Shown here: positions 1-64,000 of the stretch, in pieces
Layout of the letters: the number at the start of each line of letters is the position of its first letter
Numbering within the stretch: position 1 is the stretch's first letter
From: Bordetella sp. BOR01
GTDB lineage: Bacteria; Pseudomonadota; Gammaproteobacteria; Burkholderiales; Burkholderiaceae_B
Assembly: GCF_019218885.1 (NCBI RefSeq)
Contig: NZ_JAHUWT010000003.1
Coordinates: forward strand, 744,001 to 808,000
DNA: 64,000 nt
Direction of reading: 5' to 3'
Notes under the pieces: model-generated
The model's input: only the letters and a program-made list of their open reading frames with translations
Told to the model about the DNA's origin: nothing
Database searches by the model: none
Position numbers and translations under genes: made by a program

Positions 1-820
1 AGGCCGGCAGGATCATGATGTAGACCTCGGGGTGCCCGAAGAACCAGAACACGTGCTGGTACAGCACCGGGTCGCCGCCGGCGGCGGCGTTGAAGAAGCC
101 GGTACCGAAGTGGCGGTCGGTCAGCACCATGGTGATGGCGGCGGCCAGCACGGGCATCACGGCGATCAGCAGGAAGGCGGTGATCAGCCAGGTCCAGCAG
201 AACAACGGCATCTTCATCAGGGTCATGCCGGGCGCGCGCATGTTCAGGATGGTGACGATGACGTTGATGGCGCCCATGATGGACGAGGCGCCCATGATGT
301 GGATGGCGAAGATGGCCAGGTCCATGCCGGGGCCCATCTGGCCCGACAGGGGCGCGTACAGCGTCCAGCCCGCGGCGGTGGCGCCGCCGGGCACGAAGAA
401 CGACGCGGTCAGCATGATGGCGGCCACCGGCAGCAGCCAGAAGCTGAAGTTGTTCATGCGCGCAAACGCCATGTCGGATGCGCCGATCTGCATCGGGATC
501 ATCCAGTTGGCGAAGCCCACGAACGACGGCATGATGGCGCCGAACACCATGATCAGGCCGTGCATGGTGGTGAACTGGTTGAACAGTTCGGGCTGGAAGA
601 ACTGCAGGCCGGGCTCGAACAGCTCGGTACGCAGCAACAAGGCCAGCGTGCCGCCTTCAAGCAGCATGACGAACGAGAAGATGAGATACATCGTCCCGAT
701 GTCTTTGTGGTTCGTGGCGAATAGCCAACGACGCCAGCCGGTAGGCATGGCGTGGTGGTCATCGTGGTCGTGACCGTGACTGTGGCCGGGCGACACGTGG
801 TCTACAGTGGCGCTGCTCAT
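1..820 (-). CDS. ctaD: Cytochrome c oxidase subunit I, partial (C-terminal part beyond the window)
   Basis: This is the heme-copper catalytic subunit of an aa3-type terminal oxidase, an inner-membrane proton pump that reduces O2. The 273 visible codons start at the ATG read from 820, behind a good Shine-Dalgarno (AGGAAGGAG). A His-rich cytoplasmic N-terminus (about residues 8-24) is followed by WLFATNHKDIGTMYLIF, TTMHGLIMVFGA with the heme-a ligand His, and near the edge WFFGHPEVYI with the Cu-B ligand His. These are invariant subunit I motifs. It lies 94 bp downstream of ctaC on the same strand and is presumably in the same operon. The rest of the gene is outside the window. Confidence 0.97.
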   Translation of the reverse strand, partial: MSSATVDHVSPGHSHGHDHDDHHAMPTGWRRWLFATNHKDIGTMYLIFSFVMLLEGGTLALLLRTELFEPGLQFFQPELFNQFTTMHGLIMVFGAIMPSFVGFANWMIPMQIGASDMAFARMNNFSFWLLPVAAIMLTASFFVPGGATAAGWTLYAPLSGQMGPGMDLAIFAIHIMGASSIMGAINVIVTILNMRAPGMTLMKMPLFCWTWLITAFLLIAVMPVLAAAITMVLTDRHFGTGFFNAAAGGDPVLYQHVFWFFGHPEVYIMILPA

Positions 821-914
821 GATGGACTCCTTCCTGCTGATTGCCGGTCTCGGTCCAGGAGGCCGGCAGGTGTCTCTTGACGGGTTCTGCTAACAGGGGA
901 ACGGGGCCGCGCGA

Positions 915-2072
915 TCAGCGCGCGGCCACGACGTCCTTGGGCTGCACCACGGGATCTTCACCCTTGCCCGCATTGCTCCAGGCATTGCGCGTATAGGTAA
1001 TGACCGCGGCGACTTCGACATCGTTGAGCTGGTCCGCGAAGGGCGCCATGGCCGTACCGGGACGGCCATGCAGCACGGTCTTGATTTGCGCATCTTTCGG
1101 GCCCAGGACGGTCTTGTCGCCGTCGAGCGCGGGGAAGGAACCGGGCACGCCCTTGCCGTTGGCCTGGTGACAGGCCACGCAGTTGGCGCCGAAGACTTTC
1201 TCGCCACGGGCGATCAGCTCTTCCTTGGTCCATTCTTTGTTGGGATCGTCGGCGTTGGCCGCCAGCTTCTTTTTCTGCTCTTCGGCCCACTTGCCGTAGT
1301 CTTCTTGCGACTTGACCTCGACCACGATGGGCATGAAGGCGTGGTCTTTGCCGCACAGTTCGGCGCACTGGCCGCGGTAGATACCGGGCTTCTGGGCACG
1401 GAACCAGGTGTCGCGCAGGAAACCGGGGATGGCGTCTTGCTTGACGCCGAAGTCGGGCACCATCCACGAGTGGATGACGTCGGCGGCGGTCAGCACGATG
1501 CGCACTTTCTGATCAACCGGCACCACCAGGTGGTTGTCGACTTCCATCAGGTAGAACTCGCCCTTGGGCTCGCGGCCTTCGATCTGGGCGCGCGGCGTAG
1601 CCAGCGTGGACAGGAACTTGACGCCGGTGGCTGGGCCGTCGATGTATTCGTAGCCCCACTTCCATTGGTAGCCAGTGACCTTCACGGTAAGGTCGGCGCT
1701 GGAGGTGTCTTTCATGGCGACCACGGTCTTGGTGGCCGGCAGCGCCATGGCGATGACGATGATGAAGGGGATGACGGTCCAGGCGACTTCCACGCCCAGG
1801 TGCTCATGGAAAGTGGCGGCCTTGTGCCCGCGCGACTTCCGGTGCGCCCAGATGGAATAGAACATCACGCCGAACACGCCGATGAAGATCACGCCACAGA
1901 TGATCAGCAACAGCCAATGCAGCCACATGACGTCTTGCGCGATCTGGGTCACGCCTTCGTGCAGGTTGAGCTGGTTGACTCTCGGGCCGCCGGGCATGTC
2001 TTGTACCTGCGCGTTGACGACACTGCCCGAAAGCAATGCACAGGCGCCCAGTATCCCTCTCCACTTCTTCAT
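915..2072 (-). CDS. ctaC: Cytochrome c oxidase subunit II with fused cytochrome c domain
   Basis: Subunit II carries the Cu-A centre that takes electrons from cytochrome c and passes them to subunit I. The 385-aa protein has a signal peptide (MKKWRGILGACALLSG..), two membrane segments near residues 45-120, and the Cu-A loop CAELCGKDHAFM. It ends with an extra C-terminal class I cytochrome c domain with the heme motif CVACH near residue 300, so electrons can enter through a covalently attached heme c. An upstream in-frame codon would lengthen it by 33 residues. The ATG at 2072 is preferred because it has GAGGTAAGC upstream and starts exactly at the signal peptide. ctaD follows. Confidence 0.95.
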   Translation of the reverse strand: MKKWRGILGACALLSGSVVNAQVQDMPGGPRVNQLNLHEGVTQIAQDVMWLHWLLLIICGVIFIGVFGVMFYSIWAHRKSRGHKAATFHEHLGVEVAWTVIPFIIVIAMALPATKTVVAMKDTSSADLTVKVTGYQWKWGYEYIDGPATGVKFLSTLATPRAQIEGREPKGEFYLMEVDNHLVVPVDQKVRIVLTAADVIHSWMVPDFGVKQDAIPGFLRDTWFRAQKPGIYRGQCAELCGKDHAFMPIVVEVKSQEDYGKWAEEQKKKLAANADDPNKEWTKEELIARGEKVFGANCVACHQANGKGVPGSFPALDGDKTVLGPKDAQIKTVLHGRPGTAMAPFADQLNDVEVAAVITYTRNAWSNAGKGEDPVVQPKDVVAAR

Positions 2073-2211
2073 GCTTACCTCGAAACACGGCGCGGGCGTT
2101 CCCGCGCCCCTTGGTTCAGGCACGGAATACACGCAATTTATTAGACGGCAGGTACGAGCCCACGCTGACAACAGCCGGTCTGCCCCACTCGAATCACAAA
2201 GAAACCGCAGA

Positions 2212-2240
2212 ATTATAGCGGACGCGCAACCCGATGTAAT
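2212..2240 (-). promoter_or_regulatory. Putative sigma-70 promoter of ctaC-ctaD
   Basis: On the minus strand a consensus -10 TATAAT (2217 to 2212) lies 17 bp from ATTACA (2240 to 2235). Transcription would start near 2205, giving a leader of about 130 nt before ctaC. This is seen by motif only. The -35 is a weak match. Confidence 0.45.
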
Positions 2241-2313
2241 TTAGGGCTCTTGAATCATGCCTGGATGCCCCCATTTGGAGCCGCCTTGTCGAGCCTACAC
2301 TAAAATCTGCGCC

Positions 2314-3144
2314 ATGCCGAAAAGCCCACCCCACGACGATCCGGCGCGCCTGGCCGCGCTATACACGCAATTGGCCGCGCGCGTACAAGAACATCCACCC
2401 GAGCTGGCCCGACCGCTGTATATCGCCGACCGTTGCTGCGGCTGGGCCACGCATGCTGCTTGCGATGCCCTGGGCCGCCTGGCGCGGGTGCGCGTGCAAG
2501 CCGATGCCTTGCGCATAGGCAGCGGGCTCGAAGCCGGGCCGGACCTGACCGCATTGCTGGCCGACGTCGCGCAGGCGCTGCGCGCGGCCGATTGCCTGCG
2601 CGGCTGGCGCGATGAATTGCTGGATGTGACGGCCGCCGAAGAATGCCTGGGCGTCATCGAGCGCGCCGCCATGCGGCCGCTGGGGCTGTTGACGCGGGCG
2701 GTGCACCTGAACGCCTGGACCCCCGACGGCCGCTTGTGGATTGCCCGGCGGGCACTGAGCAAATCCACCGATCCCGGCATGTGGGACACCTTGGTGGGCG
2801 GGTTGGTCAGCAGCCAGGAAGACCTTGAGCAGGCGCTGCTGCGCGAATGCGCCGAAGAAGCCGGGCTGGACCCCGCCCCGCTGGCCGGCCGCTCGCCGCT
2901 GCGCACGATCCTGCGCATGCACCGCCGGCTGCCCGAGGGCTACCAGGTCGAAGACTTGCTGACCAGCACCTGCGTGCTGCCGGCCGGCACCCAGCCGGCC
3001 AACCGCGATGGCGAAGTCATGGAAATCGCGCACGTCGCCGTGAGTGAAGCCGTGCGCCACATTGCCGACGGCGAATTCACCGTGGAAGCCTCGCTGGTGA
3101 TCCTGGAAGACATCATGCAGCGGCGCGCGCACGGGGAAATCTAG
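2314..3144 (+). CDS. Nudix hydrolase with N-terminal DUF4743-type region
   Basis: This 276-aa protein is probably a cytoplasmic hydrolase of nucleoside-diphosphate-linked compounds; its substrate is not known. The Nudix box is complete in the second half (about residues 160-185): G-x5-E-x7-RE-x2-EE-x-G, here starting GGLVSSQE and ending RECAEEAGL, which binds the catalytic Mg2+. The roughly 120-residue N-terminal part resembles the DUF4743 domain found before Nudix domains in thiamine-pyrophosphokinase-like proteins. An in-frame ATG at 2257 exists. The ATG at 2314 is preferred because TACACTAAAAT (2296-2306) immediately before it looks like a -10 element. It is divergent from ctaC and convergent with the dehydratase gene. 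Confidence 0.85.
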   Translation: MPKSPPHDDPARLAALYTQLAARVQEHPPELARPLYIADRCCGWATHAACDALGRLARVRVQADALRIGSGLEAGPDLTALLADVAQALRAADCLRGWRDELLDVTAAEECLGVIERAAMRPLGLLTRAVHLNAWTPDGRLWIARRALSKSTDPGMWDTLVGGLVSSQEDLEQALLRECAEEAGLDPAPLAGRSPLRTILRMHRRLPEGYQVEDLLTSTCVLPAGTQPANRDGEVMEIAHVAVSEAVRHIADGEFTVEASLVILEDIMQRRAHGEI

Positions 3145-3178
3145 CGGCGCAGCAGTCCGGCAGGTGGCCAACAGCAGC

Positions 3179-3209
3179 AGGTGTCAGGCTCCGCAGGTGC
3201 CTGACACCT
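3179..3209. repeat. Perfect 11-bp inverted repeat between convergent genes
   Basis: AGGTGTCAGGC (3179-3189) and GCCTGACACCT (3199-3209) form an 11-bp stem with a 9-nt loop. It lies between the convergent Nudix and dehydratase genes, without a T tract on either side. It could act as a two-way transcription barrier or be a dispersed palindromic repeat. Only one copy was noticed in this window. Confidence 0.7.
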
Positions 3210-3236
3210 GGCCGCATCCGGCCATATCCGCGCGGC

Positions 3237-5021
3237 TCAGTGCGAATGGCGCGGGTCGCCCCGCGTCTCGACCACCCGCAGATACAGCGTGGCCGGCTCC
3301 AGGCAACCGCCCGTGGACAACTGCCCCACCAGTTGCCGGTAGATTTCTTGCCAGGGCGTCTGCGACGGCGGAATCGGCAAGGGCTTTGCATTGGCCTTGC
3401 GCCGCGCCATCTCGCCGGCATCCACCAGCAGGGTGACCGAGCGCTGGTTCAGGTCGACACGCAGGCGATCGTTGGTCTGCAACAGGCCCAGGCCGCCACC
3501 CACCGCGGCTTCGGGCGACATGTTCAAGATAGACGGGCTGGCCGAGGTGCCGCTCTGGCGCCCATCGCCCAGGCAGGGCAAGGAATCCACGCCGCGCTTG
3601 ATCAGGTGCGCGGGCGGCGCCATGTTCACCACCTCGGCGCTGCCCGGATAGCCCACGTCGCCGCAGCCCCGGATCACCAGGATGCAATGCTCATCGATAT
3701 TCAGCGCCGGGTCTTCGATGCGGGCATGGTAGTCCTCGGGGCCGTCAAAAACGATGGCGCGCGCCTCGAAGGCATTCTCGTCGCCGGGCGATTCCAGGTA
3801 TGAACGCCGGAATGCCTCGCCCACCACCGACATCTTCATGATGGCGCTGTCGAAGAAGTTGCCCGACAACACGATGAATCCGGCGCGATGCAGCAGCGGC
3901 GCCTGATAGGCGCGGATCACATCGCGGTCGTGCGCCGCCGAGGCCGCCGCGATATCGTTCACGGTGCGGCCCGATACCGTCAGGCAGCCGCCATGCAGCC
4001 GCCCTGCCGCCTGCAGTTCGTGCAGCACGGCGGGCACGCCGCCTGCGCGGTGGAAGCTTTCTCCCAGGTATTCGCCGGCCGGCACGCAGTTCACCAGCAG
4101 GGGAATGTCTTCCCCCAGCCGCTGCCAGTCCGCCAGCGACAAATCGACGCCAGCGTGGCGGGCAATGGCGATCAGGTGGGGCGGGCAGTTGCTCGAGGCC
4201 CCCAGCGCCGAGGCCACCACGATGGCGTTCTCGAACGCCTGGCGGGTCAGGATATGCGACGGGCGCAGGTCTTCCCGCACCATGTCACAGATGCGCATGC
4301 CGGTGGCGTAAGCCATCTGCCCGCGTTCCCGGTATGGGGCGGGGATGCTGGCGCAGCCCGGCAGCGACATGCCCAGGGCCTCGGCCAGCGAGTTCATCGA
4401 CAAGGCCGTGCCCATGGTGTTGCAGTGCCCCACGGATGGCGACGAGGCCGTGGCCAGCGTCATGAAGCCTTCGTAATCGATCTTGCCGGCGGCCATCAGG
4501 TTGCGTGCGTGCCAGATCACCGTACCCGACCCCACCCGCTTGCCTTCGTGCCAGCCGTCCAGCATGGGGCCGCCCGACAGCACGATGGCGGGAATATCGA
4601 CCGTGGCGGCGGCCATCAGGCACGCCGGCGTGGTCTTGTCGCACCCCGTGGTCAGCACCACGCCATCCAGCGGATAGCCGTGCAGGATCTCGACCAGCCC
4701 CAGGTAGGCCAGGTTGCGGTCCAGGGCGGCGGTGGGCCGGCGCCCCTGCTCGGCCAGCGGATGCACCGGGAACTCCATGGGAATGCCGCCCGCATCGCGT
4801 ATGCCGGCCTTGATGCGGTCCGCCAATTGCAGGTGGTGCCGGTTGCAGGGCGTCAGGTCACTGCCGGTCTGGGCGATGCCGATGATCGGCCGGCCCGATT
4901 GCAGCTCGCCGCGCGTAATGCCGGAATTCAAGTAGCGCTCGACATAGATCGCGGTCATGTCGGCGTGGGAGGGGTCGTCGAACCATTTCTGGCTGCGCAG
5001 CTTGCGGGGCGTCTGGGGCAT
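3237..5021 (-). CDS. IlvD/Edd-family dehydratase, probably an aldonate (sugar-acid) dehydratase
   Basis: This 594-aa member of the IlvD/Edd family probably dehydrates a sugar acid such as an arabonate or xylonate to a 2-keto-3-deoxy acid, rather than serving in branched-chain amino acid synthesis. The three cluster cysteines of the [2Fe-2S] sugar-acid subgroup are visible in TPCNRHH, TGCDKTTPAC and GHCNTMGTA. The ATG at 5021 is preferred over an in-frame start six codons upstream because family members begin near this point (PQTPRKLRSQKWFDDPSHAD). It lies 66 bp downstream of dctP, in the same direction as a TRAP transporter operon under a LacI-type repressor. That context supports a role in uptake and breakdown of a sugar acid. 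The exact substrate cannot be read from sequence. Confidence 0.88.
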   Translation of the reverse strand: MPQTPRKLRSQKWFDDPSHADMTAIYVERYLNSGITRGELQSGRPIIGIAQTGSDLTPCNRHHLQLADRIKAGIRDAGGIPMEFPVHPLAEQGRRPTAALDRNLAYLGLVEILHGYPLDGVVLTTGCDKTTPACLMAAATVDIPAIVLSGGPMLDGWHEGKRVGSGTVIWHARNLMAAGKIDYEGFMTLATASSPSVGHCNTMGTALSMNSLAEALGMSLPGCASIPAPYRERGQMAYATGMRICDMVREDLRPSHILTRQAFENAIVVASALGASSNCPPHLIAIARHAGVDLSLADWQRLGEDIPLLVNCVPAGEYLGESFHRAGGVPAVLHELQAAGRLHGGCLTVSGRTVNDIAAASAAHDRDVIRAYQAPLLHRAGFIVLSGNFFDSAIMKMSVVGEAFRRSYLESPGDENAFEARAIVFDGPEDYHARIEDPALNIDEHCILVIRGCGDVGYPGSAEVVNMAPPAHLIKRGVDSLPCLGDGRQSGTSASPSILNMSPEAAVGGGLGLLQTNDRLRVDLNQRSVTLLVDAGEMARRKANAKPLPIPPSQTPWQEIYRQLVGQLSTGGCLEPATLYLRVVETRGDPRHSH

Positions 5022-5053
5022 GGCGAATCTACGATGCAACGGTAAGCGATGAA

Positions 5054-5075
5054 GCCGGGCCCATGCGGGCCCGGC
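5054..5075 (-). other. Strong intergenic hairpin between dctP and the dehydratase gene
   Basis: GCCGGGCCC (5054-5062), an ATGC loop and GGGCCCGGC (5067-5075) form a 9-bp all-GC stem directly after the dctP stop. There is no T run, so full termination is unlikely. Such hairpins often protect the mRNA of the abundant binding protein or reduce expression of the following gene; that role is an inference here. Confidence 0.6.
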
Positions 5076-5087
5076 ACGACGCGCGCA

Positions 5088-6104
5088 TCAGCCGCGCGCT
5101 TTCTGGATTTCGTCTTGCAGTTCCTTGACCAGCTCAGGGCCCAGTTCCTGGGTGTACTTGTCCACCACGGGCTGCACCTTCTGCCGCATGCGGGCGATTT
5201 CCTCATCGGACACGACATTGATCTTCATGCCGTGCTCTTTCAGGGTATCCATCGCCTTCTTGGAATCGGCGCGGCTATCCTTGCGTTCGAAATCGCGCGA
5301 AGCCACGGCGGCCTGGCGGATCAGCTTCTGCTCGTCGGGCGAGAGCGTGTCCCACCATTTCTTGGACGCCAGCACCACCCATGGGGTGTACACGTGGCGC
5401 GTCATGGTCAGGTACGGCTGCACTTCATAGAATTTACTGCTTTGTATGGTGGTCACGGGATTTTCCTGGCCATCCACCGTACGGGTCTCCAGGGCGGTAA
5501 ACAATTCCGAGAACGGCATGGGCACGGCATTGGCGCCCAGGGCGTTGAACACCCCCAGGGCCACCTGGTTCTGCATCACGCGCAGCTTGATGCCTTCCAG
5601 GTCTTCGGCCTTGACCACGGGGTGCTTGGAATTGGTCAGGTTGCGAAAGCCGTTTTCCCAGTACACCAGGCCCACCAGGCCCTTGGTCTCCAGCTTCTTC
5701 AGCAGGCGTTCGCCTAGCTGGCCGTCCAGCACGGCATCGGCTTCCTGGTCGCTGTTGAACAGGAACGGCAAGTCGAACACGCCGAATTCCTTGACCATGG
5801 TGGCCAGCGGCGCGGTCGAACCCACCATCATTTCCTGCACGCCGCCCGCCAGCGCGCTTTGCATCTGTTCGTCCGAGCCCAGGCTGGCCGAGCCGAACGT
5901 CTTCATCTTCATCTTGCCGCCGCTGAGCTTTTCGAGCTCTTGCGCCAATTGCCGCGCGGCGCGGCCCTGGACGCTATCGTCGTTCAGGCCATAGCCGAAG
6001 CGGATGAGCCGCGGCTTGATGTCCTGCGCACCGGCCACACCGGCGGCCACGCAGGACGCGGCCATCGCCAGGGCCAATAGGGTGTGCTTGCAAGTCTTGT
6101 ACAT
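5088..6104 (-). CDS. dctP: TRAP transporter solute-binding protein, DctP family
   Basis: This 338-aa periplasmic receptor of a TRAP transporter delivers its ligand to the DctQM membrane pair. It has a signal peptide (MYKTCKHTLLALAMAASC.., cleavage after the GAQ region around residue 27). The DctP fold follows, with LRVMQNQV carrying the conserved Arg that binds the ligand carboxylate, and ALETRTVDGQENP. The start is fixed by an excellent Shine-Dalgarno (AAAGGAGGAG) before the ATG at 6104. The frame stays open far upstream across dctM, but that is a high-GC shadow. The dehydratase next door and the LacI repressor suggest a sugar-acid ligand. Confidence 0.93.
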   Translation of the reverse strand: MYKTCKHTLLALAMAASCVAAGVAGAQDIKPRLIRFGYGLNDDSVQGRAARQLAQELEKLSGGKMKMKTFGSASLGSDEQMQSALAGGVQEMMVGSTAPLATMVKEFGVFDLPFLFNSDQEADAVLDGQLGERLLKKLETKGLVGLVYWENGFRNLTNSKHPVVKAEDLEGIKLRVMQNQVALGVFNALGANAVPMPFSELFTALETRTVDGQENPVTTIQSSKFYEVQPYLTMTRHVYTPWVVLASKKWWDTLSPDEQKLIRQAAVASRDFERKDSRADSKKAMDTLKEHGMKINVVSDEEIARMRQKVQPVVDKYTQELGPELVKELQDEIQKARG

Positions 6105-6154
6105 GATGCTCCTCCTTTGGTTGCTCAATAGCGCTGGCGGCGGTCGTTGCCGTT

Positions 6155-7435
6155 CTAGTAAAGCCAGCGCGCGGGTACGGTGATCAGCTCCGGGAAGATC
6201 ACCAGAATGACGATCAGGGCGGTATAGGCGGCCACATAGCGCCACACGCCCCGGCAGATGGTTTCCATATTGATGCGCGCCACGCCGCACACCACGTTCA
6301 GCACGGTGCCGACGGGCGGGGTCAGCAGGCCCACGCAGCCCACCATGACGAACATCACGCCGAAGTAGACGGGATCGATCCCCGCCTTGGTGATCACCGG
6401 CATCAGTACCGGCGCCAGGATCAGGATGGTGGGGGTCAGGTCCATCACGGTGCCGACCAGGGTCAGCAGCACCATCAGGTAGAACATCAGCATCTTGGGC
6501 TGATCGAGTACCGGATCGAGCAGCGTGATCAGGTCCTGGGGCATGTCGGCCAGGGTGATCATGTACGACGACACCATGGCCGCGGCCACCAGGAACATCA
6601 CTACGGCCGTGGTGCGCGCGGCGCTGATGAACAGGCGGCCGAGATCGCGCACGGTGATCTCGCGGTAGATGAACAGGCTGACCACCAGCGCATACACGGC
6701 GGCCACCACGGCAGCCTCGGTGGGCGTGAAGACGCCGCCGCGCAAGCCGCCGATGATGATCACGGGCAGCATCAGCGCCCATATGGCCTGCCGCAACGCA
6801 CGCAGGCGTGCCCCCCAGGACTCGCGCGGCGTGGGCGCCAGGGCGCCGTGCCGGCGCGCCACCCAGGTCCAGACGGCAACCAGGGTCAGCCCCATCAGCA
6901 GGCCCGGCGCGATACCGGCGAAGAACAGTTTGGTAATGGACACATTGGTGGCCACGCCGAAGATGATGAACGAGATCGATGGCGGGATGATGGGCGCGAC
7001 GATGCCGCCGGCGGCGATCAGGCCCGAGGCCTGTTCCGCGCTGTAGCCCTTGTCGCGCAGCATGGGGATCAGCAGCGTGCCCAGCGCGGCCGCGTCGGCC
7101 ACCGCCGAGCCCGACAACGCGGCCAGCAGCACGCTGGCGAAGATGGCCACATAACCCAGGCCGCCCCGGATGTGGCCCACGAACATGCCGGCCAGGTTGA
7201 CGATGCGGCGCGATATGCCGCCGGCGTTCATCACTTCGCCAGCCAGCATGAACAGCGGCACGGCCATCAGCGTGAAGCTGTTGGCGCCCGACAGCATGTT
7301 CTGCGCCAGGATCTGCGAATCGAAGAAATTCAACTGGAACATCAGGGCGACCGCGCTGAGCAGCAGCGCGAACGCGATCGGCATGCCCAGGGCGATCAGC
7401 CCCAGCAGCACGGCCAGGAATAGGGTCAGTGTCAT
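6155..7435 (-). CDS. dctM: TRAP transporter large permease subunit, DctM family
   Basis: This 426-aa inner-membrane protein is the ion-coupled translocation subunit of the TRAP system. The whole length is hydrophobic, with about 12 membrane segments. Family signatures include MLAGEVMNAGGISRRIVNLA near the N-terminus, IVAPIIPPSISFIIFG in the middle and GLLTPPVGTVLNVV near the C-terminus. Length is normal for the family. It sits 30 bp after dctQ and 50 bp before dctP, in the usual order Q-M-P here. Confidence 0.94.
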   Translation of the reverse strand: MTLTLFLAVLLGLIALGMPIAFALLLSAVALMFQLNFFDSQILAQNMLSGANSFTLMAVPLFMLAGEVMNAGGISRRIVNLAGMFVGHIRGGLGYVAIFASVLLAALSGSAVADAAALGTLLIPMLRDKGYSAEQASGLIAAGGIVAPIIPPSISFIIFGVATNVSITKLFFAGIAPGLLMGLTLVAVWTWVARRHGALAPTPRESWGARLRALRQAIWALMLPVIIIGGLRGGVFTPTEAAVVAAVYALVVSLFIYREITVRDLGRLFISAARTTAVVMFLVAAAMVSSYMITLADMPQDLITLLDPVLDQPKMLMFYLMVLLTLVGTVMDLTPTILILAPVLMPVITKAGIDPVYFGVMFVMVGCVGLLTPPVGTVLNVVCGVARINMETICRGVWRYVAAYTALIVILVIFPELITVPARWLY

Positions 7436-7465
7436 GGTAAGGCGTGCGTAGAGTCGGGGCGGCGC

Positions 7466-8014
7466 TCAGGCGAGCGGGTCTTCGGGACTGGCATCCAGGG
7501 GCGGTTCGCCGCCGGCCAGGATCCGGGCCAGGTCGACCAGCACGATCAACCCCATCGCCACGGCGGCGTACAGTACGGCCGCATCGAACACGGCCATGGG
7601 CAGGCCGGTGACCGGCAGGCGGGTATCCATGCCGATGACGGTCTGTTTCCAGCTTCCGTCGGCCATCAGCCACAGCACCCACAGGGTCAGCAACTGGCAG
7701 GCAATGTGGGTGAGCTTGCGAGCCCCCGGCCCAAAACGCTGCACCAGCATCGTGACGCCGATGTGCTGGTGCTCGCGCAGCGCCAGGACGGCACCCAGGA
7801 AGATCAGCCACACAAAGGCCAGCCGCGACAACTCGTCGGACACGTTGATGCCGGAATTGAACAGGTAGCGCAAGGCGACATTGCCGAACAGCAGCACGAC
7901 CATGGCGGCCAGGCAGGCCACCATCAGCCAGGTCTGCAGTCGGCTGCAGGCATCGGCAGTGCGCGCCAGCCACGTGCGCACGCCACGGGCCCGGTGCCGG
8001 GAAGCAGGCGGCAT
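7466..8014 (-). CDS. dctQ: TRAP transporter small permease subunit, DctQ family
   Basis: This 182-aa membrane protein is the small subunit that pairs with DctM. Four hydrophobic segments are visible, the first being TWLMVACLAAMVVLLFGN near residue 35. The motif RYLFNSGINVSDELSRLAFVW is split over the first loop and second helix and is typical of DctQ. A TTG nine codons upstream is in frame. The ATG at 8014 is preferred because GGAG lies 9 nt upstream and it leaves a short leader after the predicted promoter. It is the first gene of the repressed operon. Confidence 0.9.
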   Translation of the reverse strand: MPPASRHRARGVRTWLARTADACSRLQTWLMVACLAAMVVLLFGNVALRYLFNSGINVSDELSRLAFVWLIFLGAVLALREHQHIGVTMLVQRFGPGARKLTHIACQLLTLWVLWLMADGSWKQTVIGMDTRLPVTGLPMAVFDAAVLYAAVAMGLIVLVDLARILAGGEPPLDASPEDPLA

Positions 8015-8051
8015 GGGTTGTCTCCGATTGATATTTTTCAAATGTTGGGCG

Positions 8052-8067
8052 ATGTTAGCGCTAACAT
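8052..8067. promoter_or_regulatory. Perfect 16-bp palindromic operator of the LacI/GntR type
   Basis: ATGTTAGCGCTAACAT is a perfect palindrome with the central CG and flanking spacing typical of LacI-family operators. It closely resembles the gluconate-repressor (GntR) operator, ATGTTACCGGTAACAT. It covers the predicted -10 and spacer of the dctQ promoter and lies 58 bp from the lacI-family start codon, so it could also give autoregulation. Confidence 0.85.
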
Positions 8068-8081
8068 ATGGCGACTGTAAA
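8052..8081 (-). promoter_or_regulatory. Predicted promoter of dctQMP-dehydratase operon
   Basis: On the minus strand TTTACA (8081 to 8076) and TAACAT (8057 to 8052) are separated by 18 bp. Transcription would start near 8045, about 30 nt before dctQ. The palindromic operator occupies the -10 and much of the spacer, a layout that gives direct repression. Confidence 0.6.
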
Positions 8082-8125
8082 GCCCTTCCGGCAGACTACG
8101 CACTTTTCCTGACACGGACCCCGAC

Positions 8126-9154
8126 ATGTCGGCACGCAAGCCCCGCAGCACCCGCGATGGCCGCGTCACCATGCAACAGGTGGCGCGCCGTGCGGGCATC
8201 AGCGCCATTACCGTGTCGCGCGCCTTGCGGGTGCCCGACAAGGTGGCCCCGGCGCTGCGCGAACGCATCCTGCGCATCTGCCAGGAACTGGGCTACGTAC
8301 CCAACCACGCCGCCAGCGCCCTGGCCTCGTCGCGCTCGCGCATCGTGGTGGCGCTTATCCCATCGCTGAGCAATGTGGTCTTCGTGGACATCATCGCCGG
8401 CATCAAGGAAACCCTGGATGCGCACGGCTATCACATGCTGGTGGGCGTGACGGGTTATTCGCTGGATGCCGAAGAAACCCAGTTGCGTACTTACCTGCAG
8501 CACTCGCCCGATGGGGTCATCCTGACCGGTGTCGACCATACGCCTGGGGTGTGGCAATTGCTGCGTTCGGCAGCCATACCCGCGGTGCACACCATCGAGA
8601 CACTGCCCGCCCAGTCCGGCGACCTGAGCGTGGGCTTCTCGCAGTTCGACTCGGGCCTGGCCGCCTGCCGCCACCTGATCCAGCGCGGCTACCGGCGCAT
8701 CGGTATCGTGGGCGCCCAGCTCGACCCGCGTTCGCTGCGGCGCTGCGAGGGCGCGCGCAAGGCGCTGCGCGAGGCGGGCCTGTACGATCCGGCGCTGGAA
8801 ATCATGACGCCCCAGAAATCGTCCATCGGCCTGGGCGCGGAACTGCTGGACCAGGTACTGGATACCCACCCCGATTGCGACGGGCTGTTTTTCTGCAACG
8901 ACGACCTGGCGCAAGGCGCGGTATTCCAGTGCGCCCGGCGCGGCATCGAGGTACCGGCGCGCATGGGGCTGGTCGGATTCCACGATTTCGCCGGCACGGC
9001 CTGGACCACGCCGCCCTTGTCCACCATCGCCACGCCGCGCTATCAAATCGGCCTGACGGCGGCAGCATTGCTGTTGCAGCAATTGACCGGGCAGCCACCG
9101 GCCCAGCCGCATGTAGACCTGGGCTTCAGCCTGGTGCAGCGGGAAACGACTTAG
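8126..9154 (+). CDS. LacI-family transcriptional regulator, GntR-like subgroup
   Basis: This 342-aa repressor has an N-terminal helix-turn-helix (VTMQQVARRAGISAITVSRA, about residues 14-35) and the hinge helix NHAASALASSRS. A periplasmic-binding-protein-like effector domain fills the rest. The recognition helix and the operator next to it are like those of gluconate repressors, which bind sugar acids or their phosphates. It is divergent from the TRAP/dehydratase operon and almost certainly controls it. The effector would be the transported sugar acid or an intermediate; this is inferred from context. Confidence 0.93.
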   Translation: MSARKPRSTRDGRVTMQQVARRAGISAITVSRALRVPDKVAPALRERILRICQELGYVPNHAASALASSRSRIVVALIPSLSNVVFVDIIAGIKETLDAHGYHMLVGVTGYSLDAEETQLRTYLQHSPDGVILTGVDHTPGVWQLLRSAAIPAVHTIETLPAQSGDLSVGFSQFDSGLAACRHLIQRGYRRIGIVGAQLDPRSLRRCEGARKALREAGLYDPALEIMTPQKSSIGLGAELLDQVLDTHPDCDGLFFCNDDLAQGAVFQCARRGIEVPARMGLVGFHDFAGTAWTTPPLSTIATPRYQIGLTAAALLLQQLTGQPPAQPHVDLGFSLVQRETT

Positions 9155-9187
9155 GCAGGGCCTGGCCCTGCCGCCCTTGTGCCATCT

Positions 9188-11752
9188 TCAGGCGTCGGCC
9201 GGCGCCGGCGGGGTGGTCGGCGGCAATGGGTTGGCGGGTGCCGGCGGGGTCGTGGTGCCGGTCTGGGAAAACTGCTTCCATACCTCGATGGCGCGCAAGC
9301 GCTGCTTGGCCACTACCTGGATGCGTTCGCGCAGGTTGGGATCGCGCGCCAGCAGCGCCTCGAAGTCGCGCAGCGACAGCATCAACAGCTTGCTGTAGCC
9401 CAGCGAATGCACGTCAGGATTGATCTGCTGCTCGCCCAGCAGCGCCAGTTCGCCAAAGAACTCGCCGCTACCCAGTTCGATGGCCGTGCCATCGGGCAGT
9501 TCGACCGATACCGCGCCGGAAGCCACGAAACACATTTCCAGCCCGTGCCGCCCGCCCGTCAGCACGGGCTGGTCGGGCAGCGCCAGGCGCGGCTTGAGCA
9601 GCTTGCTGATGGCGCGCAATGAGTCGGGGCTCAGGCCTTCGAACAGGGGCACACGGGTGATCAGTTCAGCCGCCCCCAGTTCCATGTCCAGGGGGGGATG
9701 CCGGTCGATGTGGCGCCAGCGGCTTTTCAACTGGCTCATCAGGTCGGCATAGACCTCGCCGCTGATCAGGAATTGCTCAAGCATGTCGTGATAGCGAATG
9801 CGCTCGAGCTCGCGCGCAGTGCGGCCCAGGTGGCTTTCCTGCAGCCACAGGGCGTACGACGGGTACTGCAGGTTGAGCGCCTGCAGGGCGTGCTCGATCA
9901 GGTCCAGGCGGCGCTGGTGCGCGGCCATGATCTGCTGGGCCGCCGCTTCGCCCAGCAGGGGCGCGATCTGTTCGCGCGCGAATACGATCAGGCGCTGCGC
10001 CACCGACCGCTTGGTCATCAGGTTGGCGAAGCGCTGCCCCAGCTCGCGCGCCATCCAGCCCTGGAAGCCGAACATGTAATGCGTGCGCAGCGCCAGGCGA
10101 AATGCAGTTGAATAGCGCACGTCGGCCTCGATGCCGCGCTCGAAGCCTTCCAGCCCGCCGGTGCGCACCGCGTCTTCCAGGCGCTCGGAGCGCGCCAGCA
10201 GCGATTCGGCCATGCGCCAGTCGACGATCTGCGCCTTCAAGACATCGAACAGCATTTCCTGCTCGCGCTGCGCCACGATGGCCAGGCCCACCGCCACGCG
10301 CTGCTCATCGGTCATCTGGCTGAGCTGACCATCGTGCACGCTGGCCAGGCTGGCATCGAACACGGCATGGATGCGCTCGCTGGCCTCGGGACTGATGTGG
10401 TCGGTCTTGGCGACCTCGTCGGTCTTGTCCTGCAGGTCTTCCAGGGCCACCACCAGCGCCTGGTTGCGTATCGTGCGCTCCACGGGCGACAACTGGTTCA
10501 GTCCCAGCATGCGGATAAGCGGGCGCAGGGTGATGCCGTTGACGAACAGCGTAACCAGCACGAAGCCCGTGGTTACCACGGCGATGAACTGACGCGCCTC
10601 TTCAGGCACCGCATCTTGTTCGGTAACGGCCAGCGCCAGCGCCAGCGACACGGCGCCGCGCAGGCCGCCCCACAGCATCACCGTTTTGTAGGGCGTGCTG
10701 ACCTTGGTGCCCAGCGGCGTCAAGCCCAAGAGCGGCAGCAGGCCGAACACCACAATGGCGCGCGCGGCCAGCGTCACCACGAACACCACGATCACCAACA
10801 ACATTTCTTCCGGATCGGCCGCCGCCATCAGCTTGGGGATCAGCATGGCCGCGAACAGGAAGATCAGCGAATTGGCCCAGAAGCCGAATTGTTCCCACGA
10901 ACTGGCCAGGTGCTCGAACGTGACCGGCGACATGCGAGTGCGCCCGGTCGAACCCACCACCAGGCCGGCCACCACCGTGGCCACCACGCCCGATACGCCC
11001 AGGTAGTGTTCCGAGATAAAGAAAGACAGGTATGCCAGCGTCAGGGTCAGCGTGATTTCGGCGGTGGGAAACCCGCGCAGCCAGGCAAACAGGAAGCACG
11101 CGCCGCGCCCCATGACAAAGCCGGCAATGCCACCGCCCACGAAGTGGAAGACGAAGTCGTTGAACACGCCGCCTACCGACAGGGTGCCCTTGCCGCCCAG
11201 CACGGCCAGCAGCACCGAATACAGGGCGATCGACGCGGCATCGTTGAACAGGCTTTCGCCTTCGACCAGAGTGGTCAGGCGCTTGGGCGCGCCCACCTCG
11301 CGAAAGATGCCCACCACGGCCACCGGATCGGTGGTGGCCACGATGGCGCCCAGCAGCAGGCAGGCCACCAACCCATAGGAAGACACGGCGTTGACCGCGA
11401 AACCAACCACCACCGTGCACACCACCACCGCCACGATCGCCATCATCAAGATGGGGCCGATGTCGTCCATCAAGCGCCGCACGTTCATGGCCAATGCTGT
11501 CTCGAACAGCAGCACGGGCAGGAACACCATCAGGAAGGTTTCCGACGAAATCTCGAAACGCTCGATGGTGTCGAACAGGTCGCCCAGCACCGGGGGCGCC
11601 CAGCCGTGCAGGTGCAGGCCTATGCCCAACAGGCAGCCCACAATGGCCAGCAGCACCGAATACGGCAGCTTGACGCGTCCGGCCAAGGGCGGCATGAAGC
11701 ACACCAGCGTCAACAGGCCAGACAGGCCGAACACAATGAAACCAATATCCAT
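9188..11752 (-). CDS. Na+/H+ (cation:proton) antiporter, NhaP/SOS1-like, with C-terminal cyclic-nucleotide-binding domain
   Basis: This 854-aa inner-membrane exchanger begins MDIGFIVFGLSGLLTLV. The CPA1 transporter domain spans about residues 1-410 and contains ATTDPVAVVGIFREVGAP, VEGESLFNDAASIALYSVLL (the conserved ND ion-binding pair) and WGGLRGAVSLALALAV. A long soluble region of about 290 residues leads to a cNMP-binding-like domain near residues 690-810, where SGEFFGELALLGEQQ matches the phosphate-binding cassette GE.A.L. A Pro/Thr-rich tail ends the protein. The typical cassette Arg after GE.ALL is not evident, so ligand binding is uncertain. It is divergent from a cAMP phosphodiesterase gene. 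The open frame upstream to 12763 is a shadow of that gene. Confidence 0.9.
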   Translation of the reverse strand: MDIGFIVFGLSGLLTLVCFMPPLAGRVKLPYSVLLAIVGCLLGIGLHLHGWAPPVLGDLFDTIERFEISSETFLMVFLPVLLFETALAMNVRRLMDDIGPILMMAIVAVVVCTVVVGFAVNAVSSYGLVACLLLGAIVATTDPVAVVGIFREVGAPKRLTTLVEGESLFNDAASIALYSVLLAVLGGKGTLSVGGVFNDFVFHFVGGGIAGFVMGRGACFLFAWLRGFPTAEITLTLTLAYLSFFISEHYLGVSGVVATVVAGLVVGSTGRTRMSPVTFEHLASSWEQFGFWANSLIFLFAAMLIPKLMAAADPEEMLLVIVVFVVTLAARAIVVFGLLPLLGLTPLGTKVSTPYKTVMLWGGLRGAVSLALALAVTEQDAVPEEARQFIAVVTTGFVLVTLFVNGITLRPLIRMLGLNQLSPVERTIRNQALVVALEDLQDKTDEVAKTDHISPEASERIHAVFDASLASVHDGQLSQMTDEQRVAVGLAIVAQREQEMLFDVLKAQIVDWRMAESLLARSERLEDAVRTGGLEGFERGIEADVRYSTAFRLALRTHYMFGFQGWMARELGQRFANLMTKRSVAQRLIVFAREQIAPLLGEAAAQQIMAAHQRRLDLIEHALQALNLQYPSYALWLQESHLGRTARELERIRYHDMLEQFLISGEVYADLMSQLKSRWRHIDRHPPLDMELGAAELITRVPLFEGLSPDSLRAISKLLKPRLALPDQPVLTGGRHGLEMCFVASGAVSVELPDGTAIELGSGEFFGELALLGEQQINPDVHSLGYSKLLMLSLRDFEALLARDPNLRERIQVVAKQRLRAIEVWKQFSQTGTTTPPAPANPLPPTTPPAPADA

Positions 11753-11917
11753 GAAGCGCGGCCGGATAATGCACGTATCGTACGGAACGACAAGAATAGC
11801 TTTTTTTGCCGCCGGGCCGCGACGTCCACGTTTCGTTACGCGTCGCCGCGTACGCCGTATCCGGCGCCCGCGCTTTTTCGGTAAGGTACTCACGTTTCTG
11901 ATACGCAGGAGAGCGCC

Positions 11918-12724
11918 TTGCCGGCCTCGACTTCCAGCGCCGGCCGCGCCGACGCCCCCATCCTGGTGGTGCAGCTCACCGACACGCATCTGCTGGCCGA
12001 GCCAGAGAGCGTGGTGTGCCAGGTCAATACCGATGCCAGCCTGCGCACCGTGCTGGACCTGGTGCGCGCCAATGGCCACCGGCCCGACCTGCTGCTGGCC
12101 ACCGGCGACCTGTCGCAAGACGGCTCGCCGGCTGCCTATCAACGGCTGCGAGACCTGCTGGAACAGACTGACTGGCCCGTGCGCTGCCTGCCTGGCAACC
12201 ACGACGAGCCCCATGCCCTGCGCCATGCCCTGGGCCTGTGGACGCAGCCGGTGACCGACATCGGCGCCTGGCGCATCATCCTGCTGGACTCCACCGTACC
12301 GGGCTCTGACGGCGGCCATATCGACGACGCGCAGTTCGACCTGCTGGAACGCGCCGCAGCCCTGGCGGGCGATCGCCACATATTGGTGGCCCTGCACCAC
12401 AACCCGGTGCAAATGGACAGCAAGTGGCACGACAGCATGATGGTCGACAACGCCCAGGCCCTGTTCCAGCAACTGGCCACCCTGCCACGCACGCGCGTAC
12501 TGCTGTGGGGCCATGTGCACCAGGCGTTCGACCGCCGGCGCCATCACCTGCGCATGCTGGCCACGCCATCGACCTGCTTCCAGTTCGCCATACGCGATGG
12601 CCGGCATGTGCTGGACGATGCCACGCCGGGCTACCGTTGGCTGAAGCTGTATCGCGATGGTTCGCTGGCTACCGGCGTGCGGCGCATCGACACCGCCGCG
12701 TGGCGCGACGTGCTGGCGGCCTGA
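11918..12724 (+). CDS. cpdA: CpdA-type 3',5'-cyclic-nucleotide phosphodiesterase (class III metallophosphoesterase)
   Basis: This 268-aa cytoplasmic enzyme probably hydrolyses cAMP to AMP. All metal-binding motifs of the calcineurin-like fold are present: LTDTHLL (Asp22, His24), TGDLSQDG (Asp64), PGNHDE, the His of VALHHNPV, and WGHVHQ. That set and the length match CpdA. The start is TTG at 11918 with AGGAG 7-8 nt upstream; no better start was seen. The neighbouring divergent gene encodes an antiporter with a cyclic-nucleotide-binding-like domain, which suggests a functional pairing. It is convergent with rpoH, with an sRNA-like structure and terminator between them. Confidence 0.88.
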   Translation: MPASTSSAGRADAPILVVQLTDTHLLAEPESVVCQVNTDASLRTVLDLVRANGHRPDLLLATGDLSQDGSPAAYQRLRDLLEQTDWPVRCLPGNHDEPHALRHALGLWTQPVTDIGAWRIILLDSTVPGSDGGHIDDAQFDLLERAAALAGDRHILVALHHNPVQMDSKWHDSMMVDNAQALFQQLATLPRTRVLLWGHVHQAFDRRRHHLRMLATPSTCFQFAIRDGRHVLDDATPGYRWLKLYRDGSLATGVRRIDTAAWRDVLAA

Positions 12725-12747
12725 AGCAAGGGCCTTTGTGGCCAGGC

Positions 12748-12781
12748 AAAAAAAATGGGGCACCGATATGCTAGGTGCCCC
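12748..12781 (-). terminator. Rho-independent terminator of rpoH (minus strand)
   Basis: Read on the minus strand, GGGGCACC and GGTGCCCC form an 8-bp stem with a 9-nt loop (12781 to 12757), followed by A and eight Ts (12755 to 12748). This is a strong intrinsic terminator for transcripts coming from rpoH or from a small RNA in its 3' region. Confidence 0.85.
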
Positions 12782-12832
12782 GCAAGCATCCGTTTCATAG
12801 GGGAGGGGAAAGAGGAGAAGCCGAAACGGATG
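12748..12832 (-). ncRNA. Candidate small RNA / 3'UTR-derived RNA behind rpoH, with C/U-rich anti-Shine-Dalgarno loop
   Basis: On the minus strand CATCCGTTTC (12832 to 12823) and GAAACGGATG (12796 to 12787) form a perfect 10-bp stem around a 26-nt loop. The loop is almost all pyrimidine and contains CTCCTC and CCCCTCCCC. Five nucleotides later comes the intrinsic terminator. A stem exposing a CUCC-type loop followed by a terminator is the architecture of anti-SD 'cuckoo'-type sRNAs. No clear independent promoter was found in 12833-12973, so release from the rpoH mRNA by processing is the simpler model. Confidence 0.45.
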
Positions 12833-12973
12833 ACAAGACTGCTGTACCGGGTACCGGTAATGCGGTCTACAGAGATTTAGGCGCCTGGATAAGGATTAAG
12901 TTTCCAGGGCCATGAAATTGGGCGGCACGAATTTGAATCAGATTGTTTCTGCGCCGCCGGGCGCCGCCAGGCT

Positions 12974-13861
<888 letters not shown>

Positions 13862-13906
13862 GGCTGCGGTCTCCAGGATAAGAGGGACGACGATATCAGA
13901 TTGATG

Positions 13907-13933
13907 TTAGCACTCTCTATGTACGAGTGCTAA
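13907..13933. promoter_or_regulatory. CIRCE element (HrcA operator) upstream of rpoH
   Basis: TTAGCACTC (13907-13915), nine bases, then GAGTGCTAA (13925-13933) is a perfect match to the CIRCE consensus TTAGCACTC-N9-GAGTGCTAA. It overlaps the predicted rpoH promoters and lies 45 bp before the start codon. HrcA should therefore repress rpoH. Confidence 0.95.
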
Positions 13934-13947
13934 TTCGACTGCTGCAA
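13918..13947 (-). promoter_or_regulatory. Predicted sigma-70-type promoter of rpoH inside CIRCE
   Basis: On the minus strand TTGCAG (13947 to 13942) and TACATA (13923 to 13918) are 18 bp apart. The -10 sits in the CIRCE spacer and right arm, so HrcA binding would block it. Confidence 0.5.
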
Positions 13948-13961
13948 TGCGGCGGAGTTCC
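13934..13961 (-). promoter_or_regulatory. Predicted sigma-E (RpoE)-type promoter of rpoH
   Basis: On the minus strand GGAACTC (13961 to 13955), 16 bp, then TCGAA (13938 to 13934) resembles the RpoE consensus GGAACTT-N16-TCAAA. It would start transcription in the CIRCE region. E. coli rpoH also has a sigma-E promoter, so this is plausible, but it rests on motif match alone. Confidence 0.45.
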
Positions 13962-14072
13962 CGCTGCGGGCCTGGGCCGTCCCTTATTTGTACCGCCCGG
14001 CACGCCGCTTGCCGCGCCTTCGGTTCCGGGCCGGGCGGCGCCTGCCGCGCGCCCACCACGCAAGGAGCCTGC

Positions 14073-14339
14073 ATGAGTGCATTCGCCAAAACTACCCACG
14101 CCCGCGCGCAGGGTGATGACGTCTTCTTCGAGTTGGAGACCGATGGCGTTACCCGGCCGTTTGAAATTTCAGGAGATGCCTTGCGCCGCTATTTTGGCGC
14201 CGCCGATGACAGCGGCAGCGAATTGCTACGCGCCTTCGAGCAGGCCCGGGAAAAAATCCAGGCGCTTGCGAAGAAGGCGCAATGGGTGCCCTCGGACGGC
14301 CCCATCAAGCTGGGCACAGGCGATTTCGACGACGGTTGA
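14073..14339 (+). CDS. Small DUF1488-like protein
   Basis: This 88-aa acidic protein has the pattern VFFELETDG, then FEISGDALRRYFGA, then LLRAFEQAREKIQALAKKAQ. It resembles the small DUF1488 family (a short beta part followed by a long helix). Function is unknown. The ATG at 14073 follows AAGGAGCCTGC, so the longer upstream frame from 13947 is rejected. It is divergent from rpoH, 211 bp away, and convergent with the next gene, ending 13 bp from it. Confidence 0.7.
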   Translation: MSAFAKTTHARAQGDDVFFELETDGVTRPFEISGDALRRYFGAADDSGSELLRAFEQAREKIQALAKKAQWVPSDGPIKLGTGDFDDG

Positions 14340-14352
14340 CGCAACCAGCCCC

Positions 14353-15045
14353 CTACCAGCCCAGGCGGCGCAAGGCCTCTTCGGTAGCCTGCCCGTCGGG
14401 GCGGATGACGACGGCGCCGCGCGCGTCCATGAATACGCGGTAGCGCGCGCCGTCCACCATCGGCATGTAGGCGGCACTGCCGTACTGCACGTCGACAAAC
14501 GGCAGCCAATTGGGAAAAACGCGCTTCAGGGTCGCCAGGTCGGGCACCGGCCAGTCGGACAGCGCGTGCACGGTGCGCGGTTCGCTCTGTTCGCGCGCCA
14601 CGTCGCTGTAGCGCCCGGCTATGCGCTCGAACGCATACAGCGGTGGCACCCCGGCCAGCAAGGCCGGCAGGCGCCAACGCACCACCTTGGCATCGATCTG
14701 CCATTGGTCGCCGGATAGGGGGTAGATGCGCGGCGTCGCCCCCAAAGGCGCCTGTGCGGTCAGCAGGAACTGCCCTGGGGCCTGTTCGTGGATCTGCACG
14801 CTGGCCACGGGCACATCGGTGGTCAGGCGCACGAACTGCACCAGGGTCAGCGCCAGCATGGCCGACACGCCCGCCAGGGCAACCAGCAGGACACCGCACA
14901 GGCGTCGCACAGGCCGCAGCCGGAACGCCCTGCGCCCGCTGGCATCGCGCGGCCCGCCGCGGCCACACAGCAGCACCAGGCCAGGCAGCAGCACGATCAG
15001 GGCCGCCAGGGCCATCCAGATGAAAGGGGCAAAACCATTGATCAC
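14353..15045 (-). CDS. Unknown inner-membrane protein with a periplasmic-type domain
   Basis: I do not recognise a named family for this 230-aa protein. Two hydrophobic helices are visible: FIWMALAALIVLLPGLVLLC (residues 8-27) and VLLVALAGVSAMLALTLVQF (about 52-71). A soluble domain follows, with several conserved-looking Trp and Tyr residues (for example WQIDAKVVRW and FPNWLPFVDVQYG). The start is GTG at 15045 with GAGGA upstream. It is 65 bp downstream of fghA on the same strand. Confidence 0.75.
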   Translation of the reverse strand: MINGFAPFIWMALAALIVLLPGLVLLCGRGGPRDASGRRAFRLRPVRRLCGVLLVALAGVSAMLALTLVQFVRLTTDVPVASVQIHEQAPGQFLLTAQAPLGATPRIYPLSGDQWQIDAKVVRWRLPALLAGVPPLYAFERIAGRYSDVAREQSEPRTVHALSDWPVPDLATLKRVFPNWLPFVDVQYGSAAYMPMVDGARYRVFMDARGAVVIRPDGQATEEALRRLGW

Positions 15046-15110
15046 TAGGCAATCCTCAAGGGCGCAAGCGCCGGCCGGGTGACCGCGGCAGCCAGGGCGG
15101 CGCTACATAT

Positions 15111-15965
15111 CTATATATATTGGTCGGCGTGAAAGCGAAGATGGTCCTGCATGAAGGTCGAAATGAAGTAGTAGCCGTGGTCGTAGTCGGCGTGGCGGCG
15201 CAGTGTCAGGGGCTGGTTGGCCTGCAGGCAGGCCTGTTCGAACACGTCGGGGTACAGCTGCTCGGCCAGGAATCCGTCGGCCAGGCCCTGGTCGACCAGG
15301 ATGCCGCGCGGAAACGGCCGGCTGGCGCGCGTCATGATCTCGCTGGCGTCGTAGGCCTTCCACGCTTCAGTGTCGGGCCCCAGGTAGCCGCTGAACGCCT
15401 TGTGCCCCCAGGGGCAGCGCGTGGGCGCCGCGATGGGTGCAAAGGCCGATACGGACCGGAACCGCTGCGGATGGCGCAGCGCCAGTACCAGGGCGCCATG
15501 CCCGCCCATGGAATGGCCAAAGATCCCGGTGCGCTGCGGATCGCCAGGCAATTGGCTGGTGGCGATGCCGTACAGCTCGTCGGCCACGTAGCTTTCCATG
15601 CGGTAGTGGGCGCGCCACGGCTCGGCGGTGGCATCCAGGTAGAAGCCCGCGCCGGTGCCGAAATCCCAGTCCTGGTCTTCGCCGGCAATACCCGCCCCGC
15701 GCGGGCTGGTGTCAGGCGCCACCAGCATCAGCCCATGTTCGGCGGCCAACCGCTGCGCGCCGCCCTTGATCATGAAGGTTTCTTCGGTGCAGGTCAGGCC
15801 CGCCAGGTAGAACAAGACCGGCACGCGGCCCTGGCCTTGTTCGGCCTGCGGCGGGATGTACACCGAGAACCGCATGGGCAGGCCGATCTGCGCCGAGGCG
15901 TGGCGATAGTAGCGCTGCCAGCCGCCGAAACAGCGATGCTGCGAAATCAGTTCGAGATCTGCCAT
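15111..15965 (-). CDS. fghA: S-formylglutathione hydrolase
   Basis: This serine esterase completes glutathione-dependent formaldehyde oxidation by hydrolysing S-formylglutathione to formate and glutathione. The 284-aa protein has the alpha/beta-hydrolase nucleophile elbow GHSMGGHGAL and the family signature YLAGLTCTEETFM. The C-terminal catalytic His lies in DYDHGYYFI. Length is standard. It lies 33 bp downstream of the glutathione-dependent formaldehyde dehydrogenase gene, its pathway partner. Confidence 0.96.
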   Translation of the reverse strand: MADLELISQHRCFGGWQRYYRHASAQIGLPMRFSVYIPPQAEQGQGRVPVLFYLAGLTCTEETFMIKGGAQRLAAEHGLMLVAPDTSPRGAGIAGEDQDWDFGTGAGFYLDATAEPWRAHYRMESYVADELYGIATSQLPGDPQRTGIFGHSMGGHGALVLALRHPQRFRSVSAFAPIAAPTRCPWGHKAFSGYLGPDTEAWKAYDASEIMTRASRPFPRGILVDQGLADGFLAEQLYPDVFEQACLQANQPLTLRRHADYDHGYYFISTFMQDHLRFHADQYI

Positions 15966-15998
15966 GGCCCATGTTTCCTTGCTGACGAGATGGAGCGC

Positions 15999-17105
15999 TC
16001 AGTACAGCACCACTGAACGGATGGATTCGCCCCGCTTCATCAGGTCGAAGCCTTCATTAATGCGTTCCAGCGGCAGGGTGTGGGTGATCAGGTCGTCGAT
16101 ATTGATCTTGCCTTCCATGTACCAGTCGACGATCTTGGGCACGTCGGTACGGCCGCGCGCGCCACCGAAGGCCGAGCCTTTCCATTGGCGTCCGGTCACC
16201 AACTGGAACGGACGGGTGCTGATCTCGGCACCGGCCTCGGCCACGCCGATGATGATCGACTGGCCCCAGCCCTTGTGGCAGCATTCCAGCGCCTGGCGCA
16301 TCACCTTGGTATTGCCGATGCACTCGAACGAGTAGTCGGCGCCACCGTCCGTCAGCTGGACGATTTCGTCGACGACGTTCTCGACGTCTTTGGGGTTGAT
16401 GAAATGGGTCATGCCGAACTTGCGGGCCATGGCCTCGCGTTCGGGGTTCAGGTCCACGCCGATGATCTTGTCTGCCCCCACCATCTTGGCGCCCTGGATC
16501 ACGTTCAGGCCGATGCCGCCCAGGCCGAACACCACCACGTTGGCGCCCGCCTCGACTTTGGCGGTGTACACGACCGCGCCCACGCCCGTGGTGACGCCGC
16601 AGCCGATATAGCAGATCTTGTCGAACGGCGCGTCTTCACGCACCTTGGCCACGGCGATCTCGGGCACCACGATGTGGTTGGCAAAGGTGGACGTGCCCAT
16701 GTAGTGGAACAGCGGCTTGCCGTCCAGCGAGAAGCGCGAGGTGGCGTCCGGCATCAGGCCCTTGCCCTGGGTGGTGCGGATGGCCTGGCACAGGTTGGTC
16801 TTGCGCGACAGGCAGAACTTGCACTGGCGGCATTCGGGCGTATACAGCGGAATGGCATGGTCGCCTTTTTTCAGGGACGTAACGCCCGGCCCCACATCGA
16901 CCACGATGCCCGCGCCCTCGTGCCCCAGGATGGCCGGGAACAGGCCTTCCGGGTCGGCGCCCGACAGAGTGTAGTAATCGGTGTGGCAGATGCCGGTGGC
17001 CTTCACCTCGATCAGCACCTCGCCAGCGCGCGGCCCGTCCAGGTCGACTTCTTCGATGGTAAGCGGGGCACCGGCTTTCCAGGCGACGGCGGCTTTTGTC
17101 TTCAT
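15999..17105 (-). CDS. frmA: S-(hydroxymethyl)glutathione dehydrogenase / class III alcohol dehydrogenase
   Basis: This 368-aa NAD-dependent zinc enzyme oxidises S-hydroxymethylglutathione to S-formylglutathione and can also reduce S-nitrosoglutathione. Catalytic zinc ligands are in [12 protein letters not shown] and GHEGAG, and structural zinc Cys residues in [15 protein letters not shown]. The NAD-binding [14 protein letters not shown] lies mid-protein. It begins the pair with fghA. No FrmR-type regulator is next to it. The divergent upstream gap of 190 bp contains an AT-rich stretch (TTTATATATAG near 17239). Confidence 0.97.
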
Positions 17106-17295
17106 GCGAGGCTCCCAGGATATCTACGGCTACTGCGTTTCAACGCCCGATGTTAACCTGCATGAGCAGGCCGGCCCGCACAGGCTTTGTGCAAATGTTT
17201 GTCTGGAAGGCTTGACCCCTCGACGGTTATGGCACTATTTATATATAGTTGATCGACCCTAACGTTCTTTGGGCTGCGCACGCCCCCCCGACCCT

Positions 17296-18039
17296 ATGGC
17301 CCGTCTGCCCCGTTTGTACGCCCCCGGGCTGCCCCAACTGGTGCAGGCCAATTTCGTCCAGCCGCTGGCCGCGCCATCGCAGCCGGCGCCGCAAGACGTC
17401 CTGAATCAACTGGCCACCTGGCTGGGTGATTCCGCCCAGCGGCACCGCGTCGCGGTGCACGGCTGGGTGCTGGCCAACGACCGCATCCTGCTGCTGGCCA
17501 CCCCTGCCGACGAAGAAGGCCTGCCGCGCCTGATGCAGACGCTGGGCCGCAACCTGGCCGCCCGCCTGCGCGGCGGCCGTGTGTTTGCCGGGCGCTACCG
17601 GTCGGCCCTGCTCGAACCCGGCGTATGGGTGCTGCCCGCGCTGGTCTGGCTGGAAACCTATCCGGTGCGTAGCGGCAGCGCGCACGACCCCGATTCCTGG
17701 CCCTGGTCATCGGCCGGCAGCCACACCGGCAACACGGCGGCGGCCGCCCCGCCATCGCCATGGCAGTCCGACCACGCCGATTACTGGGCGTGCGGCAATA
17801 CGCCATTCGATCGCCAGGCCAACTATCGCCGCCGCCTGCAAGAAGGGCTGTCGCGCGAACAAAGCCAACGCATCGACCAGGCCGTGTCGGGCCAGTGGGC
17901 CTTGGGCGGGCCCGCGTTCATTGCCAGCCTGGCCCATACCGCCAGCCGCCGCGTGGCTCCCGGCCAGCGGGGCCGGCCGCGCAAGAAACCCGTCGAACCC
18001 CAAGCCGGCATCGAACCCAACGGCACCCCCGGCACCTGA
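17296..18039 (+). CDS. Transposase-like (Y1_Tnp/RAYT-related) protein with degenerate HUH motif
   Basis: This 247-aa protein resembles REP-associated tyrosine transposases, seen in VFAGRYRSALLEPGVW and WLETYPVRSGSAHDPDSWPWSS. The segment that should read M-P-N-H-V-H instead reads GWVLANDRILLL, so both metal-binding histidines are absent. It is unlikely to transpose and may be domesticated or decaying. The C-terminus is basic (RGRPRKKP). The ATG at 17296 is preferred over an upstream in-frame codon at 17269. It lies directly upstream of gltBD, separated by an AT-rich region with short repeats. Confidence 0.7.
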   Translation: MARLPRLYAPGLPQLVQANFVQPLAAPSQPAPQDVLNQLATWLGDSAQRHRVAVHGWVLANDRILLLATPADEEGLPRLMQTLGRNLAARLRGGRVFAGRYRSALLEPGVWVLPALVWLETYPVRSGSAHDPDSWPWSSAGSHTGNTAAAAPPSPWQSDHADYWACGNTPFDRQANYRRRLQEGLSREQSQRIDQAVSGQWALGGPAFIASLAHTASRRVAPGQRGRPRKKPVEPQAGIEPNGTPGT

Positions 18040-18384
18040 GTTTCCCGGCTCTTCCTTTTTCCGCGATGCAACATGACGCGCTGCCTGCACCATACGTGTG
18101 CACCCATGCGCTGTCGTGCCGTGAATTCGCCACAAAATTATAGGGACGCATTCCGTGCTTTCCACCTAAAAACATAGTGGAATCCACTACGGAGAATTGA
18201 CACCTTTCATCAATCCTTTGATTTAAATATGTTTTTAATGCGTCCCTTTATATTTACATCAACCACTTGATATTTATTATTTAGGGACACACCCTATTTG
18301 TTTTTATTGCGCCCCCTGCCGTGCCGCAGTATCGTCGTGCCCTTGCACTGCAACATTCCGACGCAGGTCACTGCGGAGCGCGCC
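18040..18384 (+). promoter_or_regulatory. AT-rich control region before gltB with repeated TAGGGACRCA motifs
   Basis: No gene is seen here. About 18130-18300 is markedly AT-rich against its surroundings. AGGGACGCATT (18142-18152) recurs inverted as AATGCGTCCCT (18237-18247), and a similar direct copy, TAGGGACAC, is at 18282-18290. Between them TAGTGGA-A-TCCACTA (18175-18189) is a perfect palindrome. A consensus -35 TTGACA (18197-18202) is followed 17-18 bp later by an AT-rich -10 region (about 18220-18229). The gltB promoter is probably here, framed by the inverted repeat. Confidence 0.55.
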
Positions 18385-23121
<4,737 letters not shown>

Positions 23122-23137
23122 GGCCTGAGGATCTACC

Positions 23138-24604
23138 ATGGGAAAAATTACCGGCTTTATGGAATTCCAGCGGCTGCAGGAAGCCTCTGAAGCACCGCAG
23201 AAGCGCCTGAAGAACTGGCGCGAATTCGTCCTGCACCTGAACGACGAACAGTCCAAGCAGCAGGCCGCCCGCTGCATGGACTGCGGCATCCCGTTCTGCA
23301 ACAGCGGCTGCCCGGTCAACAACATCATCCCCGACTGGAACGACCTGGTGTACCGCCAGGAATGGCGTGGCGCGCTGGATGTGCTGCATTCCACCAACAA
23401 CTTCCCCGAGTTCACCGGCCGCATCTGTCCGGCGCCGTGCGAGGCCGCCTGTACCCTTAACATCAACAGCGATGCCGTCGGCATCAAGTCCATCGAGCAC
23501 GCCATCATCGACAAGGGCTGGGCGGAAGGCTGGGTGGTGCCGCAGATGCCGGCGCGCAAGACCGGCAAGAAAGTCGCCGTGGTGGGTTCCGGCCCGGCCG
23601 GCCTGGCGACAGCGCAGCAACTGGCGCGCGCCGGCCATTCAGTAACCGTGTTCGACAAGAGCGACCGCATCGGTGGCCTGTTGCGCTACGGCATTCCCGA
23701 CTTCAAGCTGGAAAAATCGCAGATCGACCGCCGCATCGCCCAGATGGAAGCCGAAGGCGTCGAATTCGCGCCCTCGACCTACATCGGCAACCCGGCCGAC
23801 CCGATAGCCGACGGCCTGACGGTGTGCACGCCCGACTCGCTGCTGGCCGATTTCGATGCCGTGGTCATGAGCGGTGGTTCCGAAACCCCGCGCGACCTGC
23901 CCGTGCCGGGCCGCGAGCTCGATGGCGTGTATTTCGCCATGGACTTCCTGCGGCAGCAGAACAAGGCCGTGGCCGGCGACCGCCTGACCAAGCAAACCCT
24001 GGCCAAGGGCAAGCACGTGGTGGTGATCGGCGGCGGCGACACGGGGTCGGACTGCGTGGGCACCAGCAACCGCCAGGGAGCGGCCTCGGTCACGCAATTC
24101 GAACTGATGCCCCAGCCGCCCGAATCGGAAAACAAGCCGCTGGTCTGGCCGTACTGGCCACTGAAGATGCGTACCTCGTCCTCGCACGAAGAAGGTTGCG
24201 AGCGCGACTTCGCTGTCACCACCAAGCTGCTCAAGGGCAGCAACGGCAAGATCGAGAAGCTGGTTGGCGCGCGGGTCGAATGGTTCAAGGACGAAGCCAC
24301 CGGCCAGATGAAGATGCGCGAGGTCGAGGGCTCGGAATTCGAGATCCCCGCCGACCTGGTGCTGCTGGCCATGGGTTTCGTGTCGCCCGTGCAGAACGTG
24401 CTGGACGCCTTTGGCGTGGATCGCGATGCGCGCGGTAACGTGCGCGCCAACACCGATGACTACCGCACCAGCGTCGACAAGGTCTTCACGGCCGGCGACA
24501 TGCGCCGCGGCCAATCGCTGGTGGTCTGGGCCATTCGCGAGGGCCGGCAATGTGCCCGCGCCGTCGACGAATACCTGATGGGTGCCAGCGAACTGCCACG
24601 CTGA
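23138..24604 (+). CDS. gltD: Glutamate synthase (NADPH), small subunit
   Basis: The 488-aa small subunit takes electrons from NADPH through FAD and passes them to GltB. The N-terminus has Cys motifs for two [4Fe-4S] clusters ([14 protein letters not shown] and CPAPCEAAC). An FAD-binding motif [14 protein letters not shown] lies near residue 150 and an NADPH-binding motif GGGDTGSDC near residue 300. Length is normal. It shares an operon with gltB and is followed by a terminator. Confidence 0.97.
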
Positions 24605-24632
24605 AGCCGCCGGCATCTATCACCTGCCCCAC

Positions 24633-24660
24633 GCCGGGTTCCTTGGAACCCGGCGCTTTT
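24633..24660 (+). terminator. Rho-independent terminator of gltBD
   Basis: GCCGGGTTCC (24633-24642) and GGAACCCGGC (24645-24654) form a long GC-rich stem ending in a small loop, followed by GCTTTTATTT. It lies 28 bp after gltD and fits an intrinsic terminator. Confidence 0.85.
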
Positions 24661-24770
24661 ATTTCCATTTCTAACTAATAACCCTACTGCTGACATGGAT
24701 CAAGCCAGCCCGCGGGCTGGCCTGCGAACCTTCCAGGTGCCGACATGTGTCGGTTACGGAGAAGAGCCTC

Positions 24771-25397
24771 ATGTCATTACGTACTATCCTGGCCGCCACG
24801 CTGTGCGTGGCCGGCCTGGCTGCCGCCCCCGCCTATGCCCACGAGGCGGGCGACTGGCTGTTCAAGCTGGGCGTCACCCAAGTCAATCCCAAGTCCGGCA
24901 ACGGCAGCGTACTGGGCGGCGCCGTCGACCTCGATATCGACAGCAGTGTGCGCCCCAGCTTTACCATTACCTACATGGCCACGCGGCATGTGGGCATCGA
25001 ACTGCTGGGCGCCTGGCCCTTCGAGCACGATGTCCGCGGCAGCGGCGGCCTGGGCAAGATCGGCAGCACCAAGCACCTGCCGCCCACCCTCAGCCTGCAA
25101 TGGCACTTCCTGCCCGACGGCACCGTCCAGCCTTATGTGGGTGTCGGCCTGAACTACACGCACTTCTTCGACACCCAGACGCACGGCGCGCTCAGTGGAT
25201 CGGACCTGAAGCTGGGCGATTCCTGGGGCCTGGCCGGGCAACTGGGCGTCGACATCAAGCTCAGCGAGCGTTGGTTCATGAACGCCGACCTGCGCTATAT
25301 CGATATCTCGTCGAAAGTGAAGCTGGACGGCCAGCGTATCGGCACGACCCGCATCGACCCGTGGGTGGCCACCGTGGGCGTGGGGTACCGCTTCTAG
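24771..25397 (+). CDS. ompW: OmpW-family outer membrane protein
   Basis: This 208-aa protein is predicted to form a small eight-stranded outer-membrane barrel. A signal peptide ends at AYA-HEAG (about residue 24). OmpW features include GDWLFKLGVTQVNPKSG, QPYVGVGLNYTHFF and a C-terminal strand ending VGVGYRF with terminal Phe. The ATG at 24771 has GGAGAAG upstream; an earlier in-frame GTG at 24747 is less likely. The leader contains two palindromes (CCAGCCCGCGGGCTGG at 24706-24721 and CCGACA-TG-TGTCGG at 24740-24753). Its stop overlaps the end of the convergent lysR gene by 4 bp. Confidence 0.92.
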   Translation: MSLRTILAATLCVAGLAAAPAYAHEAGDWLFKLGVTQVNPKSGNGSVLGGAVDLDIDSSVRPSFTITYMATRHVGIELLGAWPFEHDVRGSGGLGKIGSTKHLPPTLSLQWHFLPDGTVQPYVGVGLNYTHFFDTQTHGALSGSDLKLGDSWGLAGQLGVDIKLSERWFMNADLRYIDISSKVKLDGQRIGTTRIDPWVATVGVGYRF

Positions 25398-26269
25398 CCG
25401 GCGACCCGGTCTGGCAGCTCGGCGCGCAGCGCATCGAGCGCGGGCGACTGGTGCCCGCGCCGCCACACCAGCATGGTGCGCGCCCGGGCCAGGGGCAGCG
25501 GCAGGGCACACACCCGCAGCGTCGCCCCGGCCTGCAATACGCCCAGCACCGAGCGCGGCACGACGGCCACGCCAGCCCCCGCGGCCACGCAGGCCACGAT
25601 GGCGTGATACGAGGCAAATTCCATGATACGGCCCGCCGCCACGCTTTCCTGGGCCAGCCAGGCCTCGAGAATGCGCCGGTACGAGCAACCCGTGCTGAAG
25701 GCGATCAGGGTGGTATCGCGCAGGTCTTGCGCCCTGGTTACCGGCGCACCTGCCAGGGGCGAAATCAACACCAGGTCTTCGGTGAACGCGGGCACCCCGT
25801 CCAGGCCGTCTTCGGCATAGGGCTGGGCCACGAAGGCCGCTTCGATTTCGCCGCTGTGTACCTTGTTGACCAATCCGCCGCTGGTTCCCGATACCAATTC
25901 GATGCGCACCTGCGGCCAGGCACCGTGGTAGGCCGCCAGGATGGGTGGCAGCCGGGCTGCGGCCGTGCTTTCCATGGTGCCCACGCGCAACAGGCCGCGC
26001 GGTGTTCCGTCGCGCAGCGCCGCCTGGGCCTCGTCGGACAGGCGCAACAGGCGCTCGGCGTAATCGAGCAGCAGGCGGCCCTGGGCCGACAACACCAAGC
26101 GGCGGTTCTGGCGCTGGAATAGCGTGGTGCCCAGCCCGGCCTCGAGCTGACGCAGCCGGGTGGATACATTGGACTGCACCCGATTCAAATGCGCGGCGGC
26201 GCGCGCGACCCCGCCACGCTCGGCCACGGCCTTGAATATCTGCAGTGCATCCAGGTCCAAGTTTCTCAT
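25394..26269 (-). CDS. LysR-family regulator next to a YbfB-type MFS gene
   Basis: This 291-aa regulator has an N-terminal winged helix-turn-helix (LQIFKAVAERGGVARAAAHL..SNVSTRLRQLE) and a C-terminal LysR effector-binding domain (about residues 90-290). It resembles the PtrR/YneJ-like subgroup, but the effector cannot be read. It is divergent from the MFS transporter gene with 64 bp between the starts, the classic layout for a LysR regulator and its target. The AT-rich gap contains the palindrome ATGATCAT (26314-26321). Confidence 0.93.
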   Translation of the reverse strand: MRNLDLDALQIFKAVAERGGVARAAAHLNRVQSNVSTRLRQLEAGLGTTLFQRQNRRLVLSAQGRLLLDYAERLLRLSDEAQAALRDGTPRGLLRVGTMESTAAARLPPILAAYHGAWPQVRIELVSGTSGGLVNKVHSGEIEAAFVAQPYAEDGLDGVPAFTEDLVLISPLAGAPVTRAQDLRDTTLIAFSTGCSYRRILEAWLAQESVAAGRIMEFASYHAIVACVAAGAGVAVVPRSVLGVLQAGATLRVCALPLPLARARTMLVWRRGHQSPALDALRAELPDRVAG

Positions 26270-26333
26270 TTCAAGAATTTCTGTTCTTTATTATTCACTT
26301 TTAATGATCATAATACCCGCCTAGACTGGTGTC

Positions 26334-27515
26334 ATGTCAACAGCCTCTATCCCCCGCCCATCCTTGCCTTTGCTTCTGGCCTGGCCCGGCCTGCTTGCCC
26401 TGGCGGTAGCCATGGGCATTGGCCGGTTCGCCTTCACGCCGCTGTGGCCGTTGATGGCGCAAGACGCCGGCCTGAGCCTCGCACAGGGCGGCTGGCTGGC
26501 CTCGGCCAACTATGCCGGTTACCTGCTGGGCGCACTGGCTGCCGTGGCGTTTCCCATCCGGCGCCTGCGCGCCGGGCTGCTGGGCAGCCTGGCCGCCGCC
26601 GGCCTGCTGACCCTGGCCATGGGCCTGCTCGAGGGCATGGCAGCCTGGTTGGCGCTGCGCCTGGCAGCCGGCTACGCCAGTGCCTACACCTTTATCTGTG
26701 TGGCCGCCTGGCGCCCCGTGCCGGCCGGCGACCCGCGTGAAGGGCTGGTCATGAACTGGACCTACGCCGGCGTCGGCATGGGTATCGCGGCCAGCGGCCT
26801 GGCCTGCCTGGCGCTGATGCAGCACGGCGCCAGTGCCGATACCAGTTGGCAGGCGCTGGGTATGCTGGCGCTGGCGGCCGGTGCCCTGGTGGCCGTCGCC
26901 GCGGGGCGTTCGCCCGCCCTGGTGGCCCGGCCGGCACCGATTGCCGATCCCGCCCAGGCCACCCGGGCCGCCACGCAGGGCGAACGCGGCGCGCGATGGC
27001 TGGTGCTGCACTATGGAATGTTCGGGCTGGGCTATATCGTGCCAGCCACCTTCCTGCCGGCCATGGCCAAGGCCCAGGTGCCCGATCCCGCCATATTCGG
27101 CTGGGTATGGCCCTGCTTCGGCGCGGCGGCGGCCGTATCCTGCCTGCTGGCACCCCGGCTGGCGCGCGGTCGCGACGAGCGCCGCATCTGGCGCGCCGCC
27201 CAGTTGATCATGGCGGCCGGCATGGCGGCCCCGGCACTGCTGGACTCGCTGGGGGCGATCGCCCTGGCCGCGCTACTGGTGGGCGGCACATTCGTGGTCA
27301 TCACCCAGGCCGGCATCCAGGCCGCCCGCCGCGGCGCCGGCGGCAACGCGGCCCGCGCCGCGGCCGCCATGACGGCCGCCTTCGCCCTGGGCCAGATCCT
27401 GGGGCCGCTGGCCGCGGCATGGGCCGCCCGCCATGGGATCGGGCTGCCTGCCGTACTGGGCACCAGCGCCGTGCTGCTGGCGGCCAGCGCGCTGGCCATC
27501 CCGCAACGGGCATAA
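26334..27515 (+). CDS. YbfB/YjiJ-family MFS transporter
   Basis: This 393-aa inner-membrane transporter has about 12 hydrophobic segments. The N-terminal motif AMGIGRFAFTPLWPLM is the hallmark of the YbfB/YjiJ family. ASANYAGYLLGALAA lies in helix 2. Substrate is unknown for this family. It is divergent from a LysR regulator that probably controls it. The following binding-protein gene starts 40 bp downstream. Confidence 0.9.
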   Translation: MSTASIPRPSLPLLLAWPGLLALAVAMGIGRFAFTPLWPLMAQDAGLSLAQGGWLASANYAGYLLGALAAVAFPIRRLRAGLLGSLAAAGLLTLAMGLLEGMAAWLALRLAAGYASAYTFICVAAWRPVPAGDPREGLVMNWTYAGVGMGIAASGLACLALMQHGASADTSWQALGMLALAAGALVAVAAGRSPALVARPAPIADPAQATRAATQGERGARWLVLHYGMFGLGYIVPATFLPAMAKAQVPDPAIFGWVWPCFGAAAAVSCLLAPRLARGRDERRIWRAAQLIMAAGMAAPALLDSLGAIALAALLVGGTFVVITQAGIQAARRGAGGNAARAAAAMTAAFALGQILGPLAAAWAARHGIGLPAVLGTSAVLLAASALAIPQRA

Positions 27516-27555
27516 TGAGCCGGTTCCGCGCAACATCAGAAAGAGGAATCCGCGC

Positions 27556-28539
27556 ATGAAACCGCTACGCCCGCTGCTGGCCGGCCTGCTGGCCGCCGCC
27601 GTGGCCGGCCCCCTGCCGGCCCACGCCCAGGATGCCGCCGATTGGCCGTCCAAGCCCATTACCCTGATCGTGCCCTACGCGCCGGGCGGCTTCGCCGACA
27701 CGCGCGTACGGCTACTGGCGCGCAAACTGGCCGATTCGCTGAAGCAGACGGTGGTGGTCGAGAACAAGGCCGGCGCCGGCGGCGTGATAGGCACCAACCT
27801 GATCGCCAAGGCCGCCCCCGACGGCTACACCATCGGTACCGGCAATCTGGCCCCGATGGCCGTCAATCCCACCCTGATGCCGGACATTCCCTACCAGGCC
27901 GCCCAAGACCTGGCACCGATCATCCTGATCGAGAACAGTCCGCTGGTACTGAGCGTGAACAACTCGCTGCCGGTAAAGAACCTGCAAGAACTGATCGCCC
28001 TGGCCAAGAAAGAACCCGGCAAGCTGACGTTCGGCTCGTCCGGCGTGGGCGGGGCGCACCACCTGTCGGGCGAAATGTTCCGCGAACAGGCAGGCATCGA
28101 CATCGTCCACGTTCCGTACAAGGGCGGCAGCCTGGCGGCCACGGACCTGATGGGCGGCCATATCTCGATGATGTTTGAAATGGGCTATTCGGCGCTGCCG
28201 GCCATCCGCGGCCAGAAAGTGCACCCCATTGCCGTCACCTCGTCCAAGCGCCTGGCCGTGCTGCCCGACGTGCCCACCCTGGCCGAGGCCGGCCTGCCCG
28301 GCTTCGAGTCGTACAACTGGCAGGGCATCGTGGCGCCGGCCGGCACCCCCGCCCCCATCATCGCCAAGCTGAACAGCGAGTTCAACCGCATCCTGCAAGA
28401 TCCCGAGGTGCAGAAGGCCATAGCCGACACAGGCAGCCAGGCGGGGGGCGGCGCTCCGGAAGAATTCGGGGCCTTCATCGCCAGTGAAACCGACAAATGG
28501 GCGCAAGTGATCAAAAAAGGCAACATAACGCTGCAATAA
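27556..28539 (+). CDS. Bug-family tripartite tricarboxylate transporter substrate-binding protein
   Basis: This 327-aa periplasmic binding protein has a signal peptide cut near AHA-QDAADWP. Typical Bug motifs are WPSKPITLIVPYAPGGFADT, VVENKAGAGGVIG, and NWQGIVAPAGTPAPI near the C-terminus. Bug proteins are massively duplicated in Bordetella and bind small carboxylates. No TctA/TctB partners are nearby, so this is an orphan receptor. The ATG at 27556 fits the signal peptide; the longer open frame from 27433 is a shadow of the MFS gene. Confidence 0.93.
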   Translation: MKPLRPLLAGLLAAAVAGPLPAHAQDAADWPSKPITLIVPYAPGGFADTRVRLLARKLADSLKQTVVVENKAGAGGVIGTNLIAKAAPDGYTIGTGNLAPMAVNPTLMPDIPYQAAQDLAPIILIENSPLVLSVNNSLPVKNLQELIALAKKEPGKLTFGSSGVGGAHHLSGEMFREQAGIDIVHVPYKGGSLAATDLMGGHISMMFEMGYSALPAIRGQKVHPIAVTSSKRLAVLPDVPTLAEAGLPGFESYNWQGIVAPAGTPAPIIAKLNSEFNRILQDPEVQKAIADTGSQAGGGAPEEFGAFIASETDKWAQVIKKGNITLQ

Positions 28540-28640
28540 CGTCACGATCGGACACATCAGCGACGACACAAGGGCACGATACAATGGCCGTCCCTGCCCG
28601 GGGTCTGCCCTTTGCGACCCCGGCTCCATTTTCATTGCCT

Positions 28641-29474
28641 ATGCCCGAAAACACTGCCAGCAGCTCGGACCTTGCCTTGTCTCTCGACGGGGTGGCGCTT
28701 GGCTATGGCGATTTCACGGTATTGCAAGACATCAGCATGGCCGTCAAACCGGGCCAGGTCGTGGCCGTCATGGGCGGCTCGGGCTCGGGCAAGACCACGC
28801 TGCTGCGTGCGGCCACCGGCCAGTTGCGGGCCCTGCGCGGGCAAGTGCGGGCCTTTGGCGCTGATGTCGGCCAGGCCAGGGGCGACAGCCTGCAGGCATT
28901 GCGCAAGCGCATGGGCGTGCTGTTCCAGCAGGGCGCGCTGTTCACCGACCTGAACGTCTTCGAAAACGTCGCCTTCCCCCTGCGCGAACACACTCGCCTG
29001 ACCGAAGCCGAAGTCACCGAACGGGTGCTCGACAAGCTCGATGCGGTTGGCCTGCGCGCCGCTGCGCACCTGCGGGTGGCCGAGATCTCAGGAGGCATGG
29101 CGCGGCGCGTGGCGCTGGCGCGCGCCGTGGTGCTGGAACCCGAACTCATTCTGTACGACGAACCCTTCGCCGGACTGGACCCGATCTCGATGGGCATCAC
29201 CGCCCGCCTGATCCGCGACCTGGCCGACCGCCTGCATTGCGCATCGGTGCTGATCACGCACGATGTACAAGAATCTTTCGCGATCGCCGATCAGGTCTAC
29301 CTGGTGGGGCAGGGCCGGCTGGTAGCCGCCGGCACGCCGCAAACGCTGGCCGACTCGCAAGACCCTTACGTCAAGCAGTTCCTGCGCGGCGAGCCCGACG
29401 GTCCGGTGGCCTTCCAGTATCCCGACACCCCCGCCTTCCAGGCCTGGCTGGCCCGACAAGGACGCAAAGCATGA
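28641..29474 (+). CDS. mlaF: Mla phospholipid transport ATP-binding protein
   Basis: MlaF energises the Mla system that moves phospholipids between the inner and outer membranes. The 277-aa ATPase has Walker [10 protein letters not shown], signature [13 protein letters not shown], Walker [14 protein letters not shown] and the switch His in VLITHDVQ. An in-frame ATG at 28584 would add 19 residues; TACAAT at 28580-28585 looks like a -10 element, which favours 28641, but the start is uncertain. It overlaps mlaE by ATGA. Confidence 0.92.
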
Positions 29475-30259
29475 CCGGGCCGACGCAAGCGCTGGGCGCA
29501 TTGGGCCGCTGGGTGCTCACCCAGGTCAGCGGCGTGGGCTTCTTCACCCGTTTCCTGGGTGGCCTGCTGGCGCGCAGCGGCATCGCCGTATCGCGCCCCC
29601 GGCTGGTATCCCAGCAGGTGCACTTCATCGGCAACTATTCGCTGCTGATCATCATCGTTTCCGGCATGTTCGTGGGTTTCGTGCTGGGACTGCAGGGCTA
29701 CTACACCCTGAACCGCTACGGGTCCGAAGAGGCCCTGGGCCTGCTGGTGGCCTTGTCGCTGGTGCGCGAACTGGGTCCGGTGGTCACGGCCTTGCTGTTC
29801 GCCGGGCGTGCCGGCACCTCGCTCACCGCCGAGATCGGGCTGATGAAAGCGGGCGAACAACTGGCCGCCATGGAAGTCATGGCGGTCGACCCCATGCGAC
29901 GCGTGCTGGTGCCGCGCTTCTGGGGCGGCATCATCGCCATGCCGGTGCTGGCCGCCGTGTTCTCCATGGTCGGCATCCTGGGCGGCTGGGTGGTGGGCGT
30001 GCTGCTCATCGGCGTCGACGCCGGCGCTTTCTGGTCGCAAATGCAAAGCGGCGTGGATGTCTGGGACGACGTCGCCAACGGCGTCCTGAAAAGTCTGGTG
30101 TTCGGCGTTACCGTGACCCTGGTCGCGCTGTACGAGGGCTGGCAGGCGCGGCCCACGCCCGAGGGCGTGGCGCGCGCTACCACGCGCACCGTGGTGGTGG
30201 GCTCGCTGGCGGTGCTGGGCCTCGATTTCCTACTTACCGCCCTGATGTTTGGCAATTGA
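29471..30259 (+). CDS. mlaE: Mla phospholipid transport permease
   Basis: This 262-aa inner-membrane permease (MlaE/YrbE fold) is part of the MlaFED complex. Visible motifs include [40 protein letters not shown] and [20 protein letters not shown], all characteristic of the family. The ATG overlaps the mlaF stop, so the two are translationally coupled. mlaD follows after 12 bp. Confidence 0.95.
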
Positions 30260-30271
30260 TACGGATTCATC

Positions 30272-30748
30272 ATGTCACGTGAAAAAACCGATTTCTGGGT
30301 AGGGCTCTTCGTGCTGCTGGGCGCTGCCGCGCTGGTCTTCCTGGCCCTGCGGGCAGGCAACCTCAGCAGCTTTTCGTTTGCGCCCACCTACACCCTGACG
30401 GCCAACTTCGACAACATCGGCGGCCTGAAGGCGCGCGCCCCGGTCAAGAGCGCCGGCGTGGTGGTGGGCCGGGTCGGCAACATCAGCTTCGACGACAAGG
30501 TCTTCCAGGCGGTCGTCACGCTGAACCTGGAAGAGGGTTACCAATTCCCCAAGGATTCGTCCGCCTCCATCCTGACCTCGGGCTTGCTGGGCGAACAATA
30601 CGTGGGGCTGTCGGCCGGCAGCGAAGAACAGAACTTCGCCGATGGCGCCAAGATCACCTATACACAGAGCGCCGTCGTGCTGGAACAACTGATCAGCCAG
30701 TTCCTGTACGGTACGGCCGAAAAACAGGGCTCGACACCGGGGAATTGA
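30272..30748 (+). CDS. mlaD: Mla phospholipid-binding protein, MCE domain
   Basis: MlaD forms the hexameric periplasmic MCE ring on the MlaFE complex through which lipids pass. The 158-aa protein has one N-terminal membrane anchor (VGLFVLLGAAALVFLALRAG) and one MCE domain starting YTLTANFDNIGGLKARAPVK. A lipid-facing LLGEQYVGLSAG follows. The length fits single-MCE MlaD. Confidence 0.95.
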   Translation: MSREKTDFWVGLFVLLGAAALVFLALRAGNLSSFSFAPTYTLTANFDNIGGLKARAPVKSAGVVVGRVGNISFDDKVFQAVVTLNLEEGYQFPKDSSASILTSGLLGEQYVGLSAGSEEQNFADGAKITYTQSAVVLEQLISQFLYGTAEKQGSTPGN

Positions 30749-30855
30749 AGCTTTTCCCCGCCGTGCCATCCATAATTCCCCGTTGCCGCGCCTGACTGCC
30801 GCACCCGGCGCACCGAGAACCGACCCGAACCCTTACACCGGGGCCCCGTCCGATC

Positions 30856-31689
30856 ATGAATACGACAACTTCCGCCCGCTTTGCTTTCGCCCTGGCCATA
30901 TGCGCCCTGACGGCGGGCTGCGCCACTCCTGGCGAGCCCGACCCGCGCGACCCCTGGGAAGGCTTCAATCGCGGCGTGTACAAGTTCAACGACACGGTCG
31001 ACCGGGCGCTGCTCAAGCCGGTGGCGCAGGCCTACACCTACGTCACCCCGCAACCGGTGCGCAGTTGCGTGCACAACATGTTCAGCAACGTAGGCGACCT
31101 CTGGGGCGCTGCCAACAGCTTCCTGCAGGGCCGCGGCCACGACTTCGTCAACACCCTGGGCCGCTTCCTGTTCAACACCACCATGGGCATAGGCGGCTGC
31201 TTCGACGTCGCCTCGACCACCGGTGCGCGCAAGATCCCCAACGACTTCGGCACGACGCTGGGCGTATGGGGCTTTGGCCAGGGGCCGTACCTGGTGCTGC
31301 CGCTGCTCGGCGCCAGCTCGGTGCGCGACGGCGTCGGCCTGATCGGCGATTGGCAGGGCGGTATGGTCACCTATTCCAACCCGGGCGCTATCGAAAACAC
31401 CCGGTGGCGCAATTCGCTGTGGGGCCTGGACATCGTCGACACCCGCGCCAGCCTGCTCGACACCACCGACATGGTCGACCGGGTGGCGCTCGACCCCTAC
31501 AGCTTCGTGCGCGATGCCTACCTGCAGCGCCGGGCGGCGATGGTACGCGGCACCGCCACCGGCGACGACAGCCTGCCCGACTACAGTGACGATGACGCAG
31601 CGGCGCCCGCGCCTGCACCTGCGCCCGCCCCTGCGTCGGCTCCGGCCCAACCGGCCGTTCCCGCGCCCAAGGCCGCGCCCACGCCGTAA
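30856..31689 (+). CDS. mlaA: Outer-membrane lipoprotein MlaA (VacJ)
   Basis: MlaA removes mislocalised phospholipids from the outer leaflet of the outer membrane and hands them to MlaC. The 277-aa protein is a lipoprotein: the lipobox LTAGC puts the lipidated Cys near residue 22. The MlaA core has DPWEGFNRGVYKFNDTVDRA and NDFGTTLGVWGFGQGPYLVL. The C-terminal tail is rich in Ala and Pro and low in complexity. Here mlaA lies inside the mla operon, as is usual in Burkholderiales but not in E. coli. Confidence 0.95.
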   Translation: MNTTTSARFAFALAICALTAGCATPGEPDPRDPWEGFNRGVYKFNDTVDRALLKPVAQAYTYVTPQPVRSCVHNMFSNVGDLWGAANSFLQGRGHDFVNTLGRFLFNTTMGIGGCFDVASTTGARKIPNDFGTTLGVWGFGQGPYLVLPLLGASSVRDGVGLIGDWQGGMVTYSNPGAIENTRWRNSLWGLDIVDTRASLLDTTDMVDRVALDPYSFVRDAYLQRRAAMVRGTATGDDSLPDYSDDDAAAPAPAPAPAPASAPAQPAVPAPKAAPTP

Positions 31690-31718
31690 TGGCGCGCCGC
31701 CCCCCTCAAGGAGTTTTC

Positions 31719-32351
31719 ATGCGGTTTCCTGTCTATTCCCTGTTGCAGCGCCTGTTCCTTGCCGGCGTGCTCGGCTTGCTGGCCGCCACCGCTGCCCACG
31801 CCAAGCCCGACCCCCATGGCGCCCCCGACAAGTTCGTGCTGGACGCGGCCAACGAGGCCCTGAATGCGCTCAAGGCCGACAGCCAGTTGCGCTCGGGCGA
31901 CCTGGCGCGCGTCAACCAGGCGGTCGACACCTACATCCTGCCCTACGTCAACTTCCGCAAGACCACCCAGCTGGCCGCGGGCCGTTTCTGGCGCCAGGCC
32001 ACCCCCGAACAGCAAACCGCGCTGGCCGACGCCTTCCGCGGCACACTGATCCGCACCTACAGCGGCGCCCTGACCGGGGTCACGCAGGCCACCACGATCA
32101 AGCTGCTGCCGTTTCGCGGCGACGCCAACGCCGACGACGTGGTGGTGCGCAGCCTCATCACGCAGGCCAACGGCCAACCGGTGGGCGTGGATTACCGGCT
32201 TGAAAAAGACCCCCAGCAGGGCTGGCGCATCTACGACATGAACGTCGAAGGCATCTGGCTGATCCAGAACTACCGCAACCAGTTCGCCCAGCAGATCAAC
32301 CAGTCGGGTATCGACGGCCTGATCAAGGCCCTGAACCAGCGCAACCAGTAG
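31719..32351 (+). CDS. mlaC: Mla periplasmic phospholipid carrier
   Basis: MlaC ferries phospholipids between MlaA and MlaD across the periplasm. The 210-aa protein has a signal peptide ending AHA-KPDP. Its Tol-Ttg2/MlaC domain includes VDTYILPYVNFRKTTQLAAG and DVVVRSLITQANGQPVGVDY, with WRIYDMNVEGIWLIQNYRNQ near the C-terminus. The ATG at 31719 has AAGGAG upstream. No STAS-domain mlaB follows; the next gene is an ABC ATPase. Confidence 0.95.
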   Translation: MRFPVYSLLQRLFLAGVLGLLAATAAHAKPDPHGAPDKFVLDAANEALNALKADSQLRSGDLARVNQAVDTYILPYVNFRKTTQLAAGRFWRQATPEQQTALADAFRGTLIRTYSGALTGVTQATTIKLLPFRGDANADDVVVRSLITQANGQPVGVDYRLEKDPQQGWRIYDMNVEGIWLIQNYRNQFAQQINQSGIDGLIKALNQRNQ

Positions 32352-32439
32352 GCCGGGCGCCGGCCGCGGCCCGCCTGGGCCGCGGGCTGCCATTTATAAT
32401 GGGCGATTCGCTCTTTTCCAGGGCTATCTCGCCGCTGCC

Positions 32440-33252
32440 ATGTCCGCCGTCAGTCTAGAACACGTCTCCAAGATTTATCCGCCGCGCTCGCCTGGCTGGA
32501 AAAAACTGCTTGGGCATACCGCCGGCCCCGGTTTCCAGGCCTTGAACGACGTCAGCCTGAATATCGAGCCCGGCGAATTCTTCGGCCTGCTGGGCCCCAA
32601 CGGTGCCGGCAAGACCACCCTGATTTCCATCCTGGCGGGCCTGGCGCGCGCCACCAGCGGCCGCGCCAGCGTGTGCGGCTACGACGTCACCACCGACTAC
32701 AAGGCCGCCCGCCGCGCCCTGGGCGTCGTGCCGCAAGAGCTGGTCTACGACCCGTTCTTCACCGTACGCGAAACCCTGCGTATCCAGTCGGGTTATTTCG
32801 GCCTGCGCAAGAACGACGACTGGATCGACGAGATCCTGTTCAACCTGGGATTGGCCGACAAGGCCAACGCCAACATGCGCGCGCTGTCGGGCGGCATGAA
32901 GCGGCGCGTGCTGGTCGCCCAGGCCCTGGTGCACAGCCCGCCCGTCATCGTGCTCGACGAACCCACCGCGGGCGTCGATGTCGACCTGCGCCGCACGCTG
33001 TGGGAATTCATCTCGCGGCTGAACAAGGCCGGCCACACCATCATGCTGACCACGCACTACCTGGAAGAAGCCGAAGCGCTGTGCGGGCGCATCGCCATGC
33101 TCAAGAGCGGCCGCATCGTGGCGCTGGACACCACGCAGGCGCTGCTGGCGCGCGTGGGCGGCGTCGACCTGGAAGACGCCTTCGTGCGCATCATGCACCA
33201 CGACGACCTGCCCCCCGTGGCCGACCTGGAACCCGAAGAGATCGCCTCGTGA
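32440..33252 (+). CDS. ABC-2 type transporter ATP-binding protein, YadG-like
   Basis: This 270-aa ATPase of an ABC-2 exporter has Walker A LLGPNGAGKTTLIS, the signature LSGGMKRRVLVAQAL, Walker B VIVLDEPTAGVDVD and the switch His in TTHYLEEAEAL. Its substrate is unknown. TATAAT at 32395-32400 may be a promoter -10 for an internal transcript. It overlaps the permease gene by 4 bp (GTGA), so the two are a translational pair like yadG-yadH of E. coli. Confidence 0.93.
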   Translation: MSAVSLEHVSKIYPPRSPGWKKLLGHTAGPGFQALNDVSLNIEPGEFFGLLGPNGAGKTTLISILAGLARATSGRASVCGYDVTTDYKAARRALGVVPQELVYDPFFTVRETLRIQSGYFGLRKNDDWIDEILFNLGLADKANANMRALSGGMKRRVLVAQALVHSPPVIVLDEPTAGVDVDLRRTLWEFISRLNKAGHTIMLTTHYLEEAEALCGRIAMLKSGRIVALDTTQALLARVGGVDLEDAFVRIMHHDDLPPVADLEPEEIAS

Positions 33253-34061
33253 CCCCGCCACTTACCCCCGTCGCGCAGCCACTGGTGCAGCCTCGCCTGG
33301 ACGCGGGCTCGGGCTTTCCCACCTTGTTGCGCAAAGAATTGCTGCGCTTCTGGAAAGTCGCGTTCCAGACCATCGCAGCGCCGGTGGTCACCGCCTTGCT
33401 GTACTTGCTGGTGTTCGCCCAGGTGCTCGAAGGACGCGTCATGGTCTATGGCACGGTGCCGTATACCGCGTTCCTGATCCCCGGGCTGATGATGATGAGC
33501 ATGCTGCAGAATTCCTTTGCCAACCCGTCGTCGTCGCTGATCCAAAGCCGTATCACGGGCAACCTGGTGTTCGTGTTGCTGCCGCCGCTATCGCACCGCG
33601 AGATCTTCTCGGCCTACCTGCTGGCGGCCATCGTGCGCGGGCTGGCCGTGGGCGCCTGTGTGTGGCTGGTGGCCGTGTGCTTCACGCCGCTGCCGCCCGC
33701 GCATCTGGCCTGGATCGTGGCATTCGCCATCCTGGCCTGCGGCATCATGGGCACGCTGGGCCTGATCGCGGGCCTGTGGTCCGAAAAATTCGACCAGCTG
33801 GCGGTCTTCCAGAACTTCGTGATCATGCCGGCCACATTCTTGTCCGGCGTGTTCTATTCCATTCACACGCTGCCGCCGTTCTGGCAGGCGGTGTCGCACT
33901 GGAACCCCATCTTCTACACGATCGATGGCTTTCGCTACGGCTTCTTCTCCGTGTCGGATGTCTCGCCGTGGCGCAGCCTGGCCGTCGTGTCCGGGGTATT
34001 CGCCGTGCTGGCGATCACCGCGATGCGACTGCTGGCCAGCGGCTACAAACTCAGGAACTGA
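33249..34061 (+). CDS. ABC-2 type transporter permease, YadH-like
   Basis: This 270-aa inner-membrane protein has six predicted membrane segments, with family motifs [20 protein letters not shown] and [20 protein letters not shown]. The start is GTG at 33249, overlapping the ATPase stop. The stop overlaps the start of ibaG (TGATG). It forms an exporter with the preceding ATPase. Confidence 0.93.
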
Positions 34062-34312
34062 TGTCCATGCTACCCACCCCCGAGCAGGTCCGCCAATACA
34101 TAGCCGACGGCCTGCCCTGCGACCACCTCGACGTGCAAGGCGACGGCTCGCACTTCGATGCAGTCATCGTCAGCCCGGCCTTCGAGGGCAAGCGCCTGAT
34201 CGCGCGCCACCAACTGGTGTATGCCGCGCTGGGCGACCGCATGAAAGCCGAAATCCATGCGCTGTCGATGCGCACGCTGACCCCCGACGAATACGCCAAG
34301 GCGGGCAACTGA
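34061..34312 (+). CDS. ibaG: BolA-family protein, IbaG-like
   Basis: This 83-aa BolA-fold protein is expected to bind an iron-sulfur cluster together with a monothiol glutaredoxin. Its core is [20 protein letters not shown], with the conserved His in the loop, then [13 protein letters not shown]. Its position directly before murA, overlapping both neighbours by a base or two, is the same as ibaG (yrbA) in E. coli. A second ATG two codons downstream is an equally possible start. Confidence 0.9.
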
Positions 34313-35580
34313 TGGACAAGCTACGCATCACCGGCGGCGCGCCACTGCGCGGCGAAGTCGCTATCTCGGGGGCCAAGAACTCGGCCCTGCCCATCCTGTG
34401 CGCCGGGCTGCTCAGCGCCGACCCCGTGGTACTGGCCAACGTGCCCGACCTGAACGACACCGCTACCATGCTGCGCCTGCTCGCGCGCATGGGCGTGAAG
34501 GCCGAGCGCGGCGCCGATGGCATCGTCACCCTGCAGGCCGACCAGGTCGACAACCTGGAAGCGCCCTATGACCTCGTCAAGACCATGCGCGCCTCCATCC
34601 TGGTGCTGGGGCCGCTGCTGGCGCGTTTCGGCCAGGCGCGCGTCAGCCTGCCGGGCGGCTGCACCATCGGCCAACGCCCGGTCGATCAGCACATCAAGGG
34701 CATGGCCGCCCTGGGCGCCGACATCCGCATCGAGCACGGCTTCGTTGTGGCGCAGGCATCGCGCCTGAAAGGCGCCTCGATCCGCACCAACATGGTCACC
34801 GTCACCGGCACCGAGAACCTGCTGATGGCCGCCGTGCTGGCCGAAGGCCAGACCGTGCTCGAGAACGCCGCCCGCGAACCCGAGATCGTCGACCTGGCCG
34901 AACTGCTCATCAAGATGGGTGCCCGCATCCGCGGCCATGGCACCGACCGCATCGTCATCGACGGCGTAGCCAGCCTGCATGGCGCCGAGCACAGCGTCAT
35001 CCCCGACCGCATCGAGGCCGGCACGTTCCTGTGCGCCGTAGGCGCGGCGGGCGGCGACATCACGCTGCGCAACGCCTCTGCCGACACCCTGGGCGCCACG
35101 ATCGACAAGCTGGTCGAGGCGGGCCTTACCATTGAAACCGGCCCCGACTGGATCCGTGGCGCCATGCAAGGCCGGCCGCGCGCCGTGGGCGTACGCACCC
35201 ACGAATACCCCGGCTTCGCCACCGACATGCAGGCCCAGCTGATGGCCCTGGACACCGTCGCGGAAGGCACGGCCGTCATCGTCGAGAACATTTTCGAAAA
35301 CCGCTACATGCACGTGCAGGAACTGCGCCGCATGGGCGCCGACATCGACATCGACGGCCACACCGCCGTCGTGCGCGGCGTGGCGCGCCTATCGGGCGCC
35401 GCCGTCATGGCCACCGACCTGCGCGCCTCGGCCAGCCTGGTCATTGCCGGCCTGGCCGCCGAAGGCCAGACCCAGGTCGACCGCATCTATCACCTGGATC
35501 GCGGTTACGACAAAATGGAAGTCAAACTGCGCGCCCTGGGCGCCGACATCCAGCGCCTGACCGGCAAGGAATCTGCATGA
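34312..35580 (+). CDS. murA: UDP-N-acetylglucosamine 1-carboxyvinyltransferase
   Basis: MurA catalyses the first committed step of peptidoglycan synthesis and is the fosfomycin target. The 422-aa protein has the N-terminal substrate site [14 protein letters not shown] (Lys22) and the catalytic loop [13 protein letters not shown] with the fosfomycin-reactive Cys present. [18 protein letters not shown] lies near the C-terminus. It overlaps ibaG by one base and hisG by ATGA. Confidence 0.97.
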
Positions 35581-36257
35581 GCTCCGTACCCGCCGCGCCC
35601 ATCACCCTGGCGCTGTCCAAGGGCCGCATCTTCGAAGAAACCCTGCCGCTGCTGGCCCAGGCCGGCATCGAGGTCGCCGAAAACCCCGAGACCTCGCGCA
35701 AGCTGATCCTGCCCACCAGCGATCCGGGGCTGCGGCTGATCATCGTGCGCGCCTCCGATGTGCCCACCTATGTGCAGTACGGCGCCGCCGACCTGGGCAT
35801 TGCCGGCAAAGATGTCCTGATCGAGCACGCCGCCCAGCAACCCGGCGGCTTGTACCAGCCCATCGACCTCGATATCGCCAAGTGCCGGCTATGCGTGGCG
35901 GTGCGCAACGGCTTCGACTACCAGGCGGCGGTGCACCAGGGCGCGCGCCTGCGCGTAGCCACCAAATATGTGCAGTCGGCGCGCGAGCACTTCGCCGCCA
36001 AGGGCATGTACGTCGACATCATCAAGCTGTACGGCTCGATGGAACTGGCCCCCCTGGTCGGGCTGGCCGATTGCATCGTCGACCTGGTGTCCTCGGGCGG
36101 CACGCTGCGCGCCAACGACCTGGTCGCCGTGGAAGACATCATGGCCATTTCGTCGCGCCTGATCGTCAACCAGGCCTCGCTCAAGACCCGCGGCGCCCGT
36201 TTGCAGCCCCTGCTCGACGCATTCCAGCGGGCCGCCCAAGGAACCACGCCGGCCTGA
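35577..36257 (+). CDS. hisG: ATP phosphoribosyltransferase, short catalytic form
   Basis: HisG makes phosphoribosyl-ATP, the first step of histidine synthesis. At 226 aa it is the short form, lacking the C-terminal regulatory domain. It therefore needs the HisRS-like partner HisZ, which is not in this window. Motifs include [16 protein letters not shown] at the N-terminus and [14 protein letters not shown] in the PRPP-binding loop. It overlaps murA by 4 bp and begins the histidine run. Confidence 0.96.
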
Positions 36258-36362
36258 CGGCCGGCGCGGGCCCGTGCCCGCTTACACTATGTCTTTGCCT
36301 GTGGCGGCGGCCACCCGCAACAACACCGCCGCGGGCGCATTTTCCTGCTTTTCCGTGATGCC

Positions 36363-37670
36363 ATGGCTGCCCTGATCAACCGCCTCGACTCCCGCCAACC
36401 GGATTTTGCTTCCGCGCTGTCCAAGCTGCTGGCCTTCGAGGCCACCGAAGACGAATCCATCGACCGCGCCGCCGCCGGCATCCTGGCCGACGTGCGCAGC
36501 CGCGGCGACGCCGCGCTGCTGGAATACACCCAGCGCTTCGATCGCGTGGCAGCCACCACGGCCGAAGCGCTTGAAATTCCCAAGGCCGACTGGCATGCGG
36601 CGCTGGCCACGCTGCCAGCGGCCCAGCGCAATGCGCTGGAAACCGCCGCCGACCGGGTACGCGCCTATCACGAGCACCAGCGCGGCGAAACCTGGACCTA
36701 CACCGACGCCGAAGGCAACCTGCTGGGCCAGCAAATCACGCCGCTGGACCGTGTGGGCCTGTACGTGCCCGGCGGCAAGGCCGCCTATCCGTCATCGGTG
36801 CTGATGAACGCCATCCCGGCCAAGGTGGCCGGCGTGCCCGAGCTCATCATGGTCACCCCCACCCCCGACGGCGCGCGCAACCCCATGGTGCTGGCTGCCG
36901 CCGCCATCGCGGGCGTCGACCGCGCCTTCGCAGTCGGCGGCGCGCAAGCAATCGGCGCGCTGGCGTACGGCACGGCCACCGTGCCGGCGGTAGACAAGAT
37001 CGTCGGCCCGGGCAATGCCTACGTGGCCGCCGCCAAGCGGCGGGTATTCGGCACGGTGGGCATCGACATGATCGCCGGCCCCAGCGAAATCCTGGTCATC
37101 TGCGACGGCAAGACCCCGGCCGACTGGATCGCCATGGACCTGTTTTCCCAGGCCGAGCACGACGAGCTGGCGCAGTCCATCCTGCTATGCCCCGACGCCG
37201 CCTTCATCGACGAGGTCGAGGCCGCCATCGCCCGCCTGCTGCCCACCATGCCGCGCGCCGACATCCTGCGCGTCAGCCTGGCCAACCGTGGTGCGCTGAT
37301 CCTGGTGCGCGACCTGGAAGAGGCCTGCGCCATCGCCAACGACATCGCCCCCGAACACCTGGAAATCTCCACCGAGCAGCCCGAACACTGGACCGCCCGC
37401 ATCCGCCACGCCGGCGCCATCTTCATGGGCCGGTTCAGCTCGGAATCGCTGGGCGACTACTGCGCCGGCCCCAACCACGTGCTGCCCACCTCGCGCACGG
37501 CGCGCTTTTCGTCGCCGCTGGGCGTATACGACTTCCAGAAGCGTTCCAGCCTGATCCAGGTATCGCGGCAGGGCGCCCAGACCCTGGGCCGCATCGCCGC
37601 CGAACTGGCGCTGGGCGAAGGCCTGCCGGCGCACGCCGCCAGCGCGCAGTACCGGCTGGACCCTCCATGA
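36363..37670 (+). CDS. hisD: Histidinol dehydrogenase
   Basis: This 435-aa zinc enzyme carries out the last two oxidations, histidinol to histidine. The family signature around [18 protein letters not shown] is present. The active-site segments [13 protein letters not shown] and IAPEHLEI supply the catalytic Glu and His and zinc ligands. A 105-bp gap separates it from hisG, the widest gap in the his run. It overlaps hisC by ATGA. Confidence 0.97.
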
Positions 37671-38767
37671 ACACGCCCGCCGTGGCCGATCGCATCGCCG
37701 CTACGGTCCGGGCCGACATCCGCGCGTTGACGGCCTATCCCGTGCCGCCGGCCGCCGATGGCATCAAGCTCGATGCCATGGAATGCCCCTACGCGCTGCC
37801 CGAGGCCGTACGCGACGACATCGCCCGCGCAGTGCGCGACACCGCGCTCAACCGCTATCCGCCAGGCGATACCGGCCCGCTGGCCGACGACGTACGCCGT
37901 GCCTTCGGCATTCCGGCCCAGGCCGGCCTGTTGTTCGGCAACGGCTCGGACGAACTCATCCACCTGATCGTGCAGGCCTGTTGCCAGCCCGGCGACGCGG
38001 TATTGTCGCCGTGGCCATCGTTTGTGTACTTCGACATGGCGGCGCGCTTCGACCATGCCCGCTTCGTGGGCGTGCCGCTGGCCGCGGACCTGCAGCTCGA
38101 CCTGCCCGCCATGCTGGACGCCATCGGGCGCCATCGCCCCAAGGTGATCTTCCTGGCGCTGCCCAACAACCCCACGGGCGGCCTGTGGCCCGACGAAGCC
38201 GTCCAGGCCATCCTGGATGCGGCGCCCGGGCTGGTGGTACTGGACGAGGCCTACCAGCCCTTCGCCGGCCACACCTGGATGCCGCGCCTGCCGTCGCTGC
38301 CACACGCGGTAGTGCTGCGCACCGTGTCCAAGATCGGCCTGGCCGGCCTGCGCTTCGGCTACCTGGCGGGCCACCCCGACTGGATCGCGCAATTCGACAA
38401 GGTGCGCCCGCCCTACAACCTGAACGTGCTGACCCAGGCCGCCCTGCGCGCGGTGCTGCGCCACAAGCCGGTGCTCGACGAGCAGGCCGCGCGGCTGCGC
38501 GCCGACCGCGAACCCCTGGCCTGCGGGCTGGCGGCCCTGCCTGGGGTTACGGCGTACCCCAGCGCCGGCAATTTCGTACTTGCACGCTTTTCCGGCAAGC
38601 CGGGCGGCAACGCCGTGCATCTTGCCCTGAAAACGCGCAAAATACTGGTCAGGAACTTCTCGGGCGCCCACCCGCTGCTGGCCGACTGCCTGCGCATCTC
38701 GGTGGGCACACCAGAAGAAAACCGCGCATTGCTGTGTGCCCTGCAAGACATTCTCAGCTCCAACTAG
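37667..38767 (+). CDS. hisC: Histidinol-phosphate aminotransferase
   Basis: This 366-aa PLP enzyme transfers an amino group from glutamate to imidazole-acetol phosphate. The PLP lysine is in [18 protein letters not shown], and substrate and cofactor residues are in LPNNPTGG and [10 protein letters not shown]. The start overlaps the hisD stop. A longer open frame upstream is a shadow of hisD. Confidence 0.96.
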
Positions 38768-38783
38768 GCTCGCCTCCCTTTTT

Positions 38784-39371
38784 ATGCGTACCGCCGAAAT
38801 CACCCGCAACACCAACGAAACGCGCATCCGCGTGGCCGTCAACCTCGACGGCACCGGCAAGCAGACGCTCGACACCGGCGTGCCGTTCCTGGACCACATG
38901 CTCGACCAGATCGCCCGGCATGGCCTGATCGACCTCGATATCAAGGCCGAAGGCGACTTGCACATCGATGCCCACCACACTGTCGAAGACGTGGGCATCA
39001 CCCTGGGCATGGCCATTGCCAAGGCCGTGGGCGACAAGGCCGGCCTGCGCCGCTACGGGCACGCCTACGTGCCGCTCGACGAAGCGCTGTCGCGCGTGGT
39101 CATCGATTTCTCGGGACGCCCGGGCCTGCAATATCACATCCCGTTCACCCGCGCGCGCATCGGTGACTTCGACGTCGACCTTGCCCGCGAGTTCTTCCAG
39201 GGGCTGGTCAACCACGCCCTGGTCACCCTGCACATCGACAATCTGCGCGGCGTCAACGCCCACCACCAGTGCGAAACCGTCTTCAAGGCCTTCGGCCGCG
39301 CGCTGCGCATGGCCCTTGAAGTCGACCCGCGCATGGGTGGCGTGGTGCCGTCCACCAAAGGCGTGCTCTAG
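38784..39371 (+). CDS. hisB: Imidazoleglycerol-phosphate dehydratase
   Basis: This 195-aa manganese enzyme is the monofunctional form, without a fused histidinol phosphatase. The metal-binding duplicated motif is present as [11 protein letters not shown] and NAHHQCET, with [18 protein letters not shown] near the N-terminus. The ATG at 38784 gives the standard length. A separate histidinol-phosphate phosphatase must be encoded elsewhere. Confidence 0.97.
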
Positions 39372-39388
39372 GGCCTGTCTACAGGCCC
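39371..39388 (+). other. Short palindrome between hisB and hisH
   Basis: GGGCCTGT-CT-ACAGGCCC can form a compact hairpin over the last base of the hisB stop and the gap. There is no T tract. It may slow polymerase or stabilise mRNA; no role is proven. Confidence 0.4.
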
Positions 39389-39417
39389 CAGCCCCCACAC
39401 CCGCCAGGCAGACCCCA

Positions 39418-40071
39418 GTGACCACCATTGCCATCGTCGACTACGGAATGGGCAACTTCCATTCCGTGGCGCGCGCGCTGCGCTACGCTGCGCCCGACGC
39501 CGACATCCGTATCTGCAACCGTGCCGCCGACATCGACGCGGCCGACCGCGTCGTGTTTCCCGGCCAGGGCGCCATGGCCGACTGCATGCGCACCCTGAAT
39601 GAATCCGGCCTGGCGCAGGCCGTGGTGCACGCCGCCCGCGCCAAGCCGCTGCTGGGCGTGTGCGTGGGCGAACAGATGCTCTTCGAGTCCAGCGAAGAAG
39701 GCGAGACCGCTTGCCTGGGCCTGTTCCCGGGCACGGTGCGCCGCTTCGCGGGCGAACCGTTCGCCGACGCCCAGGCCCCCGCTGATGGCACCGAACGCCT
39801 GAAAGTGCCTCACATGGGGTGGAACCAAGTCCGCCAGACCCGCTCTCATGCCTTGTGGGCGGGCATTCCCGACCATACGCATTTCTATTTCGTGCACAGC
39901 TACTACGCCGCGCCGGCCGATCCCGCCCTGACCGTCGGGGAAACCGACTACGGCGTTACATTTACGTGCGCGGTGGCAGCCGATAATATTTTCGCGGTGC
40001 AATTCCACCCCGAGAAAAGCGCGGCACATGGTTTGCGCCTGTACCGCAATTTTGTAGACTGGAACCCATAG
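39418..40071 (+). CDS. hisH: Imidazole glycerol phosphate synthase, glutaminase subunit
   Basis: HisH releases ammonia from glutamine for the HisF cyclase. The 217-aa protein begins with GTG at 39418 and the strand [20 protein letters not shown]. The triad is visible as the nucleophile Cys in [10 protein letters not shown] and the His-Glu pair in [12 protein letters not shown]. An upstream open frame covers hisB and is not real. Confidence 0.95.
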
Positions 40072-40136
40072 CCGCGCCCGTACGAGCTTCGGCCGGCCTT
40101 TTTCAACCGTTTTTTTTTCAACGCTCGCTATCCACC

Positions 40137-40877
40137 ATGCTGCTGATCCCCGCCATCGATCTCAAAGACGGGCGCTGCGTACGCCTGCGCCAGGGAGACC
40201 TCGACGAGGCAACGGTATTCTCTGAAGACCCCGCCGCCATGGCCAGGCACTGGCTCGACCTGGGCGCGCGCCGCCTGCACCTGGTCGACCTGAACGGCGC
40301 CGTCGCCGGCAAGCCCAAGAACGACGTCCCCATCAAGGCCATTCTCGACGCCGTCGGCGACGACATTCCAGTCCAGATCGGCGGCGGTATCCGCGATCTG
40401 GACACCATCGAGGCCTACCTCGATGCCGGCATCTCGTACGTCATCATCGGCACGGCCGCCGTCAAGAACCCGGGCTTCCTGCACGATGCCTGCGGCGCCT
40501 TCCCCGGCAACATCATCGTCGGCCTGGACGCGCGCGACGGCAAGATCGCCACCGACGGCTGGAGCAAGCTCACCCGCCACGACGTGCTCGACCTGGCCAA
40601 GAAGTTCGAAGACTACGGCTGCGAAGCCATCATCTACACCGACATCAGCCGCGACGGCATGCTGTCCGGCGTCAATGTCGATGCCACCGTGCGGCTGGCC
40701 CAGCACGTGCGCATCCCGGTCTACGCCTCGGGCGGCATCGCCGGCATCCAGGATATCGAAGCGCTGTGCGCGGTCGAGGACGAAGGCGTCGAAGGCGCCA
40801 TCCTGGGCCGCAGCATCTACGAAGGCACGCTCGACTTCCAGGTGGCGCAGGCCCGCGCCGACGAACTCAGCCAATGA
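40137..40877 (+). CDS. hisA: Phosphoribosylformimino-5-aminoimidazole carboxamide ribotide isomerase
   Basis: This 246-aa TIM-barrel isomerase carries out the Amadori rearrangement of ProFAR. The catalytic aspartates are in [14 protein letters not shown] (strand 1) and [12 protein letters not shown] (strand 5), and phosphate is held by IGGGIRD and ASGGIAG. It overlaps hisF by 4 bp. Confidence 0.97.
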
Positions 40878-41698
40878 ACATCGCCGCCACCACGCAAGGC
40901 GCCACGGGGCAGGGCGCAGCCACGGCACTGACCCGCCGCATCATCCCTTGCCTGGATGTCACGGCGGGCCGGGTGGTCAAGGGCGTCAATTTCGTGAACC
41001 TGGCCGACGCGGGCGACCCGGTCGAAATCGCACGGCGCTACGACGAACAGGGCGCCGACGAACTCACCTTTCTGGACATCACCGCCACCAGCGACGGCCG
41101 CGACCTGATCCTGCCCATCATCGAGCAAGTGGCCTCGCAGGTATTCATTCCGCTGACCGTGGGCGGCGGCGTGCGGCAGGTGTCCGACATACAGCGCCTG
41201 CTCAATGCCGGCGCCGACAAAATCAGCATCAACAGCGCGGCCGTGGCCAACCCCGAACTGGTGCGCGCGGCCGCCGGCTATCATGGCTCGCAATGCATCG
41301 TGGTGGCCATCGATGCGCGCCGCATGTCCGCGCAGGGCGAACCGGCGCGCTGGGAAGTCTTCACCCACGGTGGCCGCAAGCCCACCGGCCTGGACGCCGT
41401 GCAATGGGCCAGCCGCATGGCGGCCTATGGCGCCGGCGAAATCCTGCTGACCAGCATGGACCGCGACGGCACCAAGGCGGGTTTCGACCTCGAACTCACC
41501 CGCGCGGTGTCCGACGCGGTACCGGTGCCCGTCATCGCCTCGGGTGGCGTGGGCAACCTGCAGCACCTGGCCGATGGCGTCACCGCCGGCCGCGCCAGTG
41601 CCGTGCTGGCCGCCAGCATCTTCCATTTCGGCCAGCACACCGTACGTGAATGCAAGGCATTCATGGCCGATCAAGGCATCGCCGTCAGACTGGATTAG
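40874..41698 (+). CDS. hisF: Imidazole glycerol phosphate synthase, cyclase subunit
   Basis: HisF uses ammonia from HisH to form imidazole glycerol phosphate and AICAR. The 274-aa TIM barrel has [18 protein letters not shown] with the first catalytic Asp and [13 protein letters not shown] with the second. Compared with the usual 250-260 aa it has about 18 extra N-terminal residues (Ala/Thr/Gly-rich), so a later start is possible, but the ATGA overlap with hisA supports 40874. Confidence 0.96.
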
Positions 41699-41707
41699 AC
41701 TGCACCC

Positions 41708-42112
41708 ATGGAAAACGATCCCGCCTGGATGGCCGACGTCGTCTTCGACGATAACGGCCTGATCCCCGCCATTGCCCAGGACGCCGACAACGGCCAGATC
41801 CTGATGGTGGCCTGGATGAACCACGAAGCCCTGGCCGAGACCGCCGCCACCGGCCGCGCGGTGTATTGGTCGCGTTCGCGCCAGCGCCTGTGGCGCAAGG
41901 GCGAAGAATCCGGCCATACCCAAACCGTGCACGACCTGCGCCTGGACTGCGATGGCGACGTCATCCTGCTCAAGGTGCACCAGGAAGGCGGCATCGCCTG
42001 CCACACCGGCCGCGCCAGCTGCTTCTTCCGCCGCCTGGAAGGGCCCGCGGGCAGTGCGTCATGGGTCACCGTCGACCCGGTCCTGAAAGACCCGGAACAC
42101 ATCTACAAATGA
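41708..42112 (+). CDS. hisI: Phosphoribosyl-AMP cyclohydrolase
   Basis: This 134-aa zinc and magnesium enzyme opens the purine ring of PR-AMP. Metal ligands are in LRLDCDGD and [13 protein letters not shown], and [10 protein letters not shown] is the N-terminal signature. It is separate from HisE rather than fused to it. The stop overlaps the hisE start (ATGA). Confidence 0.96.
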
Positions 42113-42456
42113 GCACCGCCCCCTCCACCGCCGACACGCTGGCGCGCATCGCCGATACCCTGGCCACCCGTCGCCCCGACCGCGGTGGCGACCCGCAAAC
42201 GTCCTACTCGGCGAAGCTGCTGGCCAAGGGGCCCGACGCCTTCCTGAAGAAGATCGGCGAAGAAGCCACCGAACTGGTCATGGCCGCCAAAGACGGCGTG
42301 CCCGAACGCATCATCAGCGAAACCGCCGACCTGTGGTTTCATTGCCTCGTCACCTTGACTCACTACAATCTGCGGCCCGAAGACGTGCTGGCCGAGCTGG
42401 CACGCCGGGAAGGCCTGTCGGGCCTGGAAGAAAAAGCACGACGCCCCGCGTCCTGA
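42109..42456 (+). CDS. hisE: Phosphoribosyl-ATP pyrophosphatase
   Basis: This 115-aa MazG-like all-helical enzyme hydrolyses PR-ATP to PR-AMP. The Mg-binding motif [16 protein letters not shown] and the helix [20 protein letters not shown] are typical. Length is normal. It ends the histidine genes. Confidence 0.96.
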
Positions 42457-42470
42457 GCACGGAACCTGAA

Positions 42471-42839
42471 ATGAGCGACAACTGTCTTTTTTGCAAGATT
42501 GCCCGCGGCGAAATCCCCTCGAAAAAGGTCCACGAGGACGAGGAATTCATCGCGTTCCACGACATCAACCCCGCGGCACCGGTGCATCTGCTGCTGATTC
42601 CGCGCCGCCACGTCGTCTCGCTGCAAGACATCGGCGCCGACGACGCCGGCTGGTTGGGTAGAATGGTTACTTTGGCATCCCGCCTGGCCGCCGACAACGG
42701 CTGCCGCCCGGGCCCGGAAGGGGGCTTCCGGCTGCTGGCCAATTCCGGTGCCGAAGGCGGCCAGGAAGTCCCGCACCTGCATTTCCATATCATCGGCGGT
42801 CCGCGTCCCTGGAAAGGGCGCGTGGCTCCCAACGCATAA
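42471..42839 (+). CDS. hinT: HIT-family (histidine triad) nucleotide hydrolase, HinT-like
   Basis: This 122-aa protein probably hydrolyses AMP-linked amines (purine phosphoramidase). It has the N-terminal CLFCKIARGEIPS with Cys residues of a zinc site and the triad HLHFHIIGG (His-x-His-x-His). It sits between hisE and tatA, a common arrangement in proteobacteria. The ATG at 42471 gives the standard length; the longer open frame from 42333 overlaps hisE. Confidence 0.93.
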   Translation: MSDNCLFCKIARGEIPSKKVHEDEEFIAFHDINPAAPVHLLLIPRRHVVSLQDIGADDAGWLGRMVTLASRLAADNGCRPGPEGGFRLLANSGAEGGQEVPHLHFHIIGGPRPWKGRVAPNA

Positions 42840-42857
42840 TCACGGAGAACCGTCATC

Positions 42858-43085
42858 ATGGGTAGCTTCAGCATCTGGCATTGGTTGATCGTCCTGGTCA
42901 TCGTTGCCCTCGTATTTGGCACCAAGAAACTGCGCAATATCGGCGGTGATCTTGGCGGCGCCGTCAAAGGCTTCAAAGAAGGCATGAAAGACGCCAACAC
43001 CGACAAGCCGGCCGAACAGGTCACACAGCAAAAGGCCGCCGACGACACCATCGACGTCCAGGCCAAAGAGAAAACCAACTCCTGA
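42858..43085 (+). CDS. tatA: Twin-arginine translocase subunit TatA
   Basis: TatA oligomerises to form the pore for folded proteins. The 75-aa protein has the short membrane helix [16 protein letters not shown], the hinge KKLRN and the amphipathic helix [18 protein letters not shown] charged tail follows. GGAG precedes the ATG. A hairpin followed by Ts lies between it and tatB. Confidence 0.96.
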
Positions 43086-43108
43086 TCCCGGCACAGAGTC
43101 TTCCCGGA

Positions 43109-43143
43109 GCAATGCCTGGCGGCATTGCTTCTGCCCCTTTTTG
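43109..43143 (+). terminator. Attenuator-like hairpin between tatA and tatB
   Basis: AGCAATGCC (43109-43117), a TGGC loop and GGCATTGCT (43122-43130) form a 9-bp stem, followed after TCTGCCCC by five Ts. The spacing of the T run is longer than in a classic terminator, so partial termination or RNA-end protection is more likely than full stop. It would help make TatA more abundant than TatBC. Confidence 0.5.
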
Positions 43144-43159
43144 AGCGAGCAGATGTCGC

Positions 43160-43615
43160 ATGTTTGATGTCAGTTTCACTGAGCTGATGGTAATCGGCGT
43201 CATCGCGCTGATCGTCATCGGGCCCGAACGGCTGCCCAAAGTGGCGCGCACCGTCGGGCATCTGCTCGGCCGCGCCCAACGCTACGTCAATGACGTAAAA
43301 AGCGACATCCAGCGCGAGATCGAACTCGACGAACTGCGTAAATTCAAAAACGAAATGGACGACGCCGCCAACAGCATGCAGTCGTCGATGCGCGATACCG
43401 AAAGCTCGCTGCGCAGCAGCCTGAACGACACCGCGCGCGAAGCCACGCAGGCGGTCTCGGGCAGCCCCGCGGCCGAGCCGGCTGCCGAGCCGCCTGCCGC
43501 CGAACTGCCTGCCGCCCCTGCTCCTGCCGCAGCCGACCAGGCGGCGCCCGCGCCTGACACGGCCCCGGCCGATCCGGTCCCTGCCGCCCAACCGAAGACT
43601 GGTACTACGCCGTGA
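43160..43615 (+). CDS. tatB: Twin-arginine translocase subunit TatB
   Basis: TatB works with TatC to receive twin-arginine signal peptides. The 151-aa protein has the N-terminal helix FDVSFTELMVIGVIALIVIG, the PERLPKVART hinge and a long amphipathic helix. An Ala/Pro/Glu-rich low-complexity tail covers about residues 95-150. The stop overlaps the tatC start. Confidence 0.95.
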   Translation: MFDVSFTELMVIGVIALIVIGPERLPKVARTVGHLLGRAQRYVNDVKSDIQREIELDELRKFKNEMDDAANSMQSSMRDTESSLRSSLNDTAREATQAVSGSPAAEPAAEPPAAELPAAPAPAAADQAAPAPDTAPADPVPAAQPKTGTTP

Positions 43616-44424
43616 CCCAGGACGCCAAGCACGACGAGCTGGACCAGGACCAGGAACAGCCGCAAGAAACCTTTATTTCGCACCTGGTCGAGCTGCGCAG
43701 CCGCCTCATGAAGGCCGCCTTCGCCGTGATCGGCATTTTCGTGGTGCTGTTCATCTATCCCGGCGCCTCGATCATCTACGACGTGCTGGCCCAGCCCATG
43801 CTGGCCTCGCTGCCCGAAGGCACGCGCATGATCGCCACCGGCGTCATCACGCCGTTCATGGTGCCGGTCAAGGTCACGCTGATGGCGGCTTTCGTGGTTG
43901 CGCTGCCCGTGGTGCTGTACCAGGCGTGGGCATTCGTGGCCCCTGGCCTGTACCGGCACGAGAAGCGCCTGGCGCTGCCGCTCATCGTGTCCAGCACGCT
44001 GCTGTTCATCCTGGGCATGGCGTTCTGCTATTTCTTCGTCTTCCGTACCGTCTTCCACTTCATTGCGACCTTCGCGCCGCAATCCATCACGCCCGCTCCC
44101 GACATCGAGGCCTATCTCAGCTTCGTCATGACCATGTTCATGGCCTTCGGCATCACCTTCGAAGTGCCGGTGGCGGTGGTACTGCTGGTCAAGACCGGCA
44201 TCGTCGAACTCGACAAGCTGCGCAGCGCGCGCGGCTACGTGGTGGTCGGGGCATTTGTCATCGCCGCGGTGGTCACGCCGCCCGATGTGGTCAGCCAGTT
44301 CATGCTGGCCGTGCCGCTGGTGCTGCTGTATGAAGTGGGCCTGCTGTGCGCGCGCCTGGTCACCCCCGACAAGAAAAACCAAGACGCCGACGACGCCGCC
44401 GGTAGCCTCACCGAGCACCACTGA
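43612..44424 (+). CDS. tatC: Twin-arginine translocase subunit TatC
   Basis: TatC is the six-helix receptor for the twin-arginine signal. The 270-aa protein has an acidic N-terminus, then FISHLVELRSRLMKA, the FMVPVKVTLMAAF region and YQAWAFVAPGLYRHEKR with the conserved Phe and Glu. It starts with GTG at 43612, overlapping tatB. The Rieske protein in this window has a twin-arginine N-terminus and is a likely client. Confidence 0.96.
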   Translation: MTQDAKHDELDQDQEQPQETFISHLVELRSRLMKAAFAVIGIFVVLFIYPGASIIYDVLAQPMLASLPEGTRMIATGVITPFMVPVKVTLMAAFVVALPVVLYQAWAFVAPGLYRHEKRLALPLIVSSTLLFILGMAFCYFFVFRTVFHFIATFAPQSITPAPDIEAYLSFVMTMFMAFGITFEVPVAVVLLVKTGIVELDKLRSARGYVVVGAFVIAAVVTPPDVVSQFMLAVPLVLLYEVGLLCARLVTPDKKNQDADDAAGSLTEHH

Positions 44425-44478
44425 CGCGGGCGGCGTTGCCGCCTGTCGTGCACGTACGTGATCGAGCGCAATAAAACG

Positions 44479-44500
44479 AACCCGGCCCCCTTGCCGGGTT
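44479..44500 (+). terminator. Probable terminator after tatC
   Basis: AACCCGGC (44479-44486), a 6-nt loop and GCCGGGTT (44493-44500) form an 8-bp stem ending in TTTC. It has only a short T stretch, so it is a weak intrinsic terminator for the his-tat transcript. Confidence 0.5.
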
Positions 44501-44527
44501 TCGGCCCGTGCTCGTAAATTGTCAGGC

Positions 44528-44932
44528 ATGACGCTCGCACAACGCCTGCGCGCCCGAATGCTATGGCGCGGCATCAAAAGCCAGAACCAGCTGGCACGCA
44601 TCTCGGGCGTGCCCCAGTCGTCCATCCACCGCATCCTGACGCGCAGCGACGCCTACTCGCCCGCACGCAGCACGTTGCAGCGCCTGGCCCAGGCCCTGGA
44701 TACCACCGTTCCCTGGCTGACCGACGGCGTCGATACCCACCTACCCGCCACCGGCATGCCTGCCGGCCCGCCGGCCGACGCCACGGTGCCCGACGGCTAC
44801 GCCGCCGAGCTGTATTCGCTGATGAACAAGATGCCGGCCGATGCCCGCAAGAAAGTCGTGGCCGTCGTCCGGCTGATCGCCAACGGCCTCGAGCAGCCCG
44901 GCGCGCCGAAAAACGCCGCGCACCAGCACTAA
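44528..44932 (+). CDS. XRE-family helix-turn-helix regulator
   Basis: This 134-aa protein has an N-terminal Cro/CI-type helix-turn-helix (KSQNQLARISGVPQSSIHRI, about residues 20-40) and continues LQRLAQALDTTVPWLTDG. After a Pro/Ala-rich linker comes the C-terminal helix YSLMNKMPADARKKVVAVVR. It resembles short phage-repressor-like regulators without a peptidase domain. Its target is unknown. The ATG at 44528 is preferred over an in-frame TTG at 44519. Its stop overlaps the end of the convergent protease gene by 4 bp. Confidence 0.85.
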   Translation: MTLAQRLRARMLWRGIKSQNQLARISGVPQSSIHRILTRSDAYSPARSTLQRLAQALDTTVPWLTDGVDTHLPATGMPAGPPADATVPDGYAAELYSLMNKMPADARKKVVAVVRLIANGLEQPGAPKNAAHQH

Positions 44933-46074
44933 CGCGGCCGCGCCGGCCGAATTCCCACCGCCACCGTCACATCTCGCGCCTTGCCCCCGCGCAGGACCCC
45001 CACCTTGGCCTTCTCGCCCGGCGGCAACGCCGCTATCAGGCGCAGCATCGATACCGTATCCAGCACTTGCGCGCCATTGACGGTTTGCACGATGTCGCCT
45101 ACCCGCAGCCCCGCCTTGCCGGCCGGGCCGTCGCGCATCACCCCGGCAATCACCACGCCGCGCGTATCGGGCGGCAGGTCGAAGGCGCGCGCCAGTTCCG
45201 GCGTGATGTCCTGCGGCTCGATACCCAGCCAGCCGCGCCGCACCGACCCGGTCTTGACGATATCGTCCATGACCTTGCGCGCCGCATCCACGGGAATGGC
45301 GAAACCGATACCCAGCGAGCCGCCCGACTCGGAATAGATGGCAGTGTTGATGCCCACCAAGTTGCCGTCGGTGTCGATCAGCGCGCCCCCCGAATTGCCG
45401 GGATTGATCGCGGCATCGGTCTGGATGAAATTCTCGTAGGTATTGATGCCCAGCCCATTGCGGCCCAGCGCCGACACAATGCCCTGGGTGGTGGTCTGCC
45501 CCACGCCGAACGGGTTGCCGATGGCCAGCACCACATCGCCCACGCGCAGGCTGCGGTCGGCTGCCAGCGTAGCCACCGGCAGCGGCCGCGTGCCGGCATC
45601 CAGCTTCAAGACCGCCAGATCGGTGTCCGGGTCGGCCCCCACCACCTTGGCGCTGCTGCGCCGGCCATCGGCCAGCGCAACCTCGATGGCATCAGCCGCC
45701 TCGACCACGTGATAGTTGGTCAGCACATAGCCTTCGCTGCTGACGATCACCCCCGAACCCAGGCTGGTAGAGGCCTCGGGCCGGCTCAGGCCCGGCACCT
45801 GGCCGAACAGTTGGCGCAGCAGCGGGTCTTCGGGCAACGGCATGACGGGCACATTGACATGCTTGGACGTGAACACGTTGACCACCGCCGGCGCCGCCTT
45901 GGCCACCGCCGCCGCATATGACGCCACGCCGGGCGTCGACACGGCGGGCCGCGTGGCCGCATCCGGTATCGGGGCCGACAGGCGCAGCCAATCCGGCCGC
46001 AAGGTAGTCACCACGAATAAAATGGCCAGACACACCGTGACGGCCTGAGCGAATATCAGCCAGTAGCGACGCAT
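44929..46074 (-). CDS. DegS-like periplasmic serine protease (HtrA family, one PDZ domain)
   Basis: This 381-aa membrane-anchored protease has one N-terminal helix (FAQAVTVCLAILFVV) and a trypsin-like domain. The triad is visible as His in TNYHVVEAAD, Asp in DPDTDLAVLKL and Ser in INPGNSGGAL. A single PDZ domain covers about residues 280-375 (RRGWLGIEPQ .. GKAGLRVGDIVQTVNG). The one-helix, one-PDZ layout is like DegS/AlgW, which start the sigma-E cascade by cutting anti-sigma factor RseA. That role is inferred; the gene could also be called mucD-like. It is divergent from the Nif3 gene with only 19 bp between the starts. Confidence 0.88.
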   Translation of the reverse strand: MRRYWLIFAQAVTVCLAILFVVTTLRPDWLRLSAPIPDAATRPAVSTPGVASYAAAVAKAAPAVVNVFTSKHVNVPVMPLPEDPLLRQLFGQVPGLSRPEASTSLGSGVIVSSEGYVLTNYHVVEAADAIEVALADGRRSSAKVVGADPDTDLAVLKLDAGTRPLPVATLAADRSLRVGDVVLAIGNPFGVGQTTTQGIVSALGRNGLGINTYENFIQTDAAINPGNSGGALIDTDGNLVGINTAIYSESGGSLGIGFAIPVDAARKVMDDIVKTGSVRRGWLGIEPQDITPELARAFDLPPDTRGVVIAGVMRDGPAGKAGLRVGDIVQTVNGAQVLDTVSMLRLIAALPPGEKAKVGVLRGGKARDVTVAVGIRPARPR

Positions 46075-46093
46075 GATCCTGACAAGGTAGGCA

Positions 46094-46870
46094 ATGAAAA
46101 CAATCGACACCCGCGAACTGGCGGCCTGGCTGGATGCCACGCTGCAAGCGCCGCGATTCAAAGATTACTGTCCCAACGGCCTGCAGGTCGAAGGCAAGCC
46201 GCACATAGGCCACATTATCACCGGCGTGACCGCATCCGAGGCGCTGCTGCGCGCCGCCATCGAACGCGGGGCCGACGCCGTGCTGGTGCACCACGGTTGG
46301 TTCTGGAAGAACGAAGACCCGCGCGTGCGCGGCCCGCGCCGCACCCGCCTGGCCCTGGTACTGGAACATGGGCTCAACCTGTTCGCCTATCACTTGCCGC
46401 TGGACGCCCATCCGCAATGGGGCAACAACGCCCAGCTTGCGCGCGTACTGGGACTGACGCCCGACGTCGATGCGACGGGCGCCCCCCTGACCTGCGGGCC
46501 CGACAACCTGATCTGGCTGGGCACCGCGCCGGGCCTGGATACCCTGGACGCGCTGGCCCAGCGCGTGCACCAACGCCTGGGACGCGCGCCGCTGGTCGTG
46601 GGCGAACCCGGCCGCCCGCTCGGGCGGGTGGCCTGGTGCACCGGGGCGGCGCAGGGCATGCTGGCCGACGCCGTGCAGGCCGGCGCAGACGCCTACATCA
46701 CCGGCGAGGCGTCCGAACCCACCGTGCACCTGGCCCGCGAGACCGGCACCGGCTTCATCGGCGCCGGCCACCACGCCACCGAGCGCTACGGCGTGCAGGC
46801 CCTGGGCCAGGCCGTGGCACAGCAATTCGGCATACGGGTCGAGTTCGTTGATATCGACAATCCGGTGTAG
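46094..46870 (+). CDS. Nif3-like dinuclear metal-centre protein (YbgI family)
   Basis: This 258-aa protein belongs to the Nif3/YbgI family of toroidal hexamers with a two-metal site, sometimes described as GTP cyclohydrolase I type 2 homologues; the true function is unsettled. Metal-binding motifs include VLVHHGWFWK, AYHLPLDAHP and the C-terminal GAGHHATERYGVQALG. Length is normal for the short bacterial form. It is convergent with mscL, 21 bp away. Confidence 0.92.
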   Translation: MKTIDTRELAAWLDATLQAPRFKDYCPNGLQVEGKPHIGHIITGVTASEALLRAAIERGADAVLVHHGWFWKNEDPRVRGPRRTRLALVLEHGLNLFAYHLPLDAHPQWGNNAQLARVLGLTPDVDATGAPLTCGPDNLIWLGTAPGLDTLDALAQRVHQRLGRAPLVVGEPGRPLGRVAWCTGAAQGMLADAVQAGADAYITGEASEPTVHLARETGTGFIGAGHHATERYGVQALGQAVAQQFGIRVEFVDIDNPV

Positions 46871-46891
46871 GCCGGCACCGCGCGCAGCAGG

Positions 46892-47338
46892 TTATTTCTT
46901 GAGCAGGTCGCGGATTTCGCGCAACACCAGCACGTCTTCGGGCGGCGCGGCGGGCTCGGCCGGCGCGGCCTCGTCCTTGCGGCGCGCCGAATTGATTGCC
47001 TTGACGATGATGAACACCACCAGGGCCAGCAGGATGAAATTGATGAGAATCGTAATGAAGTTGCCCCAGGCCAGCACAACAGCGCCCGCCTGGGTCAGGT
47101 CGGCGTAAGTCATGGGACCGGTATAGCCATCCGGCGTCGATAGCACCAGGAACTTGTTGGAAAAATCGACCGAGCCGCCCAGGATGAAGTTCACGATGGG
47201 CATGATGAGGTCTCTCACCACGGAATCGACTATCTTGCCAAACGCAGCCCCGATGATCACGCCTACAGCAAGGTCCATCGCGTTGCCCTTGACGGCGAAA
47301 TCGCGAAATTCCTTGAGAAAACCAGATGCTTTGCTCAT
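46892..47338 (-). CDS. mscL: Large-conductance mechanosensitive channel
   Basis: This 148-aa inner-membrane channel opens on membrane stretch to relieve osmotic shock. The N-terminal [20 protein letters not shown] and first helix [19 protein letters not shown] are near-invariant. The second helix (about residues 80-105) and the C-terminal helix [13 protein letters not shown] are present. It is divergent from petA with a 138-bp gap. Confidence 0.97.
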
Positions 47339-47378
47339 GAATGCTCCTTACGTCGTTCGCCCTTCACTGGGCAGGCGC

Positions 47379-47384
47379 TATAAT
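47379..47384 (+). promoter_or_regulatory. -10 element of the likely petABC promoter
   Basis: A consensus TATAAT lies 92 bp before petA. No good -35 is present at 16-18 bp (TTCGCC at 47356-47361 is the nearest), so an activator or a weak promoter is possible. Confidence 0.4.
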
Positions 47385-47476
47385 ACGCGGTTGCTATGTT
47401 GTTACATATCCCCGCAAAACGGATGCTGCAGGCCTGATGCTACAGGTAGTGCGGGCGCATCAACAAGGATAGGAAG

Positions 47477-48118
47477 ATGAGTCAGGATACGCTGGTGCAT
47501 GACGATGATGGTGCGGTAGATCCCAACCTCCCGCCGGATCCGTCGCGCCGTTTCTGGGTAACAACCGCCTGTGCGGTGGGCGGCGTGGCCGGTGTGGCAA
47601 CCGCCGTTCCGTTTGTCAGCACTTTCGCCCCCTCTGCAAAAGCCCGCGCCGCCGGCGCCCCCATCGAAGTCGATGTCGGCGACCTGGCCCCCGGCCAGAT
47701 GCGCACCGTCGAATGGCGCGGCAAGCCGGTCTGGGTCATCCATCGCACCGAAGACCAACTGGCCGGCATCAAGACGCAAGACCCCCTGGTGGCCGACCCG
47801 AACTCGCAGCGCCCCGGCTTCACCCCCGAATACGCCCAGAACGAATTCCGCTCGCGCAAGCCCGAGCTGTTCGTGTGCGTGGGCATCTGCACGCACCTGG
47901 GCTGCTCGCCCACCGCGCACTTCGCGCCCGGTGCCGGCGCTGGCCTGCCGTCTTCCTGGGAAGGCGGGTTTCTGTGCCCCTGCCACGGTTCCACCTTCGA
48001 CATGGCCGGCCGCGTGTACAAGAACAAGCCCGCGCCCGACAACCTCGAAGTCCCACCGTACCAATACCTGAGCGACACCCGCATCATCGTCGGGGTTGAC
48101 GAAGACAACAAGGCCTGA
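47477..48118 (+). CDS. petA: Ubiquinol-cytochrome c reductase iron-sulfur (Rieske) subunit
   Basis: This subunit carries the [2Fe-2S] cluster that oxidises ubiquinol in the bc1 complex. The 213-aa protein has an N-terminal SRRFWVTTA twin-arginine-type motif before one membrane anchor, typical of Tat-inserted Rieske proteins. The cluster motifs are CTHLGC and CPCHGS, with the disulfide Cys included. AGGAAG precedes the ATG. It begins the petABC operon. Confidence 0.97.
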   Translation: MSQDTLVHDDDGAVDPNLPPDPSRRFWVTTACAVGGVAGVATAVPFVSTFAPSAKARAAGAPIEVDVGDLAPGQMRTVEWRGKPVWVIHRTEDQLAGIKTQDPLVADPNSQRPGFTPEYAQNEFRSRKPELFVCVGICTHLGCSPTAHFAPGAGAGLPSSWEGGFLCPCHGSTFDMAGRVYKNKPAPDNLEVPPYQYLSDTRIIVGVDEDNKA

Positions 48119-48182
48119 TGCGCCAAGCGCATCACCTTCCCCCGACCTTAGCAAAATACGCCCCGTATAGAAGGAGCCATTG

Positions 48183-49571
48183 ATGGCTGGCGAAAAAACC
48201 GTCGAGACAACAGGCCTGCTAGGCTGGCTGGACCGGCGCTTCCCGGTAACCGCTACCTGGAAGGCGCATTTGTCCGAGTACTACGCGCCCAAGAATTTCA
48301 ATTTCTGGTACTTCTTCGGATCCCTGGCCCTGTTGGTGCTGGTGCTCCAGATCGTCACCGGCATCTTCCTGGTCATGCACTACAAACCCGACGCCGAACG
48401 CGCGTTCCTGTCGGTCGAATACATCATGCGTGAAGTGCCGTGGGGCTGGCTGGTGCGCTACATGCACTCCACCGGCGCCTCGATGTTCTTCGTGGTGGTC
48501 TACCTGCACATGCTGCGCGGGCTGTTCTACGGCTCGTACCGCAAGCCGCGCGAACTGGTCTGGATCTTCGGCGTCGCGATCTTCCTGTGCCTGATGGGCG
48601 AAGCCTTCTTCGGCTACCTGCTGCCTTGGGGCCAGATGTCGTACTGGGGCGCCCAGGTGATCGTGAACCTGTTCTCGGCCATTCCTTTCATCGGCCCCGA
48701 ACTGTCCATCTGGATCCGCGGCGACTACGTCGTGTCCGATGCCACGCTGAACCGCTTCTTCGCGTTCCACGTCATCGCCATCCCGCTGGTGCTGATCGGC
48801 CTCGTGGCCGCTCACTTGGTGGCGCTGCACGAAGTCGGCTCGAACAATCCCGACGGCGTCGAGATCAAGCAAGGCCCGAAAGACCGGCACGGCCGGCCGA
48901 AAGACGGCATTCCGTTCCACCCGTTCTATACCGTGCACGACATCATGGGTGTGGCGGGCTTCCTGATCATCTTCGCGGCCATCGTGTTCTTCAGCCCCGA
49001 AATGGGCGGCTACTTCCTGGAATACAACAACTTCATCCCGGCCAACCCGCTCCAGACGCCGCCGCATATCGCACCGGTCTGGTACTTCACGCCGTTCTAT
49101 TCCATGCTGCGTGCCACCACCGACGAGTTCACGTGGGTGCTGGCCGGGGCCGCCGTACTGGGCGCCATCGCGCTGCTGGTCAAGAGCAACCTGAAGGGCT
49201 TCCTGCGCATCGCCATTCCGGGTGTGCTGATCCTGGTCGCCGTGCTGCTGCGTGTCATCGACGCCAAGTTCTGGGGCGTGGTGGCCATGGGCGGCGCGGT
49301 CGTCATCCTGTTCTTCTTGCCGTGGCTGGACCACTCGCCCGTCAAGTCGATCCGCTATCGTCCCACGTGGCACAAGTGGTTCTACGGCATCTTCATCGTC
49401 AACTTCCTGGTGCTGGGTTTCCTGGGCACGCAGCCGCCTAGCGACGCATACAACCTTACGTCGCAGATCGGCACGCTGATCTACCTGGGCTTCTTCTTCC
49501 TGATGCCCGTCTGGAGCCGCCTGGGTACGTTCAAGCCGGTCCCCGACCGCGTGACGTTCCATGCCCACTGA
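48183..49571 (+). CDS. petB: Ubiquinol-cytochrome c reductase cytochrome b subunit
   Basis: The 462-aa cytochrome b holds two b hemes and the quinol and quinone sites. Heme-ligand His residues sit in MHSTGASMFFVVVYLHMLRG and in FFAFHVIAIP..VAAHLVALHEVG. The Qo motif is present as P-E-W-like NPLQTPPHIAPVWYF, where the usual PEW reads PVW. AAGGAG precedes the ATG at 48183, so the in-frame TTG one codon upstream is not needed. Confidence 0.96.
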   Translation: MAGEKTVETTGLLGWLDRRFPVTATWKAHLSEYYAPKNFNFWYFFGSLALLVLVLQIVTGIFLVMHYKPDAERAFLSVEYIMREVPWGWLVRYMHSTGASMFFVVVYLHMLRGLFYGSYRKPRELVWIFGVAIFLCLMGEAFFGYLLPWGQMSYWGAQVIVNLFSAIPFIGPELSIWIRGDYVVSDATLNRFFAFHVIAIPLVLIGLVAAHLVALHEVGSNNPDGVEIKQGPKDRHGRPKDGIPFHPFYTVHDIMGVAGFLIIFAAIVFFSPEMGGYFLEYNNFIPANPLQTPPHIAPVWYFTPFYSMLRATTDEFTWVLAGAAVLGAIALLVKSNLKGFLRIAIPGVLILVAVLLRVIDAKFWGVVAMGGAVVILFFLPWLDHSPVKSIRYRPTWHKWFYGIFIVNFLVLGFLGTQPPSDAYNLTSQIGTLIYLGFFFLMPVWSRLGTFKPVPDRVTFHAH

Positions 49572-49590
49572 GCCACGAACCCATAACGGA

Positions 49591-50445
49591 ATGACCATGA
49601 TCAAGAAGCTGATTGGTGCCGTCGCGTTTATGCTCGCGTGTACGGCTACGTACGCCGCCGAAGGCGGCTTCCCCCTGGACCGTGCACCCGATCGCGTCAA
49701 CGACGTCTCGGCGCTGCAAAACGGCGCCAAGCTGTTCGTCAATTACTGCCTGAACTGTCATAGCGCATCCGCAATGCGCTACAACAAGCTGCAAGACATC
49801 GGCCTGACCGACGACCAGATCCGGGAAAACCTGCTGTTCACGGGCGAAAAGGTCGGCGACCTGATGCATATCGCCATGCGCCCGCAAGACGCCAAGCGTT
49901 GGTTCGGCACCACGCCGCCCGACCTGTCCGTCATCGCACGCGCCAAGTCGGTCAACGCCGGCCCCTCGGGCTCCGATTACATCTATACCTACCTGCGCAC
50001 GTTCTACCGCGACACGGCACGCGCCACGGGCTGGAACAACCTGGTGTTCCCCAACGTGGGCATGCCACACGTGCTATGGGAGCTGCAAGGCCCGCGCGAG
50101 CTCACCACGGTGGCCATGCACGAAGTCGAAGGCAAGGACGGCGCCCATAGCTGGGAACGCATCACCACGACGTTCGACGCCCAGGGCTATACCGACGTCA
50201 AGACCGAGCCGGTTGCCGATTTCCATGGCCATGCCTCGGTCGACGCCCGTTTCAAGGCGCTGGACCCGGCCAGGTCGGCGGCCTACGATAACGACGTGGC
50301 CGACCTGACGGCCTTCCTGGCCTGGATGGCAGAGCCCAATCAATTGTTCCGCAAGCAACTGGGTGTATGGGTGCTGCTGTTCCTGGGCTTGTTCCTGGTC
50401 GTGGCCTGGCGCCTGAACGCCTCTTACTGGAAACACGTGCGCTGA
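49591..50445 (+). CDS. petC: Ubiquinol-cytochrome c reductase cytochrome c1
   Basis: This 284-aa membrane-anchored cytochrome takes electrons from the Rieske protein. A signal peptide ends TYA-AEGGFP. The heme motif is CLNCH (NYCLNCHSASAMRYNKL), the distal Met is probably in the later methionine-containing segment, and the C-terminal anchor is VWVLLFLGLFLVVAWRLN. The ATG at 49591 has ACGGA upstream; another ATG two codons later is possible. It closes petABC. Confidence 0.96.
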   Translation: MTMIKKLIGAVAFMLACTATYAAEGGFPLDRAPDRVNDVSALQNGAKLFVNYCLNCHSASAMRYNKLQDIGLTDDQIRENLLFTGEKVGDLMHIAMRPQDAKRWFGTTPPDLSVIARAKSVNAGPSGSDYIYTYLRTFYRDTARATGWNNLVFPNVGMPHVLWELQGPRELTTVAMHEVEGKDGAHSWERITTTFDAQGYTDVKTEPVADFHGHASVDARFKALDPARSAAYDNDVADLTAFLAWMAEPNQLFRKQLGVWVLLFLGLFLVVAWRLNASYWKHVR

Positions 50446-50598
50446 TTTTTCGCCCTGCCAGGTTGCCGGCCCAGCAGTATCCGGACCGGCGACACAATCC
50501 CGATAGGGCGGCACGCCTGTCCCACCCTGGCAATCGGGGCCAGCGTTTGCTAGATTAGCAGCGCTGGCCTTTCGCTTTTCATACAAGGACTTACCGCC

Positions 50599-51210
50599 AT
50601 GATGGTGCTCTATTCCGGAACCACCTGCCCTTTTTCGCAACGCTGCCGCTTTGTGCTGTTCGAAAAAGGAATGGATTTCGAGATCCGCGACATCGACCTG
50701 TACAACAAGCCTGAAGACATTTCAGTGATGAATCCGTACGGTCAAGTACCCATCCTGGTCGAACGCGACCTGGTGCTGTACGAATCGAACATCATCAACG
50801 AATACATCGACGAGCGCTTTCCGCATCCGCAACTGATGCCGGCCGACCCGGTCATGCGTGCGCGTACCCGCCTGTTCCTGTACAACTTCGAAAAAGAGCT
50901 GTTCATCCACGTTTCCACGCTGGAAGACCGCAGCAGCAAGCCTGACGAAAAGAAGCTGGCTACCGCACGCCAGAACATCCGCGACCGGCTGGCCCAATTG
51001 GCGCCCCTGCTGCTCAAGAACAAGTACATGCTGGGCGACGAGTTCTCGATGCTGGACGTGGCCGTGGCCCCGCTGCTGTGGCGCCTGGACCACTACGGCA
51101 TCGAACTGCCCAAGAATGCCGCGCCGCTGCAAAAGTACGCCGAACGCATCTTCTCGCGTCCCGCCTACATCGAGGCGCTGACGCCGTCCGAAAAAGTGAT
51201 GCGTCGCTAA
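50599..51210 (+). CDS. sspA: Stringent starvation protein A (GST-fold RNA-polymerase-associated protein)
   Basis: This 203-aa protein has an N-terminal thioredoxin-like domain (YSGTTCPFSQRCRFVLFEKG) and a C-terminal glutathione-transferase helical domain. In E. coli SspA binds RNA polymerase and acts under acid and starvation stress. The pairing with sspB supports the name over a generic GST. AAGGAC precedes the ATG. A second ATG follows the first directly. Confidence 0.94.
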   Translation: MMVLYSGTTCPFSQRCRFVLFEKGMDFEIRDIDLYNKPEDISVMNPYGQVPILVERDLVLYESNIINEYIDERFPHPQLMPADPVMRARTRLFLYNFEKELFIHVSTLEDRSSKPDEKKLATARQNIRDRLAQLAPLLLKNKYMLGDEFSMLDVAVAPLLWRLDHYGIELPKNAAPLQKYAERIFSRPAYIEALTPSEKVMRR

Positions 51211-51229
51211 GTGCCGAGGGTTGTGCAAT

Positions 51230-51679
51230 ATGGGTGAAACTTCCACCAAACCGTATCTGCTGCGCGCATTGCACGAATGGTGCACCGATAACGGCTACAC
51301 GCCGTATATCACCGTGCAGGTCGACGAGCACACACGGGTGCCCGTCGCCCACGTGCGCGACGGGCAGATCACGCTGAACGTGGGCACGCTGGCCACCAAC
51401 CAGCTGGTGCTGGGCAACGAATTCATCGAGTTCCAAGCCCGCTTCAGCGGCGTTACCGAGAACGTCTGGGTGCCCGTGGCCGCCGTCAGCGCCATTTACG
51501 CGCGTGAAACCGGCGCGGGCATGGGTTTTGAAGTCCAGCCCTACGAAGCGCCAACCCACGACGATGCCGCCGAGCCCGCAGTCACCGAAGCCACCAGCGA
51601 AGCCGCGCCCACGGCTACGGACCCGGCCGATGGCGGCGACGATGAACCCAAGCGCCCGCACCTGACCATCGTCAAGTAA
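51230..51679 (+). CDS. sspB: ClpXP protease specificity-enhancing factor SspB
   Basis: SspB delivers ssrA-tagged proteins to ClpXP. The 149-aa protein has the dimer-forming core KPYLLRALHEWCTDNGYTPY and the substrate groove ending in FSGVTENVWVPVAAVSAIYA. An acidic linker leads to the C-terminal ClpX-binding motif RPHLTIVK, close to the RPxLRVVK consensus. The ATG at 51230 has GAGGG upstream. It is 19 bp after sspA. Confidence 0.95.
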   Translation: MGETSTKPYLLRALHEWCTDNGYTPYITVQVDEHTRVPVAHVRDGQITLNVGTLATNQLVLGNEFIEFQARFSGVTENVWVPVAAVSAIYARETGAGMGFEVQPYEAPTHDDAAEPAVTEATSEAAPTATDPADGGDDEPKRPHLTIVK

Positions 51680-51683
51680 GGCC

Positions 51684-51706
51684 CGGGCTTCGGCCCGCTT
51701 TTATTT
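51684..51706 (+). terminator. Terminator after sspB
   Basis: CGGGC-TTCG-GCCCG (51684-51697) is a short stem closed by a stable TTCG tetraloop, followed by C and TTTTATTT. It fits an intrinsic terminator between sspB and the tRNA. Confidence 0.7.
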
Positions 51707-51753
51707 ACAATACAGTCCCCTTTGCCCGCCATGCCCGCCGTGGCGGCACACCC

Positions 51754-51829
51754 GCCGGTGTAGCTCAGTTGGTAGAGCAGCTCACTTGTAATGAGAAGGT
51801 CGAGGGTTCGATTCCTTTCACCGGCACCA
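51754..51829 (+). tRNA. thrT: tRNA-Thr (anticodon TGT)
   Basis: A 76-nt cloverleaf has acceptor stem GCCGGTG / CACCGGC, D-arm sequence TAGCTCAGTTGGTAGAGC, anticodon TGT at 51787-51789 in the loop CTTGTAA, T-arm GGGTTCGATTCC and an encoded 3' ACCA. TACAAT at 51706-51711 could be its -10. The region after it changes to accessory content, so the tRNA could be an integration site; no repeat of its 3' end was noticed in the window. Confidence 0.95.
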
Positions 51830-51903
51830 TCCCTCTGTACGCGATTGCCTGCCCTTGACCGGCCTGGCGTCAGGCACCGCGAGGGAATCCAACCAGAAGG
51901 ATC

Positions 51904-52536
51904 ATGCGATCATGCTGGCCAACTGCCGAGGAAACCTCGGTGCTTGACCCCGACTGGGTCTTTCTTAGCGTCGCGCTGGGGCTGCTCGGCAGCACCCGTT
52001 ACGCCCATGCCACCTTGCAGGGACGCGTCCGGCCGAACCGCGTCACGTGGTCGCTCTGGGCCGCGGCACCGCTGATCGGCTTTTTTGCGCAACTCGATAC
52101 CGGCATCGGGCGCCCGGCGCTGCTTACGCTGTCTGCCGGGGTGGGCCCGCTTATCGTCCTGGCGGCCTCATTGATCAGCCGCCACGGCACTGCCCGCATC
52201 ACCCGGTTCGACCTTGTTTGCGGCGCGATTTCGGTCATGGCACTCATTGTCTGGCTGGGATTGGGTCGGGCATCATTGGCCGTGATGTTCGCAGTGGTTG
52301 CGGATGCAGCGGGCGCCGTGCCGACCCTGCGCAAGGCCTGGCACGATCCGGATTCCGAAAGCGCGTTGTTTTTTGTTCTTGTTGCCGTAGCCGCGACGAT
52401 CACCTTGCTGACGATTACTGCCTGGGAGCCCGCGTCGTGGGCATTCGCGGCATACCTGCTCGCCATCAGCATCGTGCTGACGGCGACCATCGTCCTGCGC
52501 CGCGCTATTTCACGGCAATGTTTGCCTCGCGGATGA
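51904..52536 (+). CDS. Unknown small membrane protein
   Basis: This 210-aa protein has about six or seven hydrophobic segments, for example SVALGLLGSTRYAHATL, LLTLSAGVGPLIVLAASLIS and FDLVCGAISVMALIVWLGLG. I do not recognise a characterised family. No strong ribosome site precedes the ATG at 51904 (AGAAGGATC at 51895 is closest). Its 3' end overlaps the convergent Bug gene by 32 bp. Confidence 0.7.
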   Translation: MRSCWPTAEETSVLDPDWVFLSVALGLLGSTRYAHATLQGRVRPNRVTWSLWAAAPLIGFFAQLDTGIGRPALLTLSAGVGPLIVLAASLISRHGTARITRFDLVCGAISVMALIVWLGLGRASLAVMFAVVADAAGAVPTLRKAWHDPDSESALFFVLVAVAATITLLTITAWEPASWAFAAYLLAISIVLTATIVLRRAISRQCLPRG

Positions 52537-53476
52537 TCCGCGCGAAAGTGTCGACGTCTTGCCGGAAGAATTTGTCGAAGCTGGCCTGGTCTCGGTACTC
52601 GACGCGCGAACCGGTGCTTTCGAGCTTTTCGACCAGATCGGGGTCTGACATCACCTTGCCGATCGCATTCGAAAGCTTCGTCACGATGGGCGCCGGCGTG
52701 CCGGCCGGGGCGAACACCGCAATCCATGAACTCATGACAAAGTCCGGGTAGCCGAGTTCGGCCAGGGTCGGCACCTGGGGAAACGACGCCAGGCGTTTCG
52801 AGCCCGTCACGAACAGGGCGCGCACCTGGTCGGCCTTGACCGCCTGGGCCACCGAGGGCATGGCCACGAAAGAGGCCGGCACAGAACCGCCCAACGTGTC
52901 GGCGAACGCCATCGAATCGCCGCGGTAAGGCACGACTTGCATGTCCACGCCCAGTTCCCGCTTCAAGCGCTCGCCCGCAACGTGGGTGATAGAGCCGTGT
53001 CCCGACACCCCATAGCTGTAGCGTCCTTTCTCGCTGTTGATCAGCTCGACGAAACCCTTCAAGTCTTTGGCCGGGGACTTGTTATTCACGATCATGACCA
53101 GGTCGTTGGCGACTATCTGCGCGATCGGAATGAAATCGTTCAAGGGGTCATAAGGCAGTTTCTGGAAGTTCTGCGGGATAGCCATCGCTCCCGACGTGGC
53201 CACCATCAGCGTATAGCCATCGGCCGGTTGCGATTTCAGCGTCTGCGCCGCCAGCACGCCGGAGGCACCCTGCCGATTCTCGACCACAAAGGGCTGGCCC
53301 AGTTGCTTCTGCAAGCCCTCGGACAGCATCCGGGCCTGCAGATCGGTAGCGCCGCCTGGGGAATAACCCACCAGCACGCGAACCGTGCGATTGGGGTAGT
53401 CGTCTTGCGCGCATGCGGCAAAGGCCACACACGCGCCCATGGCCGCCAATAGCCCGTTTCTGAAGAGAGATTTCAT
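52505..53476 (-). CDS. Bug-family substrate-binding protein of the catabolic operon
   Basis: This 323-aa periplasmic receptor has a signal peptide (MKSLFRNGLLAAMGACVAFA) with possible cleavage near CAQDDYP. Bug motifs are VRVLVGYSPGGATDLQARM, VVENRQGASGVLAAQTL and MSSWIAVFAPAGTPAPI. The ATG at 53476 has GGAG upstream. It is the last gene of the TauD-AtuA operon and probably binds the substrate of that pathway, though no TctAB membrane genes are present. Confidence 0.92.
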   Translation of the reverse strand: MKSLFRNGLLAAMGACVAFAACAQDDYPNRTVRVLVGYSPGGATDLQARMLSEGLQKQLGQPFVVENRQGASGVLAAQTLKSQPADGYTLMVATSGAMAIPQNFQKLPYDPLNDFIPIAQIVANDLVMIVNNKSPAKDLKGFVELINSEKGRYSYGVSGHGSITHVAGERLKRELGVDMQVVPYRGDSMAFADTLGGSVPASFVAMPSVAQAVKADQVRALFVTGSKRLASFPQVPTLAELGYPDFVMSSWIAVFAPAGTPAPIVTKLSNAIGKVMSDPDLVEKLESTGSRVEYRDQASFDKFFRQDVDTFARIIREANIAVK

Positions 53477-53505
53477 CTGTCGTCTCCTGGTTCGTGTGGT
53501 TGTTA

Positions 53506-54426
53506 TCAGAGTTGGAAAAGGCCCAGACCCGCGCGCGGCCAATCGATCTCGACCAGGCGGCCGGCGTACGATTGCGTGACATAGGCTTTGCGCAAATCCC
53601 CCCCGCCGAAGCAGAGATTGGTGATGTGCGTGTCGCCGTCCACCGCCGTGAAGGCGGCCGTGCCGTCGGGGTGCACGGTGGTGATGCCGCCGCGGTCCAG
53701 CGTGCCGATGCTGACCGCGCCATCCGCTTCCACCGCCAACGAATCGAAGCGCTGATAAACGGGGCTGGCATAGGCCAGGCGGCTGCCATGGGGCGAGGCC
53801 GGGGACGCCTCGGGCGGCGCTTTCAGCTTTCCCGGGCTGGCAAGATCCCAGGCCCAGAGCCGGGCCGTTTCGGTTTCGGCCACATAAAGTGTGTTTCCGT
53901 CGGGCGACAGCCCGATGCCATTCGGCTTATGAATAGGAAAGACTTTTTCTTCGATATGCGATCCGTCGATCTTCGCATAGCAGATGCTGCCGCGATCCCA
54001 GTCCCGGTGGCGGGTCTTGCCCGGATCGGTGAACCAGATCCCACCCGCGCCATCGATAACCAGATCATTGGGCCCGCCGATATTCCTGCCGTCGATCTTG
54101 TCGTACAGGATTTCGACCTTGCCCGTTTCGATATCCACCCGCTCGATCCGGCCGGTGCGGTAATCGTCGGGGGTGCCGCTCGTGACCCAGCGGCCATCCG
54201 CCCGCTGCCTGAATGAGAAACCGCCATTGTTGGCAACATAGCAATAGCCGTCCGGCCCCATGGCCGCGCCATTCGGCCCGCCGCCAAGCTGCGCCACGAT
54301 ATGCTTGCCGCCATCCGGGAAAATCCGGGTCAGGGTCTTGCGCCGGATCTCGACAACCAACAGGCTGCCATCGCCCACCCAGACCGGGCCTTCCGGAAAC
54401 CAGAGGTCTTCCGCCACTACTCGCAT
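53506..54426 (-). CDS. SMP-30/gluconolactonase-family lactonase
   Basis: This 306-aa six-bladed beta-propeller enzyme probably hydrolyses a lactone formed in the operon's pathway. Metal-binding family residues appear in FPEGPVWVGDGSL (Glu), GGPNDLVIDGAGGIWFTDPG (Asn) and HKPNGIGLSPDGNTLYVAET (Asn and Asp). AAGGAGAG precedes the ATG. The lactone substrate is not known. Confidence 0.9.
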   Translation of the reverse strand: MRVVAEDLWFPEGPVWVGDGSLLVVEIRRKTLTRIFPDGGKHIVAQLGGGPNGAAMGPDGYCYVANNGGFSFRQRADGRWVTSGTPDDYRTGRIERVDIETGKVEILYDKIDGRNIGGPNDLVIDGAGGIWFTDPGKTRHRDWDRGSICYAKIDGSHIEEKVFPIHKPNGIGLSPDGNTLYVAETETARLWAWDLASPGKLKAPPEASPASPHGSRLAYASPVYQRFDSLAVEADGAVSIGTLDRGGITTVHPDGTAAFTAVDGDTHITNLCFGGGDLRKAYVTQSYAGRLVEIDWPRAGLGLFQL

Positions 54427-54471
54427 GCTCTCTCCTTGTTGATTTAGTTTGTCGCCAGGGTTGCGGGCCAG

Positions 54472-55305
54472 TCAGCCGCTTGCCGCGGTGGGCACCTGCA
54501 GCGCGCGCAACATCTGCGCGCGCCGGGTGGCCTCGGTCATCATGAAGGCCCATTCGTTTCCGCCCGTCAGGAACCGCACCCCCAGAGACAGCATCGACTG
54601 CATGACTTCGGGGTTGTTGCCCAGCCCGCCGCATCCGGCGAACCGTCCGTTGCGCCGGCACGCCTGGACCACATGCGCCAGGCATTCGGCCACGCGGGCA
54701 TGGCCGAACTGCCCGGGGATACCCATGGCATCGCACAGGTCGGACGTGCCCACATGCAGAATATCCACCCCGGGAACCTCGGCGATCTCATCGGCGCGTT
54801 CGATGGCTCGCGGCGATTCCAGCATGACCACCACTGTGGTCGCATCGTCGAGCAACTGGCGCGCCGTGGCGGCCGGGTACTTGCGATAGCCCAGCTGCGG
54901 CCAGCCGCTGGAGACCGATCGTTCGCCGTGCGGGGCGAACCGCGCCGCCTTGACGACGCGCCGGGCATCATCGGCCGATTCGACGTGCGGGGCGACGATG
55001 CCCAGCGCGCCCGCATCCAGGATGCGATTGATGTAGTGCGCGTCGTGCGTGGGCACGCGAACCAGGGGTGTCACGCCGATCTGCTGGGCCAGCAGGCATA
55101 TTTGCGCAGCGGCCGACTCGGGAATCACTGAATGCTCAAGATCGACATTGATGGCGTCGTAGCCGGCGGTGTGGGCTGCTATCGCGATGTCGACGCTGTG
55201 CACCTGCTTCACGATCATCGACAGCCCGAGCTCGCCGGCGCGCAGGCGGTTCATCAATGGGTTGGCCAGGGCCGGAACGACGTCTTGCGGCCTGTCTGCG
55301 CTCAT
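54472..55305 (-). CDS. HpcH/HpaI-family aldolase
   Basis: This 277-aa TIM-barrel class II aldolase probably splits a hydroxylated 2-oxo acid into pyruvate and an aldehyde, or the related citryl/malyl-type reaction. Active-site segments are YDAINVDLEHSVI (Glu/His), PLVRVPTHDAHYI (Arg) and VVMLESPRAIERADEIAEVP with the metal-binding Glu. It overlaps the dehydrogenase stop by 4 bp, so it is translationally coupled. Substrate is unknown. Confidence 0.9.
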   Translation of the reverse strand: MSADRPQDVVPALANPLMNRLRAGELGLSMIVKQVHSVDIAIAAHTAGYDAINVDLEHSVIPESAAAQICLLAQQIGVTPLVRVPTHDAHYINRILDAGALGIVAPHVESADDARRVVKAARFAPHGERSVSSGWPQLGYRKYPAATARQLLDDATTVVVMLESPRAIERADEIAEVPGVDILHVGTSDLCDAMGIPGQFGHARVAECLAHVVQACRRNGRFAGCGGLGNNPEVMQSMLSLGVRFLTGGNEWAFMMTEATRRAQMLRALQVPTAASG

Positions 55306-56303
55306 GGCGTTCTCCGGTTTTCTGAAACGATCAAGTCTTGTGCGGCGATCGATTCGCCCGCGACAAAGCGCTGAAGATTGCGCAGCACGTGGGCGGCCAC
55401 GGGCGCCACGTTGTCGAATACGCCCCCACCTGCATGGGGCGTCACGATCACCTGGTCCAGGGCGAGCAGCGGGTTGCCCGGGTCGGGGGGTTCCGGATCG
55501 AACGCATCCAGGCCCGCGCCCATCAAATGCCCGCGTTTCAAGGCGCTGGCCAGCGCCGCCTCGTCGACCAGCTCGCCCCGCGCCGTGTTGATCAGCACGG
55601 CGCCTTTCTTCATGCGGCGTATCGCGGATGCATCGATCAGGTGCCGGGTGCTTTCGTCATAGGGGGCATGCAGGCTGACGATGTCGCTGCGGGACAATAG
55701 TTCCGGCAGTTCAACCCGGCGAGCGCCCAGCGCGTGCTCGACTTCCGCAGGGGCCGCGTATCGATCGCAGTAAAGAATGGCGCCCGGCTCGAACCCGGCC
55801 AGGCGGCGCGCCAGCTTGCGCCCGATGTTGCCGAAACCCACCAGGCCGATGGTTTTCCCGTGGATCTGGAAGCACGTCTCGCGCATCTCGGATTTGGGCC
55901 ACTTGCCCGCGCGCATTTCCCGGTTCACGTAGTAAATGCGGCGATACACCGCCAGCATCAGCGTGATGGCCAGTTCGGCAACGGGGCCGGCATTCGAGCC
56001 CGCGGTGATGGCCACGGGAATGCCCAGCCGGCGCGCTGCCTGCACATCGATGCGGTCGACTCCTATGCCCCATTTGTGCACCGCCTGCACACGTTCGGCG
56101 GCTTCCAGCATTTCGCCGGTCAGCTGCGCCCAGCCGGGCACCAGGAAATCCGCCGCGCGGCACAGCTCCGTCTGGTGGCGGGCGTCGTAGTTGAGCGCAA
56201 ACCGGGTCTCGAACGGCGGCCCGAAGACAGACGCGATAACGCGCTGGACCGCGGGCGCGAGCACATCCATGAAGACGACTTGGTAGGTGGCGGATTTGTT
56301 CAT
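55302..56303 (-). CDS. D-2-hydroxyacid dehydrogenase family protein
   Basis: This 333-aa NAD(P)-dependent enzyme belongs to the phosphoglycerate/glyoxylate reductase family. The Rossmann motif is VGFGNIGRKLARRL. The catalytic Arg is in GSNAGPVAELAITLML-adjacent and INTARGELVDE segments, and the catalytic His is in VIVTPHAGGGVF. Start and stop overlap the neighbouring genes by 4 bp. It would interconvert a 2-hydroxy acid and a 2-oxo acid in the pathway. Confidence 0.9.
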   Translation of the reverse strand: MNKSATYQVVFMDVLAPAVQRVIASVFGPPFETRFALNYDARHQTELCRAADFLVPGWAQLTGEMLEAAERVQAVHKWGIGVDRIDVQAARRLGIPVAITAGSNAGPVAELAITLMLAVYRRIYYVNREMRAGKWPKSEMRETCFQIHGKTIGLVGFGNIGRKLARRLAGFEPGAILYCDRYAAPAEVEHALGARRVELPELLSRSDIVSLHAPYDESTRHLIDASAIRRMKKGAVLINTARGELVDEAALASALKRGHLMGAGLDAFDPEPPDPGNPLLALDQVIVTPHAGGGVFDNVAPVAAHVLRNLQRFVAGESIAAQDLIVSENRRTP

Positions 56304-56614
56304 TGGGCACCGGGAATTTCTATGGTCATCATCAGGCTGGACAGCGATTTTCCATGTGCATCCTGCGCCAGCGATCGGGTCACGCCGCCGCCAAGCGCGC
56401 CATGAATCACGAAGTTCAGGGCTTGCAGGCGAGGCAGTTCGTAGCGGATCACCGGACCGGTGGCAAAGTGCGCAAAGGCCTGCTGAACCACCGCCACGGT
56501 AAGCTGCTCGCGCAGGATCTTCCAGCCTGCGCCGTCGAAGGCGATGACGGAAATGTTCGATGTGTTCCCTTTGTCGCCGGCCCTTCCGTGGGCCAGGTCG
56601 TTGACACGTATCAT
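56300..56614 (-). CDS. Small AtuA-like (ferredoxin-fold) protein
   Basis: This 104-aa protein has the pattern LAHGRAGDKGNTSNISVIAF and ALNFVIHGALGGGVTRSL, as in the small domain that follows AtuA/DUF1446 proteins, either fused or as a separate gene. It is a separate gene here, overlapping the atuA-like gene and the dehydrogenase gene by 4 bp each. Function is unknown; it is probably a partner subunit of the upstream protein. Confidence 0.85.
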   Translation of the reverse strand: MIRVNDLAHGRAGDKGNTSNISVIAFDGAGWKILREQLTVAVVQQAFAHFATGPVIRYELPRLQALNFVIHGALGGGVTRSLAQDAHGKSLSSLMMTIEIPGAQ

Positions 56615-57972
56615 GAGCGGAACTCCCGAATGGTGATGCGCGGGTCCACCTTCCCGCGCGGGACCAACACCGACTGGACGGCCAGCACTTCTTTGACCAT
56701 CGGGTCAGAGCCTCCCGCCCCGCCGGCGGGGCCGTTGACATGCAGCGCGCGTGTTTCGAACCCGACGGCTTCCGCGGCCTTGCGGTCGGTCGTACGCGCG
56801 GCGATGCGCATCCGCACCTCGTAAGGGTCCGCGTCATGCGCACGCCTGGCGTGCAGGCTGTCGATACCGATCAGGTCGACCCGCACCTCGCCATACCGGT
56901 GGCCCGCATCGGCGAGGCGCTGCTGTACCACGCTGGCCGCCAGCTCGGCCCTGGCCACGGCATCGATGCCGGCGTACGAAATCTGTCCTTCGCCGATGAA
57001 CCCGTCGGTATAGCCGACCGTGACCTTGTAGGTGTCGGTGCGCGGGCGTGCCCTGGCCCCGGTAATGCGCACCCGGTCTGCCTCGACCTGTCGCATGTCG
57101 AGTTCGGTGACATCGAGCACGCAGTCCGGCGTGATGTACGAGGCCGGGTCATGCATCTCGTAGATAAGCTGCTCTTTGCAGGTCGCCAGGTCGACCCGTC
57201 CGCCGGTGTCCTTCAGCTTGCTGACCGTGAAGTCGCCGCTCTCGAGCATATCGACATAAGGAAAACCCAAACGTGCCAGGTCGGGAACTTCTTTGCGGCC
57301 GGGCGCCGCGAAACAGCCGCCGCTGACCTGCGCACAGCATTCCAGCAGATGCCCGGCGGCGGTACCGGCCGCGATGCGGTCCCAGTCGTCGTAAGACCAG
57401 CCGTAGTAGTGCATGGCCGCGGCCAGATAAAGCGAGGGGTCGGCCACCCGCCCGGTCACCACCAGTTGCGCGCCGGTAGCCAGGCCGCGCACGATGACAT
57501 CGGCGCCAAAGTAGGCATTGGCGCTGACCATGCGCGGCAGCAGGTCCTCCAGGGGCGCCCCGGATTCCATCAGCCGCAGCCCGGGCTGCTGGCGCAGCAG
57601 GTCGGTGATATCGTCGCCCAGCACAGCCGCCGAGTGCAGCGGGCCCACCCCTTCGTTGCGCGCAAACTCGTGCACCAATTCGACCGCCGCGATGGGGTTT
57701 GCCGCGCCCATGTTGGTGACGATCTTCACGCCGTTTTTCAGGGCCACCGGCAGCACCAGGCGCATCCGGTCCATCAGCCGGGGCGTGTAGCCCAGCTTCG
57801 GATTCTTCAGCCGCGACTGGTTCTCGCGGGCGACCGTGCGCTCGGCAAGGCACTCGAATGCCAGGTAATCGAGTTCGCCGCGCTCGGCCAGCGCCACGGC
57901 GGGCGCGATGCGGTCATCGGCAAAACTGGCGCCAGCGCCGATGCGCAGGGCCCGCGTCGACGAGCGGCTCAT
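56611..57972 (-). CDS. AtuA-family (DUF1446) protein, possible acyl-CoA or organic-acid hydratase
   Basis: This 453-aa protein belongs to the AtuA/DUF1446 family, named after the acyclic terpene utilisation cluster of Pseudomonas. Its reaction is not firmly known. Family segments include LRIGAGASFADDRI at the N-terminus, LKNGVKIVTNMGAANP, and VVTGRVADPSLYLAAAMHYY. The ATG at 57972 overlaps the TauD-gene stop; the longer open frame to 58104 is a shadow. It works in an operon with a dioxygenase rather than with acyl-CoA genes, which sets it apart from atu clusters. Confidence 0.88.
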   Translation of the reverse strand: MSRSSTRALRIGAGASFADDRIAPAVALAERGELDYLAFECLAERTVARENQSRLKNPKLGYTPRLMDRMRLVLPVALKNGVKIVTNMGAANPIAAVELVHEFARNEGVGPLHSAAVLGDDITDLLRQQPGLRLMESGAPLEDLLPRMVSANAYFGADVIVRGLATGAQLVVTGRVADPSLYLAAAMHYYGWSYDDWDRIAAGTAAGHLLECCAQVSGGCFAAPGRKEVPDLARLGFPYVDMLESGDFTVSKLKDTGGRVDLATCKEQLIYEMHDPASYITPDCVLDVTELDMRQVEADRVRITGARARPRTDTYKVTVGYTDGFIGEGQISYAGIDAVARAELAASVVQQRLADAGHRYGEVRVDLIGIDSLHARRAHDADPYEVRMRIAARTTDRKAAEAVGFETRALHVNGPAGGAGGSDPMVKEVLAVQSVLVPRGKVDPRITIREFRS

Positions 57973-58838
57973 TGCAGCCCCTTCAGTGCATCGCCCTTGA
58001 GCATCAGGCGATAAAGATACCGATACTCGCCGGGATCGAAGTCCGCGTTGGCCTGATGCATCACGCTGCGGTTGTCCCACAGCACGAAGTCGCCCGGCTG
58101 CCACTGATGGCGATACTCGTAGCGCGGCTGGGTCGCGTGCTGGTACAACTGGTTGATCAGGGCAAATCCCTGGTCTTCGGGCATGCCGTCTATGCCCTCC
58201 ATGCGGCCGGTATTCAGGTACAGGGCCGGTCGGCCGCTGGTCGGATGCACGATCACCAGGGGCTGGCTGCAGGACGCGGTCCCGGCCAGTTGCTGCGGCG
58301 TCAGTGCAGTCATCTTGCGGGGGCTGCGGCTGCTTTCATAGACGTGCATCGATCGCAGGGCCGCGATCCGGGCCTTCAGCTCGTCCGACAGATCGTCATA
58401 GGCGGCGCGCACATCCACGAATTGCGTATCGCCACCCCGCGATGGCAGTTCGATGGCATGTAGCATCGTGCCGACCGGAGGCTCGCGAAAGTTCGAATGA
58501 TCGGTGTGGTAGTTCTCGCCGCGTACATGTACCTTGCCGTCGCGCACCGGCAGGTCGCGGCTGGAGATGGTTCCTATCAAGGGATACCCGGGCAACGAGA
58601 ATTTGCCCAGCTGCTGGGGCAGGATCTCACCGAAAATCTGTGCGGCGCGCAGGAAAGCCGGGGGTTCCAGCTGCTGCTCACGCACCACCAGCACCGCGTG
58701 CTTGCTCCACAGCGCGCGCAAAGCCTGCACCACAGTCTCGGGAAGCTGGCCACCCAGGTCGACCCCGCGCACTTCGATACCCAGGCCGTAATCGGTCAGG
58801 GGCCGCGCCTGCAGACGCGCGTCATTCAGTGTTTTCAT
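57969..58838 (-). CDS. TauD/TfdA-family Fe(II)/2-oxoglutarate-dependent dioxygenase
   Basis: This 289-aa non-heme iron oxygenase hydroxylates its substrate using O2 and 2-oxoglutarate. The facial triad is visible: His-x-Asp in NYHTDHSNF and the distal His in SVMHQANADF. The 2-oxoglutarate-binding Arg is in YRYLYRLML. Length fits TauD/TfdA. It is the first gene of the seven-gene operon and divergent from a LysR regulator. Substrate is unknown, so it should not be named taurine dioxygenase. Confidence 0.9.
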   Translation of the reverse strand: MKTLNDARLQARPLTDYGLGIEVRGVDLGGQLPETVVQALRALWSKHAVLVVREQQLEPPAFLRAAQIFGEILPQQLGKFSLPGYPLIGTISSRDLPVRDGKVHVRGENYHTDHSNFREPPVGTMLHAIELPSRGGDTQFVDVRAAYDDLSDELKARIAALRSMHVYESSRSPRKMTALTPQQLAGTASCSQPLVIVHPTSGRPALYLNTGRMEGIDGMPEDQGFALINQLYQHATQPRYEYRHQWQPGDFVLWDNRSVMHQANADFDPGEYRYLYRLMLKGDALKGLQ

Positions 58839-58956
58839 CCGATCACCTTCAGGGTTGAAACCGGAACTGATTTTGAGCGCGCAGGGTATTTGCAGCCAAT
58901 GATTTATTTTTAGTACCCTATCACTTATTGAAATGGGCTAAGCGGGAAGCCACGCC

Positions 58957-59859
58957 ATGAACCTACGCCATATCGAAGTCTTCTACGCGATCATGCAGGC
59001 GGGTTCGGTCACCGGCGCGGCTCATCTGCTGAACGTGACGCAGCCGGCCGTCAGCAACGTGCTGCGCCATGCGGAACAACAACTCGGCCTGAAGCTTTTT
59101 GAACGAATAGCAGGACGCCTGCAGCCAACCCCCGAGGCATACGACATTTTCCCCGACGTACAGGAGATCTTCGGCCGCATCGGGACGCTGAACCGGATGG
59201 TGGAAGAGATGCAAGGAGGCCGCACCGGCCGCCTTGCCATCGCCGCGTCTCCGACACTGGTCAACGCCTATCTGCCCAAGGCGATTGCCCGGCTCAAGAC
59301 ACGTGCCGCGCAAGTCACGATACAGTCGCTGCCAACCGCCATCGCCATTGAACGGGTGGCGCGGCGAGAGGTCGATATCGGGTTTGTCTACGGGCCTGTT
59401 ATCGATCCCGGCGTGGTCATGGAGGCCCTGGGAGGCTCTGACCTGGTGTGCGCGCTGCATCGCCGGTCGCCGCTGGCAAAGCACAAGGTGCTCGAACCTC
59501 GGCACTTGGCGAGCGCGACGGTCGTGTCGACCGGGCGATCCACCCGGATTGGCGTGGCGGTGAAAGAAGCGTGCGAAGCCCATGGGCTGCCCACGCCCAC
59601 CGTGTCCGTCGAAGTGAACTCATCGTTGGCGGCATGCCTGATGGCGGCCGAAGACGTGGGCGTGGGCCTGGTCGACCTTGCAACGGTGAATCAATATGCC
59701 TTGCCCAACGTCGTATTCCGCCCCTTTTGGCCCCAAGTCGAACTGCACCTCTGCCTGATATTTCCGAAAGACCGTCCAAAATCGCGGGCCACTGTGCGTT
59801 TCGCCGATGCGCTGCGCGAACTGGTGGCGGCCGGGCCGCGTACCCGCGCGGCCGGTTGA
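58957..59859 (+). CDS. LysR-family regulator of the TauD-AtuA operon
   Basis: This 300-aa regulator has an N-terminal helix-turn-helix (FYAIMQAGSVTGAAHLLNVT..AVSNVLRHAEQQLG) and a LysR effector domain. It is divergent from the dioxygenase gene with a 118-bp AT-rich gap that should hold its binding sites. The effector is probably an intermediate of the pathway. GGGAAG precedes the ATG. Confidence 0.94.
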   Translation: MNLRHIEVFYAIMQAGSVTGAAHLLNVTQPAVSNVLRHAEQQLGLKLFERIAGRLQPTPEAYDIFPDVQEIFGRIGTLNRMVEEMQGGRTGRLAIAASPTLVNAYLPKAIARLKTRAAQVTIQSLPTAIAIERVARREVDIGFVYGPVIDPGVVMEALGGSDLVCALHRRSPLAKHKVLEPRHLASATVVSTGRSTRIGVAVKEACEAHGLPTPTVSVEVNSSLAACLMAAEDVGVGLVDLATVNQYALPNVVFRPFWPQVELHLCLIFPKDRPKSRATVRFADALRELVAAGPRTRAAG

Positions 59860-60267
59860 CGCAGCTTCCCCGCCTGGCAGTTCAAGGTACCTGCCTGGGC
59901 GACGCGCTCCGGCGGCGCGGCGACGCCGAATGCGCTTAATCGCCTGTTTTGAATTCTGAATAAAAATAAATAAAAACTGCCAAACAGAAATCGCAGATTT
60001 CGATTCATTCTTGATTAACGGCGATATTGATATCCGCCCAAAACTAAATCCAATTCCTTGATCCAACCCCAGAGTGACGCCCGACGACTATTCATATAGT
60101 CCCACCCGCGCCTCTGAAAACGGCGACGGCACCGGCCTTTCGGCATGGGTTTGGACGATCAGCCGCGATGCTCTTCGCGGGTATTGGATATTGAAAGAAC
60201 CCAAAAAATCTGGCCGCCGGATTATTTCAGCTGCGTCTGCACATACCTTTTTTGGGAATTTTATTTT
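59860..60267 (+). promoter_or_regulatory. Long upstream region of the fimbrial genes, no gene seen
   Basis: This 408-bp stretch is AT-rich around 59940-60060 and just before the fimbrial ATG. A 15-bp palindrome GAAATC-GCA-GATTTC lies at 59987-60001. No poly-C tract of the kind that phase-varies fim promoters in B. pertussis is present. The small open frame at 60074-60271 has no family resemblance and overlaps the signal peptide start, so it was not accepted. Confidence 0.5.
59987..60001. promoter_or_regulatory. 15-bp palindrome, possible operator of the fimbrial genes
   Basis: GAAATC, GCA, GATTTC is a perfect inverted repeat in an AT-rich stretch 267 bp before the fimbrial subunit. TTTCGATTCATTC follows it at once. 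A BvgA-like or other regulator could bind here; this is a guess from position and symmetry. Confidence 0.3.
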
Positions 60268-60798
60268 ATGAAATTGCGCACGATTTTCATTATCAAGCAA
60301 ACCGCCGCGAGTCTGGCACTGGCCGGCGCCTTGCCCCTGGCTGCGCACGCCGCCTCGGGCACGGTCGAATTCGAAGGCGAAATCGTCCAGTCGACCTGCG
60401 ACGTCACCGGCACCACCAAAGACCAAACCGTGGTCATTGGCACGTATCCGACCTCGTTGTTCCAGAACGTGGGCGATGTGTCCTCGTCCAAGTCGTTCAC
60501 CATCGACATGGCCAATTGCGAAGCCGGCGCCTACACCGTCCGCTTCGACGGGCCAAACCCCGCCGCGCAGCCGGGGCTGCTGGCCGTTAATGAGGCTACC
60601 GGCGTAGGTATCGAGATCCTGGATCAAAACGACCGCTTGTTCCCGCTGGGCCAAGACGTCACCGACTCGGCCGTCGTCACTGTGGGCGCAGGCGGTTCGG
60701 CTACGGTCAACCTGAAGGCCCGCTACAAATCCTTCGAGTCCACCGTGGGTGCCGGCGAAGCCAACGCCACCTCGACCTTCTCGATCGAGTACCGCTGA
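60268..60798 (+). CDS. Type 1-like fimbrial major subunit
   Basis: This 176-aa pilin has a signal peptide ending AHA-ASGTVEF. The conserved early strand GTVEFEGEIVQSTCDV carries the first Cys of the disulfide, and FTIDMANCEAG the second. The penultimate Tyr and C-terminal strand (STFSIEYR) are the chaperone-recognition segment, although it ends in Arg after the Tyr. The ribosome site is weak (GGGAATTTTATTTT). A 15-bp stem-loop lies between it and the chaperone gene. Confidence 0.92.
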   Translation: MKLRTIFIIKQTAASLALAGALPLAAHAASGTVEFEGEIVQSTCDVTGTTKDQTVVIGTYPTSLFQNVGDVSSSKSFTIDMANCEAGAYTVRFDGPNPAAQPGLLAVNEATGVGIEILDQNDRLFPLGQDVTDSAVVTVGAGGSATVNLKARYKSFESTVGAGEANATSTFSIEYR

Positions 60799-60810
60799 TC
60801 CTTCCCCTTA

Positions 60811-60852
60811 CCGGGTCTTGCCGGCGCGGTGTCCCGTGCCGGCAAGACCCGG
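60811..60852 (+). other. 15-bp perfect stem-loop between fimbrial subunit and chaperone genes
   Basis: CCGGGTCTTGCCGGC (60811-60825), a 12-nt loop and GCCGGCAAGACCCGG (60838-60852) form a very stable hairpin without a T tract. It is expected to protect the subunit mRNA and to lower read-through to the chaperone and usher, giving an excess of pilin. Confidence 0.75.
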
Positions 60853-60907
60853 CGCACTTCCCGCTCGACCGCAACACCCCTCGGCAAGACCTCAGGCAAG
60901 ACACCCC

Positions 60908-61648
60908 ATGATTCTTATGCGAACACTCCACCACGTCGCCATGCGCCTGGCGGCCCGCGTATTGGCCACGCTGGCGCTGGGCCTGGCCGTGGTCGCCGCA
61001 GCGCAAGCCGCCGTGCATGTGCAGACCAGTCGCGTCATCTACCCCGCCAAGGCGGCTTCGGCTTCGGTGGCAATCTCCAACAAGAGCACGCTGCCATACC
61101 TGGTGCAGGCCTGGCTGGACACTGGGGATCCCTCGGTCATTCCCGACGACCTGCCGATCGCGATCACGCCGCCCTTGCTGCGCCTGAGCCCAGGCGAGGA
61201 GGCCTTGTTACGCGCCGTGTATGCGGGCCAAGGGTTGCCGACCGACCGTGAGTCGGTGCTGTGGATCAACGTACAGGAAATTCCGCCCAGCTCGGATGCT
61301 TCCAATGCGCTGCAAATCGCCATACGCACGCGCATCAAGCTGTTCTACCGGCCGGCCTCGCTGCAGGTCTCGCTGGATGAAGCCGCCCGCGCACTGCAAT
61401 GGCGCGTCGACGGCAAGACGCTCGTCATTACAAACCCCAGCGCGCTGCACATCACCTTTTCGCACGTCCAGGGCCAGTCCGTCGCCGGCGGCGGCCAGGG
61501 CATTGACCTCGACATGATCGCGCCAGGCCAGACCCTGGCCGTGCCCTTGGCGCAGTTGCGCCTTTCCGATGCCTCTGTATTGCGCTTTGGCTACATCAAC
61601 GATTACGGCGGCACTTCGGAAATCATCGACGCAACCCTGCAGCGCTGA
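60908..61648 (+). CDS. Periplasmic fimbrial chaperone, PapD family
   Basis: This 246-aa chaperone caps pilin subunits in the periplasm. After a signal peptide ending QAA-VHVQTSRVIYPA come two immunoglobulin-like domains. RVIYPAKAASASVAISNKS holds the family's N-terminal strand, ESVLWINVQEIPP the central motif, and IRTRIKLFYRPASL the conserved Lys-Leu-Phe-Tyr-Arg-Pro segment. A second ATG three codons in is possible. It is 20 bp before the usher gene. Confidence 0.93.
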   Translation: MILMRTLHHVAMRLAARVLATLALGLAVVAAAQAAVHVQTSRVIYPAKAASASVAISNKSTLPYLVQAWLDTGDPSVIPDDLPIAITPPLLRLSPGEEALLRAVYAGQGLPTDRESVLWINVQEIPPSSDASNALQIAIRTRIKLFYRPASLQVSLDEAARALQWRVDGKTLVITNPSALHITFSHVQGQSVAGGGQGIDLDMIAPGQTLAVPLAQLRLSDASVLRFGYINDYGGTSEIIDATLQR

Positions 61649-61668
61649 CCGCCCGGCCGACATTCACC

Positions 61669-64000
61669 ATGGATACCCTGCTCAGTACATCCCGCCCCAC
61701 GGGGGGGTGGAAACTTCTTGTCCCGATAAGAGCTTCGCTGGCCGCCCTGCTTGCCTTCGGCGCTTATCTTCCCGCGACCGCCCAGCCGGAATTCAACCTG
61801 AAATTCCTGCGCGGCAGCGCACGCGACGCCGATATTTCGGCCATGGCCAGCCCGGGCGCCGTCCTGCCCGGCACGTATCCATTCATCATCTACATCAACG
61901 GTACCGAGACGGCCCGCGAAGATGTCGTGTTCGCCAAGACGGCACAGGGGCGCGTCGCCCCTTGTCTGAGCGCCTCTCGATTGCGGTCTTGGAGCGTGAC
62001 GCTGCCAGAGACAGACACCGGTTGCGTGGACCTCCAGACCCTGATCCCGGACGCACACGCCAGCTACAACGGCAACCAGCAGCGCCTGGACTTGAGCGTG
62101 CCGCAGCAGTACCTGGCTGCGGTGCCACGCGGCTATGTGGCGCCATCACTGCGCGATCAGGGCATCAATGCGGCGTTCCTGAACTACAACCTGACCGGCA
62201 TGCACAATCACCAGAAGCAGTCTGGCCGTTCGGACTATTTCTATGGCTCGTTCGGCAGCGGCATCAACCTGGGAGCCTGGCGCCTGCGCCATAACGCCAC
62301 GGTCAACCATGAAAGCCACGGCACCGGCACCCATTGGCGCAACCAGAACACCTGGGCCGAACGCGACCTGCAATCCATCCGCAGCCGCATGCTGCTGGGC
62401 GACGGCTTTACCAGCAACAGCGTCTTCGACAGCGTGCAGTTTCGCGGCGGTCAATTGGCCAGCGACGACGAGATGCTGCCCTACAGCCAGCGCAGCTACG
62501 CGCCCGTGGTGCGCGGCGTGGCCGCCAGCAGCGCGCGCGTCGAGATCCGCCAGGACGGCAACCTGATCTATGCCGTGAACGTGGCGCCGGGCCCGTTCCT
62601 GATCAACGACATCGTGCCCAACCGCATGAGCGGCGACCTGGAGGTAAGCGTGATCGAGGCCGATGGATCGGTGCAACGTTATCGGCAAGCCTTCTCGGCG
62701 GTGGAAACCATGCTGCGTCCTGGACTGTGGCGCCACGAAATCAGCGCCGGCGAACTGCGCAATGGCTACGCACAATATCGTCCGGTTTTCCTGCAAGGCA
62801 CGGTCGCACGCGGGCTGGAAAGCAACACCACGCCCTACGGCGGCCTGCTGCTGGCCGAGCACTATGCGGCCGCCGCGCTGGGCGTGGCGCAAAGCCTGGG
62901 CGAATTCGGCTCGGCGTCGGTGGATGTGACCGCGGCGCGTACCAAACTGGCCAATGGCGACATCAAGACGGGCCAGAGCTATCGTTTCTTGTATTCCAAA
63001 TCGCTGAACGACCTGGGCACTGAGTTCCGCCTGGTGGGCCACCGCTACTCGACCGCGAACTACTACGATTTCAACGATGCGGCCGCCGAACGCGACCGCT
63101 GGCGCAACGGCTATTATGAAAGCGCTTACTGGGATCCGCGCGGCTTCGACGACGGCACCCCCGCCTGGGCTTCGTCGCATGAGCGGTACGCGTACAGCAC
63201 CCGCTACTACAACAAGCGCAATCGCCTTGACCTGGCGATCAACCAGCGCCTGTCCGACCAGGTGTCTCTCTACGCCAACTACAGTAACCAGACCTACTGG
63301 GGATCGGGCGACAAGGCACGCGACATCCAGGTAGGCCTGAACGGCCGCATCAAGACCGTGAACTACGGCCTGTTCTTGCGCGACACACGCAGCCAGCATG
63401 GCTACAACGACCGCATGGCGGGGGTGAGCATCGCGATTCCGCTGGGCCGGCGGGAACGCTCGCGCCTCAGTTCCAGTTCGTCGTACACCCATTCACGCGA
63501 ATCGGGTAGCAACATGCGAACGGGCATCAATGGCACCGCACTGGACGACAGCCGCCTGGCCTATGGCATGAATATCGGCCATTCGGATTCCTCGGGCGCT
63601 TCCGGCTCGGCCAACGTGGCCTACCAGGGCGGCAAGGCCGCCATCAGCGCCGGCGCCGCGTCTTCCGAACAGTACAGCCAGTTCAATTGGGGCTTGAGCG
63701 GCGGCCTGCTGGCGCACGGTGGAGGCATGACGTTCAGCCAGCCGCTACAGCGCACCATCGCAGTGGTGCATGCGCCCGGCGGCGCCGGCATCGGCATCGA
63801 GAACCAGGCTGGCGTACGCGTGGACGATGACGGTTATGCCGTGGTCCCGGGCATGAGCCCGTATCGCTTCAACCGCGTGGCATTGCGCACCGATGACCTG
63901 GGGGGCGATATCGATGCCAGCAAGGTCGCGGCCAATGTGGTGCCGACGCGCGGCGCGATCGTGCGCATCGATTTCGATACCCGGCGCGGCAACAGCCTGA
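61669..64000 (+). CDS. Outer-membrane fimbrial usher, partial (3' end beyond the window)
   Basis: The usher is the outer-membrane assembly pore for the pilus. The 777 visible codons are uninterrupted and run off the right edge. A signal peptide (residues about 15-41, ending ATA-QPEFNL) is followed by the N-terminal domain FNLKFLRGSARDADISAMAS and the barrel. FLINDIVPNRMSGDLEVSVI is part of the plug region and ALGVAQSLGEFGSASVDVTA is typical of FimD/PapC. A run of seven Gs at 61701-61707 lies in codons 11-13. The C-terminal domains lie outside. Confidence 0.93.
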   Translation, partial: MDTLLSTSRPTGGWKLLVPIRASLAALLAFGAYLPATAQPEFNLKFLRGSARDADISAMASPGAVLPGTYPFIIYINGTETAREDVVFAKTAQGRVAPCLSASRLRSWSVTLPETDTGCVDLQTLIPDAHASYNGNQQRLDLSVPQQYLAAVPRGYVAPSLRDQGINAAFLNYNLTGMHNHQKQSGRSDYFYGSFGSGINLGAWRLRHNATVNHESHGTGTHWRNQNTWAERDLQSIRSRMLLGDGFTSNSVFDSVQFRGGQLASDDEMLPYSQRSYAPVVRGVAASSARVEIRQDGNLIYAVNVAPGPFLINDIVPNRMSGDLEVSVIEADGSVQRYRQAFSAVETMLRPGLWRHEISAGELRNGYAQYRPVFLQGTVARGLESNTTPYGGLLLAEHYAAAALGVAQSLGEFGSASVDVTAARTKLANGDIKTGQSYRFLYSKSLNDLGTEFRLVGHRYSTANYYDFNDAAAERDRWRNGYYESAYWDPRGFDDGTPAWASSHERYAYSTRYYNKRNRLDLAINQRLSDQVSLYANYSNQTYWGSGDKARDIQVGLNGRIKTVNYGLFLRDTRSQHGYNDRMAGVSIAIPLGRRERSRLSSSSSYTHSRESGSNMRTGINGTALDDSRLAYGMNIGHSDSSGASGSANVAYQGGKAAISAGAASSEQYSQFNWGLSGGLLAHGGGMTFSQPLQRTIAVVHAPGGAGIGIENQAGVRVDDDGYAVVPGMSPYRFNRVALRTDDLGGDIDASKVAANVVPTRGAIVRIDFDTRRGNSL

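Follow-up and report, generated by a model that had tools for sequence, protein, structure and literature searches.

In Bordetella pertussis, two RNAs of 80 and 110 nt, bprN1 and bprN2, were mapped to the minus strand in the interval from BP3747 (>) to BP3748 (<) (PMC3110155), and an Hfq-dependent RNA of ~120 nt, CT_521, was later described between bp3747 and rpoH (PMC12235514). bprN1/bprN2 and CT_521 are one RNA, lying between BP3747 and rpoH and carrying a C/T-rich seed ahead of its terminator (PMC3110155, PMC12235514). CT_521 was found by RIL-seq to have 22 S-chimeric partners, which share a Shine-Dalgarno-like motif complementary to its C/T-rich region; its level is reported to be higher in both RNase mutants, the paper also describes a promoter deletion and a library treated with TEX, and Northern blots cover seven Bordetella species, six besides B. 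pertussis in the figure legend (PMC12235514). The same paper presents CT_433 and CT_521 as central riboregulatory hubs of B. pertussis, leaves their stress control undetermined, and calls the control of CT_521 transcription open (PMC12235514). The sRNA itself is already known (bprN 2011; CT_521 2025). What we add, starting from the copy in a 64,000-nt stretch of Bordetella sp. BOR01 DNA (hereafter the window), are proposals about the promoter of this sRNA, about a regulator acting upstream, and about how far the RNA is conserved across the family.

Other stress-linked and anti-Shine-Dalgarno RNAs offer points of comparison. The alphaproteobacterial cuckoo RNAs/CcsR have CU-rich loops and ties to stress sigma factors, and the loop motif of the cuckoo RNAs is a 9-mer of the CCUCCUCCC type. 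In enteric bacteria, sigma-E represses through the sRNAs MicA and RybB, whose targets are mainly outer-membrane protein mRNAs; the window RNA resembles these in its proposed logic only, that of sigma-E repressing through an sRNA. In Rhodobacter, cuckoo RNAs/CcsR have been reported with a DUF1127 partner gene and an RpoHI/RpoHII promoter (PMC10253847). In its mode of action the window RNA would resemble the anti-Shine-Dalgarno sRNAs S17/RF02278 and NmsR, the latter likened by description. S17, or CT_433 (RF02278, the Betaproteobacteria toxic sRNA; double-hairpin, ncS27), is similar in its CU-rich anti-Shine-Dalgarno stretches, in Hfq and in its transport and metabolism targets (PMC11722255, PMC5688073), but its reported sigma-A type promoter and Bvg control (PMC12235514) differ from the sigma-E-like promoter of the window sRNA. 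Neisseria NmsRA/NmsRB have two UC-rich anti-Shine-Dalgarno regions, repression through both of which has been shown by mutation (PMC5362039). The window RNA likewise has two such regions, whereas NmsR has three stem-loops, with one seed lying between stems.

We read the window RNA as the local copy of bprN/CT_521: an Hfq-dependent, trans-acting anti-Shine-Dalgarno sRNA that would be promoted by sigma-E and made mainly from its own promoter. We put the probability of this reading, taken as a whole, at roughly 0.75.

The locus and its identity with bprN/CT_521

The element is flanked by rpoH, with which it shares its orientation, and by a convergent gene. The features discussed below are as follows, in window coordinates.

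11918..12724, plus strand: convergent calcineurin-like phosphoesterase gene (ORF list, Pfam)
12748..12781, minus strand: intrinsic terminator, an 8-bp stem and then a T run (direct reading; helix covaries)
12787..12832, minus strand: hairpin with a perfect 10-bp stem and a 26-nt loop (direct reading, covariation)
12800..12808, minus strand: anti-Shine-Dalgarno module 2, CCCCUCCCC
12812..12819, minus strand: anti-Shine-Dalgarno module 1, UUCUCCUC
12748..12869, minus strand: inferred primary sRNA transcript of ~122 nt, bprN/CT_521 ortholog (start from the -10 box; length match)
12876..12881, minus strand: predicted -10 box CCTAAA, 16 nt past the -35 box (motif match)
12898..12904, minus strand: -35 box GAAACTT of a predicted sigma-E-like promoter (motif match)
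12934..12949, minus strand: tandem half-sites GAAACA-N4-GATTCA, 10 bp apart, a candidate RisA/OmpR-type site (motif of the relatives)
12974..13861, minus strand: rpoH (sigma-32), the next gene upstream, co-oriented with the sRNA (Pfam Sigma70 regions 1.2, 2 and 4)
13933..13961, minus strand: sigma-E-like rpoH promoter, GGAACTC-N16-TCGAAT (motif match without shuffle control)

Stem, 26-nt pyrimidine loop and terminator all lie on the minus strand where a first-pass annotation of this DNA had placed them. The stem arms, CATCCGTTTC (12832-12823) and GAAACGGATG (12796-12787), pair perfectly and enclose the loop GGCUUCUCCUCUUUCCCCUCCCCUAU (12822-12797), which is pyrimidine at 23/26 positions and carries both CUCCUC and CCCCUCCCC. 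The terminator begins 5 nt past the hairpin, and its arms, GGGGCACC (12781-12774) and GGTGCCCC (12764-12757), are followed by an A and eight T (12755-12748). The region 12850-12740 folds with a z of -2.79 (an equally good fold in 2/200 shuffles), and the inferred transcript, 12869-12748, reaches -45.8 kcal/mol with a z of -5.69 (0/200 shuffles), its loop being left unpaired. A covariance model finds a single strong match in the window's own genome, of 100.7 bits, the runner-up having 24.1 bits (E 0.021). This single match, together with covariation in two alignments, confirms the hairpin-terminator as a structure beyond chance.

On position, orientation, size, architecture and the published description, the window RNA is an ortholog of B. 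pertussis bprN/CT_521. It has a conserved C/T-rich region directly ahead of an intrinsic terminator, and a start near 12869, as predicted from the -10 box, gives a transcript of the length published for CT_521, in agreement also with the 110 nt of bprN2. No difference between the two RNAs is known, their identity being judged from position, orientation and description. The first-pass annotation had taken the site for an sRNA locus whose loop is anti-Shine-Dalgarno, and the B. pertussis RNAs reported at the orthologous position bear this out (PMC3110155, PMC12235514). Two other leads were discarded: the text matches to bprN in PMC8386462 are to a strain name, BPrnc..., and CT_532, a MicA-like sRNA of the 2025 paper, is a different RNA that is described there apart from CT_521.

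Known RNA families do not account for the element. At the gathering threshold, Rfam yields just one tRNA, elsewhere, in the whole window and nothing on the sRNA element, and the two matches obtained in 12720-12960 with E up to 5 are both on the opposite strand and far under the cut-offs. The RF02278 model does not match the window element either, at gathering or with E up to 5 in 12720-12960, and the S17/RF02278 RNA of the own genome is a separate locus (C22:849300-849364, L188; 69.6 bits). The UUGUCUCCUCC of that RNA includes the complement of GGAGACAA. Membership of the cuckoo RNAs, to which the first-pass annotation had likened the hairpin, is not supported: the CCUCCUCCC 9-mer is absent from the window loop, which has CUCCUC and CCCCUCCCC, none of four neighbouring ORFs scanned with Pfam is DUF1127, and the bacterial group is the wrong one. 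The likeness is that of stress-sigma-linked small RNAs with CU-rich loops. The cuckoo RNAs/CcsR go with DUF1127, which the scanned neighbours of the window RNA lack, and with RpoHI/RpoHII promoters, where the promoter recognised by motif in the window is sigma-E-like.

Covariation of the stems and conservation of the loop

Two alignments were compared. The first (A1) has 33 rows, picked by loop pattern from 37 loci with identical rows dropped; L038, which has a linker with AA, was lost from it through the loop pattern. The hold-out alignment (A2) consists of stretches chosen by the covariance model in other genomes: of 20 stretches, the three that repeated L012, L035 and L042 were removed, leaving 17 genomes from 15 genera, at least two of these already present in the first set.

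Both alignments show covariation. In A1, 13/18 pairs changed on both sides and 98.6% of cells are paired, a level that 0/500 shuffles reach, and controls with slid partners gave 2 pairs and 34-47% pairing. In A2, the corresponding figures are 12/17 pairs, 96.2% and 0/500 shuffles, with 4-7 pairs in the slid controls. Of the 10 hairpin-stem pairs, 7 in A1 and 6 in A2 show changes in both partners, and this stem is by itself 100% and 99.4% paired, respectively; the terminator helix covaries in both alignments. Further pair types show no clear excess, being reached by 38/500 (A1) and 124/500 (A2) shuffles.

The loop behaves differently. Module 1, UUCUCCUC, and module 2, as CCCUCCC, are each present in 33/33 rows of A1, where selection by loop pattern makes the invariance partly one of construction, and in 16/17 rows of A2, where conservation is biased somewhat upward because the model rewards the loop. 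The linker between them is UUU in the window, and elsewhere also UU, UUC, AAU, CUU or UUUU. The modules thus hardly change, although the stem and the terminator around them do, which is the opposite of a conserved terminator under a drifting loop. We suggest that the stem would act as a clamp that keeps two pairing modules open. Several relatives, L018, L019 and L022 among them, have a second conserved stretch, GATGCGCGAGCC, within the 5' half of the sRNA; judged by eye, it is absent from the window copy.

Candidate promoter and upstream repeat

A sigma-E-like promoter consensus, GAACTT-N16-CTAAC, stands ahead of the sRNA. We examined 23 representatives, roughly one for each genus: in 21 the highest-scoring sigma-E-type match falls 49-65 nt ahead of the loop core, the spacer is 16 nt in 20 of those, and the mean score over all 23 is 10.1/13 as compared with 7.5 in equally long downstream stretches. 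The expected promoter is also the best match in 15/17 hold-outs (Fisher p 2e-10 against dinucleotide shuffles; promoter p-values treat related genomes as independent and are too small). Individual p-values against shuffles run from 0.003 to 0.70, with five of the 23 representatives at about 0.14 or more (L012, L016, L038, L042 and L044) and five of the 17 hold-outs above 0.14 (L278, L281, L282, L283 and L289). In the own genome the strict pattern occurs twice and its reversed control 8 times; the strict pattern alone is therefore not distinctive, and the case for the promoter rests on conservation. The sole other exact match to GRAACTT-N16/17-CTAA there (L121) is inside the genome's own rpoE coding sequence (C11:693013-693040), and is either chance or an internal promoter.

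By motif and conservation, then, a sigma-E-type promoter appears to stand at the transcript start. In the published B. pertussis mutant, positions -13 to -2 of CT_521 were removed as the -10 region, and the published rseA deletion strain was blotted for CT_532 (PMC12235514). Searches of one open-licence library, covering main articles, gave no report of a sigma-E-like promoter together with a RisA-like site for CT_521. Sigma-E is the likeliest factor for the sRNA promoter, since a similar promoter precedes rpoH, and in B. bronchiseptica the promoter of that gene (fam) is transcribed by SigE in vitro (PMC3490749). A GGAACTT-N16-TC-like sequence is present in most of 48 rpoH upstream regions, counted without a shuffle control, with L016, L279 and L280 as clear exceptions.

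The 65 bp ahead of the -35 box contain a repeat. A de novo search of 22 representatives returned the motif ACAtatTGTTACAAaT, whose best place is 14-17 bp before the -35 box in 16/22 and 26 bp before it in 4/22, that is, in 20/22 representatives and in two phases ~11 bp (one helical turn) apart. At the expected place it is missing from the representatives L012 and L039, and from L271. Half-sites at preset positions were found in 14/17 hold-outs, as against 0.98 expected from shuffles, and the count would be 16 with the -35 boxes of L282 and L283 set by eye; in L288 and L289, TTACA occurs twice, at 24 and again at 34. The first null for the motif used fewer starts and just 8 mononucleotide shuffles. 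With equal settings the search scores 139.6 here and 56.2, 98.7 and 115.7 in other regions, the last of which is, judged from its consensus, largely rpoH coding sequence. The window repeat is degenerate, each half-site matching GTTACA at 4/6 positions. GTTACA is the RisA ChIP-seq consensus, and a word search of the main text of the RisA paper gives no hit for rpoH, BP3747 or BP3748 (PMC11019879). From this resemblance we suggest that RisA may bind the upstream repeat.

An alternative is that a different ECF sigma factor uses the promoter, or that the repeat serves an OmpR-family regulator other than RisA. The RpoE family model gives 11 matches in the own genome, one alone of them over the cut-off, and the RisA motif is just 6 bp long. 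We nevertheless regard this as unlikely: the rpoH promoter has the -35 box and the 16-nt spacer in common with that of the sRNA, its B. bronchiseptica version is transcribed by SigE, and conservation over many genera would be better explained by the single clear RpoE.

Relationship to rpoH

The first-pass annotation had the sRNA made from the sigma-32 mRNA, as a 3'-UTR-derived RNA cut from the rpoH message. The sRNA does lie 141 nt past the rpoH stop on the same strand, a simple scanner finds no separate rpoH terminator in the window, where rpoH transcripts should run through the element, and the 80-nt bprN1 band could be a processed form. Such an origin is nonetheless improbable, being opposed by the conserved promoter-like sequence, by the TEX-treated library and the promoter deletion for CT_521 (PMC12235514), and by two features of the relatives. 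Separate rpoH terminators are found by the simple scanner at 10/49 loci (that of L044 is weak, and several of the loci are close relatives), and in some genomes the sRNA occurs away from rpoH. It is kept in L274 and L289, where rpoH is absent from the 1.4 kb upstream; the promoter is clear in L274 (11/13) and weaker in L289 (9/13, p 0.30). In L284, ~1.5 kb containing other ORFs separates the sRNA from rpoH; the same genome (L012) has a weak promoter match (p 0.14).

The evidence thus argues against the sRNA being simply part of the rpoH message, of which it is probably not just a piece. What stands of the earlier claim is that read-through copies from rpoH are possible in the window, since no separate rpoH terminator was found there. 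The link to heat shock made in the same annotation is plausible by way of the sigma-E-like promoter common to the sRNA and rpoH, and not by way of a shared transcript.

At the sigma-E-like rpoH promoter itself there is a CIRCE (HrcA) operator, TTAGCACTC-N9-GAGTGCTAA (13907-13933, minus strand), which is present at 45/48 family loci examined. Control of rpoH may therefore involve HrcA as well as sigma-E.

Proposed mechanism and targets

The sRNA would be made mainly from its own sigma-E (RpoE/SigE)-like promoter, of the kind that stands in front of rpoH, with an OmpR-family regulator, for which RisA is the obvious candidate, as a probable second input upstream. Its strong hairpin would present the two loop modules, UUCUCCUC and CCCUCCC, and the Hfq-bound, trans-acting RNA would pair through them with purine-rich Shine-Dalgarno regions, such that many mRNAs are translated less at once. 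Under envelope or heat stress, chaperones would then go up via sigma-32 while translation is damped in parallel. We infer sigma-E use, RisA binding, this stress logic and its validity in the window's species from sequence.

More tentatively, and with somewhat more doubt than confidence, we propose that this is a family-wide non-coding arm of the sigma-E response, in which RisA, at a tandem TTACA site on one helix face, and sigma-E would switch on a two-module anti-Shine-Dalgarno translation damper in step with rpoH. It would then be a betaproteobacterial counterpart of the enteric sigma-E sRNAs that targets Shine-Dalgarno sequences generally and not porin mRNAs. The sigma-E-like promoter would explain when the sRNA is made and, with the RisA-like site, offers a concrete and testable answer on the stress control of CT_521.

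The net effect on targets is uncertain. Removal of the CT_521 promoter raised or apparently raised four target transcripts, lowered tcfA and left the protein of two targets unchanged (PMC12235514), and these mixed effects in B. pertussis imply that simple repression is not general. In the own genome, RAGAGGAGA-N3..10-ATG has 11 matches and its reversed control none; the proteins behind 10 of the 11 were scanned, and are 8 TctC, 1 DctP and 1 MFS. TctC genes are numerous in this genome (at least 150 matches). GGAGAC precedes 24/41 TctC starts and 6/50 other starts; in this comparison and the next, the start codons are a script's guesses, and some of the TctC loci had been retrieved with the RAGAGGAGA pattern itself. 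Duplexes of the window loop have the same median with TctC starts as with others (-11.6 in each case, p 0.6), while the S17 region pairs slightly better with TctC starts (p 0.041). In five other genera, TctC was found at 8/29 parsed RAGAGGAGA loci (30 loci from 43 matches). A permuted Shine-Dalgarno pattern gave 4 matches, with 2 in its control. TctC (Bug) genes were consequently rejected as specific sRNA targets, the loop pairing no better with them than with other genes, and as the loop does not discriminate we predict no specific targets. A DctP-type transporter gene with a nearly identical protein start and a GAGAGGAGACA ribosome site was noticed in three genera (L201, L256 and L257), and is a candidate for a conserved target of one of the two anti-Shine-Dalgarno RNAs.

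Action in cis on the phosphoesterase gene was considered as well. The two genes converge, with the T run (12748) 24 nt beyond the phosphoesterase stop (12724), and the neighbouring opposite ORF was considered the likely target of bprN in the 2011 paper (PMC3110155). In the window, however, the sRNA does not overlap that ORF, and the 22 RIL-seq partners and their Shine-Dalgarno-like motif also speak against cis action (PMC12235514), which we hold to be very improbable. Hardly credible is that the element merely terminates and stabilises the rpoH mRNA, as its strong terminator, apparently common to rpoH in the window, might suggest, in view of the nearly fixed loop modules, the separate rpoH terminators, the copies away from rpoH and the discrete RNAs on Northern blots (PMC3110155, PMC12235514).

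Distribution in the family and beyond

The sRNA is widespread in the window's family. When 61 genomes were searched at the DNA level, 25 matches reached E<=3.5e-7, all 25 in this family and 24 of them at loci where rpoH is also present. The covariance model R1, built from 33 sequences and supplied for an sRNA family that no Rfam model matched here, finds the sRNA in at least 178/268 family genomes and at least 36/43 genera; some of the listed family genomes that lack it are greatly reduced in size (0.7-0.9 Mb). A strong model match stands directly behind rpoH at 13 of 80 rpoH loci retained from a larger set, 12 of them in Alcaligenaceae-type organisms. The thirteenth (L064) is a Burkholderiaceae bin, and its 45.6-bit match directly behind rpoH may be a genuine copy at the margin of the distribution.

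Beyond the family, only weak matches to the model occur, in 22/368 non-family genomes of a class sample (best 3.4e-6) and in 27 genomes of an order sample of 399 (best 2.4e-6). An E<=0.01 nominally allows ~4 matches per sample, which both samples exceed, but these E-values are rough. At 23 class-sample loci, rpoH was found in none of the stretches examined, and a CU run, defined by pattern, in 9/15 of those read. We do not claim these matches as homologs. One of them from outside the order (L157, E 3.4e-6) has CTTCTCCTTCCCCTCCCC in a hairpin loop followed by a terminator and strongly resembles the window element, its examined stretch being without rpoH. Two others, from a single genus outside the order (L164 and L166), consist of a single hairpin-terminator with CCTCCTCTTCCCCTCCCC in the loop, again in a stretch without rpoH, and this element looks like an independent anti-Shine-Dalgarno terminator loop.
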